DNA from: Bacteroidia bacterium
GTDB taxonomy: Bacteria; Bacteroidota; Bacteroidia; JAIBAJ01
Direction of reading: 5' to 3'
Length of the DNA stretch: 44,444 bases
Assembly (NCBI GenBank): GCA_019695265.1
Contig: JAIBAJ010000019.1
Span: 1-44,444 of the forward strand
The position numbers were made by a program, and so were the translations under genes. This document shows positions 1 to 44,444 of the stretch, piece after piece; positions within the stretch are counted from its first letter, which is position 1, and the number at the start of each line of letters is the position of its first letter. Under the pieces are notes generated by a model. That model was not told the origin of the DNA, searched no databases, and saw nothing but the letters and a program-made list of their open reading frames with translations.

Positions 1-146
1 CCGCCCAAACTAGCTTTTTGCTAAACCACCAGCAACTTGCAAGGGCGTTCGGGTCACGCTATCGGCTGTAATCCTCGTCCCACTTGGCTAGCGCCGCGTG
101 GTCCTGTGGGTTACTTGCCTCTATCGTTGCCCGAGGCACAACCTAC
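1..146 (-). repeat. Structured intergenic repeat, copy A (left end cut by window)
   Basis: This is the first of six copies of a dispersed structured element. Read on the minus strand, it carries the core CGGGCAACGATAGAGGC, then GTAA, an apical hairpin, TTAC, then GCCGATAGCGTGACCCG. The usual GTAG/CTAC pair of the family is here GTAA/TTAC, a compensatory change that keeps the stem. The apical part has CCAC pairing with GTGG around a loop (GCGGCGCTAGCC...) shared with the copy at 7566. The 3' arm (CGCCC pairing with GGGCG) reaches base 1, so the GC-rich tail lies outside the window. The element sits about 160 bp beyond the dapD stop codon. Confidence 0.85.
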
Positions 147-266
147 AAAAGGAATCACTCATCCAACTTGTAACGGTATCTATTAATACCTTGCTATCCT
201 TTTTTGGTAAAGCAAGAAAAAACCTTGCTATTGAGGAAAATGATTACCTAAATCATAGATAATAAT

Positions 267-288
267 TGGCTTAAATATTTATAAGCCA
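267..288 (-). terminator. Possible weak terminator hairpin after dapD
   Basis: TGGCTTA and TAAGCCA form a perfect 7 bp stem with an 8-nt loop, 19 bases beyond the dapD stop codon. The stretch that follows on the minus strand is AT-rich but has no clean T run, so function as an intrinsic terminator is only possible. Confidence 0.35.
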
Positions 289-307
289 TTCCTAAAATTG
301 AACCTTA

Positions 308-1123
308 TTAAACCGACACACCAAAATCTCGTAAAGCATCGTTTAACGAAGTCTTTAAATCCGTTGATTCTTTTCGCTTACCAATAATCAGGGCACATGG
401 CACCTGATAGGTTCCCGCTGGAAATTCTTTAGAATAGGCACCAGGAATTACTACAGACCGCTCAGGAATATAGGATTGGTACGTTTTTGGGGAATCTCCG
501 GTAACATCAATAATTTTAGTGGAAGCAGTCAATACCACATTAGCCCCAAGAACTGCTTCTTTTCCTATTCTTACGCCTTCTACTACAATACACCGAGACC
601 CTATAAAACATCCATCTTCTACAATAACCGGCGAAGCCTGTAAAGGCTCCAATACTCCTCCTATCCCAACACCTCCGCTCAAATGAACATTCTTTCCTAT
701 TTGGGCGCACGATCCAACAGTTGCCCACGTATCAACCATGGTACCTCCATCTACGTAAGCGCCAATATTTACATACGAAGGCATTAAGATAACTCCCGGA
801 GCTAAATACGAACCATACCGGGCAATCGCATGAGGAACAACCCGAACTCCCAAATCTTTATACCCCTTCTTAAGCTTCATTTTATCATAAAATTCCATTG
901 GTCCACTTTCCCATACCTCCATTTTTTGAATTCCAAAATAAAGTAATACAGCCTTTTTTACCCATTCGTTAACCTTCCATTCGCCTTCACTTGATTCTGC
1001 CACCCGAAGCTCTCCCTTATCCAGCATCGCAATGGCATGGTGAATTGCAAGTTTAACTTCCTCTTTTTCAAGCAGTTTTCTATCTACCCAAGCCGATTCT
1101 ATCAAGTCTTTCATTTGATCCAT
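308..1123 (-). CDS. dapD: 2,3,4,5-tetrahydropyridine-2,6-dicarboxylate N-succinyltransferase
   Basis: This cytoplasmic enzyme transfers succinyl from succinyl-CoA to tetrahydrodipicolinate in the succinylase branch of lysine and diaminopimelate synthesis, which also feeds peptidoglycan. The 271-residue length is normal for DapD. The first 90 or so residues are the helical N-terminal domain (GELRVAE, then VNEWVKKAVLLYF). From about residue 100 the protein becomes a left-handed beta-helix of hexapeptide repeats (GVILMPSYVNIGAYVDGGTMVDTWATVGSCAQIG in segments), which is characteristic. The gene is divergent from the GreA-like gene. A -7 element (TAAGTTTG) ends only 7 bases before this ATG, so translation may begin almost at the 5' end of the mRNA, or at the second ATG (M4, position 1114). 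Confidence 0.97.
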   Translation of the reverse strand: MDQMKDLIESAWVDRKLLEKEEVKLAIHHAIAMLDKGELRVAESSEGEWKVNEWVKKAVLLYFGIQKMEVWESGPMEFYDKMKLKKGYKDLGVRVVPHAIARYGSYLAPGVILMPSYVNIGAYVDGGTMVDTWATVGSCAQIGKNVHLSGGVGIGGVLEPLQASPVIVEDGCFIGSRCIVVEGVRIGKEAVLGANVVLTASTKIIDVTGDSPKTYQSYIPERSVVIPGAYSKEFPAGTYQVPCALIIGKRKESTDLKTSLNDALRDFGVSV

Positions 1124-1130
1124 TTTTTTG

Positions 1131-1138
1131 CAAACTTA
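1131..1138 (-). promoter_or_regulatory. Bacteroidota -7 promoter element of dapD
   Basis: TAAGTTTG on the minus strand matches the TAnnTTTG consensus of the Bacteroidota primary sigma factor. No clear -33 TTG is seen at the usual spacing. It lies just upstream of the dapD ATG at 1123. Confidence 0.55.
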
Positions 1139-1181
1139 GTTTTTATTCAGAATTAAACCATTTATTCAGTACTTTGCAAGG

Positions 1182-1634
1182 ATGTTAACTAGAGAAGAGG
1201 CAATTCAAATTTGTATTCATTCACTTGAAGAAAAAATTAAGTTCATTCAAAATCAATTAAATGAACTTAGCCAAGGTATCGAAAATGACGGTAAAAGTTC
1301 GGCAGGCGATAAACACGAAACCTCCATCTCTATGATGCAATTGGAACAAGAAAAACTGGGCGAACAGCTATTCTTGACCTTGGATCAACATGCCAATCTG
1401 CTGAAATTAACTAACCAGGAATTTTTACCAATTGCTTGCAATGGTCGACTCATCCTTACTTCTAATGGGTATTATTTCCTTGGTGTTAGTTTAGGAAAAG
1501 TAACTACAACTGCAGGAACTACCTTTTTTGCACTAAGCATTCAAAGCCCTTTCGGGAAATTATTGGTAGGAAAAAAAATGGGAGAGAGTTTCCAATTCAA
1601 TGGCAAAAATTATCAGATTTTAAATATCGAATAA
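1182..1634 (+). CDS. GreA/GreB-like transcription elongation factor family protein
   Basis: This is a 150-residue soluble protein. Its first 70 or so residues are predicted to form a helical hairpin and contain the motif SSAGDKHETSISMMQLEQEKLGEQL in pieces, a signature of a Bacteroidota group distantly related to GreA/GreB. The C-terminal half (QEFLPIACNGRLILTSNGYYFLGVSLG...) resembles the beta-rich FKBP-like domain of Gre factors. In public annotation the group is often labelled 3-oxoacyl-ACP synthase, but no ketosynthase domain is visible here. A role in rescuing stalled RNA polymerase or another secondary-channel function is inferred from the fold, not proven. The gene converges on the radical SAM gene with only two bases between their stop codons. 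Confidence 0.75.
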   Translation: MLTREEAIQICIHSLEEKIKFIQNQLNELSQGIENDGKSSAGDKHETSISMMQLEQEKLGEQLFLTLDQHANLLKLTNQEFLPIACNGRLILTSNGYYFLGVSLGKVTTTAGTTFFALSIQSPFGKLLVGKKMGESFQFNGKNYQILNIE

Positions 1635-1636
1635 TT

Positions 1637-2662
1637 CTAAGCCCAAACTTTAGTGCCTTCAGTACAATTGGTACAAATATCAATCTCTGATCTCGACTTT
1701 AACAAGGACGTTCTGAACTGTGTATAATTCTCATTATGCCAAAGTTCCTGGAAATCAACTTGCTTTAAATCACCTAATTGATGTGTAGCATCTTTATCAA
1801 AACAACATGGGACAACTAAACCATCCCAAGTAATTACACAAGAATGCCATAGTTTCCAACAATGATTAGATAAGGAATTTTTAATGGTCCATTTTCCTGG
1901 TTCTGTCTCTTTATACCTGCTATACTTATCAATAGTTGGAATTAAATCGTTACCATTTTCATACTCATAAACCTGGGCTGTTTTAAATCTAACCTCATCA
2001 ACACCTATCTCCTTACCTAGTTTCTTTACATCCTCAATTTGATGCTCATTCGGCTTTACCACCAAAAACTGAAAAATGATGTGTGGAGTTGAACTTTTTA
2101 ACTCCCTTTTCCATTTAACAACATTTTTTGCTCCTTCTATCACCTTTTCTAATTGCCCTCCTACTCTATAATTCTGATATGTTTCTTGGGTAGTTCCATC
2201 AATAGAAATAATTAAACGATCTAAGCCACTTAAAATGGTCCTTTTTGCTACCTCATCTTTTAAATAATGTGCGTTTGTGCTTGTGGCAGTATATATTCCT
2301 TTATCTGATGCATATTTCACCATATCAAGAAACTTGGTATTCAGGTAAGGTTCTCCCTGAAAATAAAAAATAAGATAATTGAGACTAGGGGCCAATTGAT
2401 CTATAGTCCTCTTAAAAAAATCTTGATTCAACATTCCGGTTGGACGAGAAAATGCCCTCAAACCACTTGGACATTCCGGACATCTTAAATTGCAACTGGT
2501 AGTAGGCTCTATGCTGATACTTATAGGTAAGCCCCATTGGACAGGCTTTCTTAAATACTTAGATACATAATAACTTGAAACTACTTTAGCCATGTTCCAA
2601 ACACGACCGGGACTAAGCTTTAAAGTATAATTCAAAGCATCCCTAAATTGACTTCCATTCAT
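1637..2662 (-). CDS. Radical SAM protein with SPASM domain
   Basis: The 341-residue protein contains a radical SAM cluster motif CNLRCPEC (Cys57, Cys61, Cys64), which binds the 4Fe-4S cluster that cleaves S-adenosylmethionine. A C-terminal cysteine-rich region (HCWKLWHSCVITWDG, VPCCFDKD, ICTNCTEG) is a SPASM-type domain that usually holds auxiliary Fe-S clusters. Members of this family modify peptides, proteins or small molecules. No short precursor peptide gene is visible next to it, so the substrate is unknown. The first 45 or so residues (KYLRKPVQWGLPISISIEP) resemble radical SAM proteins often found near polysaccharide genes. A perfect -7 element lies 10 bases upstream of the ATG. Confidence 0.88.
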   Translation of the reverse strand: MNGSQFRDALNYTLKLSPGRVWNMAKVVSSYYVSKYLRKPVQWGLPISISIEPTTSCNLRCPECPSGLRAFSRPTGMLNQDFFKRTIDQLAPSLNYLIFYFQGEPYLNTKFLDMVKYASDKGIYTATSTNAHYLKDEVAKRTILSGLDRLIISIDGTTQETYQNYRVGGQLEKVIEGAKNVVKWKRELKSSTPHIIFQFLVVKPNEHQIEDVKKLGKEIGVDEVRFKTAQVYEYENGNDLIPTIDKYSRYKETEPGKWTIKNSLSNHCWKLWHSCVITWDGLVVPCCFDKDATHQLGDLKQVDFQELWHNENYTQFRTSLLKSRSEIDICTNCTEGTKVWA

Positions 2663-2672
2663 AGATTTGTCG

Positions 2673-2680
2673 CAAAGGTA
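2673..2680 (-). promoter_or_regulatory. -7 promoter element of the radical SAM gene
   Basis: TACCTTTG on the minus strand fits TAnnTTTG exactly and lies 10 bases before the ATG at 2662. This indicates transcription separate from rlmH upstream and a very short leader. Confidence 0.55.
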
Positions 2681-2698
2681 ATCATAGGAATAATACCA

Positions 2699-3160
2699 CT
2701 AATGATGATACTTTTCATTCCTTAAAATTGTAAATGCTCTATAAAGTTGCTCTGCAATAATTGCCCTAACCATTTGATGAGTAAAGGTCATTGATGACAA
2801 CGAAATCAAACCATTGGCGCGTTTATAAACATTTTCGGAAAACCCAAATGCTCCACCGGTTACAAAAAAAATATTCTTGCCTGCCATAAATTGCTTCTGA
2901 AGAAATTGCGAAAATTCAACCGAGGAATACGTTTTCCCCTTTTCATCAAACAACAATACTATATCAGCAGGCTTAATTAATTTGAATAAATTTTCTTCTT
3001 CAATCAGCTTTAATGAAGCAACACTCATTTGCCCTTTTGAATCAGGCAAGCAAATATGCTGAACGTTTGCATAATGGGAAAGCCGGTCTAAATAGTCTTT
3101 CTCTAGAACTTCTATACTTTTATCGTTGGTCCTCCCCTGGTGAACAATTGTTATTTTCAA
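2699..3160 (-). CDS. rlmH: 23S rRNA (pseudouridine(1915)-N(3))-methyltransferase RlmH, TTG start
   Basis: RlmH is a SPOUT-class methyltransferase that methylates pseudouridine 1915 in helix 69 of 23S rRNA on the assembled ribosome. The 153-residue length is close to the usual size. The glycine-rich SAM-binding knot region (FFVTGGAFGFSENVYKRA) and the diagnostic C-terminus (THQMVRAIIAEQLYRA ... NEKYHH) are present. The only usable start in frame is TTG at 3160, because an in-frame TAA lies two codons upstream. The resulting N-terminus, MKITIVHQG, matches the family. The gene starts 14 bases after the stop of the collagen-like gene upstream, so it may be transcribed with it, an unexpected pairing of a housekeeping and a surface gene. 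Confidence 0.95.
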   Translation of the reverse strand: MKITIVHQGRTNDKSIEVLEKDYLDRLSHYANVQHICLPDSKGQMSVASLKLIEEENLFKLIKPADIVLLFDEKGKTYSSVEFSQFLQKQFMAGKNIFFVTGGAFGFSENVYKRANGLISLSSMTFTHQMVRAIIAEQLYRAFTILRNEKYHH

Positions 3161-3174
3161 ATGTTACAATTGAT

Positions 3175-4857
3175 TTATTGAACTTGCAAAATTAAACAAC
3201 CATGATTCTGCAAACCGGAAGGAGCAGTGGTATTCCCACCTGCATAAAAACTATCGAAGGCATATTTACAAGCCCTAACTGATATAGTGTAGGTTCCCGC
3301 TGTGGAAATATCAACGTATCCGGTCATTGACCATAAACCAATTGTACCAGACCAGCCACTTGCATCATTTACATCTACTACCTGATACATTTGAGGTATA
3401 CCAACTCCGTTATTAAAGACTTGAATTACACAACCTGAACCTCCGTAAGTAGAAGAAAAGGTTTCCAAATTACCCGTTGTAAAAATATTTATCCTTGCAG
3501 GAACTGTTGTTATAGTGATGCTTTGAGTTAAATTGGTTATTTGAGTAAAAGTTGGATAGGTGGACGAAACCGATGTTCGAGTTGCATAAGCACCATAATA
3601 GGAATTAAAGGCACTAGCCCCGGTTGCTCCGGTCGCTCCGGTGCTGCCATTTGCACCGGAAGGCCCTGTAGGTCCGGTTGCCCCATTAGTACCACTTGCT
3701 CCTGACGGACCAGTTGGACCGGTTACCCCATCAACTCCACTTGGACCAGTAACACCTGTTACACCTGTAGCTCCTGTTGCTCCATTTGCTCCACTTGATC
3801 CTGATGGACCGGTTGGACCGGTTACCCCATCAACACCACTTGGACCAGTAACACCGGTTACACCTGTTGCTCCATTAACACCACTTGCTCCTGATGGACC
3901 GGTTGGACCGGTTACTCCATCAACACCACTTGGACCAGTAACACCAGTTACACCTGTTGCTCCTGTTGCTCCAATAGCACCACTTGCTCCTGATGGACCA
4001 GTTGGACCGGTTACCCCATCAACACCACTTGGACCAGTAACACCAGTTGCTCCGGTTGCTCCATTATTTCCTGTTGCTCCTGTTGCACCGGCAACACCAC
4101 TTGGTCCTGCGACACCAGTTGCTCCTGTTGCTCCATTATTTCCTGTGGCTCCTGTGGCTCCTGTGGCTCCTGTGGCTCCTGTTGCACCGGCAACACCACT
4201 TGGTCCAGCAACACCGGTTGCTCCGGTTGCTCCATTACTTCCTGTGGCTCCTGTGGCTCCAGTTGCACCAGCAACACCACTTGGTCCTGCGACACCGGTT
4301 GCTCCGGTTGCTCCATTATTTCCTGTGGCTCCTGTGGCTCCTGTGGCACCAGCAACACCACTTGGTCCAGCAACACCGGTTGCTCCGGTTGCTCCATTAT
4401 TTCCTGTTGCTCCTGTGGCTCCATTAACACCACTTGGCCCAGTTGCACCAACAGCTCCTGTGGCTCCTGCACTGCCTGTTGGACCGGTTACTCCATTCGC
4501 ACCGGTTACCCCAATTGGTCCTGTAGGTCCTGTAACTCCGGCAATTCCATTGGTTCCAGTTGGACCTGTAGGACCTGTAGGACCAATTGCATAAACCCAA
4601 ACAGTTCCATCAAAATACCAAAATCCATCCAAATTATTTGTCTGGTATATCATCAACCCTGTTGCGGGTGATACAATGGCATTTTTTTGTGCCTCAGTCA
4701 TTCTTGGAACCAAAAAACCTTGGTTACCTGATTGAAGTTCAAGTATGGCAGAAGGGTTCGGATTATTAGTTCCAATTCCCATATTCTGCTGAGAATTAGC
4801 CAAAAAGGATATAGAAACTAATGATCCAATTAATAGAGGGAGTAATTGTCTTTTCAT
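3175..4857 (-). CDS. Secreted collagen-like protein 1 (Gly-X-Y repeats with a C-terminal beta head)
   Basis: The 560-residue protein begins with a signal peptide ([22 protein letters not shown]), then a 70-residue domain shared by all three collagen-like proteins here ([11 protein letters not shown] ... [12 protein letters not shown] ... IYQTNN ... [11 protein letters not shown]). Residues 92 to 413 are almost unbroken Gly-X-Y triplets, mostly GAT, GPT, GPS and GVT. The last 146 residues are beta-rich and end in HGCLILQVQ, resembling a C1q/TNF-like trimer head. By analogy with Bacillus BclA, it probably forms a surface or secreted triple-helical filament, and the Thr in the Y position could be glycosylated. 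No T9SS sorting domain is seen. An ATG 18 codons further upstream (4911) lies inside the preceding gene's terminator and was rejected. Confidence 0.88.
4142..4177. repeat. Perfect 9-bp tandem repeats within collagen-like gene 1
   Basis: Four perfect head-to-tail copies of cctgtggct lie in the collagen-coding stretch, encoding Gly-Ala-Thr triplets on the minus strand. Around them, longer units containing gctccattatttcctg recur several times between about 4050 and 4420. Changes in copy number would stay in frame and alter stalk length. Confidence 0.9.
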
Positions 4858-4894
4858 TTTATTGCCGACCAATGTAATAATAAAATGAATTGAC

Positions 4895-4928
4895 AAAAAA
4901 AAAGCCTTCAATTTGAAGGCTTTTTTTT
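4895..4928 (-). terminator. Intrinsic terminator of collagen-like gene 2
   Basis: AGCCTTCA and TGAAGGCT form a strong stem (4903-4921) with A-rich and T-rich flanks on both sides. On the minus strand it follows the stop codon of the gene ending at 4940. It separates collagen-like genes 2 and 1 and overlaps the discarded ATG at 4911. Confidence 0.9.
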
Positions 4929-4939
4929 AATATGCAAGC

Positions 4940-6805
4940 TTAATGTTTAATTACAATTATACTCGAGTTTTCTGTTCCGGCAACAGGAGAAGACACTCTC
5001 CATAATTTATAAAAATAGGTACCTGCAGACAATCCGGATTCACGTTCACTAATGCTATTTGAAATAAAAGTATTTGCTGCCGGTGGAGTTGAACCTGAAT
5101 TTCCAATCAATGTTCCGGCGCTTCCAGAGCCGGATACATTATCTCTGGTTAATTTAGTAAAAACATCACTTGTGGTTGATGTTTTTACTGAATAATTACA
5201 ATTAACTATAGCAGTTTCACCTGCTGCTATTGTTACCGATGCTTCTCCTACAAATACGTAGGTTCCAGTGCTTGTGGAAATGGTTAATACCGCAGAATTT
5301 AAAGTTCCCACATCTCCTGATAAATCGTCAGTAATTGTAAAAGTCCAAACACCATTCGGACTTGTTCCTGCAAAACTTGACATTGGCTGCTCGGGTATAA
5401 AACTACCTGCGAAAGGCGCTGTACCTGCTGTAATGGAACCACTTCCTGCATCCGTAAAAATGGTATTGGAATAATTATCCCCGGAGCCTCCATTGTCTGA
5501 GCTTAAATCAATGGTAACTCCTCCTCCGGGATTCGACAAAGTCATATCCAAATCATTATCGAAGGTATGTGTAATATTAACAGTCAGAATAACATCGCAA
5601 ACAGTTCCGGTTAGTCCGGTAACATTGAATGTGGTGCTTTGAGTTGCCAAATCGTTAATTGTCAATGGCAAGGTAAGTGCTGTGAAATTAGTCCCTAATC
5701 CACAACCTGAACCTGCTGTTAAAACATTCGAATTAGAATCGAAAGAAGAAGATGACAAAATCCCTGTTGGTCCTGTTGGTCCTGTTGGCCCTGTTGATCC
5801 TGTTGATCCTGTTACTCCGCTAGCACCGGTAGGTCCGGTTGCCCCTCCACCACCACCGACAATGACTACAGAGTTTCCATTTGAAATACTCAAGGTATTT
5901 GTTCCGGAATTGTAGCTTAAAGTTTGTGAATCAGGGCCCGTTGGTCCAGTAACTCCATCAACACCGCTTGGACCGGTTGCCCCTGTTGCTCCAGTTGGTC
6001 CAACACCACCTGTGACACCATCAACTCCACTAGGACCAGTTGCACCAGTTGGTCCTGTAGGACCGGCAGATCCTGTAGGACCAACCCCTCCTGTAACACC
6101 ATCAACCCCACTCGGCCCGGTGGCTCCAGTTGGCCCGGTAATACCTGTAGGTCCAACACTGCCTGTAACACCATCAACTCCACTTGGACCTGTTGGCCCA
6201 GTTGAACCTGATAATCCAGTAACACCGGTTGCTCCTATCGAACCTGTAGCTCCATCAACTCCACTTGGACCTGTAGCTCCTGTAGCACCGGTAATACCTG
6301 TTGCTCCAACCAAACCTGTTGAACCTGTAGCACCAGTAGCTCCGGTAGCTCCAGCCAAACCTGCTGGACCAGTAGCTCCAACTGCTCCTGTTGCTCCTGT
6401 TGCTCCTGTTGACCCTGACAATCCAGTTGGCCCTGTCGCACCGGCTGCTCCTACAGCTCCGGCAACTCCGGTTGGCCCGGTAATACCTGTTACTCCATTT
6501 ATTCCTGCTGGTCCAGTAGGGCCTGCCGGACCAATAGATAACACCCAAATTGTTCCATTAAAATACCAAAACCCGGTTTGATTATTCGTCTGATAAATCA
6601 ATAGGCCTGTGGCAGGTGCTACAATAGAATTTTTTTGTGCTTCCGTCATCCTTGGAATCAAAATCCCTTGTGTTGAAGAATTTAATTCTAACAATGAAGA
6701 TGCATCGGGGGTACTGGTTCCAATACCCATATTTTGCTGGGAAAAAGAACATAATGGCAAACTAATTGCCGCCAAAATGATTAGCTTATTAATTGTATTT
6801 TTCAT
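4940..6805 (-). CDS. Secreted collagen-like protein 2 with P/Homo B-type domain
   Basis: The 621-residue protein has a signal peptide ([22 protein letters not shown]), the shared N-terminal domain ([34 protein letters not shown]), then a Gly-X-Y region from about residue 92 to 289. A beta segment ([19 protein letters not shown]) interrupts it before a second short collagen stretch ending near residue 347. Residues 365 to 515 form a proprotein-convertase P-type jelly roll ([37 protein letters not shown]). P domains in bacteria are usually attached to secreted proteases, and none is attached here. The last 100 or so residues ([14 protein letters not shown] ... [10 protein letters not shown]) form another beta domain. 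A long-range surface or matrix role is inferred. The -7 region (TACTTTTA) is imperfect. Confidence 0.88.
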
Positions 6806-6857
6806 TTTTCAATGGCTAAAAGTATACAATAAGGAGATAAAGTTTCACTTCCTCTAA

Positions 6858-7565
6858 TTCCCAATTTCCTTTCCCCCTGTTTTAGGTATTATTTCGAAAA
6901 TACTGAAAAAAAGGAATTTATTTGAAACAACGATTATTATTAAATTCAGCTCATTAAATTTCAAACAGATTTTATTCCTATTCCTTTGGAAGCCCATGAA
7001 ATATAAAAAACCTCAACCTATTTCTGCATATTTATTTTTTTTCCATATACATGCCATATTCATACATTCCCGGGAATTGTTATTTATAATTAATTAGGAA
7101 AATATTTTTTACTCCTTAAGTCTTAATCTTATCTTCTCAACTTCTCTTCATCGAAAAGAACTTATGCAGGATAAGATAAACAAATGCTTCGCAACCTTAA
7201 AATGCCTTCCTAATTGGAATTTGGTCGAGATCACATTAGCAGGCACCAAACTTTTCTACCTAAAATTAGAAACCAATTCTAAATTGGTAAATTTTAGACC
7301 GGGTAATTCTTTCAAGAACACTAGTTGCTATTAGGCTAAAATGATTTGCCCTCTATCAAAAATTAATATGATGAATGCCTGAAAAGTTAGAAATGCAACA
7401 CATGCCAGGATACAACGGGGAGGCACTATGGTTAATAAGGATAACTATAGTTAAGGTAAAGGCACTGATATTCAAGCTTTCGAAAAACAACTTTTGCATC
7501 AGCACATGCTACTTATATTATCAAAATTGAATGAGAGAATTTATCCAATAACATGGCAATTAACT
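6858..7565. other. Gene-free stretch between collagen-like gene 2 and repeat copy B
   Basis: No coding frame of convincing length or composition is seen in these 700 bases. The only clear structure is an AT-rich inverted repeat at 7260-7297 (CTAAAATT and ACCAATT arms). The stretch may hold remote promoter elements for the minus-strand gene starting at 6805. Confidence 0.6.
7260..7297. repeat. AT-rich imperfect inverted repeat
   Basis: CTAAAATT-AGAA-ACCAATT on the left pairs with AATTGGT-A-AATTTTAG on the right, giving about 15 pairs with one bulge. It lies in non-coding DNA and no T run follows. Its function is unknown. Confidence 0.6.
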
Positions 7566-7728
7566 AGGAGGTTGCGCATCGGGCAACGATAGAGGCAAGT
7601 AGCCCACAGTCGCACGCGGCGCTAGCCAAGTGCGGCGAGGACTACAGCCGATAGCGTGACCCGAACGCCCGTGCAGGTTGTTTTGGATTTAATAAAAAGC
7701 TAATTGGGCGGAGGGGGCCCGCATAAAA
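7566..7728 (+). repeat. Structured intergenic repeat, copy B
   Basis: This copy has the full core (CGGGCAACGATAGAGGCAAGTAG ... CTACAGCCGATAGCGTGACCCG, in pieces), the CGCCC/GGGCG second stem and the tail GGAGGGGGCCCGC. The apical hairpin is type I: CGCAC pairs with GTGCG around the same loop as copy A, where the pair is CCAC/GTGG. Outside the hairpin it is nearly identical to copy E, including about 40 bases of flank after the tail, so B and E are recent duplicates. No gene lies inside it. Confidence 0.9.
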
Positions 7729-7829
7729 ATTATAAAAAGTCGTTTTCTCCTAATTGATTTTTCTACAGACTTAATTTATTCCAGTCGAATCACATTTATT
7801 GAAATCAAATCTTTTACACTACTATTGAA

Positions 7830-7858
7830 CAAAAAAAGGCATCCTTTCGAATGCCTCT
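7830..7858 (-). terminator. Intrinsic terminator after the 138-residue secreted protein gene
   Basis: AGGCAT (7837-7842) pairs with ATGCCT (7851-7856), followed on the minus strand by a run of seven T. It lies 24 bases beyond the stop codon at 7882 and closes the collagen-like gene 3 operon. Confidence 0.85.
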
Positions 7859-7881
7859 TTTGAATTTTATTTGAAAAAAGA

Positions 7882-8298
7882 TTAATTCTTATAACCGGTA
7901 TTAAGTAAAATTTTCACCTTACCGTTTTGACTGTCCTCCAAGGCAACGCCAATATAAACACCTTGACCTTGCAACTTTGTCAATTTCCCGCTTTCATCTA
8001 AAGTAAGGTACTCACCTTTATTAATTACTTCTCCCTTTTTCAAATTAACATAAACCATACCTTTTGACTGAAAAATATCAGTCATCAGTTGATTCGAATT
8101 AGGGTCCGGTTTGTTGTATATACCAATAAACTTATCCAAATTTTCTTTATTGGCTAGAAACCAATTTCCTCCAAGTAATTTACCATTGGTAGAACAAATA
8201 GCATCGCCGGTTTCAAAATCATGTTTCTTAGTATCAGCGTTTTGAGCATGCATGTAGGATGCTCCAAAAACAAATAGAAGTGTTAGTAGTTTTTTCAT
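7882..8298 (-). CDS. Small secreted protein of unknown function, partner of collagen-like protein 3
   Basis: The 138-residue protein has a clear signal peptide (MKKLLTLLFVFGASYMHAQ). The mature part is beta-rich: DFETGDAICSTNGKLLGGNWFLANKEN near the start and KGEYLTLDESGKLTKL, GVYIGVALEDSQNGKVKILLN at the end. The end segment faintly recalls the small barrel of phage decoration and tail-fibre cleavage domains, but the match is by eye only. It starts five bases after the stop of collagen-like gene 3 and shares its terminator, so the two are almost certainly cotranscribed and may act together at the cell surface. No recognised family can be named with confidence. Confidence 0.75.
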   Translation of the reverse strand: MKKLLTLLFVFGASYMHAQNADTKKHDFETGDAICSTNGKLLGGNWFLANKENLDKFIGIYNKPDPNSNQLMTDIFQSKGMVYVNLKKGEVINKGEYLTLDESGKLTKLQGQGVYIGVALEDSQNGKVKILLNTGYKN

Positions 8299-8303
8299 AG
8301 TGG

Positions 8304-9857
8304 TTAAGGTCTAATTTCGATAACATTAAGGTAAGAGTGTCCGAGGAAAAATGATTCATTGCTGCCGGAATATCCGTTTGACATCCAAAACTCTACAGCA
8401 TAGGTATTACTTCCTGCTGGTGCACCACTATCATTTATTGACATATCAACATTTCCGGTAATAATGTTATATGCAACTCCTCCTTCAGAAGTCCAGGCAG
8501 CAGTTCTTCCAATTTCAGTTCCATTTCTGGTAATTCGAAATGCTATAATCTCAGACTCGTAAAAATTCAAAAAATCTGTTCTCCATTTGCCGGTAAAAGT
8601 TACTAAAACATTGGAACCGGATGTAATTGTCCTAGTTACTGTAAGTCCGGTTGCTTGAAAAGTTCCAGGCGTATAGCCTGAGTTTACAGATGCAGCATTG
8701 CTATAGGTTCCGGTATTATTACTAACCAATTGCACTTCTGTTGTGCGAGTAGCAGTCGAAATCCCTTGACCGGTAGTGGATGAACTTCCGGTTGCACCTG
8801 TGGCACCTGTGGCACCTGTGGCACCTGTAACACCTGTGGCACCTGTAGCACCATTACTTCCATTTGCTCCGGTTGGGCCGGTTGGGCCTGTAGCTCCAGA
8901 TCCGGAACCGTTTAAAATAACGGAATTACCATTGCTTATGGAAAGTGTGTTTGTGCCTGAATTAAATGATAAGGTCTGAACATCTGGACCAGTTGGACCT
9001 GTTGGGCCGGTTACACCATCAACACCTGATGGACCTGTAACCCCGGTAGATCCGGTGGCACCTGCTAATCCGGTTGCCCCTGTTACCCCATCTGCTCCGG
9101 AAGGTCCTGTTGCTCCTGTTGCTCCGGCAGCTCCAGTTGCACCAGCGGCTCCGGTTGCTCCGGTTAAGCCTGTAGGTCCGGTAACACCATCTGCTCCGGA
9201 AGGACCAGTAACTCCCGTTGCACCAGCGGCTCCGGTTGCCCCGGTCAATCCGGTTGGCCCGGTTACGCCATCAACACCTGATGGTCCAGTTACCCCGGTA
9301 GCACCAGCTGCTCCAGTTGCTCCAGTTGCTCCTGCGGTTCCTGTAGCTCCAGTTGCTCCAGTTGCTCCAGCCAGGCCGGTAGCCCCGGTTGCTCCAGCCA
9401 CTCCAGTTGCTCCAACAGCGCCTGTTGCGCCTGCAGCTCCAGTTGCTCCGGCCACACCGGTTGCCCCGGTTGCGCCAACAGCTCCGGTTGCGCCGGTTGC
9501 ACCTGCAGCACCAACTGAACCAGCAGGTCCTGTTGCACCTGTTGCTCCCGCCAAGCCATTACTTCCGGTTGGTCCGGTTGGTCCGGCAGGGCCCATTGAA
9601 AAAACCCAAACCGTGCCATCAAAATACCAAAATCCAGCTTGGTTATTGGTTTGATAAATTAATAAACCTGTGGCAGGTGAAACAATCGCATTCTTTTGTG
9701 CTTCCGTCATCCTGGAAATTAACAAACCTTGATTGGTTGAATTTAACTCAAGTAAAGAGGAAGGGTCGGGATTGGCTGTACCAACTCCCATGTTTTGCTG
9801 AGAATTGGCAGTGTAACCAATAACCAGACCGAAAACTGATAGTAAATAACGCTTCAT
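8304..9857 (-). CDS. Secreted collagen-like protein 3 (Gly-X-Y repeats with a C1q/TNF-like head)
   Basis: The 517-residue protein has a signal peptide ([19 protein letters not shown]), the shared N-terminal domain ([34 protein letters not shown]) and a long Gly-Ala-Thr-rich collagen region. As in protein 2, the collagen is interrupted once by [18 protein letters not shown], then continues briefly. The final 155 or so residues ([19 protein letters not shown] ... [11 protein letters not shown]) form a beta sandwich resembling C1q/TNF heads, which in collagen-like proteins trimerise the stalk. The chosen ATG lies 33 bases after a perfect -7 element (9891-9898). An ATG 12 codons upstream (9893) falls inside that promoter. 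The gene is followed five bases later by the small secreted protein gene. Confidence 0.88.
8795..8830. repeat. 9-bp tandem repeats within collagen-like gene 3
   Basis: Three perfect copies of cacctgtgg are followed by one degenerate copy, encoding Gly-Ala-Thr triplets on the minus strand. The run could expand or contract in frame. Confidence 0.85.
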
Positions 9858-9890
9858 TAAATGTTTAGAAAATGGGTTTGAAAAGACTGG

Positions 9891-9898
9891 CAAATCTA
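9891..9898 (-). promoter_or_regulatory. -7 promoter element of collagen-like gene 3
   Basis: TAGATTTG on the minus strand fits TAnnTTTG and lies 33 bases before the ATG at 9857. No good -33 TTG is seen at the usual distance. Confidence 0.5.
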
Positions 9899-9975
9899 AA
9901 CAAATTTAAAATAAACATTATATATTTTTTAAATACAAATTTTCTTAAAGTGTTTCTACCTTCTAGCTTGCCTAT

Positions 9976-9983
9976 TACATTCG
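9976..9983 (+). promoter_or_regulatory. Possible -7 element of the acylase gene
   Basis: TACATTCG differs from TAnnTTTG at one base (C for T), the same variant seen before rpoD. It lies 25 bases before the ATG at 10009. Confidence 0.4.
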
Positions 9984-10008
9984 CCAAAAGATAATTTTTC
10001 TTGAAATA

Positions 10009-12117
10009 ATGATTAAACAACTCCTTAGCGTTATTGCACTTACCTTACTGTTTCACAATGCTTTACCTCAAAAAAGGAACTACAAATTTGCAACTGTAAT
10101 CAATCCCGAAAATGTCACCATAGCCAGAGATAAATGGGGCGTTCCTCACATTTTCGGCAAAACAGATGCCGAAGTAGGATACGGCCTTGGATGGGCAAAT
10201 TGTGAAGATGACTTCGAAACTATGCAGGAATTAATCTTCGCAGGCCGAGGATTAAGTGGTAAATTGTTAGGGGTAGAAGGCGCAAAAAGAGACTTCATTT
10301 ACTACTCGCTTGGAATGGACGATATAGTAGATAAAGATTTTGAAAAGAAAATTTCTCCAGAATTCAAAACTTACCTGGAAGGTTATGTTCAAGGGGTCAA
10401 TAGATACGCTGAATTACATCCCAATGAAGTAAAGGCAAAAGGGGTTTTCCCGTTGGAACCAAAAGATGCCATAAAATCATATGTTTTTGCACTATCCATT
10501 ATTTCCGGGGCCCATGATGACGTTAGCCAAATCATTGATGGAAATTACGAAAAAAAACCTGTTGCCATGGGTAGCAATGCCATGGCTTTTAATTCCAATA
10601 AAACTAAGGATGGAAGTAGTATTCTGGTCGTTAACCCCCATCAACCAATTTCCGGACCTTTTTCATGGTATGAAGCTCACTTATGCAGCGAAGAAGGTTT
10701 GAATGTGCTTGGAGCTATGTTCCCTGGAGGAGGTTTGGTATTTTTAGGTTCCAACCAGAACCTTGGTTGGGCACATACCTGGAATCAACTTGACTTGGTA
10801 GACGTTTTTAAATTGGAAATGCATCCAAGAAAAAAAGGATACTATAAGTTTGATGGACATTGGCAAAAATTAGAAAAATCTACCATTAAATTAAAGGTAA
10901 AATTAAATAGCTGGCTCACCATAACCGTAAGGAAAAAACAACTTTGGAGTGTTTATGGTGCCAGCTTCCAATCTAAAAATAAAAAAGATTACTTTGCTGT
11001 AAAGTTCGGAGCCAATGAGGAAATCCGCTGCTCTGAACAGTGGTATAGAATGAATAAGGCTAAAAACTTTACCGAATTCTCCAATGCTGTTAAAATGAAT
11101 GCCGGCCCACGATTTAATATCGTTTATGCCGACCGATACGATACCATCATGTACATCTGTAACGGAATGGTTCCAAAACGCCCTAAAGGATATGATTGGA
11201 GCGGAATAGTTCCCGGAAACACCTCCAAAACCTTATGGAATTCATACCACGATTTCTATGAAAAACCTCTTTACATTAATCCTTCTTGCGGCTATGTTTG
11301 GAATACCAACAATACCCCGTTTAACGCATCGGGCAAGGAGTGCAACCTAAATAGCAAAAAATGGGATGATGAAGGATATTGGAATTTTGATCCGGGCGAC
11401 AACAATAGGGCTGAACGATTCATGGAACTAATCAAAAAATTCGACCGAGTTGATGTTCAGGATGTAATGACTTTAAAATTCGATTACACCTTCCCCGGTA
11501 GCAGCAGATTCTTGGATTCCCTACATATCATTCAAAAAATCAATCCGGATAAATACCCCGACATTGCATCCTTATTGGATCGAATGAAAAAATGGAACAA
11601 AATAGCTGACAGAACAAACAAAGAAGCCAGCCTTTTTTTAATTTCCTTAAATTACATATTTAAAAAAGCAAACCTTTGGGATAATTCTTTTCGGTTAGGT
11701 TTTCATTTGCCCGAAGATTTATATGTGGAAGGCGTAAGATATGCCAAGGATTACCTATTAAAGCATTTCAATAGCCTGGAAGTTCCTTTAGGTGAAATTC
11801 AACAACTTAGGCGAGGCCAATACAAGGTTCCATTGGATGGAGTAGCAGACAATTTATCTCCTAACTATACCGAAGAACAAAACGACGGTTGGTACAAACC
11901 TTGGGTTGGTGATAGCTATGTTCAAATTACTAAATTCTCCAAAAACTTAACTTTTCCGGAAATTGAATCATTAATACCTTACGGAGCCAGCAATAGACCA
12001 GATTCCCCACACTATACTGACCAAATGGAATTATATGCCAACCATAAAACCAAAACCATGAGTATGGATAAAGTAAAAATTATGGCTGAGGCAGAAAAGA
12101 TTTACCACCCAAGGTAA
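10009..12117 (+). CDS. Penicillin acylase family protein (secreted Ntn hydrolase)
   Basis: The 702-residue precursor has a signal peptide (MIKQLLSVIALTLLFHNALPQ), then an alpha-chain region (VTIARDKWGVPHIFGKTDAEVGYGLGWANCEDDF), typical of the family. The motif AMGSNAMAF places the catalytic Ser at residue 189, the site where family members self-cleave to free the N-terminal nucleophile. The segment NPHQPISGPFSWYEAHL follows, as in acyl-homoserine lactone and penicillin acylases. Length and architecture are normal. The natural amide substrate cannot be told from sequence: AHL quorum signals, acylated amino acids or other N-acyl compounds are all possible. The enzyme probably acts in the periplasm. 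It lies 87 bases upstream of the TamB-like gene on the same strand. Confidence 0.9.
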   Translation: MIKQLLSVIALTLLFHNALPQKRNYKFATVINPENVTIARDKWGVPHIFGKTDAEVGYGLGWANCEDDFETMQELIFAGRGLSGKLLGVEGAKRDFIYYSLGMDDIVDKDFEKKISPEFKTYLEGYVQGVNRYAELHPNEVKAKGVFPLEPKDAIKSYVFALSIISGAHDDVSQIIDGNYEKKPVAMGSNAMAFNSNKTKDGSSILVVNPHQPISGPFSWYEAHLCSEEGLNVLGAMFPGGGLVFLGSNQNLGWAHTWNQLDLVDVFKLEMHPRKKGYYKFDGHWQKLEKSTIKLKVKLNSWLTITVRKKQLWSVYGASFQSKNKKDYFAVKFGANEEIRCSEQWYRMNKAKNFTEFSNAVKMNAGPRFNIVYADRYDTIMYICNGMVPKRPKGYDWSGIVPGNTSKTLWNSYHDFYEKPLYINPSCGYVWNTNNTPFNASGKECNLNSKKWDDEGYWNFDPGDNNRAERFMELIKKFDRVDVQDVMTLKFDYTFPGSSRFLDSLHIIQKINPDKYPDIASLLDRMKKWNKIADRTNKEASLFLISLNYIFKKANLWDNSFRLGFHLPEDLYVEGVRYAKDYLLKHFNSLEVPLGEIQQLRRGQYKVPLDGVADNLSPNYTEEQNDGWYKPWVGDSYVQITKFSKNLTFPEIESLIPYGASNRPDSPHYTDQMELYANHKTKTMSMDKVKIMAEAEKIYHPR

Positions 12118-12203
12118 ACTCTTGGCCTAGTTTGTCGTAAAATTGTACCTCATTTTTATCTAAGGTATGATTGTTGCATCATATTGTCCGGGTAAATGCC
12201 AAG

Positions 12204-15200
12204 ATGGAAGAACCAAAGCTAGAAAATCAAGAAATCCCAATACCAAAGCCTAAAAGCCCGTGGTATAAAACCCTACTGAGGGGGCTTTTCTTATTTTTGG
12301 GATTCCTTTTTATTTTACTATTCTCTGCCTATACAGCCTTCCGTAGTCCTTTAGTTCAAACAAAATTAACCCAATTCCTAGCCAAAGAATTTTCTAAAAT
12401 TATCCATGCTAAGGTTGAAATTAAAGGGGTCGATATTGAATTAATAAATAAGGTTGTTCTGGAAGGATTGTATGTGGAAGACCAACACCGGGATACCCTG
12501 GCATACATTGCAAAACTTAAAGCAGGATTGTATTCTATCGACCTAACTAACCATTTTATATCCGGTCAAAAAGTTAAAATCGAAGACCTGAAGTTTTATC
12601 TTAGACACTACAAAAACGAAGAAGACCTTAACCTGCAATTTATTATTGATGCCTTGGCCTCCAAGGATACTACCACCGACACCACCCGCACGCCTCGGTG
12701 GGTTTTTAACTTTGACGGATTATCCATAAAAAACGGGGCATTTAAGTTTAACGACTTCCGCAAAGAACGATACTCACCGGGAATGGAATTTACCTTCCTG
12801 GATATTAAAAATATACAATTGGATTTTGACCATGTTAAAATTGAAGGAGATACCATCAATGCCCACATTAATCAACTACAAGCAATGGATAAATGTGGAT
12901 TTAACCTTCAACACTTTGCTGGCGAAGCTTCCGTTTCTCCCCGCTTTGTTCATGTTAAAAACCTGGAAATTAAAACTCCTTTCTCCGATTTAGATTTGGA
13001 TCTGGAATTTAACTACCGAGAATGGAACGATTGGGAGGATTTCGAAGACAGCGTTAAAATGAATGCTCAAATCCGTCCTAGCCATGTCAATTTTATTGAT
13101 ATAGGTTTTTTTGCAAGACCTCTGTTTAGATTAGATATTCCATTAGATATTACCGGGAAAATTAAAGGTCCGGTTTCCAACCTGAAAGCTAAAAAACTGG
13201 ATGTTAGGTTTGGATCAAATACCCATATCGCAGGTAATTTCGACATTTCCGGCTTGCCCGATATCGACCAAACATTCTTTACACTTGATTTCTCCACACT
13301 TACTAGCAATTATTCTGATGTAACTTCCATTCCAATCCCTCCTTATTCTGAAAACAAATTTATTCCGGTTCCTGAAATTTTTAATAAACTGGGACTCCTT
13401 CAATTCAATGGAAACTTTACAGGGTTCTACTATGACTTTGTTGCCTATGGAAACTTTCAAACCGCCATAGGGCGCGTAGAAACTGATATTTCCATGAAAA
13501 ATGTTGCTAATCCTGATCTTTGTACTTATTCCGGAAAGGTTTTCACCGAAGGCTTCCAACTTGGTGTTCTAACTGAAAATGAAAATTTGCTTGGTGCCGT
13601 TACCGCTAATGTCACAGCCAATGGGAAAGGACTTACCTCCCAATCCTTGGATGCAAAAATTCAAGGAAATGTGGGTGAATTAAACTTCAACAAATACACC
13701 TACCAGGACCTAGATTTGGATGGAACTTTTATTAAAAAGACATTCCAGGGTCGGGTAATAAGCCACGACAATAACTTAAAAATGGTGTTCAATGGAAAAA
13801 TGAACTTTACCGATTCCTTACCGGCATTCGACTTCCACGCAGACCTCGAAAAAGCTAATTTGGATAAAATAAACCTGTTTAAAATTGATTCCAACATCTG
13901 TGTTTCAGGAATTATTGATGTTAATTTTACCGGTAATAACATTGATAATGCCATTGGTTCTGCAACCATAGCTAAATTAAGGTATTCCCAACAAAAGGAT
14001 TCAACTTTTGTTAAAAACATAAAACTTAAAATTGAGAAATTCAACCAACTTAAAACCATAACCCTTCAATCTGATGTAGCAGATGCAAACCTCCAGGGTG
14101 ATTTCAAATTTGCCGACATTCCGGAAGCAGTAAATGGACTTCTATTCAAATACTTACCAAGATACAGCTCTACTTTCGAATTACTTAAATACCCTTTAAA
14201 CCTCAATGCAGACCTTCAACTTAAGGATACCCGATTATTGGAAATAATGTTTGCTCCCAATTTACACTTGGTGAAAGAGGCTTCCATTAGTGCAAAATAC
14301 AATTCTCAATCGGGCACATTCCTTATCAATGGAAATATCCCTTCCTTAAAAATTAATAAAAATTACTTCCAAAACATCCGGGTGGATGGAAAAAACTCTG
14401 GAAACTCGTTAGACTTGAATGTTGAAAGCGATCGTTTTGTTTTTGGAGATTCAGTTTGGGTTGATAATATTTCATTAAAAACATTAACCCATAAGGATAG
14501 TCTTGATTTTGACCTTTCATGGAAAAATACCGATTCGGTTAAAAACCAAGGTAGTATTCGCGGAATTTGCGCTTTTAACGATGGAAGAAAAATCAAATTG
14601 GATTTGCATAGTTCTGAAATTTACCTCGTCGACTCTTTGTGGAATATTTCTCCATTTTCCAAAATAGAAATTGATACCAACACCATTCATTTCAATCGTC
14701 TACAATTTAAAAGCAGAGACCAGGAATTAGTGGTAAATGGCACCATTTCGCACAACAAAAACGACATGCTAACCTTGACCATCAAGGATTTTGAATTATC
14801 AAATCTAAATGCCCTTACAAAAAATGCAGGAATTGCTTTGCTTGGGAAAATCAATGGAAGAGCTGACATTGCCGATGTTTATGACGATCTTATCGTGACA
14901 TCAAACATCAAGGTCAATAAACTAAATTTAAACAAGGAATTAGTAGGTGACGGAGATATCAAAAGCATATATGATTTAGTGAATAAGGCTGTTCGAATCG
15001 ACGCCGGTTTTACCCGAGACGACTATAAAACCCTTTCAGTAAATGGTTATTACTATCCAGAACGTGAAGAAAATGCACTCAACTTTGATGTGCTTTTGGA
15101 AAAATTACCTCTTAAAGTAGCACAACCTTTTACCAAAGGCATAGTTTCTAATTTGGGCGGAACTGCTACCGGTATGATTCACTTCGGTGGAACCTTCGAA

Positions 15201-16721
15201 AAAATCCAAACTCAAGGAACCGTAAAATTTAATCATGCTGTTGCTACCATTGACTATTTAAATACCACTTACACCTTCGACCATTCCGTTAAACTTACTC
15301 CTGAAGCTATCGAAATCAATGAACTCAAACTCCTCGATGGTGAAAAAAACGAAGGAATAGTCAATGGAAAAGTTTACCATCACCATTTTAGCAAAATTGA
15401 ATTCGAACTAAATTTAAAAGCGAAAAAATTGATAGCCCTAAATACCAATGGGCTTCAAAACAATATGTACTTTGGAAAGGCCTACGTAACCGGACTCTTA
15501 AAAATGAGAGGTGACCCAAAAAACATACTCTTTGAGGCAGGATTAAAAACAGAAAAAGGCACACAGTTTAATATCCCGCTTGGAGGAACTAGCGAAGTAG
15601 GAACCATTGATTTTGTTAGGTTTGTTTCTAAAAAAGAAAAAAATATTAATCAAAAAAAAGCTACCAAGATAGATGCAACCGGAATTTCAGTAAACCTCAA
15701 TTTAGATGTTACAACCGATGCAGAAGTAAAAATAATCTTCGATGAAAAAGTTGGAGATATCATAACAGGAAGGGGTACCGGCAATATTGAGTTAGGAATC
15801 AATACCAAAGGAAACTTTGAAATGTTTGGTGAATTCACTATCGAAAGCGGTGGTTATCTGTTTACGTTGCAAAACCTAATTAACAAACAATTTGTTATTG
15901 AAAAAGCAGGTACAATTAAATGGTCCGGTAATCCCTTTGATGCTGATTTAAACCTGGTTGCCAATTATCCAACCAAAGCATCCGTTTACGACCTTTTACT
16001 CGATCCCCAATACCAAACAAGTTCCTACAAAATCGATTGTAAAATGTTAATGACAGGTCGATTAATGAATCCTACCATCAACTTTGATATTGACCTGCCC
16101 AATGCAACTGCCGATATTCGTCGAAATGTAGAAAATGCCATTCCTGCAGAAGATAAAAACAAACAGGTTTTTGGTTTACTCGTTTTAAATCGCTTCTTCC
16201 CCTCCTCTACCAGCGCCAATGTTTCAGGCAGCAACTCCGTAATTGGGGCAGGAAACCAAGGTACCAGCAATGCCAGTTCCCTTGCCAACAGCACCAGCGA
16301 ATTGTTGAGTAGTCAGCTCAGTAACATGCTTTCCCAAATAAGCAAGGATTTTGACGTTGGGGTGAAATACCGCCCCGGTGACCCACTTACCAGTCAGGAA
16401 TTGGAAGTGCTTTTTTCAACCCAAATCTTTAATAACCGAATCAGTATTGATGGGGCCTTGGGTTATAAACAAAATAACAGCGGTGCAAGCTCCAGCCAAA
16501 CCAATATACTCGGCGATATTAACGTGGAATACAAAATCACTTCCGATGGACGCTTTCGTGCAAAAGCATTCAACAAAACCAACGATGTTAATTTGGTCAA
16601 TTCCAACGCTGCTCCTTATACCCAAGGAATCGGAATCTCGGTAAGAAGAGAATTTGATACTCTCGGCGAATTGTTTAAAATCTTCTTAAAAAAGAAGCAA
16701 ACAGCCAACAATCCTACTTAA
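12204..16721 (+). CDS. TamB-like translocation and assembly module / AsmA-type envelope protein
   Basis: The protein is 1505 residues from the ATG at 12204. A short basic, proline-rich N-terminus (MEEPKLENQEIPIPKPKSPWYK) precedes a single transmembrane helix (LLRGLFLFLGFLFILLFSAYTAF). The long periplasmic part is repetitive beta strand and ends with the conserved TamB C-terminal region, about residues 1150 to 1480 (GRGTGNIELGINTKG, FGEFTIESGGYLFTLQNL, VFGLLVLNRFFPSS). In other bacteria TamB spans the periplasm as a lipid-conducting groove and works with an Omp85 partner in outer membrane biogenesis. That partner follows here after 52 bases. An in-frame TTG lies 11 codons upstream (12171), but the ATG fits the family N-terminus better. 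Confidence 0.9.
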   Translation: MEEPKLENQEIPIPKPKSPWYKTLLRGLFLFLGFLFILLFSAYTAFRSPLVQTKLTQFLAKEFSKIIHAKVEIKGVDIELINKVVLEGLYVEDQHRDTLAYIAKLKAGLYSIDLTNHFISGQKVKIEDLKFYLRHYKNEEDLNLQFIIDALASKDTTTDTTRTPRWVFNFDGLSIKNGAFKFNDFRKERYSPGMEFTFLDIKNIQLDFDHVKIEGDTINAHINQLQAMDKCGFNLQHFAGEASVSPRFVHVKNLEIKTPFSDLDLDLEFNYREWNDWEDFEDSVKMNAQIRPSHVNFIDIGFFARPLFRLDIPLDITGKIKGPVSNLKAKKLDVRFGSNTHIAGNFDISGLPDIDQTFFTLDFSTLTSNYSDVTSIPIPPYSENKFIPVPEIFNKLGLLQFNGNFTGFYYDFVAYGNFQTAIGRVETDISMKNVANPDLCTYSGKVFTEGFQLGVLTENENLLGAVTANVTANGKGLTSQSLDAKIQGNVGELNFNKYTYQDLDLDGTFIKKTFQGRVISHDNNLKMVFNGKMNFTDSLPAFDFHADLEKANLDKINLFKIDSNICVSGIIDVNFTGNNIDNAIGSATIAKLRYSQQKDSTFVKNIKLKIEKFNQLKTITLQSDVADANLQGDFKFADIPEAVNGLLFKYLPRYSSTFELLKYPLNLNADLQLKDTRLLEIMFAPNLHLVKEASISAKYNSQSGTFLINGNIPSLKINKNYFQNIRVDGKNSGNSLDLNVESDRFVFGDSVWVDNISLKTLTHKDSLDFDLSWKNTDSVKNQGSIRGICAFNDGRKIKLDLHSSEIYLVDSLWNISPFSKIEIDTNTIHFNRLQFKSRDQELVVNGTISHNKNDMLTLTIKDFELSNLNALTKNAGIALLGKINGRADIADVYDDLIVTSNIKVNKLNLNKELVGDGDIKSIYDLVNKAVRIDAGFTRDDYKTLSVNGYYYPEREENALNFDVLLEKLPLKVAQPFTKGIVSNLGGTATGMIHFGGTFEKIQTQGTVKFNHAVATIDYLNTTYTFDHSVKLTPEAIEINELKLLDGEKNEGIVNGKVYHHHFSKIEFELNLKAKKLIALNTNGLQNNMYFGKAYVTGLLKMRGDPKNILFEAGLKTEKGTQFNIPLGGTSEVGTIDFVRFVSKKEKNINQKKATKIDATGISVNLNLDVTTDAEVKIIFDEKVGDIITGRGTGNIELGINTKGNFEMFGEFTIESGGYLFTLQNLINKQFVIEKAGTIKWSGNPFDADLNLVANYPTKASVYDLLLDPQYQTSSYKIDCKMLMTGRLMNPTINFDIDLPNATADIRRNVENAIPAEDKNKQVFGLLVLNRFFPSSTSANVSGSNSVIGAGNQGTSNASSLANSTSELLSSQLSNMLSQISKDFDVGVKYRPGDPLTSQELEVLFSTQIFNNRISIDGALGYKQNNSGASSSQTNILGDINVEYKITSDGRFRAKAFNKTNDVNLVNSNAAPYTQGIGISVRREFDTLGELFKIFLKKKQTANNPT

Positions 16722-16773
16722 ATAAATGTATTCAATTCTCATTCATCTTTTCTTTGCCTTTTAGAATTACCCT

Positions 16774-19125
16774 TTGAACTATCAACTAAAATATGGATTA
16801 TTAGGAATTGTATTGACCATGATACTTTATTCGTGTAGCTCGACCCGAAGGTTGAATTCCAATGAATACCTGTTAGTTAAAAATGAAATAGTACTTAATA
16901 ACCCCAAAGTATCAAAAGAAGATCTTAACTCACTTATCAAACAAAAGCCCAACCGTAAAATATTCGGTTACTGGCGATTCCATTTGATGCTTCACAATTG
17001 GGGAAGTGGTAAAAACGATTCAACAAAATTCAAACGTTGGCTTCGGAAAATAGGTGAAGCCCCGGTTGTGCTGGATTCCTTCCAAACGCAACGAACCAAG
17101 TCTCAACTTTTGGCCTATTTGAAAAATAAAGGATATTTTCATGGAAAAGTCAGCGATTCGGTTACTGTAAAAAAGAAAAAAGCTAAAGTGCATTATTACA
17201 TCGAACCGGGCATTCCATACACCATTCGTAATTACACGTATGCGGCCGATGATTCCATCCTTATTTTAATTGCTCACAGCGCAGAACGTATCAATAAATT
17301 AGTATTTCCCGGACATGTTTTTGATTCGGATATCCTGGACGAAGAAAGAGCCAAACTTACCCGTGAAATGAAAATGAAAGGGTATTTTTACTTTGAAAAA
17401 GATTATATCCGTTTCGATGCAGACACCTCGGTTGGCAATCGTCAGGTTGATTTGAAATGCATCATCAATACCCCCCTCGTTCCCGATTCCATTAAACCGG
17501 ATTCTCTAGTCCCGGGACACCATCAGATTTACAAACTGGGTAAAATTTTCATTCATACCCAATTTAACCCCAAAGCATTAGAATTTGGGAAACTCGATAC
17601 CATCGTTTATAATGGATATATTTTCACCTACCAAAAGAAACTTAAATTCAATCCGGAAACCCTGCTCGATAATATCTTTCTGCATTCCGGACGTGGTTAC
17701 CAAATAAATCAAATTGAACAAACTTACAGACGACTTGGAGACCTCAAAAACTTTCGGTTTACCAATATTTCTTTTGCTCCCGATACCAGCCGAAAAAATG
17801 AAAACATTCTCCAAACCTATATTGCATTAACACCTTCGCCAAAGCAGGCTTTTAGCTTCGATTTCCAGGGTACCAATACCTCCAGCAACCTCGGTATTTC
17901 CTTTAACGTAGGCTACCAAAACCGAAATATTTTTACAGGTGCCGAAATGCTTGAAGTAAAGCTCCTCGGCGGATTGGAAAACCAAATCGTATCCAGTAGC
18001 GTGGACCGAAGAATCTGGAACCTCCCCTTCAACACCCTGGAAGGCGGGGGAGAGATCAACCTCTATTTCCCTAAATTCATTTTGCCCTTTGGTCTCTCCA
18101 AATTGTCTCAAAGAGTTAGTGCTCCCAAAACCCAGTTAAAAACCCAATACAATTTGCAACAACGTCCGGATTTTACCCGAAACAACCTGCGATTCTCCTA
18201 CGGAATTAGCTTCAAAAAAGGTAATTTCCATAAGTTTTTTCTAAACATCTATGAAATTAACCGGGTAAATGTGTACGACCAAAGTCAGGCATTTACCGAC
18301 CGCCTCAATGCCATTAACGACCTGGCAGTGCGCTTTTCCTATCAACCTCACTTTACCACATCCACTAATTTTACCTACCAATACAGCAACCAAATTGTCT
18401 CCAAACTAAGAAGCTTTTCTTACTTCCGTTTTTACCTTGAATCCGCCGGTAGCACGGTTTACGGAATTGCCAAATTAGCCAAAGCCAAAACCGATACGTC
18501 CGGAAATTACCTCATTGGAGGAATTCCATTTTCACAGTATATCAAAACCGAAATCGATTACCGGCATTATTTTATCATCAATACCTGGAGCCAATTTGTT
18601 GTTCGATTTAACGGTGGTTTAGGAATTCCTCTTACCAATTTAAAAACTCTTCCGTATGAGAGTAACTTTTTCGGTGGTGGAGCCAATGGTATCAGGGCCT
18701 GGAAATTTAGGCGTTTGGGTCCGGGTTCATCCGAAGCCTCCCTGCTCGATCAGTTTGGAGATACCAAACTGGAATTCAATGCAGAATACCGTTTTGGAGT
18801 TTACAAATTCTTTAAAGCTGCCCTTTTTGCCGATGCCGGAAACGTGTGGTTTACCCCGTGGAATGCCATTAAAAGTCCGAAAGGAACCTTTGCCTTTAGC
18901 CGCTTTTACAAGGAAATTGCAGTGGGTGCCGGCTTAGGCTTGAGACTTGATTTTAACTTCTTCATCATCCGTTTAGATGTTGCCTTAAAACTTCATAATC
19001 CGGTAAAACCCGAAGGTCAACGTTGGTTCTCTGACTTGACTTACCAAAAAGACGAAAATTCACCTGCTAAATTTAATATCTTAAAAGTGCCTGAATATCA
19101 AATCGGTATTGGTTATCCTTTCTAG
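16774..19125 (+). CDS. TamA/BamA-family Omp85 outer membrane protein, lipoprotein type, TTG start
   Basis: The 783-residue protein has a lipoprotein signal (GLLGIVLTMILYSCSST), POTRA-like repeats over about residues 25 to 330 (EDLNSLIKQKPNRKIFGYWRF, TKSQLLAYLKNKGYFHG, RRLGDLKNFRFTNISF) and a C-terminal beta barrel. The barrel carries the Omp85 signature GGGANGIRAWKFRRLGPG near residue 630 and ends in an aromatic residue (GIGYPF), as barrel proteins do. A lipid-anchored Omp85 protein is typical of Bacteroidota. TTG at 16774 is the only start that keeps the signal, since an in-frame TAG lies three codons earlier. Together with the preceding TamB-like gene it should form a two-protein envelope assembly or lipid transport system. 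Confidence 0.92.
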   Translation: MNYQLKYGLLGIVLTMILYSCSSTRRLNSNEYLLVKNEIVLNNPKVSKEDLNSLIKQKPNRKIFGYWRFHLMLHNWGSGKNDSTKFKRWLRKIGEAPVVLDSFQTQRTKSQLLAYLKNKGYFHGKVSDSVTVKKKKAKVHYYIEPGIPYTIRNYTYAADDSILILIAHSAERINKLVFPGHVFDSDILDEERAKLTREMKMKGYFYFEKDYIRFDADTSVGNRQVDLKCIINTPLVPDSIKPDSLVPGHHQIYKLGKIFIHTQFNPKALEFGKLDTIVYNGYIFTYQKKLKFNPETLLDNIFLHSGRGYQINQIEQTYRRLGDLKNFRFTNISFAPDTSRKNENILQTYIALTPSPKQAFSFDFQGTNTSSNLGISFNVGYQNRNIFTGAEMLEVKLLGGLENQIVSSSVDRRIWNLPFNTLEGGGEINLYFPKFILPFGLSKLSQRVSAPKTQLKTQYNLQQRPDFTRNNLRFSYGISFKKGNFHKFFLNIYEINRVNVYDQSQAFTDRLNAINDLAVRFSYQPHFTTSTNFTYQYSNQIVSKLRSFSYFRFYLESAGSTVYGIAKLAKAKTDTSGNYLIGGIPFSQYIKTEIDYRHYFIINTWSQFVVRFNGGLGIPLTNLKTLPYESNFFGGGANGIRAWKFRRLGPGSSEASLLDQFGDTKLEFNAEYRFGVYKFFKAALFADAGNVWFTPWNAIKSPKGTFAFSRFYKEIAVGAGLGLRLDFNFFIIRLDVALKLHNPVKPEGQRWFSDLTYQKDENSPAKFNILKVPEYQIGIGYPF

Positions 19126-19194
19126 TATTTCTTCAAGAAAAGCCTATTTTCTAAACTTCATTATCCTATTCGTAAAGGTATTTTTAAAAACTAG

Positions 19195-19362
19195 TTGGCG
19201 GGTCCCATTCGCCTACCAGCCGGTATAAAAACTCCAACTGAACTACAAGGCTCATGGTCGGGCTATCGGCTGTAGTCCTCGTCAACCGCAGTACCGAAAG
19301 GATTCGGTACTGCGGTTTCCTGTGGGCTACTTGCCTCTATCCCTACCCGAAAGAAGGTGCAA
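19195..19362 (-). repeat. Structured intergenic repeat, copy C
   Basis: On the minus strand the core reads GGGTAGGGATAGAGGCAAGTAG ... CTACAGCCGATAGCCCGACC. The inner triplet pair is GGG/CCC (19341-19343 with 19260-19262) where four other copies have ACG/CGT, a double compensatory change. The apical part is a perfect 15 bp hairpin (19284-19298 with 19303-19317) with a 4-base loop, unlike any other copy here. The tail reads GGCGAATGGGACCCGCC. It lies head to head with copy D between convergent genes. Confidence 0.9.
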
Positions 19363-19483
19363 GTTCGAACCACCATACATGATCCAAAAGGAACAACCAT
19401 CATAAGCTTAAATTAATACAATAGTCAAAAATCAAATTTACATCGATATTATTGACAATTAAAGTTCAAAAAACTATACTAAG

Positions 19484-19635
19484 GGCTTGCACCCGGGGCA
19501 ACGATAGAGGCAAGTAGCTTTAAGGCAACGCAGCGATTAGCGGAGTTGTCTTAAACTACAGCCGAAAGCGTGACCCGAACGCCTTGCACAAAGTATGAAT
19601 TTTGCAACTATTTGGTTGGCGGAAGGGGGCCCCCC
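19484..19635 (+). repeat. Structured intergenic repeat, copy D
   Basis: This copy has the core GGGGCAACGATAGAGGCAAGTAG ... CTACAGCCGAAAGCGTGACCCG in pieces, with GATAG changed to GAAAG. The apical hairpin is type II, with TTTAAG pairing with CTTAAA around a conserved AGCG...TTAGCGGAGTTG loop. The tail reads GGCGGAAGGGGGCCCCCC. Its 5' flank, CTTGCACC, is also the 5' flank of copy C, so the pair forms a divergent, head-to-head arrangement about 120 bases apart. Confidence 0.9.
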
Positions 19636-19666
19636 AACTTATAATAAAAGAATATTTAAACTGAAT

Positions 19667-20701
19667 TTATTCGTTAAAAAAAACCGTAGTTGCACCCATT
19701 CCATACCGATTATAATCTCCATTGGTAATTGTTACCGCCGGATAAGTACGTAAAATTTTCAATGTCTCCTCTTTTAATACGCCGGCACCAACCCCATGAA
19801 TAAAAGTCACCTTTTGGGTGTGCTCTGCCATTGCCCGATCCATCACACGCCTCACTTCCTTGAGCTGAATCATCAACTTTTCGTGGTTGCTTAGTCCCAC
19901 AAAATAGGTTTCCAGCTTTTCAATGTGCAAATCTACCTCCAATTCTACCTTCACAACCGGAACCAAACGAGGGGCAGGAACCTTGATTTTGGGCTTCTCC
20001 ATGGTAATCGGATGTGAAACTATTTTCTTCTCGGCAGCCAAAACCAATAAGGGTTTTGAAAAATTAGAATAGTCTAGAAACAAATTGGAATTGAATAACT
20101 TAGGTGACTTTACTTTCAACAAATCATCTACCACCTCCACTGATTTTTTAATAGGCAAATGATAGGCAATTGCCTGCAAGGAAATCGTTTTCAAGTCACC
20201 TAAATCTTCCGGAAAGAAAGTAGAAACGATGCAATTTGAAAGGGCATCAATGGAGCCATGAAAAAGCGTATACCAATTCCCTGCCTTCTCTGAACGAATA
20301 GAAAAATAATAAGGCCAAGGATCAGAATTAATTAAAAATAAATCCCAATTCTGAATGGAATTTGATTGTTTATTCTGAACAAAACCACATTTAAGATGAG
20401 ACAATTTATGGACTTTATTCAATTGAAAACTATCGTTTGAAACAGATTTTAAATCAGGTATTGAAATAGGCTTAACAGCCGTAACAGGCTCGGGTTTATT
20501 CGTACTTAGAGGTACAGGGGCTACTTGAGAGGGTGAAGCAAGTGATTTGGCGGACTTTACTTTTACCAACTGACTTAGGGGATAAGGAACTTCAAATCCC
20601 AAGTCATTTTTAACAAGCACCGACACTTTATCGAGCAAACGAATGATCATTCCGTGCCCTTCCTCATTTAAAAACCTAACCTCGTCACCCGGAGAAAACA
20701 T
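19667..20701 (-). CDS. DUF2027 and Smr domain protein
   Basis: The 344-residue protein starts with an SH3-like segment (MFSPGDEVRFLNEEGHGMIIRLLDKVSVLV), a charged and proline-rich linker, a central DUF2027-type domain (residues about 90 to 230) and a C-terminal Smr domain (VELEVDLHIEKL ... QKVTFIHGVGAGVLKEETLKIL). Smr domains act as DNA or RNA nicking nucleases or nucleic-acid binders. Here the HGVGAGVL loop and the DLHIEKL motif are intact. The protein is typical of Bacteroidota and its role is unknown. The start at 20701 is preferred because a perfect -7 element (20706-20713) lies directly before it, leaving almost no leader. An ATG six codons upstream would fall before the promoter. Confidence 0.88.
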   Translation of the reverse strand: MFSPGDEVRFLNEEGHGMIIRLLDKVSVLVKNDLGFEVPYPLSQLVKVKSAKSLASPSQVAPVPLSTNKPEPVTAVKPISIPDLKSVSNDSFQLNKVHKLSHLKCGFVQNKQSNSIQNWDLFLINSDPWPYYFSIRSEKAGNWYTLFHGSIDALSNCIVSTFFPEDLGDLKTISLQAIAYHLPIKKSVEVVDDLLKVKSPKLFNSNLFLDYSNFSKPLLVLAAEKKIVSHPITMEKPKIKVPAPRLVPVVKVELEVDLHIEKLETYFVGLSNHEKLMIQLKEVRRVMDRAMAEHTQKVTFIHGVGAGVLKEETLKILRTYPAVTITNGDYNRYGMGATTVFFNE

Positions 20702-20705
20702 GGCA

Positions 20706-20713
20706 CAAATATA
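20706..20713 (-). promoter_or_regulatory. -7 promoter element of the DUF2027-Smr gene
   Basis: TATATTTG on the minus strand ends four bases before the ATG at 20701. Transcription would begin at or beside the start codon, suggesting a leaderless or near-leaderless message. Confidence 0.5.
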
Positions 20714-20769
20714 AACCAAGCCCTACTTTGATTTCCATCAGGGTTTGTAAAATAAACATAAAAACCTCT

Positions 20770-20777
20770 TACTTTTG
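20770..20777 (+). promoter_or_regulatory. -7 promoter element of the gene at 20804
   Basis: TACTTTTG matches TAnnTTTG and lies 26 bases before the ATG. A TTTG at 20744-20747 could serve as the -33 element, with slightly long spacing. Confidence 0.55.
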
Positions 20778-20803
20778 AAGTATCAATTAAAATACAACCC
20801 AAC

Positions 20804-21826
20804 ATGAAAAAGCTATTAACCTTAATTATCCTGCTCGTTTCCAATCAGTTATATAGCCAGGACACCTTATACTTTTTGGGTGGAAGTAAAGAAATAGCCA
20901 AGGTAGATCAGGTAAATCCGAAAGAGGTTCATTACCATTTGTGGAACTTACCCAATGGTCCGGAAATCATTGTATTGCGAGGAAAATTGGAAAAGATTGT
21001 ATTTTCAAATGGTATGCCCATGAAATTTAACAGTGCCGAGGATAAAGCGTTGCAAAAGAAAGTGTTGAAGAATCAGGTTATGACTGATTTTAATAGAAAT
21101 ACAGTTGGAATTAACTTAGCAGAATTGTTTCTTTTCAGAATTGGAGGAAGTTACGAGCGAATTTTAGGAAAAAAAGGGTGGTTTTCCATTCGAGTGCCAT
21201 TTTCCGTTTCATTAAAAGACAAAAAAGCTACGTTTAGAGAAGAAGTTTCTTACTACCCTTACTATGCCGACTATGCTTATGAATACGATAATGGTTACGA
21301 AATGGGAGGAAGAAATTATTCCATGTATATCCCAAGGTTAGGCAATTCCTCCAATTTTTCACCGGCAAGTATGGTTTATGAATTAAGTTCCAAAGATATT
21401 TACCTCAATTATGGCAATTCGTTTTATACCGGATTGGGAGGCAGATGCTATTTTGGAGGACAAAAACGTAAAAATTTTTATTTAGGACTAGAGTTTCAAG
21501 GTGGTATGTTTACGTATAGTTTGCAAAACCTTTTGAGTACTTCATACGATAGCAATGGAGACCTGATTTCCGTTAGCTGGGAAAACACTCAAGGCAAGGT
21601 AGGGAGCATGTTTGGCTATTTACTTGAAATTGGCGGCAGAATTAATTCCATGCAAAATCGGCTTAGTTTGAGTATTGGTGCAGGTTTTGGACAACGTTTT
21701 CTTTTCAATGTACCCACCCAATCAGGCAATAGAAACAATGGATTTCCATTTTTGTTCAACAACCTTACGTTTCAGCCACACCTGCAACTGGGTTATAGCT
21801 TTGGTAAAAGCAAACAAGCTAAATAG
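20804..21826 (+). CDS. Predicted outer membrane beta-barrel protein of unknown function
   Basis: The 340-residue protein has a signal peptide (MKKLLTLIILLVSNQLYSQ). A short N-terminal section (DTLYFLGGSKEIAKVDQVNPKEVHYHLW ... GKLEKIVFSNGMPMKF) resembles segments common in Bacteroidota secreted proteins. From about residue 100 the sequence alternates hydrophobic and polar residues with aromatic girdles (VGINLAELFLFRIGGSYERIL, FYTGLGGRCYFGGQ, FYLGLEFQGGMFTY, LSLSIGAGFGQRF, HLQLGYSFGKSK), as expected for an eight-to-twelve-strand outer membrane barrel. No catalytic motif was recognised. It diverges from the DUF2027-Smr gene and stands alone, followed by an inverted-repeat element. Confidence 0.75.
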   Translation: MKKLLTLIILLVSNQLYSQDTLYFLGGSKEIAKVDQVNPKEVHYHLWNLPNGPEIIVLRGKLEKIVFSNGMPMKFNSAEDKALQKKVLKNQVMTDFNRNTVGINLAELFLFRIGGSYERILGKKGWFSIRVPFSVSLKDKKATFREEVSYYPYYADYAYEYDNGYEMGGRNYSMYIPRLGNSSNFSPASMVYELSSKDIYLNYGNSFYTGLGGRCYFGGQKRKNFYLGLEFQGGMFTYSLQNLLSTSYDSNGDLISVSWENTQGKVGSMFGYLLEIGGRINSMQNRLSLSIGAGFGQRFLFNVPTQSGNRNNGFPFLFNNLTFQPHLQLGYSFGKSKQAK

Positions 21827-21859
21827 GGTCAGCTATAAACACCCAATAGATTCATTATA

Positions 21860-22001
21860 AATTATCCCGAAATTGTCATTTGAAACGAACCCCGAGCTAG
21901 TGATAGTTAGGTTTTCTTACCAATTAAGATTACTTGAAAACCTTACTATCACTTGTCTTGAAACGTAGTTTAAAATTTCTAATGACAATTTTAGGATTAT
22001 T
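21860..22001. mobile_element. MITE-like 142-bp element with nested inverted repeats
   Basis: The ends form a 21-base terminal inverted repeat with three mismatches (21860-21880 and 21981-22001, sharing AAATTGTCATT). Inside lies a second 17-bp inverted repeat with one mismatch (21900-21916 and 21936-21952, GTGATAG...GGTTTTC). It contains no coding frame and no clear target duplication. It could be a non-autonomous transposon remnant or a large transcription terminator for the gene ending at 21826. Confidence 0.55.
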
Positions 22002-22372
22002 TAAACCGTAATTTTAATCATACTAGTGCAAGGTTTTGAAATAGATTTTCAGATTTCCTTGCATCCATATTCTTCGAAGATTACTTTGGATCGTTAGTCA
22101 GAAATACAGCATCTGATTCGTTGCCTGTTGTTCGCAGTATGAAGTATACAGCTTCACCATGGCGCCTTGCATCTGCTGAAATTCTAACTTTTTCAGCTAA
22201 CCCTAAATAGGTTGGGATAAACCTAAATCCGGCATTAGAAATCTATTACAGCTTCCAACTGCTTCAAATACAAGGTTTCAGAACAATTTATAAAGCTGAA
22301 TTTGGGTCAAAAGAAACTTAAGCAATTTAGCACGTTCAATCCCAAAGCGGATTTATTTTCAGAAAAACCGAG
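22002..22372. other. Gene-free stretch with nothing recognised
   Basis: These 370 bases between the MITE-like element and the stop of the acyltransferase gene show no coding frame with protein-like composition, no strong hairpin and no repeat shared with the rest of the window. Confidence 0.6.
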
Positions 22373-23137
22373 TTAGGAGGAAGCATTCTTCCATTGATCA
22401 TACCCAAGTTCTTGCCATGGCATACCCCGGTTAAAGCGATAAGGCCATGGATAAAGGTTTTCGCCTTGGTCATCCTTCATGGTTCTAACATCCCCTTTAA
22501 TACTCCCAGGATTTCCAACGAAGAAAGAAAAGGCAGGCAAGTTTATATTAACGTTGCTCATACTACCAACCAGGCAATTATCTTGAATTATTATTCCGGC
22601 ATGGATGACAGAATGTACACCTATTTGAGAATACTCCCCAATGCTAGGACCCTGAACCAGATGAGTTGGAGGAAACTTATCGTTGGTAAGCACCACAAAT
22701 GGATAAATCATCACAAAATCGTGCAATTGACTGAACTGACAAATATGCACATTGCTGTGAAGTCTTACATAATTTCCAAATTTAGATTCACCCTGAATAT
22801 CCGACAAGGTACCAAAGGAGACATGATGCCCAATTTGGTTATTTTCACGGATGGTTACATGATGACCACAAGCAAAATGCTCACCGATGGAATTTCCTGC
22901 ATACACAACGGTATTACTTCGAATGAGTGCATTTGCACCGATTAAGGTATCCGGATGCATATAATCAGGATTTTGATAATAGGCCTGAAGCGGTTCACCA
23001 AGGGTACAATTGTCGCCAATATAGGAATGGGGACCGATTTTTACCCCATCATAAATTTTTACATTTTGTCCAATATAAACGCTTGGATGTATTTCTACAT
23101 CCTTCCCCGAACGAATATGAGCATAACGTGTACTCAA
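22373..23137 (-). CDS. Left-handed beta-helix (hexapeptide) acyltransferase, TTG start
   Basis: The 254-residue protein is almost entirely hexapeptide repeats (VEIHPSVYIGQNVKIYDGVKIGPHSYIGDNCTLG, LIGANALIRSNTVVYAGNSIG), the fold of LpxA and sugar O- or N-acetyltransferases. A His in HHVTIRENNQIGHHVSFG may be the catalytic base. The C-terminus (VGNPGSIKGDV ... YPWPYRFNRGMPWQE) is a short cap. The start is TTG at 23137, forming a TTGA overlap with the asparagine synthetase stop codon, and no other in-frame start lies near. It closes the polysaccharide-like cluster. It probably acetylates a sugar or similar small substrate in surface glycan synthesis, but the acceptor is unknown. Confidence 0.85.
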   Translation of the reverse strand: MSTRYAHIRSGKDVEIHPSVYIGQNVKIYDGVKIGPHSYIGDNCTLGEPLQAYYQNPDYMHPDTLIGANALIRSNTVVYAGNSIGEHFACGHHVTIRENNQIGHHVSFGTLSDIQGESKFGNYVRLHSNVHICQFSQLHDFVMIYPFVVLTNDKFPPTHLVQGPSIGEYSQIGVHSVIHAGIIIQDNCLVGSMSNVNINLPAFSFFVGNPGSIKGDVRTMKDDQGENLYPWPYRFNRGMPWQELGYDQWKNASS

Positions 23138-24966
23138 TTAATTTCAGAATAAAACTTGTGCAAAATTATAAGTACCCAAATTCGATTATATAAATGAGTT
23201 TCACCGGCAAAAAAACGGGCTTTTAGCTTTTCAACAACTTCGTACTTTACCCAACCTGTATGTTCAATTGTTGACTTACTCAGGTATTGATCAATTAAAA
23301 ACTTCAAATCTTTTTGCAACCATTTTTCCAAAGGGATAGAAAATCCCCATTTGGGTCGGTCAAATATTTTTTGAGGCAACAATTCAAACAAGGCCTTTTT
23401 CAATAGGTATTTTGAAATACCTTGTTTCCACCGAAGGCTTTCGTCCAAACTGTAGGCAAATTCTACCAAGCGGTAATCTAACAGAGGACAACGCGTTTCA
23501 AGGGAGTAACGCATGGATGCCCGATCCACTTTAACCAAAAGATCATCCTTAAGGTAATATCCTGCATCAAAAAAAGATTGCCATTCCGGCCAGGATAGGG
23601 AATCAGGTTTGGAGATAGAGTCAAAATCCAGTATAAGCTTTGTTGGGTTTACCAACAATTCGGAAAGTTCAGTTCTAGAAAAAAGCGATTGTTCTTGTGA
23701 AAAAATATGAGAGCATCGTTCATGAAGTTGATTGTATTTGAACAATTCGGAAACCCTTTTGAAGCGATTATTTCCGAGTGACAAGGCCATTCCTATTGGA
23801 GATCTAAAAAGCTGCACCAATGGATTAGAAAGTCTTTTAGCCCAAACATAGGAACCATAACCTAGAAACAACTCATCACCACCATCGCCAGAAAGTGTCA
23901 CTGTAACATGCTTTCGAGCTAATTTGGAAACTAACAAAGTTGGGAGAGCTGAACTATCTGAAAACGGCTCGTCGTAGACGTTACCCATTTCAGACACCAA
24001 ACCCAAGGCATCTTGTTCAGTAACTGTAAATTGATGATGATTGGTTCCAAGGTGATTGGCTACTTCTTGGGCATATTTGCTTTCGTTATGTTTAGCATCA
24101 GTAAACCCGATAGAAAAGGTATTTAATTTACCTGAAACATGTTTAGATGCAATGGCAGTTACCAAACTACTATCAATTCCACCACTAAGGAAAGTACCAA
24201 AAGGCACATCGCTGATTAGGCGGTAAGCAACCGAAGTATGAAGGAGTTCCTTTAAGGTATTAAAAGCAAGCTCTTCATCTTGAATTTTTGGTTGGGAAAA
24301 TACGGTTTGAAGCTCCCAATATTTCTCCATACGAAAGGTATTACCATCATAAACGCCGTATGACGCCGCAGGAAATTTTTGCACCTCCTGAAAAATGGTA
24401 GTTGGTTCAGGAATATAACCCAGGTGAAGAAAATCTTGAATGGATTGGGAATTAACTGTCAGTTTCAAACCCAAGCTTTTCAGTTTCAAAGATTTTAACT
24501 CCGAGCTAAAATAGAGAGTTCCATTCTGAATGGTATAAAACAAGGGCTTTTTACCTAGCCTATCCCGAAAAAAATGGAGTTTACGTTCCTGCTTATCCCA
24601 AACAATGAAAATAAACATACCATTAAATTCCTTCACACAGGCGGGACCCAGTTTAGAAAACAGTTCCAAAATCACCTCCGTATCACCTGAAGTCTTGGTT
24701 TCAAGAGAGTACTTTGATTTAAGTTCGTTGTAATTATATATTTCTCCGTTAAAAATGGTAATATATCGGCCATTGTGACTAAGCATAGGTTGATTAGCCG
24801 AAGTGGATAAATCGATAATACTTAATCGTCTATGTCCTAATCCGATACCATTTTCTTCAAACAAACCTTGAGAATCAGGCCCCCGATGTTGGATACAAGT
24901 TGCCATTTGCGACAAGGTATCCGATGGCAAAGTTTGTTTTGAATAATATCCTACTACACCACACAT
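23134..24966 (-). CDS. asnB: Asparagine synthetase (glutamine-hydrolysing)
   Basis: The 610-residue enzyme has an N-terminal class II glutamine amidotransferase domain starting MCGVVGYYSKQ, with Cys2 as the nucleophile (freed by removal of Met1), RGPDSQG and FNGEIYNYNEL. A synthetase domain follows from about residue 220, with the pyrophosphatase loop LSGGIDSSLVTAIA and SGDGGDELFLGYGSY. In general metabolism it makes asparagine from aspartate and glutamine. Paralogues within surface polysaccharide clusters often amidate sugar acids or amino acid substituents. The position between a glycosyltransferase (five bases upstream) and a hexapeptide acyltransferase (overlapping downstream) favours the second role, but sequence alone cannot decide. 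Confidence 0.92.
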   Translation of the reverse strand: MCGVVGYYSKQTLPSDTLSQMATCIQHRGPDSQGLFEENGIGLGHRRLSIIDLSTSANQPMLSHNGRYITIFNGEIYNYNELKSKYSLETKTSGDTEVILELFSKLGPACVKEFNGMFIFIVWDKQERKLHFFRDRLGKKPLFYTIQNGTLYFSSELKSLKLKSLGLKLTVNSQSIQDFLHLGYIPEPTTIFQEVQKFPAASYGVYDGNTFRMEKYWELQTVFSQPKIQDEELAFNTLKELLHTSVAYRLISDVPFGTFLSGGIDSSLVTAIASKHVSGKLNTFSIGFTDAKHNESKYAQEVANHLGTNHHQFTVTEQDALGLVSEMGNVYDEPFSDSSALPTLLVSKLARKHVTVTLSGDGGDELFLGYGSYVWAKRLSNPLVQLFRSPIGMALSLGNNRFKRVSELFKYNQLHERCSHIFSQEQSLFSRTELSELLVNPTKLILDFDSISKPDSLSWPEWQSFFDAGYYLKDDLLVKVDRASMRYSLETRCPLLDYRLVEFAYSLDESLRWKQGISKYLLKKALFELLPQKIFDRPKWGFSIPLEKWLQKDLKFLIDQYLSKSTIEHTGWVKYEVVEKLKARFFAGETHLYNRIWVLIILHKFYSEIN

Positions 24967-24971
24967 AACAA

Positions 24972-27578
24972 TTAGCCTAATGATTTAATCATGTTAGCAA
25001 GTAATTCAGCCTGAAAGCGGCGATTATATTTATCCAACAAAATTGGATGATGAGAAACTTCACCGGTTTGAGTCCACTCATCATAATATTTATCTAAAGC
25101 AGTAGTAATTTCTTCTTTGTAGGAAAAAACATCTCCACCTTTTGATTCCATTAATATATTCTCAAGTACCCCTTTATCATTTTTCACCAAAAGAATTTTC
25201 CTTTCAGAAAGCAAGTATTCAAACACTTTTGCATGGAGTGATTTTGCTTTTTCATCGGTCAAAAGCAAGAGCAGGTTCGATTCTTTCAATTTTGTTAATA
25301 CCTTCTCATGAGGAATCCGTGGTGTAGTTTTGATAAATGGAAGAAGAAAATCATCATATTTAATTAACCGATCTTTCTGTTCCGGATAAAACTCAATACC
25401 TAAAAAGAGTAATTGAACATTGGTCAGGTTTCGGTTGATAATAAACTGTTTAAAACCATCCAGAAATAGCTCCAATTGGTGGTATGGATAAAGAATACCG
25501 GCATAGGTTATAGTAAATACATCCTTTCGTTGACTGATATTTTGAACATTTTCAAACAAGCTGGTATCGTAGCCATTAAAAACCACTTTTACATCTTTAT
25601 GAGAATACTTCTGTTTAAAATCTTCTGCATAGGTTGGCGATGCATTTGTTATTATGGAAACGCTATCCAAATATTTCTTTTCACAATATTCAAAAAACTT
25701 ATTTACGAGAATCTCAATAGGAGTTTTTGGAATGTTTACTGAATTGGTAGTCCAACCATCACGGTAATCTGAAATCCATGGAATGTTGTTTTTAATTGAT
25801 AATTCGTAAGCGTACTTAAACAGGAAGAATGGTTCGCCTGTAGCAATGATAACATCACAACCATCATAGTCAATTACCCTTTGACCTTGCTTTTGAAACA
25901 AAAAAGTATTATCGGAACCACTGGAAATAAACTTTGCTACTGAATAATAAAAGGTTAGGAACCTTCGAATAAAGTTCATTCGATCCATCCCAAATTTTAA
26001 TATTACCTTATCCCTCAAATTTGGAAAGTAAGGAACTCGAATAATAGTTCCATTCTCTAGATTAGATCTTGTTTCGAAATTTTGTTCAGAGCCTCTTACA
26101 ACATCCACCGGGCTTTGTTTTGCACTATCCCATTGCCTTGTGATTACAATAGGATAAATTCCGAATTCATGAAAAAACTTAAACCAGCTAAAAGGTCTTA
26201 AAGCTCCAATAGAGGTATAAGGAGGAAAGTCATGAGCCAAAATAATGACTTTCTTCATTTCAGAAGCAAAATCTGGCAGATAGAACTGACTAAGAATTTT
26301 ATGTAAAACAGCCGTTGATTCCTTTCGGGTATATTTGTTTTGAAATTCTTGGTTAGAAATTAAAGTTTCGTATCTTTTTGATTCATAAATTTGGTACAAC
26401 TCATTTAGCTTAGTAAATGCATCTTCAGAAGTATTACTAATTTGACCAAGATTATAACCAGATAAGGTATTCTCAATAATATCTCCATCAGAAGGACAAG
26501 CTAAAATTGGTTTACCGAAGCCAATATATTCATATAGTTTACTGGATGGGATTCCTACTAAATTCTTGTGAGAAACCATCAATAATAGATGGGCATTACT
26601 TTGAATTCTGAAAACTTCTTGCTTAGAAACCCTTGGGGTAATTTCAACAAAACTTTCATATCCGGAAAGGAATTTATAAATACGCTCTGCTTGAATTTTA
26701 TCAAATAATAGACCTGGGAAATAAATTTTTATATTCTTCTTTTCCCTATTCAAATCCACCAATTTTTTAAAGGCTTTCAAAAAAATCTCAATTTCTTGAG
26801 TGGTATATAATGAACCATTGTAAACAATTGAAAACGGAAGATTTGCATCCTGAATAATTGGAGTTGCATTTATTGCAAAATCTTCCTCAAAAAAACCATT
26901 TAACATTACATAACCCGGTCTTTTTACAAATTCAGAAATTTTGACTTTATAGGCTTCAGATACTGAAGTTATTGCTTCCGCAGTACCTACCCATTTCTTT
27001 TCACTGTAAATCTTTAACCTGTTAAATGCCAAATCAATAAGTCCAAATTTTTTATTAAAATCAGACGTGTTCCAATCATCTCTATAATCTGCCAACCATT
27101 TTATTTTATGTTTTTTTTGAAGGAGATAACCAAACCTGAAAAGAGTAAATGGATTAGCAGTTACCACCAAATACCTGATATCCTTATTCTTTTCTAAATA
27201 CTGATCGGCAAAATCAAAGATATTCTTAAAGGGTATAAAAAAGTTGGTGAAATTCTCAGAAACCAACTCCAAAAAAGTTAAAATTCGTCTCCAAAAACCA
27301 TATTTTGACTCCCCGTAATTTACAAAAAGTTTATCCCTTAAGCTACTGTCGTAAGGGAGATAATACACTTCATACCCTTCATTTTTTTCATGAACAACCT
27401 CTACACCTGAGGGTTTTAATACATCCCGAGGAGTACTTATGGGAATATCCCAATTTCGGGTAATAATAATCGGATAATACCCAAAGGTCTTTAGGTATTT
27501 TGCCCAACCAAAAGCCCTTTGTGAGGCAGTAAGATTACAGGGTGGAAAAAAATAAGAGAGAATTAGTACTTTTTTCAT
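24972..27578 (-). CDS. Fused tandem glycosyltransferase (two GT4-like units in one chain)
   Basis: The 868-residue chain holds two homologous GT-B units. Unit one starts MKKVLILSYFFPPCNLTASQ and contains WLADYRDDWNT and SSKLYEYIGFGKPILA. Unit two starts at 26258 with MKKVIILAHDFPPYTSIGAL and contains WISDYRDGWTT and HAKVFEYLLSERKILLV. Each pair aligns at equal places, so the gene arose by duplication and fusion. The Glu in the YEY/FEY motif is the usual nucleotide-sugar ligand of GT4 enzymes. A chain could add two sugars in sequence. An ATG 18 codons upstream (27632) is possible and would shorten the gap to the lipoprotein gene to seven bases. At the junction an out-of-frame TGA sits directly before the internal ATG. 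Confidence 0.85.
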   Translation of the reverse strand: MKKVLILSYFFPPCNLTASQRAFGWAKYLKTFGYYPIIITRNWDIPISTPRDVLKPSGVEVVHEKNEGYEVYYLPYDSSLRDKLFVNYGESKYGFWRRILTFLELVSENFTNFFIPFKNIFDFADQYLEKNKDIRYLVVTANPFTLFRFGYLLQKKHKIKWLADYRDDWNTSDFNKKFGLIDLAFNRLKIYSEKKWVGTAEAITSVSEAYKVKISEFVKRPGYVMLNGFFEEDFAINATPIIQDANLPFSIVYNGSLYTTQEIEIFLKAFKKLVDLNREKKNIKIYFPGLLFDKIQAERIYKFLSGYESFVEITPRVSKQEVFRIQSNAHLLLMVSHKNLVGIPSSKLYEYIGFGKPILACPSDGDIIENTLSGYNLGQISNTSEDAFTKLNELYQIYESKRYETLISNQEFQNKYTRKESTAVLHKILSQFYLPDFASEMKKVIILAHDFPPYTSIGALRPFSWFKFFHEFGIYPIVITRQWDSAKQSPVDVVRGSEQNFETRSNLENGTIIRVPYFPNLRDKVILKFGMDRMNFIRRFLTFYYSVAKFISSGSDNTFLFQKQGQRVIDYDGCDVIIATGEPFFLFKYAYELSIKNNIPWISDYRDGWTTNSVNIPKTPIEILVNKFFEYCEKKYLDSVSIITNASPTYAEDFKQKYSHKDVKVVFNGYDTSLFENVQNISQRKDVFTITYAGILYPYHQLELFLDGFKQFIINRNLTNVQLLFLGIEFYPEQKDRLIKYDDFLLPFIKTTPRIPHEKVLTKLKESNLLLLLTDEKAKSLHAKVFEYLLSERKILLVKNDKGVLENILMESKGGDVFSYKEEITTALDKYYDEWTQTGEVSHHPILLDKYNRRFQAELLANMIKSLG

Positions 27579-27639
27579 AGTTAGGATTCGTCCGACTTGT
27601 TGCTTAATGAATTCATGTGAATTTTCATTCAATCCATAA

Positions 27640-28101
27640 TTATAGTACCTCTTTCATCTCGAGAACTCCTTTCCAATTAGAAAGTTTAAGTAGCAGTTTA
27701 TTTTTCTTAGGAATACGGTTTTTAAGCGGACTCAAATTAAATGTAAACCAAGTCTGCTTGGAATCTTTACAATTCTCCAATTGGGAAGAATGAACAAGAA
27801 TTAAATTTGTTCGAGGCGGCATGGATTTTTGAATATTTCCATCATTCATCAAATCAAAATGAAAGCCATTACATCCTCCTTGGAAAGAAATTTTAACCAG
27901 CAATAAACTATCATTTTTTACAAATGCAGTATCAACACTAAAATCCGGTTCTATGGAATGAACAAAACCAGGTTGTATTTGCAAATACTTCTCAGGCGCT
28001 GTGTCACCCAATCCGGTTTTGGCTTGATGCCCCGATTTACAGGAATAAGCCAAAACCAGTATGGCAAGAATGCCTCCTTTTAATAGATTGGAAATCTGCA
28101 T
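27640..28101 (-). CDS. Small lipoprotein of unknown function
   Basis: The 153-residue protein has a lipoprotein signal (LLKGGILAILVLAYSCKSG, lipobox LAYSC), so it should be anchored in the membrane by the Cys at residue 21. The mature part is short and beta-rich (LLLVKISFQGGCNGFHFDL, SSQLENCKDSKQTWFTFNLSPL), with two further Cys residues. It begins two bases after the stop of the T9SS protease gene, so the two are translated from one message. No known family was recognised. A role as an accessory to the protease or to envelope assembly is a guess from context. Confidence 0.75.
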   Translation of the reverse strand: MQISNLLKGGILAILVLAYSCKSGHQAKTGLGDTAPEKYLQIQPGFVHSIEPDFSVDTAFVKNDSLLLVKISFQGGCNGFHFDLMNDGNIQKSMPPRTNLILVHSSQLENCKDSKQTWFTFNLSPLKNRIPKKNKLLLKLSNWKGVLEMKEVL

Positions 28102-28103
28102 TC

Positions 28104-30605
28104 CTATTCTTTTACAAATTTCTTAACAAGTCTTTGACCATTTATTTCCATTTCAAAAAAGTAGAATCCCTTTGACCAATTAGAACAATCCAAAGAAATA
28201 GCATTGGTGCCTATTCCAGTAACAGAATTGATGATTTTTTCTCCAACAATGTTTCTAATTTGAACATTCGAAAAAATTCCACCGGTGGAATGAACCTCTA
28301 CAATCGTTGAACCTGGATTAGGATACAAATCAATTCGTTTTGACAAATCTTCCAAACCAATAGCTGAGTCAGTCCTTAAGTTAATATTGTCTAAATACAA
28401 ATCATTACCATACCCATTTACTCCTTGGAAGCGAATCAAAACACTAGACGAACCTATATAAGAATCTAAATTGATGGTTTCGGTTCTCCACTGACTAGCA
28501 GAAGGAACAAAATTAGAATTGGTAACATTAGAGCCTCCATTGGTTGCTAATTGAGTATTTCCTTTCTGATAAACATAAGTCCATGATCCTCCACAATCGG
28601 CAGAAACCAACACATTTAAGCTATCGAAATTGGTATTACTGTACCTGGCATAGGCCACATCAAAAGTTAGCACCACCGGTGATTGTAAATTAGTAAAGTC
28701 GGCATAAGGAAGGTTCAAATTATCCTTTGCCCCATCACTTTGGTAATCGAAAAATGCAATTTTTGCTGAAGAAGAAGAGTTTCCAAATCCACCGGCAAGA
28801 GTCGTTCTTTCCCAAGTAATATCGGCATCATCATTGTCGATGGAATACCCTGCCGAAGGAAAAGTACCTGCTTGAAATCCCTCTGCAATTGGTAAGGCTA
28901 CCGGACTTGGCACCAATAAAGTCACTGTTACATTTCTCGAATTATTATTGGAATTTTCATCGCTAACTCCATTTACAGCTAATAAATTAAAACCAATAGC
29001 GTTTGATCCGGCATTTAAATTTAATGCTGGCACGTTGAGTGTTGTTGAAGCTCCCGAAGCTAAACTTGGACCTGAGTAAGTTACGGTATCAACCGGTACG
29101 CCGTTCAATGTAATTTGAATAAGAGCCGAATTCACTGCATCCGAACCATTGTTTTTAAATGTAAAAACAGGATTGATTGTTTCTGTACATGTTACCAACC
29201 CGTTTCCTGGTGCGTTTACCGATTGAATACTTCCATCCAAGGTATAGGCAATTGCATTGGGATCATAGGTATCAACAGTTAATGGTGCTAAATTTTGAGG
29301 ATCTAACCATTCTTTAAGTCTGGTCGCAGAGGAGGATCCAGCATCCCAAGAAACAGAAAATTTACCATAATAATCATTCAATTGACTGGCCGAATTGCCA
29401 CAGGCAGATGGTCCACCATACAATTGACCAATAATTCGATGGTTAGGATCGAACAACGGAGAACCACTGCTTCCAGGTTCAGTTACTCCTAAGGTCCATT
29501 GTCCCACTCTCCAACATTCTATATTACTATAAGTACCGGAAACAGTTTGGTTTTGAGCTTTAGAAATCTTCTTTATATCGCCGCTTGGATGATGGATACA
29601 AAAGGAGGAATCCACTACCACTCCTTCCCTACTCCAACCTGCATAAACTGCGTTGTAACTTGCCGGTGGTGCGGAAGAAAGTTCCAACAATGCAAAGTCG
29701 GAACCTGCATTGTGCGCCCGATAAACAGATCCTGTGATTGATTGAGAAGTTGGACCAGTAGTACCCGAACAGGTAGAACTTTCATAATTAAAGCGAAAAA
29801 TCCATTGGGCAACATTGTCGGAACCATCCGAAGTGCAATGATTGGCAGTTAAAAAATAAGGAGTGCCGCTTTGTGGTACATCATTTATCATTGAACCGGT
29901 ACAAAACCCACTACCACCCACTACCAAAATACAAACAGCTCTTTTTTCCGTTTGCCAATCATCACCTTGGGGACAATTAATATTCACATTGCAAGCACCT
30001 GATGCAGCTTGATTGTTGGCATTTTTTTCTTTTAAATAGCTAAACACATCCCTGTAACCATGAACAACCTGATTAATAGAAATGACTCCATTACCTTTTT
30101 CCGATTTTGGTTCGATGTATTCTAGAACAGCCACATTTCCGGGTAGTAAATCGGTTGCAAAAAGTTGATCTTCCCTGTTGTTTTCACTTGTAAAAGCCCC
30201 CAATACAAATTGATGGTCTTCTGAATAAATAAAGAACTTACCTCCAGTGGGCATAAAGAACTTATTGTACAAAAAGTTTAAACTCAATGCTCCTTCAGAA
30301 CGAATAGCCAATCGCCAAATTCTATCTCCATTTGGCAAGGTTTCCCACAATCCTGCATTTTGAAGATTGATATCTACATCGATGTTAGCACCAAAACGAT
30401 AGGGTTTCATCTTCCCTTTGTTAAGTTCATCTTCTTGTTTAAGAAATTCTATATCTACTCTCGGCATAACCCGAACGGGTATTTCCTGAACCAATTTTCT
30501 GGCGTTAAAAGAAACTGGTATTCCACCTTGGGAAATTTGAGCCTTTACAGAAACTGTAGAAGCAATTAATGCAAATAAGGCAATTCGGGTAATTGTTTTA
30601 TTCAT
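28104..30605 (-). CDS. Secreted trypsin-like serine protease (lysyl endopeptidase type) with T9SS sorting domain
   Basis: The 833-residue precursor has a signal peptide (MNKTITRIALFALIASTVSVKA), a propeptide to about residue 200, then a chymotrypsin-fold protease: FLTANHC (His256), SDFALLEL (Asp303) and EPGSSGSPLFD (Ser380). Paired Cys segments (GACNVNINCPQGDDW, CTGSMI, CIHHPSGD) resemble lysyl endopeptidases. After the protease come a CARDB-like beta domain (about 460 to 570), a MAM- or jelly-roll-like domain (about 580 to 745) and a C-terminal T9SS type A signal (IDLYPNPGSTIVEV ... GFYFFEMEINGQRLVKKF). It is therefore exported by type IX secretion and released or surface-bound. Cleavage after Lys is inferred from the family only. 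Confidence 0.9.
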   Translation of the reverse strand: MNKTITRIALFALIASTVSVKAQISQGGIPVSFNARKLVQEIPVRVMPRVDIEFLKQEDELNKGKMKPYRFGANIDVDINLQNAGLWETLPNGDRIWRLAIRSEGALSLNFLYNKFFMPTGGKFFIYSEDHQFVLGAFTSENNREDQLFATDLLPGNVAVLEYIEPKSEKGNGVISINQVVHGYRDVFSYLKEKNANNQAASGACNVNINCPQGDDWQTEKRAVCILVVGGSGFCTGSMINDVPQSGTPYFLTANHCTSDGSDNVAQWIFRFNYESSTCSGTTGPTSQSITGSVYRAHNAGSDFALLELSSAPPASYNAVYAGWSREGVVVDSSFCIHHPSGDIKKISKAQNQTVSGTYSNIECWRVGQWTLGVTEPGSSGSPLFDPNHRIIGQLYGGPSACGNSASQLNDYYGKFSVSWDAGSSSATRLKEWLDPQNLAPLTVDTYDPNAIAYTLDGSIQSVNAPGNGLVTCTETINPVFTFKNNGSDAVNSALIQITLNGVPVDTVTYSGPSLASGASTTLNVPALNLNAGSNAIGFNLLAVNGVSDENSNNNSRNVTVTLLVPSPVALPIAEGFQAGTFPSAGYSIDNDDADITWERTTLAGGFGNSSSSAKIAFFDYQSDGAKDNLNLPYADFTNLQSPVVLTFDVAYARYSNTNFDSLNVLVSADCGGSWTYVYQKGNTQLATNGGSNVTNSNFVPSASQWRTETINLDSYIGSSSVLIRFQGVNGYGNDLYLDNINLRTDSAIGLEDLSKRIDLYPNPGSTIVEVHSTGGIFSNVQIRNIVGEKIINSVTGIGTNAISLDCSNWSKGFYFFEMEINGQRLVKKFVKE

Positions 30606-30630
30606 TGTAATATATCGGGTGGTAAAAATA

Positions 30631-30638
30631 CGAAATTA
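30631..30638 (-). promoter_or_regulatory. Possible -7 element of the protease gene
   Basis: TAATTTCG on the minus strand is one base off TAnnTTTG and lies 25 bases before the ATG at 30605. If active it would drive the whole cluster down to 22373. Confidence 0.4.
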
Positions 30639-30649
30639 GAAAGAAAGAG

Positions 30650-30708
30650 AAAGGTCAAATTGTTCCCTCTAAAAGTGCAATAAAAAGACAGAAAACAAGT
30701 TGACCTTT
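30650..30708. repeat. 15-bp inverted repeat upstream of the protease gene
   Basis: 30650-30664 and 30694-30708 form arms of 15 bp with one mismatch (AAAGGTCAA...TTGACCTTT). The loop is 29 bases. On the minus strand it follows the glutathione peroxidase stop and runs into a pyrimidine-rich stretch, so it could end that transcript, or act as an operator for the protease promoter just beyond it. Confidence 0.6.
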
Positions 30709-30717
30709 CGAAAAAGC

Positions 30718-31257
30718 TTATTTGGATAGAAACTCCAAAATCTTTGGATCCAAGGGAGAAACTCTACTATCATAGTGAGCTACCAGATTCCCCTTTTCAT
30801 CAATTAAAAATTTATTGAAGTTCCAAGATACCTTATAGTCCTGAACTCCATTTAAATCCTTGGAACACAACCACCTGAATAAAGGATTGCAATCTGTTCC
30901 TTTAACACTACTTTTTTCCATTAATGGAAAAGTAACGCCATAATTCTTTTGGCAAAAATCGGCTATTTCCGAATTGGTTCCCGGCTCTTGACCCATAAAA
31001 TTATTGGCAGGGAATCCAATAATAATAAAATTCTGATCCTTATACTTTTGATAAAGGGCTTCCAGCTCCTTGTACTGAGGCGTATAACCACATTTACTGG
31101 CTGTATTAACAATTAGGACTTTTTTTCCTTTTAATTGAGAAAAGCTATACTCCTTACCATCCAAAGCTTTGAACTTAAAGGAATAAAAGGAAGGTTTTTG
31201 GGCAAATAGGTTTCCTACCAAAACCATTGCCAGCAGGGATAAAATAATTTTTTTCAT
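30718..31257 (-). CDS. Glutathione peroxidase-family thiol peroxidase, secreted form
   Basis: The 179-residue protein begins with a signal peptide (MKKIILSLLAMVLVGNLFAQ), so it probably works in the periplasm. The active-site motif NTASKCGYT has Cys56 in place of selenocysteine. Gln90 (FMGQEPGTN) and Trp145-Asn146 (SWNFNKFLID) complete the catalytic tetrad. Most bacterial members of this type take electrons from thioredoxin rather than glutathione, and remove hydrogen or lipid peroxides. It lies 46 bases downstream of the M3 peptidase gene on the same strand and could be cotranscribed, though a weak -7-like site also precedes it. Confidence 0.93.
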   Translation of the reverse strand: MKKIILSLLAMVLVGNLFAQKPSFYSFKFKALDGKEYSFSQLKGKKVLIVNTASKCGYTPQYKELEALYQKYKDQNFIIIGFPANNFMGQEPGTNSEIADFCQKNYGVTFPLMEKSSVKGTDCNPLFRWLCSKDLNGVQDYKVSWNFNKFLIDEKGNLVAHYDSRVSPLDPKILEFLSK

Positions 31258-31303
31258 TTGTTAAATGTTGTTGTTTTTTAGATGGGACAAAATTGCACTT
31301 TTT

Positions 31304-33025
31304 TTACTTTCTAAGCTCATTCAATTCGTTAGATACCGTTTCCATTAAACGGCTTATATTTTCCGGAGAAAAATCAAACTTCACTCCAGCAGCCTTATAA
31401 ACTTCCGGAATAGATTTGGTATTACCTAAACTTAGGGCTTCTTTATAGTTTTTTAGTCCTAAACTTTCATTGTTCCGGTAGTTTTGCCATACCGCCAAAG
31501 CCCCCAATTGCGCAAATCCATACTCGATATAGTAAAAAGGCACTTCATAAATATGAAGCTGGTTTTGCCATTTTTTAGCCTGATAGGCTTCATAACCTGT
31601 CCAATTTACCAAAGCATCTACCTTGGAATTAATGGAAAGCCAATAAGCCCCCCTTTCTGCATCAGTATGATTAGGATTGACATAAAGCCAATGTTGGAAT
31701 TTATCCACGGTGGCAATCCAAACCAAACCTGTAACAATCTTTTCCAATTGCTCAATTTTAGCCTTCTTTAAATCTTTTTCATTTTTATAAAACCTGGACC
31801 AATGTTCCATAGTTATCAATTCCATGGACATGGAAGCAAGTTCTGCTACTTCAGAAGGCATTCCTTTAAAATAGGTCAATTCTAAATCCCTGGTTAAAAA
31901 GGAATGAACAGCATGTCCGGCCTCATGAACAAAGGTCACTAAATCGCGTTGAGCCCCAACCGAATTCATAAATATAAATGGAACTCCGGTTTCATATAAT
32001 GGGTAATTAAATCCTCCGGGTGCTTTACCCGGTTGACTTTCCAAACTAAGATGTCCCATTTCTTCCATAGTGGCAATACACTGACCAAAATAGGAATCAA
32101 TATCCGTCAAGCAAGCAATACACCCTTCCAGCATTTCCTTTCCCGATTCAAAGGGCGTTAATGGCTTCCCTCCTACAGGCTCAGCATCCATGTCAAAAGG
32201 TCTTAGTTCCGGCAAACCAAGTTTCGATTTCTTGTTCTCCAGTATTTGACTATAGACAGGAACTACAAACTTTTCAACCGAGGAATGAAAATCTTCGCAA
32301 TCTTTGACAGAATAATCAAACCTACCCAATTCGTCAAACATATAATCCCTGAAGTTGGAATAGCCTGCATTTAAGGCCAATTGATTACGCATTTCCTTTA
32401 ATTCATCAAACAACTTATCCAATTCAGCAGCATGTTCCAAGCGTTTTGATACCAGCTTATTAAAAACGACTTCCCTTTCCCTTCTATCCGGATTTTTCAG
32501 CATAAAACTGGCTTTCTGCATGGTTAACTTTTTTCCATCATGCTCAATTTCCATGCTTGCTTGAATAGTGCCGTATTTTTGAGATTCGGTTGTTAGCCTT
32601 GCTTTTAGTGGAATGTTTTCTTCTCTAAAAAGCCTAGCTTCCATTTCAAGCCCTTTTAAGTATACCGAATAAGTTGAAGGATCCAATTCCTTAATTAAAG
32701 GAGAATCCAAAAATTTTTTGTTCAAATCATTTGATACAAGTGCAAATTTTGGCGATATATCTTCAATAAAGCTATTGAATTTTTCAGCCAATAATTCATC
32801 TCTGGTATCAATATTCATCCGAATATATCGCCAGGCAAGTTCTTCTTCCATAGCTGCATCCAATTCACTTCTATCTGATAACCAAGTTTTCAAATCGGAT
32901 AATTGAACTAACTTCCTATTTTGTAAACTTTCAACAAATGGTAGAACTTCATTCCAGTCATCCAAATGGATGTTGGCGGGTAAAAACACCCTTTCCTTTT
33001 GCAAGGCTATGCTTGTATTTTCCAT
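31304..33025 (-). CDS. M3 family oligoendopeptidase (zinc metallopeptidase)
   Basis: The 573-residue protein is a cytoplasmic oligopeptidase of the PepF/thimet type. The zinc site HEAGHAVHSF gives ligands His367 and His371 with catalytic Glu368. A third Glu ligand is expected in PSEVAELASMSMEL (about Glu395). A helical N-terminal half limits access so that only short peptides are cut. No signal peptide is present. Function in peptide turnover follows from the family. The gene starts after a strong terminator of the DUF5606 gene and precedes the glutathione peroxidase gene. Confidence 0.93.
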   Translation of the reverse strand: MENTSIALQKERVFLPANIHLDDWNEVLPFVESLQNRKLVQLSDLKTWLSDRSELDAAMEEELAWRYIRMNIDTRDELLAEKFNSFIEDISPKFALVSNDLNKKFLDSPLIKELDPSTYSVYLKGLEMEARLFREENIPLKARLTTESQKYGTIQASMEIEHDGKKLTMQKASFMLKNPDRREREVVFNKLVSKRLEHAAELDKLFDELKEMRNQLALNAGYSNFRDYMFDELGRFDYSVKDCEDFHSSVEKFVVPVYSQILENKKSKLGLPELRPFDMDAEPVGGKPLTPFESGKEMLEGCIACLTDIDSYFGQCIATMEEMGHLSLESQPGKAPGGFNYPLYETGVPFIFMNSVGAQRDLVTFVHEAGHAVHSFLTRDLELTYFKGMPSEVAELASMSMELITMEHWSRFYKNEKDLKKAKIEQLEKIVTGLVWIATVDKFQHWLYVNPNHTDAERGAYWLSINSKVDALVNWTGYEAYQAKKWQNQLHIYEVPFYYIEYGFAQLGALAVWQNYRNNESLGLKNYKEALSLGNTKSIPEVYKAAGVKFDFSPENISRLMETVSNELNELRK

Positions 33026-33031
33026 AATACT

Positions 33032-33061
33032 AAAAAAAAAGGAGGCAAAATGCCTCCTTAT
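33032..33061 (-). terminator. Intrinsic terminator after the DUF5606 gene
   Basis: AAGGAGGCA (33039-33047) pairs with TGCCTCCTT (33051-33059) around a three-base loop, followed on the minus strand by nine T. It separates the DUF5606 gene from the M3 peptidase gene. Confidence 0.93.
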
Positions 33062-33078
33062 CTATAGGTTTAACTTCA

Positions 33079-33621
33079 TTAACCGGTTTTTCTAACACCT
33101 GTCGATTTAGGAACTTTAGGTGCTTGTTTTACTGGCTTAGCGGCTTTTTCCGGAGCCTTTGATTTTACAGTACTTGCTTTTTTATCTGACTTTGCTACAA
33201 CTTCCTTCTTCTCCTCCGCTACTTCCTCTGCCTCTTTTGAAGGAACCAAAGCTCCTGCACTTAGAAGCAAATTAAACCAGGCAAACAATTTCTTTAAATC
33301 TGAATTATATACTCGTCCGCGGTCAAAATTTGGCAGTACTTCTAACAAATAAGAAGCTAAAACCTCTGGATCTGATTTAGAATCAAGCGTTGTCTCTCCA
33401 TTTGTTTTTTCATAAATCTTACCGAAAACTTCCTTTAAGGGAGTATCACCATCTACACAAAAAATACTGATGTCTTCCAAAGCCAATACCTTTTGATTAG
33501 CATAAGCCGGAATTCTTTTTTTGTCTACAAGCGACTCCACTATTAAACCATTTTTGGCTTGAGAAATAATCTTGTAGAGTCCTCCCTGACCAGAAATTGA
33601 AACGTAACCTTTTAAATCCAT
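33079..33621 (-). CDS. DUF5606 domain protein with Lys/Ala-rich tail
   Basis: The 180-residue protein carries a DUF5606-type N-terminal domain (MDLKGYVSISGQGGLYKIISQAKNGLIVESLVDKKRIPA), which resembles a small SH3-like barrel followed by helices (EVLASYLLEVLPNFDRGRVYNSDLKKLFAWFNLLL). The last 55 or so residues are low-complexity Lys, Ala, Glu and Pro, probably disordered and perhaps nucleic-acid binding. The family is confined to Bacteroidota and its function is unknown. It has its own -7 element and its own terminator, so it is a single-gene unit. Confidence 0.85.
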   Translation of the reverse strand: MDLKGYVSISGQGGLYKIISQAKNGLIVESLVDKKRIPAYANQKVLALEDISIFCVDGDTPLKEVFGKIYEKTNGETTLDSKSDPEVLASYLLEVLPNFDRGRVYNSDLKKLFAWFNLLLSAGALVPSKEAEEVAEEKKEVVAKSDKKASTVKSKAPEKAAKPVKQAPKVPKSTGVRKTG

Positions 33622-33640
33622 CCGAATAAAAATTGAGAGG

Positions 33641-33648
33641 CAAAGTTA
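33641..33648 (-). promoter_or_regulatory. -7 promoter element of the DUF5606 gene
   Basis: TAACTTTG on the minus strand fits TAnnTTTG and lies 19 bases before the ATG at 33621. Confidence 0.55.
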
Positions 33649-33694
33649 AGCAAGTTTTGCCTTAACCTTAACTAAGTCAAAAAATTCATTGCAA

Positions 33695-34108
33695 TTAGCA
33701 AAATTCTTCGAAAGCAGCCTTTAAGTTTCCGGCAATCATTTCGGCAGATCGTCCTTCAATATGGTGACGCTCCACAAAATGAACCAATTGTCCGTCTTTA
33801 AACAAAGCGATGGCCGGCGATGAAGGAGGATATGGTAAAAAGTGTTGACGTGCCTGAGCAACAGCCTCTTTATCAAAACCTGCAAATACAGTAGTTAATT
33901 TAGAAGGTTTTTTTTCTGTTGTTTGCAAAGCCAACTTTACACCCGGGCGAGCTGCACCTGCGGCACATCCGCATACGGAATTAACAACCATCAAATGAGT
34001 TCCTTGGGTGCTTATGGCAGTTTCTACTTCTGCCGGAGTGGTTAAATCTTCAAATCCTGCTGAAACTAAATCAGCTTTCATTGGCATAACAATTTGTTCT
34101 GGATACAT
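33695..34108 (-). CDS. BrxA/BrxB-family bacilliredoxin
   Basis: The 137-residue thioredoxin-fold protein has the hallmark CGC motif in NSVCGCAAGAARPG (Cys46 and Cys48). The N-terminus MYPEQIVMPMKADL and the segment LPYPPSSPAIALFKDGQLVHFVERHHIEGR are typical of the YphP/YqiW family. In Firmicutes these proteins remove bacillithiol from mixed disulfides. In Bacteroidota the thiol partner is less certain. It forms a single-gene unit with a perfect -7 element and diverges from the Omp28-type gene across an 860-base gap that holds repeat copy E. Confidence 0.93.
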   Translation of the reverse strand: MYPEQIVMPMKADLVSAGFEDLTTPAEVETAISTQGTHLMVVNSVCGCAAGAARPGVKLALQTTEKKPSKLTTVFAGFDKEAVAQARQHFLPYPPSSPAIALFKDGQLVHFVERHHIEGRSAEMIAGNLKAAFEEFC

Positions 34109-34122
34109 AACTAATTTTTTTG

Positions 34123-34130
34123 CAAAGGTA
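34123..34130 (-). promoter_or_regulatory. -7 promoter element of the bacilliredoxin gene
   Basis: TACCTTTG on the minus strand fits TAnnTTTG and lies 14 bases before the ATG at 34108. Confidence 0.55.
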
Positions 34131-34140
34131 AAACTAGATT

Positions 34141-34601
34141 CCTAAATCTGTCATGCCAATGATTGTTAAAGAACTCCATGATCTTGAATTTCAATACTTA
34201 GTAAACCAATACAAGTTGAGCAATCTTCACCGGACTTTTTCCTGTACAGTTAATTCTTAACCAAACCATTTACTCTGATTTAATGCCAATGCTTTTTTGA
34301 GAAATAGTACAAAACTCCATTGAAATTTAATGGCATGTACCGATGCTTATGCTATTTGCGACCCTTTAATCGAGACCTAATCGGAAGATGCTGAAAAACA
34401 CACCAATTATTTATTTTCAATTACTTAAGTTCTTAATAGCCCCGGCTGGTTGCATTGATTTTTCTTAAAATACCACGAATTCATTGCAGGACAAAGATAG
34501 ATACCGTGATACCGGACAATATATAGTCCAATTATGCTTCGAAATAGTTAGCCTAAACATCTTTTGAATTGGAAAAACATGTTGGATTAGAAAATAAACT
34601 T
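34141..34601. other. Gene-free stretch before repeat copy E
   Basis: No protein-like frame, strong hairpin or shared repeat was found in these 460 bases between the bacilliredoxin promoter and repeat copy E. Confidence 0.6.
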
Positions 34602-34765
34602 GGAGGTTGCGCATCGGGCAACGATAGAGGCAAGTAGCTCCAAGCCAACGAAGCGGTTTAGCGGAGTTGGCTTGGACTACAGCCGATAGCGTGACCCGAA
34701 CGCCCGTGCAGGTTGTTTTGGATTTAATAAAAAGCTGGTTGGGCGGAGGGGGCCCGCATAAAAAG
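34602..34765 (+). repeat. Structured intergenic repeat, copy E
   Basis: This is the clearest copy. Stems: CGGG (34615-34618) with CCCG (34695-34698); ACG (34621-34623) with CGT (34690-34692); GGC (34629-34631) with GCC (34682-34684); GTAG (34634-34637) with CTAC (34677-34680). ATAGA/GATAG forms a purine-rich internal loop. The apical hairpin is type II, CCAAGCCAAC pairing with GTTGGCTTGG. A second stem (CGCCC with GGGCG) and the tail GGAGGGGGCCCGC follow. It is nearly identical to copy B outside the apical hairpin. Confidence 0.92.
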
Positions 34766-34975
34766 TATTAAAAAAAACTTGTCGTTTCCTTACTAATTAA
34801 CTTTTCGGCATACCCCAAATAAACTATAGAATATTTGCAATTCGGTTTATATGCCAATACAAATCGGTATAAAATGAATGAGAGAATAAAAAACCTAGTC
34901 CAAAGTTGTTCATTTGTTAATATCCATTAGCCAGGTTTTGCCAACTTGTTAGTTTATTAAATTAAATGCATTGAT

Positions 34976-34983
34976 TACTTTTG
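34976..34983 (+). promoter_or_regulatory. -7 promoter element of the Omp28-cdaA-M20 operon
   Basis: TACTTTTG fits TAnnTTTG and ends 11 bases before the ATG at 34995. This rules out the upstream TTG at 34971 as the start and implies a leader of only a few bases. Confidence 0.55.
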
Positions 34984-34994
34984 CCCATCTTCTG

Positions 34995-35882
34995 ATGATG
35001 AACAAGACTCCTAATTTTTTCCGGTTACTTGCCGGGTTTGCTATTCTTATTTTTTCAGGTTGCGATAAAATCGAACCACCATTTACTGAAATTAACCAAG
35101 CTACAGGCCTTGATACGGTTACTTTCGAACCAGTGGCTAATCCTCAAAAAAGAATACTAATTGAAGATTTTACAGGACATTTATGTGGCAATTGCCCGTC
35201 TGCTGCCTCCATTGCCCATGATTTGCATGATCAATACGGTGAAAAGATTGTTATTATGGCTTTGCACGTCAGCGATCAATTTGCGGCCCCACTTAATGAT
35301 GGTACCGGAGAATTTACCTATGATTTCAGAACAGAAGAAGGAACAGCCATAGACAATCACTTTAGTTGTTCCAATGCAGGATTACCTCAAGGGATGATTA
35401 ATCGACGTACCTTTCAAGGATCAAAAGTATTGGATCGTTTCATTTGGGGCAGTGCTGTAGCTGATATCATAAACCAGGCTCCTCAGGCAGATATTCAGAT
35501 TAAATCTTATTTAACCCAAACCGATAGCCTGGTAGCCTACGTTCAATGTACTTTTTTAGAAGATGTTTCAGACGAATACACCTTAGGAGTTTTTGCCGTG
35601 GAAGATAGCATCATCGATTGGCAAAAAGATTATTCTTTACCTCCTCCCAAAACCATCGAAAATTATGTACACATGCATGCGTTGAGAGATGCATTTGCAG
35701 GAGCTTTTGGTGAAAGTTTGGGAAGTAGCGGATTTAAAGCCAATGAAACTGTAAAAAAAGGATATTCATTGGTAAAGGGAAATGATTGGGTAGGTAAAAA
35801 CCTTCGAGTAATTGCCTACCTTTATAAAACCAGCTCCGAAGAAATTATTCAAGTTAGCGAATCTTCCGTTATCCAAAAATAA
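34995..35882 (+). CDS. Omp28-related lipoprotein with thioredoxin-like CxxC motif
   Basis: The protein is 295 residues from the ATG at 34995 (a second ATG follows directly). A lipoprotein signal (FFRLLAGFAILIFSGCDK) suggests membrane anchoring. The domain from about residue 50 to 180 resembles the thioredoxin-fold part of Omp28-type proteins, with a CxxC site in DFTGHLCGNCPSAASIAHDL, then QGMINRRTFQGSK. The C-terminal half is a beta domain (LVAYVQCTFLEDV, LRVIAYLYKTSSEEIIQV). The fold suggests a redox or binding role in the envelope, but the function of the family is unknown. It heads an operon with cdaA 11 bases downstream. Confidence 0.85.
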   Translation: MMNKTPNFFRLLAGFAILIFSGCDKIEPPFTEINQATGLDTVTFEPVANPQKRILIEDFTGHLCGNCPSAASIAHDLHDQYGEKIVIMALHVSDQFAAPLNDGTGEFTYDFRTEEGTAIDNHFSCSNAGLPQGMINRRTFQGSKVLDRFIWGSAVADIINQAPQADIQIKSYLTQTDSLVAYVQCTFLEDVSDEYTLGVFAVEDSIIDWQKDYSLPPPKTIENYVHMHALRDAFAGAFGESLGSSGFKANETVKKGYSLVKGNDWVGKNLRVIAYLYKTSSEEIIQVSESSVIQK

Positions 35883-35893
35883 ACAATCAACCT

Positions 35894-36679
35894 TTGTTAC
35901 TTTTTTTAGATAGCTTTAGATGGTTAGATGCAATCGATATTGTATTGGTTGCCCTAATCCTTTTTCAACTATATAACCTTATAAAGGGAACTGTTGCTAT
36001 CAACATTTTTATAGGAATTTTATTAGTTTATCTGGTCTACTTAGTGGTTAGACTCTTAAAACTGGAATTACTTGAAAATTTATTAGGTCAGTTTGTTGGA
36101 ATAGGAGCTATTGCCTTGGTGGTAGTTTTTCAACAAGAAATAAGACGTTTTTTAATTTTAATCGGAACCAATGGATTTGTTGGTGAACAAGGAGTTTTAA
36201 AAACCATCTTTTCTTCCAATTGGAAACTTAGGTCCGGAAGTAAATTAGAAATTGGAGCTATTACCAAATCGGTTGGTTCCATGGCAGATCAAAAAACAGG
36301 TGCTATCCTAATCATTGCCAATAAAAGCGAGTTAAATTTCTACATTAATACCGGCGATATTCTGGAAGCCCAGGTTTCATCCAGATTAATAGAAAGTATC
36401 TTTTTCAAAAATAGTCCCTTACACGACGGGGCTGTGATTATTTCAGGTAATATTATTAAAGCTGCACGTTGTGTATTGCCAGTAAGCGAAAATGAGAATT
36501 TCCCGGGAAATTTGGGTATGCGACATCGGGCAGCCGTTGGGATAACAGAAAATTCCGATGCCATTGCCATAGTGGTGAGCGAACAAAGTGGTGAAATTGC
36601 CATTGCAAAAAATGGCAACCTGAGTTTAAATATCAGCAGAGAAGAACTTAAACGGATTTTAGAAGAAGAAGGCCAATAA
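35894..36679 (+). CDS. cdaA: Diadenylate cyclase CdaA (c-di-AMP synthase), TTG start
   Basis: CdaA condenses two ATP into the second messenger c-di-AMP, which in other bacteria controls potassium, osmotic balance and cell-wall homeostasis. The 261-residue protein has three N-terminal membrane helices (IDIVLVALILFQLYNLI, INIFIGILLVYLVYLVV, FVGIGAIALVVVFQQ) and a C-terminal DAC domain with the catalytic motifs DGAVIISGNII and GMRHRAAVGI. TTG at 35894 is the only plausible start, as no ATG occurs in the N-terminal region. No cdaR or glmM neighbour is seen, unlike the Firmicutes operon. It sits between the Omp28-type gene and the M20 amidohydrolase gene with gaps of 11 and 1 bases. Confidence 0.95.
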   Translation: MLLFLDSFRWLDAIDIVLVALILFQLYNLIKGTVAINIFIGILLVYLVYLVVRLLKLELLENLLGQFVGIGAIALVVVFQQEIRRFLILIGTNGFVGEQGVLKTIFSSNWKLRSGSKLEIGAITKSVGSMADQKTGAILIIANKSELNFYINTGDILEAQVSSRLIESIFFKNSPLHDGAVIISGNIIKAARCVLPVSENENFPGNLGMRHRAAVGITENSDAIAIVVSEQSGEIAIAKNGNLSLNISREELKRILEEEGQ

Positions 36680-36680
36680 C

Positions 36681-37865
36681 ATGAACCAACTATTTTTAGA
36701 TAAAACAACGGCCATTGAAGCGGAACTAATCTCCATTCGCCGTCATTTGCACCAATTTCCGGAACTTTCTTTTGTTGAATATAAAACCTCTGAATTTATT
36801 CAAGCCAAATTAACTGAATGGAATATTCCATTTACCACCGGTTGGGCTAAAACAGGTATTGTTGGGGTGCTTCATGGTAAAAATCCTGAATCAAAATGCA
36901 TTGCGCTTCGTGCTGACATCGATGCACTGCCTATTCAGGAACTTAACCAGGTGGATTATAAATCCTGCAACAACGGAGTGATGCATGCATGCGGACACGA
37001 TGTTCACAGCACCTGCCTTTTGGGAGCCATTCAGGTTCTATACCAAACCAGAAATGAATGGGAAGGTACCGTGAAATTTATTTTCCAACCGGGAGAAGAA
37101 AAATTACCCGGAGGCGCTTCTATTCTTATTCAAGAAGGAGTACTTCAAAATCCCAAACCCGACGCAATTATCGGATTGCATGTTTTACCCCAAATGGAAA
37201 CGGGTTTTTTGGGACTTAAGCCCGGTATGTTTATGGCTTCGTCGGATGAGATTTACTTGACCATTAAAGGTAAAGGCGGACACGGTGCCTTGCCTCAAAC
37301 ATTGATTGATCCGGTGCTGATTTCAGCTCATGTACTCATTGCCCTCCAACAAATTGTTTCCAGAAACGCCTCCCCTATTGTTCCCAGCGTTTTGTCGTTC
37401 GGTAAAATTATTGGAAACGGCGCAACCAATGTTATTCCGGATGAAGTAACCATCGAAGGTACTTTCCGCACTTTTGACGAAACCTGGCGTGAAAGAGCCC
37501 ACCAAAAAATTCATGAGATTTGCTCGGGTATTTGTACAAGTTTCGGTGCCAGCTGTGATGTAAACATTGTTAAAGGCTATCCTTTCCTTGTCAACGATGA
37601 AAAAATTAGTCAACAAGTTGAAAAAAGTTTAAAATCCACCTTTGGGGAGGATCAAATTCTTTCACTGGAAACCCGCATGACTGCTGAGGATTTTGCCTAC
37701 TACTCCCAAGAAATCCCGGCCTGCTTTTTTCGTTTAGGTACAGGAAACTATTCGAAAGGTATTACTGCCGGAATTCATACTGCCACCTTTGATGTGGATG
37801 AACGTTGCCTGCTAATCGGAACTCGGGCTTTATTGGCTTCTGTTCTTGGAATTCATACAGCTTAA
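36681..37865 (+). CDS. M20 family amidohydrolase (N-acyl amino acid or hippurate hydrolase type)
   Basis: The 394-residue metal-dependent amidohydrolase has RRHLHQFPELSFVEYKTS at the start, the metal-site segment MHACGHDVHSTCLLG, FIFQPGEEKLPGGAS with the catalytic Glu pair, and a central dimerisation domain (about 185 to 300). The C-terminal metal ligand is in GIHTATFDVDE. Family members release amino acids from N-acyl derivatives, or cleave other amides such as N-acetyl-diaminopimelate. The substrate is not clear here. It follows cdaA by one base and is presumably cotranscribed. No signal peptide is present. Confidence 0.92.
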   Translation: MNQLFLDKTTAIEAELISIRRHLHQFPELSFVEYKTSEFIQAKLTEWNIPFTTGWAKTGIVGVLHGKNPESKCIALRADIDALPIQELNQVDYKSCNNGVMHACGHDVHSTCLLGAIQVLYQTRNEWEGTVKFIFQPGEEKLPGGASILIQEGVLQNPKPDAIIGLHVLPQMETGFLGLKPGMFMASSDEIYLTIKGKGGHGALPQTLIDPVLISAHVLIALQQIVSRNASPIVPSVLSFGKIIGNGATNVIPDEVTIEGTFRTFDETWRERAHQKIHEICSGICTSFGASCDVNIVKGYPFLVNDEKISQQVEKSLKSTFGEDQILSLETRMTAEDFAYYSQEIPACFFRLGTGNYSKGITAGIHTATFDVDERCLLIGTRALLASVLGIHTA

Positions 37866-37990
37866 GTCCAACTTTCTACCACCCGGTTAATAAAAAGCAC
37901 TCGAATGTTGGTTAGATTAATCCTTAATTTTCAATCTGTTACAACTGGTTTCTAGATTTTTTAGGTCTGTTTTAAAATTCACACCTTTTT

Positions 37991-38014
37991 ATACATTATT
38001 TATGTATACTTTCG
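37991..38014 (+). promoter_or_regulatory. Promoter region of rpoD with overlapping palindrome
   Basis: TACTTTCG (38007-38014) is one base off TAnnTTTG. It overlaps an ATACAT-N5-ATGTAT palindrome (37991-38007) that could bind a dimeric regulator. The transcript would carry a leader of about 35 to 40 bases before the ATG at 38058. Confidence 0.45.
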
Positions 38015-38057
38015 CACCTCCAAAAAAATTCGCTTAATCTAATCCTGAAGATACGAA

Positions 38058-38921
38058 ATGAGGCAGCTAAAGATTACCAAATCCATTACCAATAGAGAAA
38101 GTCAATCCCTTGAGAAATATCTACAAGAAATCGGTCGAGAAGGGCTTATTACCGCAGAAGAAGAAGTGGTTTTAGCCAAGAAAATTAAAGAAGGTGACCA
38201 ATTAGCTCTTGAAAAACTTACCAGAAGTAATTTACGTTTTGTTGTTTCGGTTGCAAAACAATACCAAAACCAAGGCTTAAGTCTACCCGACTTAATTAAC
38301 GAAGGTAATCTTGGATTAATTAAAGCCGCTCAGCGTTTCGATGAAACCAGGGGTTTTAAGTTCATTTCCTATGCGGTATGGTGGATTCGTCAATCTATCC
38401 TGCAAGCTATCGCAGAGCAATCTCGTATTGTTCGTTTGCCTCTTAACCAAGTGGGTTCTCTGAATAAAATCAACAAAGCTTTTTCCAAATTGGAACAAGA
38501 ATTTGAAAGAGAACCATCTCCAGAAGAATTGGCAAAAGTATTGGAACTGCCCGAAGATAAAATCGCCGATACCATGAAAGTTTCCGGACGCCATGTTTCA
38601 GTGGATGCTCCGTTAATCAATGGCGAAGAAAGCAGCTTGTTGGATGTAATGGTTAACCACGACTCTCCGCGCGCCGACCAACACTTGATGACCGAATCGC
38701 TTCAACGTGAAATTGAGCGTTCCCTAAGTACCCTTACCGATCGTGAAAGAGAAGTGGTAAAAATGTTTTATGGCATTGGCTATAACCACGGACTTACCCT
38801 CGATGAAATTGGAGCTAAATTTGACCTGACTCGTGAACGAGTTCGACAAATTAAAGAAAAGGCTATTCGCCGCCTTCGCCATACATCGCGTAGCAAATTA
38901 TTAAAAGCCTACCTGGGCTAA
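38058..38921 (+). CDS. rpoD: Primary sigma factor (RpoD/SigA, short Bacteroidota type)
   Basis: The 287-residue sigma-70 protein lacks the long N-terminal region 1.1 and non-conserved region of proteobacterial RpoD, as is normal in Bacteroidota. It starts with [23 protein letters not shown] and has region 2 ([22 protein letters not shown]-type segment, [23 protein letters not shown]), region 3 (about 135 to 200) and region 4 with the helix-turn-helix [29 protein letters not shown]. This factor recognises the TTG/TAnnTTTG promoters noted through the window. The gene ends in a strong terminator, followed by GAPDH. Confidence 0.96.
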
Positions 38922-38929
38922 ACCTTACG

Positions 38930-38957
38930 AACGGAGTGCTTTTTGCCTCCGTTTTTT
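38930..38957 (+). terminator. Intrinsic terminator of rpoD
   Basis: AACGGAG (38930-38936) pairs with CTCCGTT (38947-38953), followed by a T run. It lies nine bases beyond the stop codon. Confidence 0.9.
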
Positions 38958-38999
38958 GTTTTATTTTGTCTCTAACAAACCAATAATACACCTCACAAA

Positions 39000-40469
39000 A
39001 TGGATACCTTAACCCCAAATCCTAAAGTAAGTTTTGAAAATGAACTTCACGGCTGGATCGGCCAGGAAAAAGCTGCCGTTGAACTTATCAACATGATTGC
39101 TACTATGTGGTACGACCGCTCCGTTGAATTGGTTATTTTCAGAAATACAATCTACAACAAAGGTGCTGCCGAAATTCTTAGCCTGCACACCTATGCCGAC
39201 CAGGTTATGCACCTGCCTATTTCTATTTTCGATACCCTCGAAGTTGTTCGAACCTTGTTTAACACCGAACTCTCTCCTTCCCGTATCGATATTGGCAGAT
39301 TAACAGCAGAATACACCAAAGAAAAAGCAAACTTCGAATCCACCCAGGCCTTTATTGGTTCCAAACTTGGATTCATGATAGGTAAAGAAAAAAGAGTTTT
39401 AGTACCTAAAGATGTGGTATTATACGGTTTTGGACGTATCGGTCGTCTTGCTGCCCGCGAACTTATTTCCCAAGCAGGAAAAGGTGAACAGCTAAGACTT
39501 AGAGCCATTGTTACACGTACCAATTCTGATTCAGATATCATTAAACGTGCTGCACTGCTAAGAAAAGACAGCGTGCATGGTCCTTTCCACGGAAATATCA
39601 TCGAAGATCTTCAAAACAAAGCCATTATTATTAATGGACACGTGGTTCAAATGATCGCAGCAAATAACCCGGAAGATATTGATTACGAAAGCTATGGAAT
39701 TACCAATGCTTTGGTAATTGACAATACCGGAGTTCTTCGTGACAGAGATGGACTAAGCCGCCACCTAAAATCAAAAGGGGTTAGCAAAGTACTTCTTACA
39801 GCTCCCGGTAAAGGAAATATTCCTAACATTGTTCATGGAGTTAATCATGAGAAATTTGATATCAATAATGAACAAATTTTCTCTGCAGCTTCTTGTACTA
39901 CCAATGCCATTATCCCTCCTCTTAAAGTAATGAATGAAAAGTTCGGTATTATTAAAGGACATATCGAAACCATTCACTCCTACACCAACGACCAAAACCT
40001 TCTCGACAACTTCCACAAAAAGGAAAGAAGAGGCCGTTCAGCCGCGCTTAACATGGTTTTAACCGAAACAGGTGCCAATTCCGCTATCACCAAAGTTCTT
40101 CCTGAACTTTCCGGTAAATTTACAGCCAATGCCGTTCGAGTACCAACCCCAGACGTTTCTTTGGCCATTCTAAATCTTACTTTAAACCGAGAAACTTCTG
40201 TTGCCGAAGTAAATGAAGCTCTTCGGGATGCCGCTTTAAATGGTGACCTCGTTGAACAACTTCAGTTTTCTACCGATGAAGAATTGGTATCCTCTGACTT
40301 AATCGGAAACTCCTGCGCCAGTATTATCGATGCGCCAAATACCATTTTGAGCGAAGATAAACGCAGCGTGGTGGTTTACGCCTGGTACGACAATGAATAT
40401 GGCTATACCCGTCAGGTAATTCGTTTGGCAAAACACTTAGCCGACGTAGTTCGCTTGAGGTATTACTAA
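39000..40469 (+). CDS. gap: Glyceraldehyde-3-phosphate dehydrogenase, long Bacteroidota form
   Basis: The 489-residue enzyme is longer than the usual 330 to 340 because of an N-terminal extension of about 130 residues (MDTLTPNPKVSFENELHGWIGQEKAAVELINMIATMWYD...), which is known for this group. The NAD-binding domain begins at VVLYGFGRIGRLAARELI. The catalytic Cys is in SAASCTTNAIIPPLKV, and the C-terminal region VVYAWYDNEYGYTRQV is canonical. It interconverts glyceraldehyde 3-phosphate and 1,3-bisphosphoglycerate in glycolysis or gluconeogenesis. Coenzyme choice cannot be read with confidence. The gene has its own terminator and lies 78 bases after rpoD. Confidence 0.95.
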   Translation: MDTLTPNPKVSFENELHGWIGQEKAAVELINMIATMWYDRSVELVIFRNTIYNKGAAEILSLHTYADQVMHLPISIFDTLEVVRTLFNTELSPSRIDIGRLTAEYTKEKANFESTQAFIGSKLGFMIGKEKRVLVPKDVVLYGFGRIGRLAARELISQAGKGEQLRLRAIVTRTNSDSDIIKRAALLRKDSVHGPFHGNIIEDLQNKAIIINGHVVQMIAANNPEDIDYESYGITNALVIDNTGVLRDRDGLSRHLKSKGVSKVLLTAPGKGNIPNIVHGVNHEKFDINNEQIFSAASCTTNAIIPPLKVMNEKFGIIKGHIETIHSYTNDQNLLDNFHKKERRGRSAALNMVLTETGANSAITKVLPELSGKFTANAVRVPTPDVSLAILNLTLNRETSVAEVNEALRDAALNGDLVEQLQFSTDEELVSSDLIGNSCASIIDAPNTILSEDKRSVVVYAWYDNEYGYTRQVIRLAKHLADVVRLRYY

Positions 40470-40489
40470 TCCAACTTGACCTACTTTCT

Positions 40490-40521
40490 AAAGACTGTCT
40501 TTTTAGGCAGTCTTTTTTTTT
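40490..40521 (+). terminator. Intrinsic terminator of GAPDH
   Basis: AAAGACTG (40490-40497) pairs with CAGTCTTT (40508-40515), followed by a long T run. It lies 20 bases beyond the stop codon and just before repeat copy F. Confidence 0.92.
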
Positions 40522-40532
40522 ATTATATCAAT

Positions 40533-40685
40533 TTGGCGGGCCCCATTCGCCACCAAAATCAGGTTGAATTCCCAACATTCACATAGGCGAATGGTCGGGC
40601 TATCGGCTGTAGTCCAAGTCCACTCCGCTAAATCGCTGCGTTTACTTGGAGCTACTTGCCTCTATCCCTGCCCGACGCAACTACA
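40533..40685 (-). repeat. Structured intergenic repeat, copy F
   Basis: On the minus strand the core reads CGGGCAGGGATAGAGGCAAGTAG ... CTACAGCCGATAGCCCGACC. The inner pair is GGG/CCC (40666-40668 with 40597-40599), matching copy C, where copies A, B, D and E have ACG/CGT. The apical hairpin is type II, with CCAAGT pairing with ACTTGG. The second stem is the longest seen (CCATTCGCC with GGCGAATGG) and the tail is GGGGCCCGCC. It lies between the convergent GAPDH and aldehyde dehydrogenase genes. Confidence 0.9.
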
Positions 40686-40860
40686 ACTATTATCAAACAT
40701 CTTAATTTAGTATTCCAAACAAGAATTTAGTTCGTTTAAGAAATCCCGATTAGTACCATATCAAGTAATAAGCAACTTGAATAGAAGAACTACCTATTAA
40801 CTTAGCAACACGTATTAATCTTAAATATTTGCTTTCTATCCGGTTAATTAAAAGGGAATC

Positions 40861-42312
40861 CTAGGTATTAATATTACCTAAACAGAGGTATTTGATTATC
40901 AGATACTCATCCAAACCATACTTGCTCCCTTCCCTTCCAAATCCACTTTCCTTAATTCCACCAAACGGACCAATTTCGTTGGAAATGATACCTTCATTAA
41001 TTCCAACGATACCATATTCCAAAGCTTCTGAAATCCTCCAAAAACGGTTTAGATCACGGGTATATAAATAGGCAGCCAATCCATAAGGAGTATCATTGGC
41101 CATTTCAATAGCTTCCACTTCTGTTTCAAAAGAATATATCACACTCACCGGTCCAAAAATCTCCTCCCGGGCCAATTGCATAGATGAATTTCCATTTAAC
41201 AAAACTACCGGCTGGTATAACAAATGTTCAGAATCTACACGCTTTCCCGGCAGAACAGTTTCTGCTCCCAACGAAATTGCATTTTCTACTAACTCTTCCA
41301 CTTTTTTAACAGCCTCTTCATTAATCAATGGGCCTAACTGAACCCCTTGATCCAGCCCATTCCCTAAAACCAATTTTTTACTTTCTTCGGCCAAACGTTG
41401 AGCAAATAATCGGGCCTTGGAACTATGAACTATAAACCGATTTGTACAAACACAGGTTTGTCCGGCATTTCGGTATTTACTGGCTATGGCTCCTTGAATA
41501 GCTAATTCCAGGTCAGCATCTTCAAAAACCAAAAAAGGGGCATTTCCACCCAATTCCAACGATAGCTTTTTTACAGTACCTGCAGCCATACTCATCAATC
41601 TTTTTCCGATTTCTGTACTTCCGGTGAAGCTTACTTTTTTAATCCGCTTATCGGTACATAATTTCTCCCCAATGCTACCCGAATGTGTGGAAGTTACCAC
41701 ATTAATCTCCCCATTGTTTAAACCGGCTTCCAAGGCTAGTTGGGCAAGGGCAAGGGAGGTTAATGGAGTATGCTGGCTTGGCTTAAGTACAACGGTACAA
41801 CCGGCTGCAAGAGCAGGAGCAAGTTTTCGAGTTACCATGGCCGCAGGGAAATTCCAAGGAGTAATTGCAGCGACCACACCAACCGGTTGTTTTAAGGTTA
41901 TTATGCGATGAGTTGGAGATGGATGAGCCATAGTATCCCCATAAATTCGTTTAGCCTCTTCAGAAAACCATTCGATAAAACTTGCCGCATATCGAATTTC
42001 GGCTTCAGCTTCGGCCAATGGTTTACCTTGTTCTTTGGTAAGGATGAAAGCTAAATCAGGCAGAGCTTCCATTACCCGGTTATACCAATTTCTGAGAATT
42101 TCTGAACGTTGCTTACCTGATTTCGACTTCCAAAAAACCTGGGCTTTTTCAGCACTCGCAATGGCCCAATCAGCCACCTGTAAATTAGCATTTCCTACTT
42201 CTCCAACAATTTCAGAATTGGCTGGATTGGAAACATTAAAATAGTCACCGGAATCTCCATCTATCCATTTTCCGCCAATACAAAATTGTCGTGAAAACAA
42301 TCGATCATGCAT
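40861..42312 (-). CDS. NAD(P)-dependent aldehyde dehydrogenase, succinate-semialdehyde dehydrogenase type
   Basis: The 483-residue enzyme has the full ALDH fold. Key segments are TPWNFPAAMVTRKLAPALAAG (cofactor site), FTGSTEIGKRLM, LELGGNAPFLVF with the catalytic Glu, and NAGQTCVCTNRF with the catalytic Cys. The end FGGIKESGFGREGSKYGLDEYLIIKYLCLG is typical of GabD-like enzymes, which oxidise succinate semialdehyde to succinate. Other aldehydes are possible. Its first eight bases overlap the end of aroB, so the two are translationally linked, though no shared pathway is obvious. Confidence 0.92.
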   Translation of the reverse strand: MHDRLFSRQFCIGGKWIDGDSGDYFNVSNPANSEIVGEVGNANLQVADWAIASAEKAQVFWKSKSGKQRSEILRNWYNRVMEALPDLAFILTKEQGKPLAEAEAEIRYAASFIEWFSEEAKRIYGDTMAHPSPTHRIITLKQPVGVVAAITPWNFPAAMVTRKLAPALAAGCTVVLKPSQHTPLTSLALAQLALEAGLNNGEINVVTSTHSGSIGEKLCTDKRIKKVSFTGSTEIGKRLMSMAAGTVKKLSLELGGNAPFLVFEDADLELAIQGAIASKYRNAGQTCVCTNRFIVHSSKARLFAQRLAEESKKLVLGNGLDQGVQLGPLINEEAVKKVEELVENAISLGAETVLPGKRVDSEHLLYQPVVLLNGNSSMQLAREEIFGPVSVIYSFETEVEAIEMANDTPYGLAAYLYTRDLNRFWRISEALEYGIVGINEGIISNEIGPFGGIKESGFGREGSKYGLDEYLIIKYLCLGNINT

Positions 42313-43369
42313 TGTAATTCAATTTATTCAACCATTCTATCGCCTTTTCTACTTCTTGGGGTTTTACAGTAGTAGAAATAAACCATTCACCGGGTTTTCG
42401 GATAAGTACAAACTGCCAGGCATTATGCAAGTTCTTTTTATCTTGGGTAAGGAATGCAATTACCTTGTTAACTTCATCCATTCGAATGGTTTGCCAGCTA
42501 AAGAGGTGTTTAAGAGCAGGAACTAAAATATCTAAATAAACCGGATCTAAATCCTCATGTAGGGTTGAAATATATGCTTCAGCCAAAATGCCTGCAGCAA
42601 CTGCTTCTCCATGCAACATCGGGCGATTTTTTTCTAAAAAGAAACTTTCAAATGCATGTCCCAGGCTATGCCCTAAGTTCAATTGCCTCCTTAGTCCTTT
42701 TTCTTTAAAATCTGCCTTTACTATTGAAGATTTAAACCGAATAGAATTGACAATATCCTTTCCATTGATTAGGCTAAAGAAAAATTCAGGATGGTATAAT
42801 CGTTCATACATTTCCCCTCCTACCAATAAGGCATGTTTAAGCATTTCCGCAAATCCGGCTTTCAATTGCCTTTCGGGTAAGGTATTTAAAAAACCCGGAA
42901 AAAGGATGGTGGCTTCCGGTTTTGAAAAAGTTCCAATTGCATTTTTAACTCCTTCAAAATCAATTGCAGTTTTACCACCAACTGAAGCATCAATAAAGGC
43001 CAACAAGGTGGTAGGAATATTTACATAATCAATACCTCGTTTATATACGGAGGCACAAAAACCACCCAAATCAGTTATCATTCCTCCTCCAATATTAACT
43101 AACAAGGCTTGGTTATCGGCTTTTGAGCTAAGTAGTTTATCCCAAATAAAATTACAGGTAGCGATGGATTTACTTAATTCTCCGGCTGGAATTACGAGAA
43201 TATTTTCTTCAACAAAAACATCTTTGAAATGAGAAGCACAAAAGCGATACGAGTTTTCATCCATTAAAACAAAAACATCGGAATAGTTTCGTTGTAAAAT
43301 CCAATGGTTTAAATGTGTTCCTACCGAATCACTCCAATAGATTCGCTCATCTAAATCAACAACAGTCAT
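42305..43369 (-). CDS. aroB: 3-dehydroquinate synthase
   Basis: AroB converts 3-deoxy-D-arabino-heptulosonate 7-phosphate to 3-dehydroquinate, the second step of the shikimate pathway to aromatic amino acids and folate. The 354-residue length is normal. Visible motifs are NIGGGMITDLGGFCASVYKRG (NAD-binding), IPTTLLAFIDASVGGKTAID (active-site segment), the metal ligands in GFAEMLKHALL and in LNLGHSLGHAFE, and LHGEAVAAGI. A glutamate in the GFAEMLKHA segment and His in GHSLGHAFE and HGEAV are the expected zinc ligands. The stop overlaps the start of the aldehyde dehydrogenase gene by eight bases. Confidence 0.96.
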   Translation of the reverse strand: MTVVDLDERIYWSDSVGTHLNHWILQRNYSDVFVLMDENSYRFCASHFKDVFVEENILVIPAGELSKSIATCNFIWDKLLSSKADNQALLVNIGGGMITDLGGFCASVYKRGIDYVNIPTTLLAFIDASVGGKTAIDFEGVKNAIGTFSKPEATILFPGFLNTLPERQLKAGFAEMLKHALLVGGEMYERLYHPEFFFSLINGKDIVNSIRFKSSIVKADFKEKGLRRQLNLGHSLGHAFESFFLEKNRPMLHGEAVAAGILAEAYISTLHEDLDPVYLDILVPALKHLFSWQTIRMDEVNKVIAFLTQDKKNLHNAWQFVLIRKPGEWFISTTVKPQEVEKAIEWLNKLNYNA

Positions 43370-43518
43370 AGGTTTATTTTCAAATTGTGGTTAAATGTAT
43401 AGAAAATGGTGTTTGACAGAAATAATATTCAAAAATCATTACCCATTTTAGTTTAGAAAATAGTACGGAAGTGGATAACAATGGTTGTAAATTGTCAATA
43501 ACTACTAATAACTCCATA

Positions 43519-43548
43519 TTGGTAAAGGAATTGGCACTTTTACCTTTG
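43519..43548 (+). promoter_or_regulatory. Complete Bacteroidota promoter of carB
   Basis: TTG (43519-43521), a 19-base spacer and TACCTTTG (43541-43548) match the -33/-7 consensus exactly. It is the best promoter in the window. Confidence 0.7.
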
Positions 43549-43552
43549 TCAC

Positions 43553-43567
43553 CCGAATTTAATTCGG
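43553..43567. promoter_or_regulatory. Palindrome between the carB promoter and start codon
   Basis: CCGAATT-T-AATTCGG is a perfect 7-bp inverted repeat with a one-base centre, ending three bases before the ATG. It lies at or just after the predicted transcription start, so it could be an operator or a leader structure covering the ribosome site. Confidence 0.45.
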
Positions 43568-43570
43568 ATC

Positions 43571-44444
43571 ATGCCAAAAAACCAAACTATTGAAAGCGTA
43601 TTAATCATAGGTAGCGGACCTATCATTATAGGACAAGCCTGTGAATTTGATTACAGTGGAAGTCAGGCCGCAAGGTCATTGCGGGAAGAAGGCATCAAAG
43701 TGGTGTTAATCAACAGCAATCCTGCCACCATCATGACCGATAAAGTTACGGCCGACCATGTTTATTTACTTCCCTTAACTCCGGCATCCATTTCCAAAAT
43801 TCTGAACGAGCATAAAATAGATGCTGTTTTACCAACCATGGGTGGACAAACGGCACTGAATCTTGCCATTAAATGCGAGGAAATAGGGCTTTGGAAAAAG
43901 CATGGGGTAAAAATGATTGGAGTTGATATACAAGCGATTGAAACCTGTGAAAACCGGGAAGCTTTTCGCAACCTGATGTATAAAATCAATGTAGGCGTTG
44001 CTCCAAGTAAAATTGCAAACTCTTTTTTAGAGGGTAAGGAAATTGCCCAAGAAATTGGCTTTCCATTGGTTATTCGTCCTTCCTACACCTTGGGTGGAAC
44101 CGGCGCTGCTTTTGTACATACTCGGGAAGAATTTGATGCAGCCTTAACCAAAGGATTGCATGCCTCCCCAATTCACGAAGTACAAATTGATAAGGCGGTT
44201 TTAGGTTGGAAAGAATATGAATTGGAATTGTTACGAGATGCCAATGACAATGTGACCATTATTTGTTCAATTGAGAACTTTGACCCGATGGGAATTCATA
44301 CGGGAGATAGCATTACGGTGGCACCTTGTATGACCTTAAGTGATACAACCTTTCAGCACATGCGAGATTTAGCCATTAAGATGATGCGAAATATTGGCAA
44401 TTTTGCAGGTGGTTGTAACGTGCAATTTGCTGTTGAACCCGAAA
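43571..44444 (+). CDS. carB: Carbamoyl-phosphate synthase large subunit (partial, runs off window)
   Basis: The frame is open from the ATG at 43571 to the end of the window, about 291 codons. It encodes the N-terminal part of CarB, which makes carbamoyl phosphate for arginine and pyrimidine synthesis. Visible features are VLIIGSGPIIIGQACEFDYSGSQA, the pre-ATP-grasp motif LPTMGGQTALNLA, and the first ATP-grasp domain with VIRPSYTLGGTGAAFV and ELELLRDANDNVTIICSIENFDPMGIHTGDSITVAP in pieces. The full protein is normally about 1,070 or fewer residues, so roughly three quarters lies beyond the window. A complete promoter and a palindrome precede it. Confidence 0.96.
   Translation, partial: MPKNQTIESVLIIGSGPIIIGQACEFDYSGSQAARSLREEGIKVVLINSNPATIMTDKVTADHVYLLPLTPASISKILNEHKIDAVLPTMGGQTALNLAIKCEEIGLWKKHGVKMIGVDIQAIETCENREAFRNLMYKINVGVAPSKIANSFLEGKEIAQEIGFPLVIRPSYTLGGTGAAFVHTREEFDAALTKGLHASPIHEVQIDKAVLGWKEYELELLRDANDNVTIICSIENFDPMGIHTGDSITVAPCMTLSDTTFQHMRDLAIKMMRNIGNFAGGCNVQFAVEPE

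Follow-up and report, generated by a model that had tools for sequence, protein, structure and literature searches.

Flavo-1 is a structured element of Bacteroidota genomes that has remained an orphan 'sRNA' since 2010. As described (RF01705; Weinberg 2010), it occurs in Bacteroidia hosts in many copies per genome and combines a P2 core (GAUAG..GGAAA / GCGGAUAGC) with a variable apical hairpin, and all of these features are shared, on the same strand, by the repeats considered here. Transcriptomics of F. psychrophilum found Flavo-1 hits indistinctly in sense or antisense, many of them without transcription (PMC9723704), a pattern more in keeping with a DNA repeat than with an sRNA. The second point of comparison is provided by REP/REPIN sequences with RAYT, which are intergenic, folded and high in copy number, form inverted doublets, prefer convergent regions and may be present or absent between relatives. 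The present element resembles them in each of these respects and differs from them in its length (142 nt against 20–65 nt) and in the position of its GTAG, which is paired inside P2 and not located at the hairpin foot, where REP/REPIN carry a GTAG/GGAG-type tetranucleotide.

The window (the whole stretch of 44,444 nucleotides that was analysed) belongs to a 3.83 Mb draft assembly of 213 contigs and holds six copies of the repeat, A to F. These are probably long, divergent members of a Flavo-1 superfamily, that is, non-coding, structure-conserved, dispersed intergenic repeats, present in well over 150 copies, which would spread as REP or MITE-type repeats do and swap their tips between copies; the tip itself would be a tolerated structural extension atop P2 and not a guide.

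Relation to Flavo-1 and copy number

A search of the window against Rfam at the gathering score gave no match, copies B, C and D matched nothing in Rfam at E values up to 10, and the window copies did not reach the covariance-model cut-off of RF01705 (at least 42 bits). The relationship was seen from the other side, with a model (R1) for which the long copies of this genome were the sole input. R1 matches weak relatives in nine other genera, of which some also score as RF01705 (up to 60.1 bits, at locus L069); it retrieves RF01705 members, with the P2 core sequence and pairing of that family, and the joint alignment covaries. Moreover, there is a continuum within this genome, from type III, which is bona fide Flavo-1 (L322–L330; 61.4 bits), through type II (31–40 bits), to type I, the abundant form, which falls below detection (RF01705 cut-off, 42). 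Copies C and F have the base and the P3 helix of the intermediate type II. The window element is, then, a long divergent relative of Flavo-1 and not a formal member of the family: P1 and P3 close a junction that is missing from the Rfam model, the middle stem is GGCAAGTAG/CTACAGCC, the score lies under the Rfam cut-off and the copy number is far higher. RF01705 itself is present in 47 genomes, this one included, out of 119 sampled from the same class, with up to 36 copies scored.

Bona fide Flavo-1, the intermediates and a longer three-way-junction form, in well over 150 copies, are found within one genome. The long form adds two helices to the known Flavo-1 structure, with tips that appear to recombine freely, and the continuum points to a repeat-element nature of Flavo-1 that can be tested. 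The tips of Flavo-1 elsewhere take other forms, such as inserted palindromes in genome G021 and simple hairpins in G064. Genome G028 (L062, L072, L076, L080, L084) has Flavo-1-like tips with a nested conserved hairpin around GGCGACCTTGGGAGCC, which is another apical module.

R1 matches at least 150 copies in the genome. A first parse of 163 copies assigned 48 tips to class 1, 75 to class 2 and 33 to class 3, leaving seven others, and in a later parse with more loci (176 copies, some of the loci picked by their tip) nearly all tips belonged to these three classes or were simple hairpins; additional copies occur beyond those parsed. There are 80 occurrences of the 15-mer from the class 1 loop and 29 of the 14-mer from the class 3 loop, against none of the reversed-letter controls, so that the recurrence of shared tips is far beyond chance. 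Contigs of the draft end inside the repeat (at window position 1 and at the starts or ends of, for example, C51, C89, C93, C113 and C123); the repeat thus breaks the assembly, and the counts of copies and pairs are underestimates. Around the core, the copies of this genome have weakly conserved flanks, extending over 85 bp on the upstream side and 60 bp on the downstream side, with the pattern TTGCAG..ATAGATAC..AAGTTGG.TTA upstream and CATA..AAG.ATT..AAAAAA downstream. These flanks are part of the amplified unit in this genome and were not seen in other genera.

Folding of the core and the apical tips

Thirty copies fold into a three-way junction of helices P1 (CGGGC/GCCCG), P2 and P3 (CCC-GAA-CGCCC .. 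GGGCG-GAG-GGG). P2 (ACG-AUAGA-GGC-AA-GUAG .. CUAC-A-GCC-GAUAG-CGU) contains the GTAG/CTAC segment and an internal loop that could form G.A pairs, and is topped by the variable tip. Among the copies of this genome alone, eight pairs are changed on both sides. When relatives from other genera are included, both-side changes occur in 24 of 27 pairs against 13.9 in shuffles, a number reached by none of 500 shuffles, in an alignment that was fitted to the structure. Within the stems of all the genome's own copies, G.T outnumbers A.C by 55 to 16, or by 51 to 6 without one ambiguously aligned pair, many of the cells in both counts not being independent; since G.T is much the commoner of the two, the annotated strand is the folding strand. 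A pseudoknot joining the upstream TTGCRC to the P3 loop and a distal pairing in P3 were also considered, and both were rejected because they show no covariation.

The sequence-only reading had described a constant core with discrete apical modules, and this arrangement is found in all six copies of the window. Copy A (2–133, minus strand), which has a type I core, is truncated by the contig start, as the contig begins within the repeat, and its tip (72–110) is of class 1. Copy B (7580–7721, plus strand; 168 bits with R1) is a type I core with the complete P1/P2/P3 junction, and its class 1 tip (7603–7641, plus strand) has the stem TCGCAC/GTGCGG and the loop GCGGCGCTAGCCAA. The loop GCGGCGCTAGCC is common to copies A and B, and the loop AGCG..TTAGCGGAG is common to copies D, E and F, both as had been claimed. 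Copy D (19495–19633, plus strand) has a type I core and a class 3 tip (19518–19555, plus strand). Copy E (34615–34756, plus strand), also type I, has a class 3 tip (34638–34676, plus strand) with 11 perfect pairs, TCCAAGCCAAC/GTTGGCTTGGA. Copy F (40537–40674, minus strand) has a class 3 tip (40613–40651, minus strand) sitting on its type II base; its 3' end is abutted by a hairpin with a T run (40491–40522, plus strand) that resembles an intrinsic terminator and would belong to the upstream gene.

Copy C (19199–19349, minus strand) has the P2 base GGG/CCC and the P3 helix CCATGAGCC/GGCGAATGG of type II. Its tip (19276–19326, minus strand) consists of a frame, CCCACAGG..GACGAGGA, which encloses the perfect 15-bp hairpin with a 4-base loop that had been noted before, located at 19284–19317 (34 nt; on the minus strand, AACCGCAGTACCGAA-(4)-TTCGGTACTGCGGTT).

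A constant scaffold with a variable tip recalls a guide-like RNA whose tip bears an exchangeable specificity, as the sequence-only reading had proposed. The tips, however, fall into a few stereotyped classes repeated dozens of times and not into a diverse set matching targets, and their changes preserve the structure: in the stems of classes 1 and 2, pairing is kept by compensatory changes, which speaks for structure rather than targeting (class 3 varies too little). Nor did the target search that had been suggested give an informative match, as exact matches to the tips of classes 1 to 3 are missing from viral contigs, and a search with a whole copy against viral contigs, phages and plasmids was negative. 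The only tip match is an 18-mer of copy C that five viral contigs contain; in L375, the contig that was inspected, the match does not extend into the rest of the hairpin. A guide or targeting role of the tips was rejected on these grounds and is very improbable indeed.

Exchange of modules between copies

Copies B and E had been described as almost the same sequence except for the tip, which turns out to be a half-match: they are 94% identical over 7634–7738 and through the core, so that the identity covers only the core and the right side, and their upstream flanks are unrelated 5' of about 7566. In the comparison of tips with cores across the genome, which the sequence-only reading had proposed, almost all tips fall into the three classes and the simple hairpins, and the class of a tip is nearly independent of the other segments of its copy; tips that track the core perfectly, which had been named in advance as the refuting outcome, were not found. 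Among 53 pairs of copies with right arms at least 80% identical, 32% have the same tip class, against a base rate of 37%, and nearest neighbours are of the same tip class in 48% of cases, against 38% at random. Mantel correlations are positive among the flanks and P3 and are not positive with the tip. After correction for copy divergence all segments are weakly linked, the tip a little less than the others (r of.045–.058 against.07–.09), and the stricter claim of zero tip linkage was dropped.

Every tip type occurs on both base types, class 1, for instance, on 51 type I and six type II cores; one simple hairpin, GCCCCAAACCCTTTTGGGGC, is identical on type I and type II cores; and tips, middle stems and base types are found in many combinations. 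These observations support the conclusion that modules have been exchanged between copies, the exchange of tips being part of a general mosaicism of the element. The earlier proposal of tip exchange is supported by the near independence of the class and by the presence of the same tips on different cores and middle stems, but the tip has no special status, since the whole element is a mosaic. The exchange is likely to have gone by way of the constant blocks, by recombination or gene conversion, and the two blocks that flank the tip, GATAGAGGCAAGTAG and CTACAGCCGATAGC, would guide the swapping of tips.

Another way of looking at these data is to consider the tip classes as old lineages, without any exchange, in which the other segments have merely lost their phylogenetic signal. 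The copies are indeed old and, outside the junction, near saturation (the flanks have a mean identity of about 0.5), some of the closest pairs of left flanks have the same tip class, and the weak residual linkage of the tip (the nearest-neighbour excess and r up to.058) points in the same direction, so that the lack of linkage could partly be erosion. Against this, the closest right-arm pairs share their class no more than chance predicts, and identical tip loops, as well as one identical simple hairpin, are found on both type I and type II cores. The two-core result weakens the reading without exchange, which appears improbable.

Placement, mobility and possible partners

The copies favour intergenic DNA, most often between convergent genes. 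With genes called by simple ORF rules, copies for which both neighbours were called lie in convergent (58), tandem (45) and divergent (11) contexts, and the gene on the 3' side converges on the element in 119 of 156 copies, at a median of 77 bp from its stop codon. In genome G021, gene terminators stand directly behind the 3' end of the element at several loci. Of 29 close pairs, 27 are inverted with facing 5' ends and spacers mostly of 87–515 bp; copies C and D are an example, with a spacer of 145 bp. This arrangement would follow if a convergent region contained two elements and the 3' end of each lay where a gene ends. In type I/type I pairs, eight cases and a ninth (L391) combine one class 3 tip with one class 1 or 2 tip, and the exceptions are L260, whose copies are separated by 1.7 kb, and L250, in which a hairpin tip occurs. 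Dissimilar arms may be required so that no perfect palindrome arises, but assembly breaks at palindromes could give the same bias. The notion that such heterotypic pairs represent fixed left and right ends was given up, as any tip can be found in type I/II pairs and far fewer copies belong to class 3 than to class 1 or class 2. The genes between distant inverted pairs were likewise dismissed as cargo, being ordinary genes (L,D-transpeptidase-like and proline-dehydrogenase-like ORFs, with translations judged by eye).

Two further features of the window were noted. Just upstream of copies D and C, at 19399–19480, strong matches of the sigma-70 kind are oriented oppositely, with TTGACA-17-TATACT on the plus strand and TTGACT-18-TATGAT on the minus strand, and the region 19100–19700 contains seven such sites of sigma-70 type against 1.1 expected. 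Promoters of Bacteroidota usually deviate from this pattern. Separately, three long ORFs on the minus strand (3175–4911, 4940–6805 and 8304–9893) contain 9-base-periodic repeats of the collagen-like G-X-Y type and have a related 277-bp stretch in common.

The placement bears on the view implied by the Rfam 'sRNA' label, in which the element would be a transcribed functional RNA, convergent to the neighbouring gene and acting at gene 3' ends (on termination, on RNA processing or by antisense protection), and its tip an extension that either binds a protein or is specific to the species. Compensatory evolution, the excess of G.T over A.C on one strand, the converging 3'-side genes close to their stop codons and the promoter-like sites upstream of copies C and D agree with such a role, and a cellular function could likewise account for the strong conservation of the core. 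On the other hand, the orientation bias is weak in other genomes (12:8 in G064 and 9:7 in G021), three sampled copies are missing in a congener, and the F. psychrophilum hits lie on either strand relative to transcripts, many of them untranscribed (PMC9723704). On balance, a functional RNA of this kind seems doubtful.

The missing copies are Flavo-1 sites of G064, a genome of another genus, that have no element at the matching place in the congeneric genome G100; the intergenic DNA at these sites is diverged, and none of them is a clean empty site whose junction is unchanged. There is no convincing excess of direct repeats around the element, so the target-site duplication expected of a MITE was not found, and no reverse transcriptase domain was found in this genome. 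Repeats derived from group II introns or other retroelements are similarly structured, have an A-rich tract 3' of their end and often adjoin terminators, as the window element does, but the latter was rejected as a retroelement because both the target-site duplication and the reverse transcriptase domain are lacking. With its inverted intergenic doublets and convergent bias, the element fits a REP-like dispersed intergenic repeat.

If the likeness to REP/REPIN extends to the mechanism, the elements would be sites of a Y1 (HUH) transposase cutting the folded single strand, most likely of the Bacteroidota/Cyanobacteria subclass 1.2 (Y---NQ--HH). Among 32 Y1 genes of genomes that carry the element, six have a copy no more than about 310 bp away, always with its 5' end facing the gene, which is the same arrangement as that of the inverted pairs, and the absence of a target-site duplication agrees with such an enzyme. 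Subclasses 1.2 and 2.6 have been described among the Y1 proteins of Bacteroidota, the genes of the latter lying beside 'atypical secondary structures' (PMC6006769). When 80 loci with relatives of subclass 1.2 (704 kb) were tested blind, the result was nevertheless negative, with three R2 hits, none of them strong beside the gene, in genomes most of which may lack the element, and subclass 1.2 was rejected as a general partner; the two Y1 genes of this genome, moreover, are flanked on one side at best. We regard this mechanism as unlikely.

A broader proposal is that Flavo-1 and related elements, instead of being sRNAs, are mobile, single-strand-folded repeats typical of the phylum Bacteroidota, spread by a Y1-type enzyme, with the apical stem-loop as an exchangeable cassette and inverted pairs whose two arms stay different (a class 3 tip opposite a tip of class 1 or 2 where both elements are type I); it is tentative and, as a whole, somewhat speculative. 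Arrays of short palindromes such as GACCCCGAAGGGGTC adjoin Y1 transposase genes at two loci (L086, 1995–2255; L095, 1220–1380), and these arrays are possibly the real REP-type partners of those genes.

Follow-up and report, generated by a model that had tools for sequence, protein, structure and literature searches.

The question raised by this locus is what kind of element stands, six times over, between the genes of a 44,444-nt window (the whole stretch of DNA that was analysed), and whether it acts as a small-RNA gene, as a structure serving its neighbours or as a dispersed repeat. The six structured, intergenic copies lie where an earlier note on this DNA had placed them, as was borne out by R2, a covariance model built from the core of the element, which scored them at 59.7 to 77.7 bits (E 2e-16 to 4e-12). 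Below these six strong matches R2 gave only noise (next best E 4.3), and no degraded copies were found in the window.

The element is about 140 nt long. The GCCCG of the GGGCCCGC tail pairs with CGGGC at the 5' end to form a closing helix, P1, and the element therefore folds as a three-way junction of P1, P2 and P3. The earlier note described a core of stems and a tail, but its GGGCCC tail is not free: the GCCCG within it (ACCCG in copy C) is the 3' arm of P1 and pairs with CGGGC (CGGGT in copy C), both sides having changed together in copy C. Its second stem corresponds to P3 and lies inside the closing helix. The stem changes it listed are also real, with ACG/CGT in copies A, B, D and E becoming GGG/CCC in C and F, and GTAG/CTAC becoming GTAA/TTAC in A, while P1, the A-rich 3' tail, the order in inverted doublets and the phylum-wide copy numbers had been overlooked. 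The features of the window are the following:

1 to 133, minus strand: copy A; R2 match at 52-133, 72.1 bits; P2 with GTAA/TTAC; 3' arm of P1 lost at the window edge.
7580 to 7721, plus strand: copy B; R2 76.8 bits; P1 from CGGGC to GCCCG; included in alignment A2.
19199 to 19349, minus strand: copy C; R2 77.7 bits; P1 CGGGT/ACCCG, P2 GGG/CCC, long apical hairpin; included in alignment A2.
19495 to 19633, plus strand: copy D; R2 59.7 bits; P1 GGGGC/GCCCC.
34615 to 34756, plus strand: copy E, by fold and sequence; R2 71.0 bits; P1 34615-34619 with 34752-34756, P2 core 34621-34692, P3 approximately 34695-34750.
34757 to 34774, plus strand: A-rich 3' tail of copy E, by sequence; CATAAAAAGTATTAAAAA.
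40537 to 40674, minus strand: copy F, by fold; R2 71.8 bits; P1 CGGGC/GCCCG, P2 GGG/CCC, P3 CCATTCGCC/GGCGAATGG.

Copies C (left) and D (right) form a head-to-head doublet with the 5' ends facing each other. The RNA folding z-scores were -3.96 for copy E and -3.51 for copy F. P2 consists of ACG/CGT or GGG/CCC, an ATAGA/GATAG loop, GGC/GCC, an AA/A loop and GTAG/CTAC, capped by an apical hairpin that varies; the GTAG lies within the helix and is not kept in every lineage. P3 occurs either as CCC-GAA-CGCC/GGCG-GAG-GGG or as the perfect helix found in copy F, and is optional, being supported where room exists and absent in some lineages. On its 3' side, CCAAA or CATAA is followed by an A-rich stretch.

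Covariation is strong in both P1 and P2 across 59 genomes. With 28 diverse sequences, the P2 covariation score reached 0.367 against 0.114 after shuffling, 8 of the 12 pairs changed on both sides and 95.2% of the P2 cells were paired (79.2% when shuffled), while sliding the partner by one column destroyed the signal. A wider set of 75 sequences, mostly from different genomes, gave 0.358 against 0.113 in an alignment that had been fitted to the model's own structure. The exact P1 partner was present in 68 of 72 elements from the 59 genomes, compared to a mean of 20.4 with P1 swapped, and these pairings were of 11 types, e.g., GCGTG/CACGC, GCGTT/AACGC, GCGGC/GCCGC and CGGGC/GCCCG. Selection on a folded single strand, as proposed earlier, is strongly supported by these values. 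The element would act as RNA or as single-stranded DNA, and the strand test that compares G.T with A.C pairs (RNA versus DNA) did not separate the two, with 15 versus 17. Pairing of the TTGCACC leader with the P3 loop as a pseudoknot was rejected, the complementarity being no greater than with swapped partners.

The whole-genome search suggested in the earlier note revealed hundreds of intact copies in the 3.83-Mb window genome, with all counts being either lower bounds or extrapolations. The exact core pattern was found 195 times (89 on one strand and 106 on the other) versus zero for the reversed control, which excludes chance; a covariance-model scan detected 57 copies in 400 kb, and at least 267 distinct copies in both orientations were mapped by combining R2 with the matches to Flavo-1 of Rfam. 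Extrapolation suggests that the genome probably contains 350 to 500. Relatives were detected by R2 in 130 of the 395 genomes sampled from the class, with one to more than 130 copies each, and in 33 of the 297 genomes of the phylum sample, three of them outside the class. Four congeneric genomes contained 90, 104, 122 and 134 copies and another one 66, while some genomes had a single copy only.

At its own cut-offs Rfam returned nothing in the window, where no copy reached the gathering threshold of Flavo-1 (42 bits), and scanning copy E under relaxed settings produced chance matches only, without Flavo-1. Copy F aligns with Flavo-1 end to end and in register (cmscan, 19.2 bits, E 0.086), as does the relative L275, and the Flavobacterium-like relatives found by R2 are matched by Flavo-1 at identical coordinates with 30 to 40 bits, just under the cut-off. 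The window genome itself contains 65 Flavo-1 matches, ten of which reach at least 42 bits, and intermediates detected at the same places by both models form a continuum. Canonical Flavo-1 copies were barely detected by R2, so that the two models represent two ends of one family. Judged from these alignments, the window copies belong to a branch of the Flavo-1 family that is both large and divergent, and are homologous to RF01705. The choice of Flavo-1 as the comparison to run was right, while the exact match to a described element, which the earlier note had named as refuting its reading, was not found, the window copies being far below the Rfam threshold; given the homology, the family is not wholly undescribed. 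R2, run within Bacteroidota, showed it to be spread across the sampled phylum. Flavobacterium-like genomes, the genus being inferred, carry approximately 30 to 100 Flavo-1 copies each, and the Rfam model had matches in none of 14 control genomes.

In Allomuricauda, Flagellimonas and Euzebyella (Flavobacteriaceae) the sole copy of the genome is located just upstream of the tmRNA and on its strand, with P1 being GCGTT/AACGC in two of them and CGGGC/GCCCG in the third, and beside a divergent gene resembling saccharopine dehydrogenase. These three copies look vertically retained. A general association with tmRNA was rejected, since it is real in the three named Flavobacteriaceae and not general. 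Relatives were also present in five Bacteroides/Phocaeicola plasmid records, on which the window copy itself had no match. In two of them, both from Phocaeicola (NZ_CP072250.1 and NZ_CP096966.1), the region contained a retron-associated HNH gene, a recombinase and an AbiEii/AbiGii-type toxin gene. A blastn search of phages with one relative was negative, and IMG/VR yielded one contig.

Two other repeats were encountered in the same material. A second dispersed repeat of the window genome, TATACCGAATGNACATTATGTTTAGTCCAATTTTA ... GGCCTAACATACTGTATCCTCGGCA, is apparently palindromic and was located at L163:5885-6062, L034:1346-1362, L022, L050, L070, L172, L175 and L313; one of its copies lies within an element's apical loop and another is located upstream of tmRNA, while its GGCCTAACAT...CGGCA part is absent from the window. 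Another repeat of about 250 bp with palindromic arms (CCCAAAATTGTCATTAGAAA...) was present at differing distances upstream of the elements L002, L007 and L018, with 94% identity between L002 and L018.

The position of the elements relative to genes was analyzed with simple ORF calls, so the distances are approximate. In about two thirds of the cases, both in the window genome and in the unrelated genus g29, the 3' end of the element is turned towards that of a convergent gene. The median distance from the element 3' end to the convergent stop codon was 60 nt in the window genome, 26 nt in G028 and 38 nt in G295, and that from the element 5' end to the upstream same-strand stop was 186, 74 and 74 nt, respectively. 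Convergent regions were enriched for elements, and on the gene strand a T-rich stretch usually precedes the reverse-complemented element. Such placement would fit a cis-acting 3'-UTR or boundary structure, in which the reverse complement after stop codons would protect mRNA ends or limit convergent read-through. However, about one third of the copies are directed at the start of a gene on their own strand, the orientation between tandem genes is not clearly biased, the placement of the 3' end near stop codons is missing in the low-copy genomes and the conserved purine-rich core is on the strand opposite to the mRNA, so that this explanation is considered unlikely. A conserved neighbor gene was also sought and rejected, with none among 46 neighbors of low-copy elements, which, together with the varied neighbor contexts, supports the earlier statement that simple cis-regulation of one gene type is unlikely.

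Independent trans-acting small RNAs are the view that Rfam takes of Flavo-1. The Flavo-1 RNA (RF01705) was proposed computationally (Weinberg et al., 2010; PMC2864571), is typed in Rfam as 'Gene; sRNA' and counts in the literature among those bacterial sRNA families that are abundant but lack an assigned function. The RNA-like conserved fold with its covariation and the near-complete intactness of the copies would be in agreement with this. However, among 68 copies neither a T-run terminator after the 3' arm of P1 nor conserved upstream sequence beyond about 20 nt was found, the latter indicating that there is no shared promoter (judged by conservation only); both absences had already been noted for the window copies. 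Moreover, there are 40 to several hundred copies per genome, and in the transcriptome of F. psychrophilum the Flavo-1 matches were indistinctly sense or antisense to transcribed regions, with many outside these, which does not support discrete transcripts, the study itself drawing no functional conclusion on Flavo-1 (PMC9723704). Small-RNA genes are, hence, quite unlikely, and the element is best explained as a dispersed inverted-repeat element.

The order of the copies is consistent with such a repeat. Neighbors less than 700 bp apart in the window genome were head-to-head inverted doublets in 23 of 24 cases, and orientation alternated in 36 of 39 cases between neighbors less than 4 kb apart in three genomes; recombination that removes direct repeats may be part of the reason for this alternation. 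An A-rich tail follows the 3' end of nearly all copies in two unrelated lineages and in both neighbor contexts, with an A fraction of 0.52 to 0.62 that is equally strong whatever the neighboring gene does and a longest A-run of 5.6 and 5.1, compared to 2.9 and 2.7 in random intergenic DNA. Fourteen syntenic sites could be read between two congeners (approximately 75% identity in the alignable flanks): seven were occupied in the same orientation, two in the opposite orientation and five were without a detectable element. The elements of shared sites were only modestly more alike than random pairs, several having compensated P2 changes, and they did not qualify as clear orthologs, with mixed identity ranks of 1, 2, 3, 5, 14, 27 and 33 of 51. 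They could nevertheless be old orthologs with compensated changes and not a product of turnover.

Two nearly identical Flavo-1 copies in the window genome share exactly 77 nt of upstream sequence together with the element and then diverge abruptly, with A-runs on the 3' side; the sharp boundary and the A-run ends point to a copied unit of defined ends. A SINE-like retroposon would account for this pair, for a 3' end that is fixed and leads into A-runs even in unrelated lineages and, on the gene strand, for the T-rich stretch directly before the reverse-complemented element. Here, T-runs at the 3' ends of genes would prime a reverse transcriptase, with an RNA whose 3' end is A-rich as the template. 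Extended to the whole Flavo-1 superfamily, this would mean a folded, A-tailed RNA using a borrowed reverse transcriptase throughout Bacteroidota. Against it, no 5'-truncated copies were present in 444 kb and no target-site duplication was visible by eye in the recent pair, and the retroposon, in the narrow as well as in the extended form, is considered unlikely. Unpaired core halves in the same 444 kb were rejected as truncated copies, representing either threshold misses or cuts at contig edges. Decayed or truncated copies are nearly absent, which is atypical of mobile repeats and suggests a function at the level of the locus.

An element 300 to 850 bp away, on the 3' side and the same strand, was present at 4 of 30 loci with Y1 (RAYT) transposase genes, and the inverted doublets are arranged as in REPINs (Bertels and Rainey, 2011; PMC3116915). 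Nevertheless, REP proper mobilised by Y1 transposases is highly improbable and dependence on RAYT was rejected, because three of the four adjacent Y1 genes are flanked by simple repeats of their own (e.g., GACCCC..GGGGTC), the fourth is flanked by short CCTTTCAGG-type palindromes, and Y1 (PF01797) had no match in the copy-rich genome G295 (134 copies) or in G174 and G009, in which elements are also present. In the window genome, a RAYT-like Y1 gene amid arrays of GACCCC..GGGGTC hairpins (contig C29, 11539-11883) represents a conventional REP system beside the Flavo-1-like family.

The preferred reading, with a probability of roughly 0.58, is that of a REP/REPIN-like dispersed element, whose folded single strand is recognised and which selection keeps intact, with no Y1/RAYT required. 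It builds on the observed fold, Flavo-1 homology, copy number, intactness, inverted doublets, A-rich 3' ends and sites that are occupied, empty or flipped between congeners; against it stand the lack of a linked mobilising protein in a search confined to Y1 and of a visible target duplication, the scarcity of decayed copies, the three tmRNA-proximal copies that look vertically retained and the possibility of old orthologs at the syntenic sites. According to the mechanism proposed, the element would work as a folded single strand, either as single-stranded DNA at the replication fork or as RNA. The core GATNGA...GTAG/CTAC...GANAG, closed by P1, would be bound by a protein, and this binding may help the element to be copied into A-rich sites close to the 3' ends of genes. 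Copies with a broken fold would be lost, either because the bound structure is useful or because it is needed for persistence.

These results place Flavo-1 among the most abundant structured repeats found outside genes in Bacteroidota, with two added helices (P1 and P3) and a range extended well beyond the reach of Rfam, and its order (inverted doublets, alternating orientation and an A-rich end near stop codons) makes the mode of spread directly testable. If functional, the elements would provide hundreds of binding sites per genome for a so far unnamed factor, and, if mobile, their mobiliser would be an unrecognised system.

Eukaryotic SINEs are short, folded RNA-like units with an A-rich 3' end, present in hundreds of copies, and in these properties the element may be likened to them by analogy only, since, in contrast to SINEs, neither 5' truncation nor target-site duplication was seen and no reverse transcriptase was linked. 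With Flavo-1 it has in common the architecture of P2, the core in register (GAUNGA..., ...NAGC), the strand and the multicopy state; however, the printed Rfam consensus structure has P2 only, while P1 and an optional P3 are supported here, and the apical region, P1 and the tail of the elements are lineage-specific. REP is a simple palindrome of 20-40 bp (Di Nocera et al., 2013; PMC3733652) with GTAG or CGTC at one end, from which the element differs in size and end tag, being a three-way junction of about 140 nt with a purine-rich conserved core and an A-rich tail, and REP singlets are described as decaying, in contrast to the intact singlets here. What it does share with REP/REPIN is the dispersed, extragenic and non-coding mode of occurrence, in inverted doublets and in hundreds of copies.
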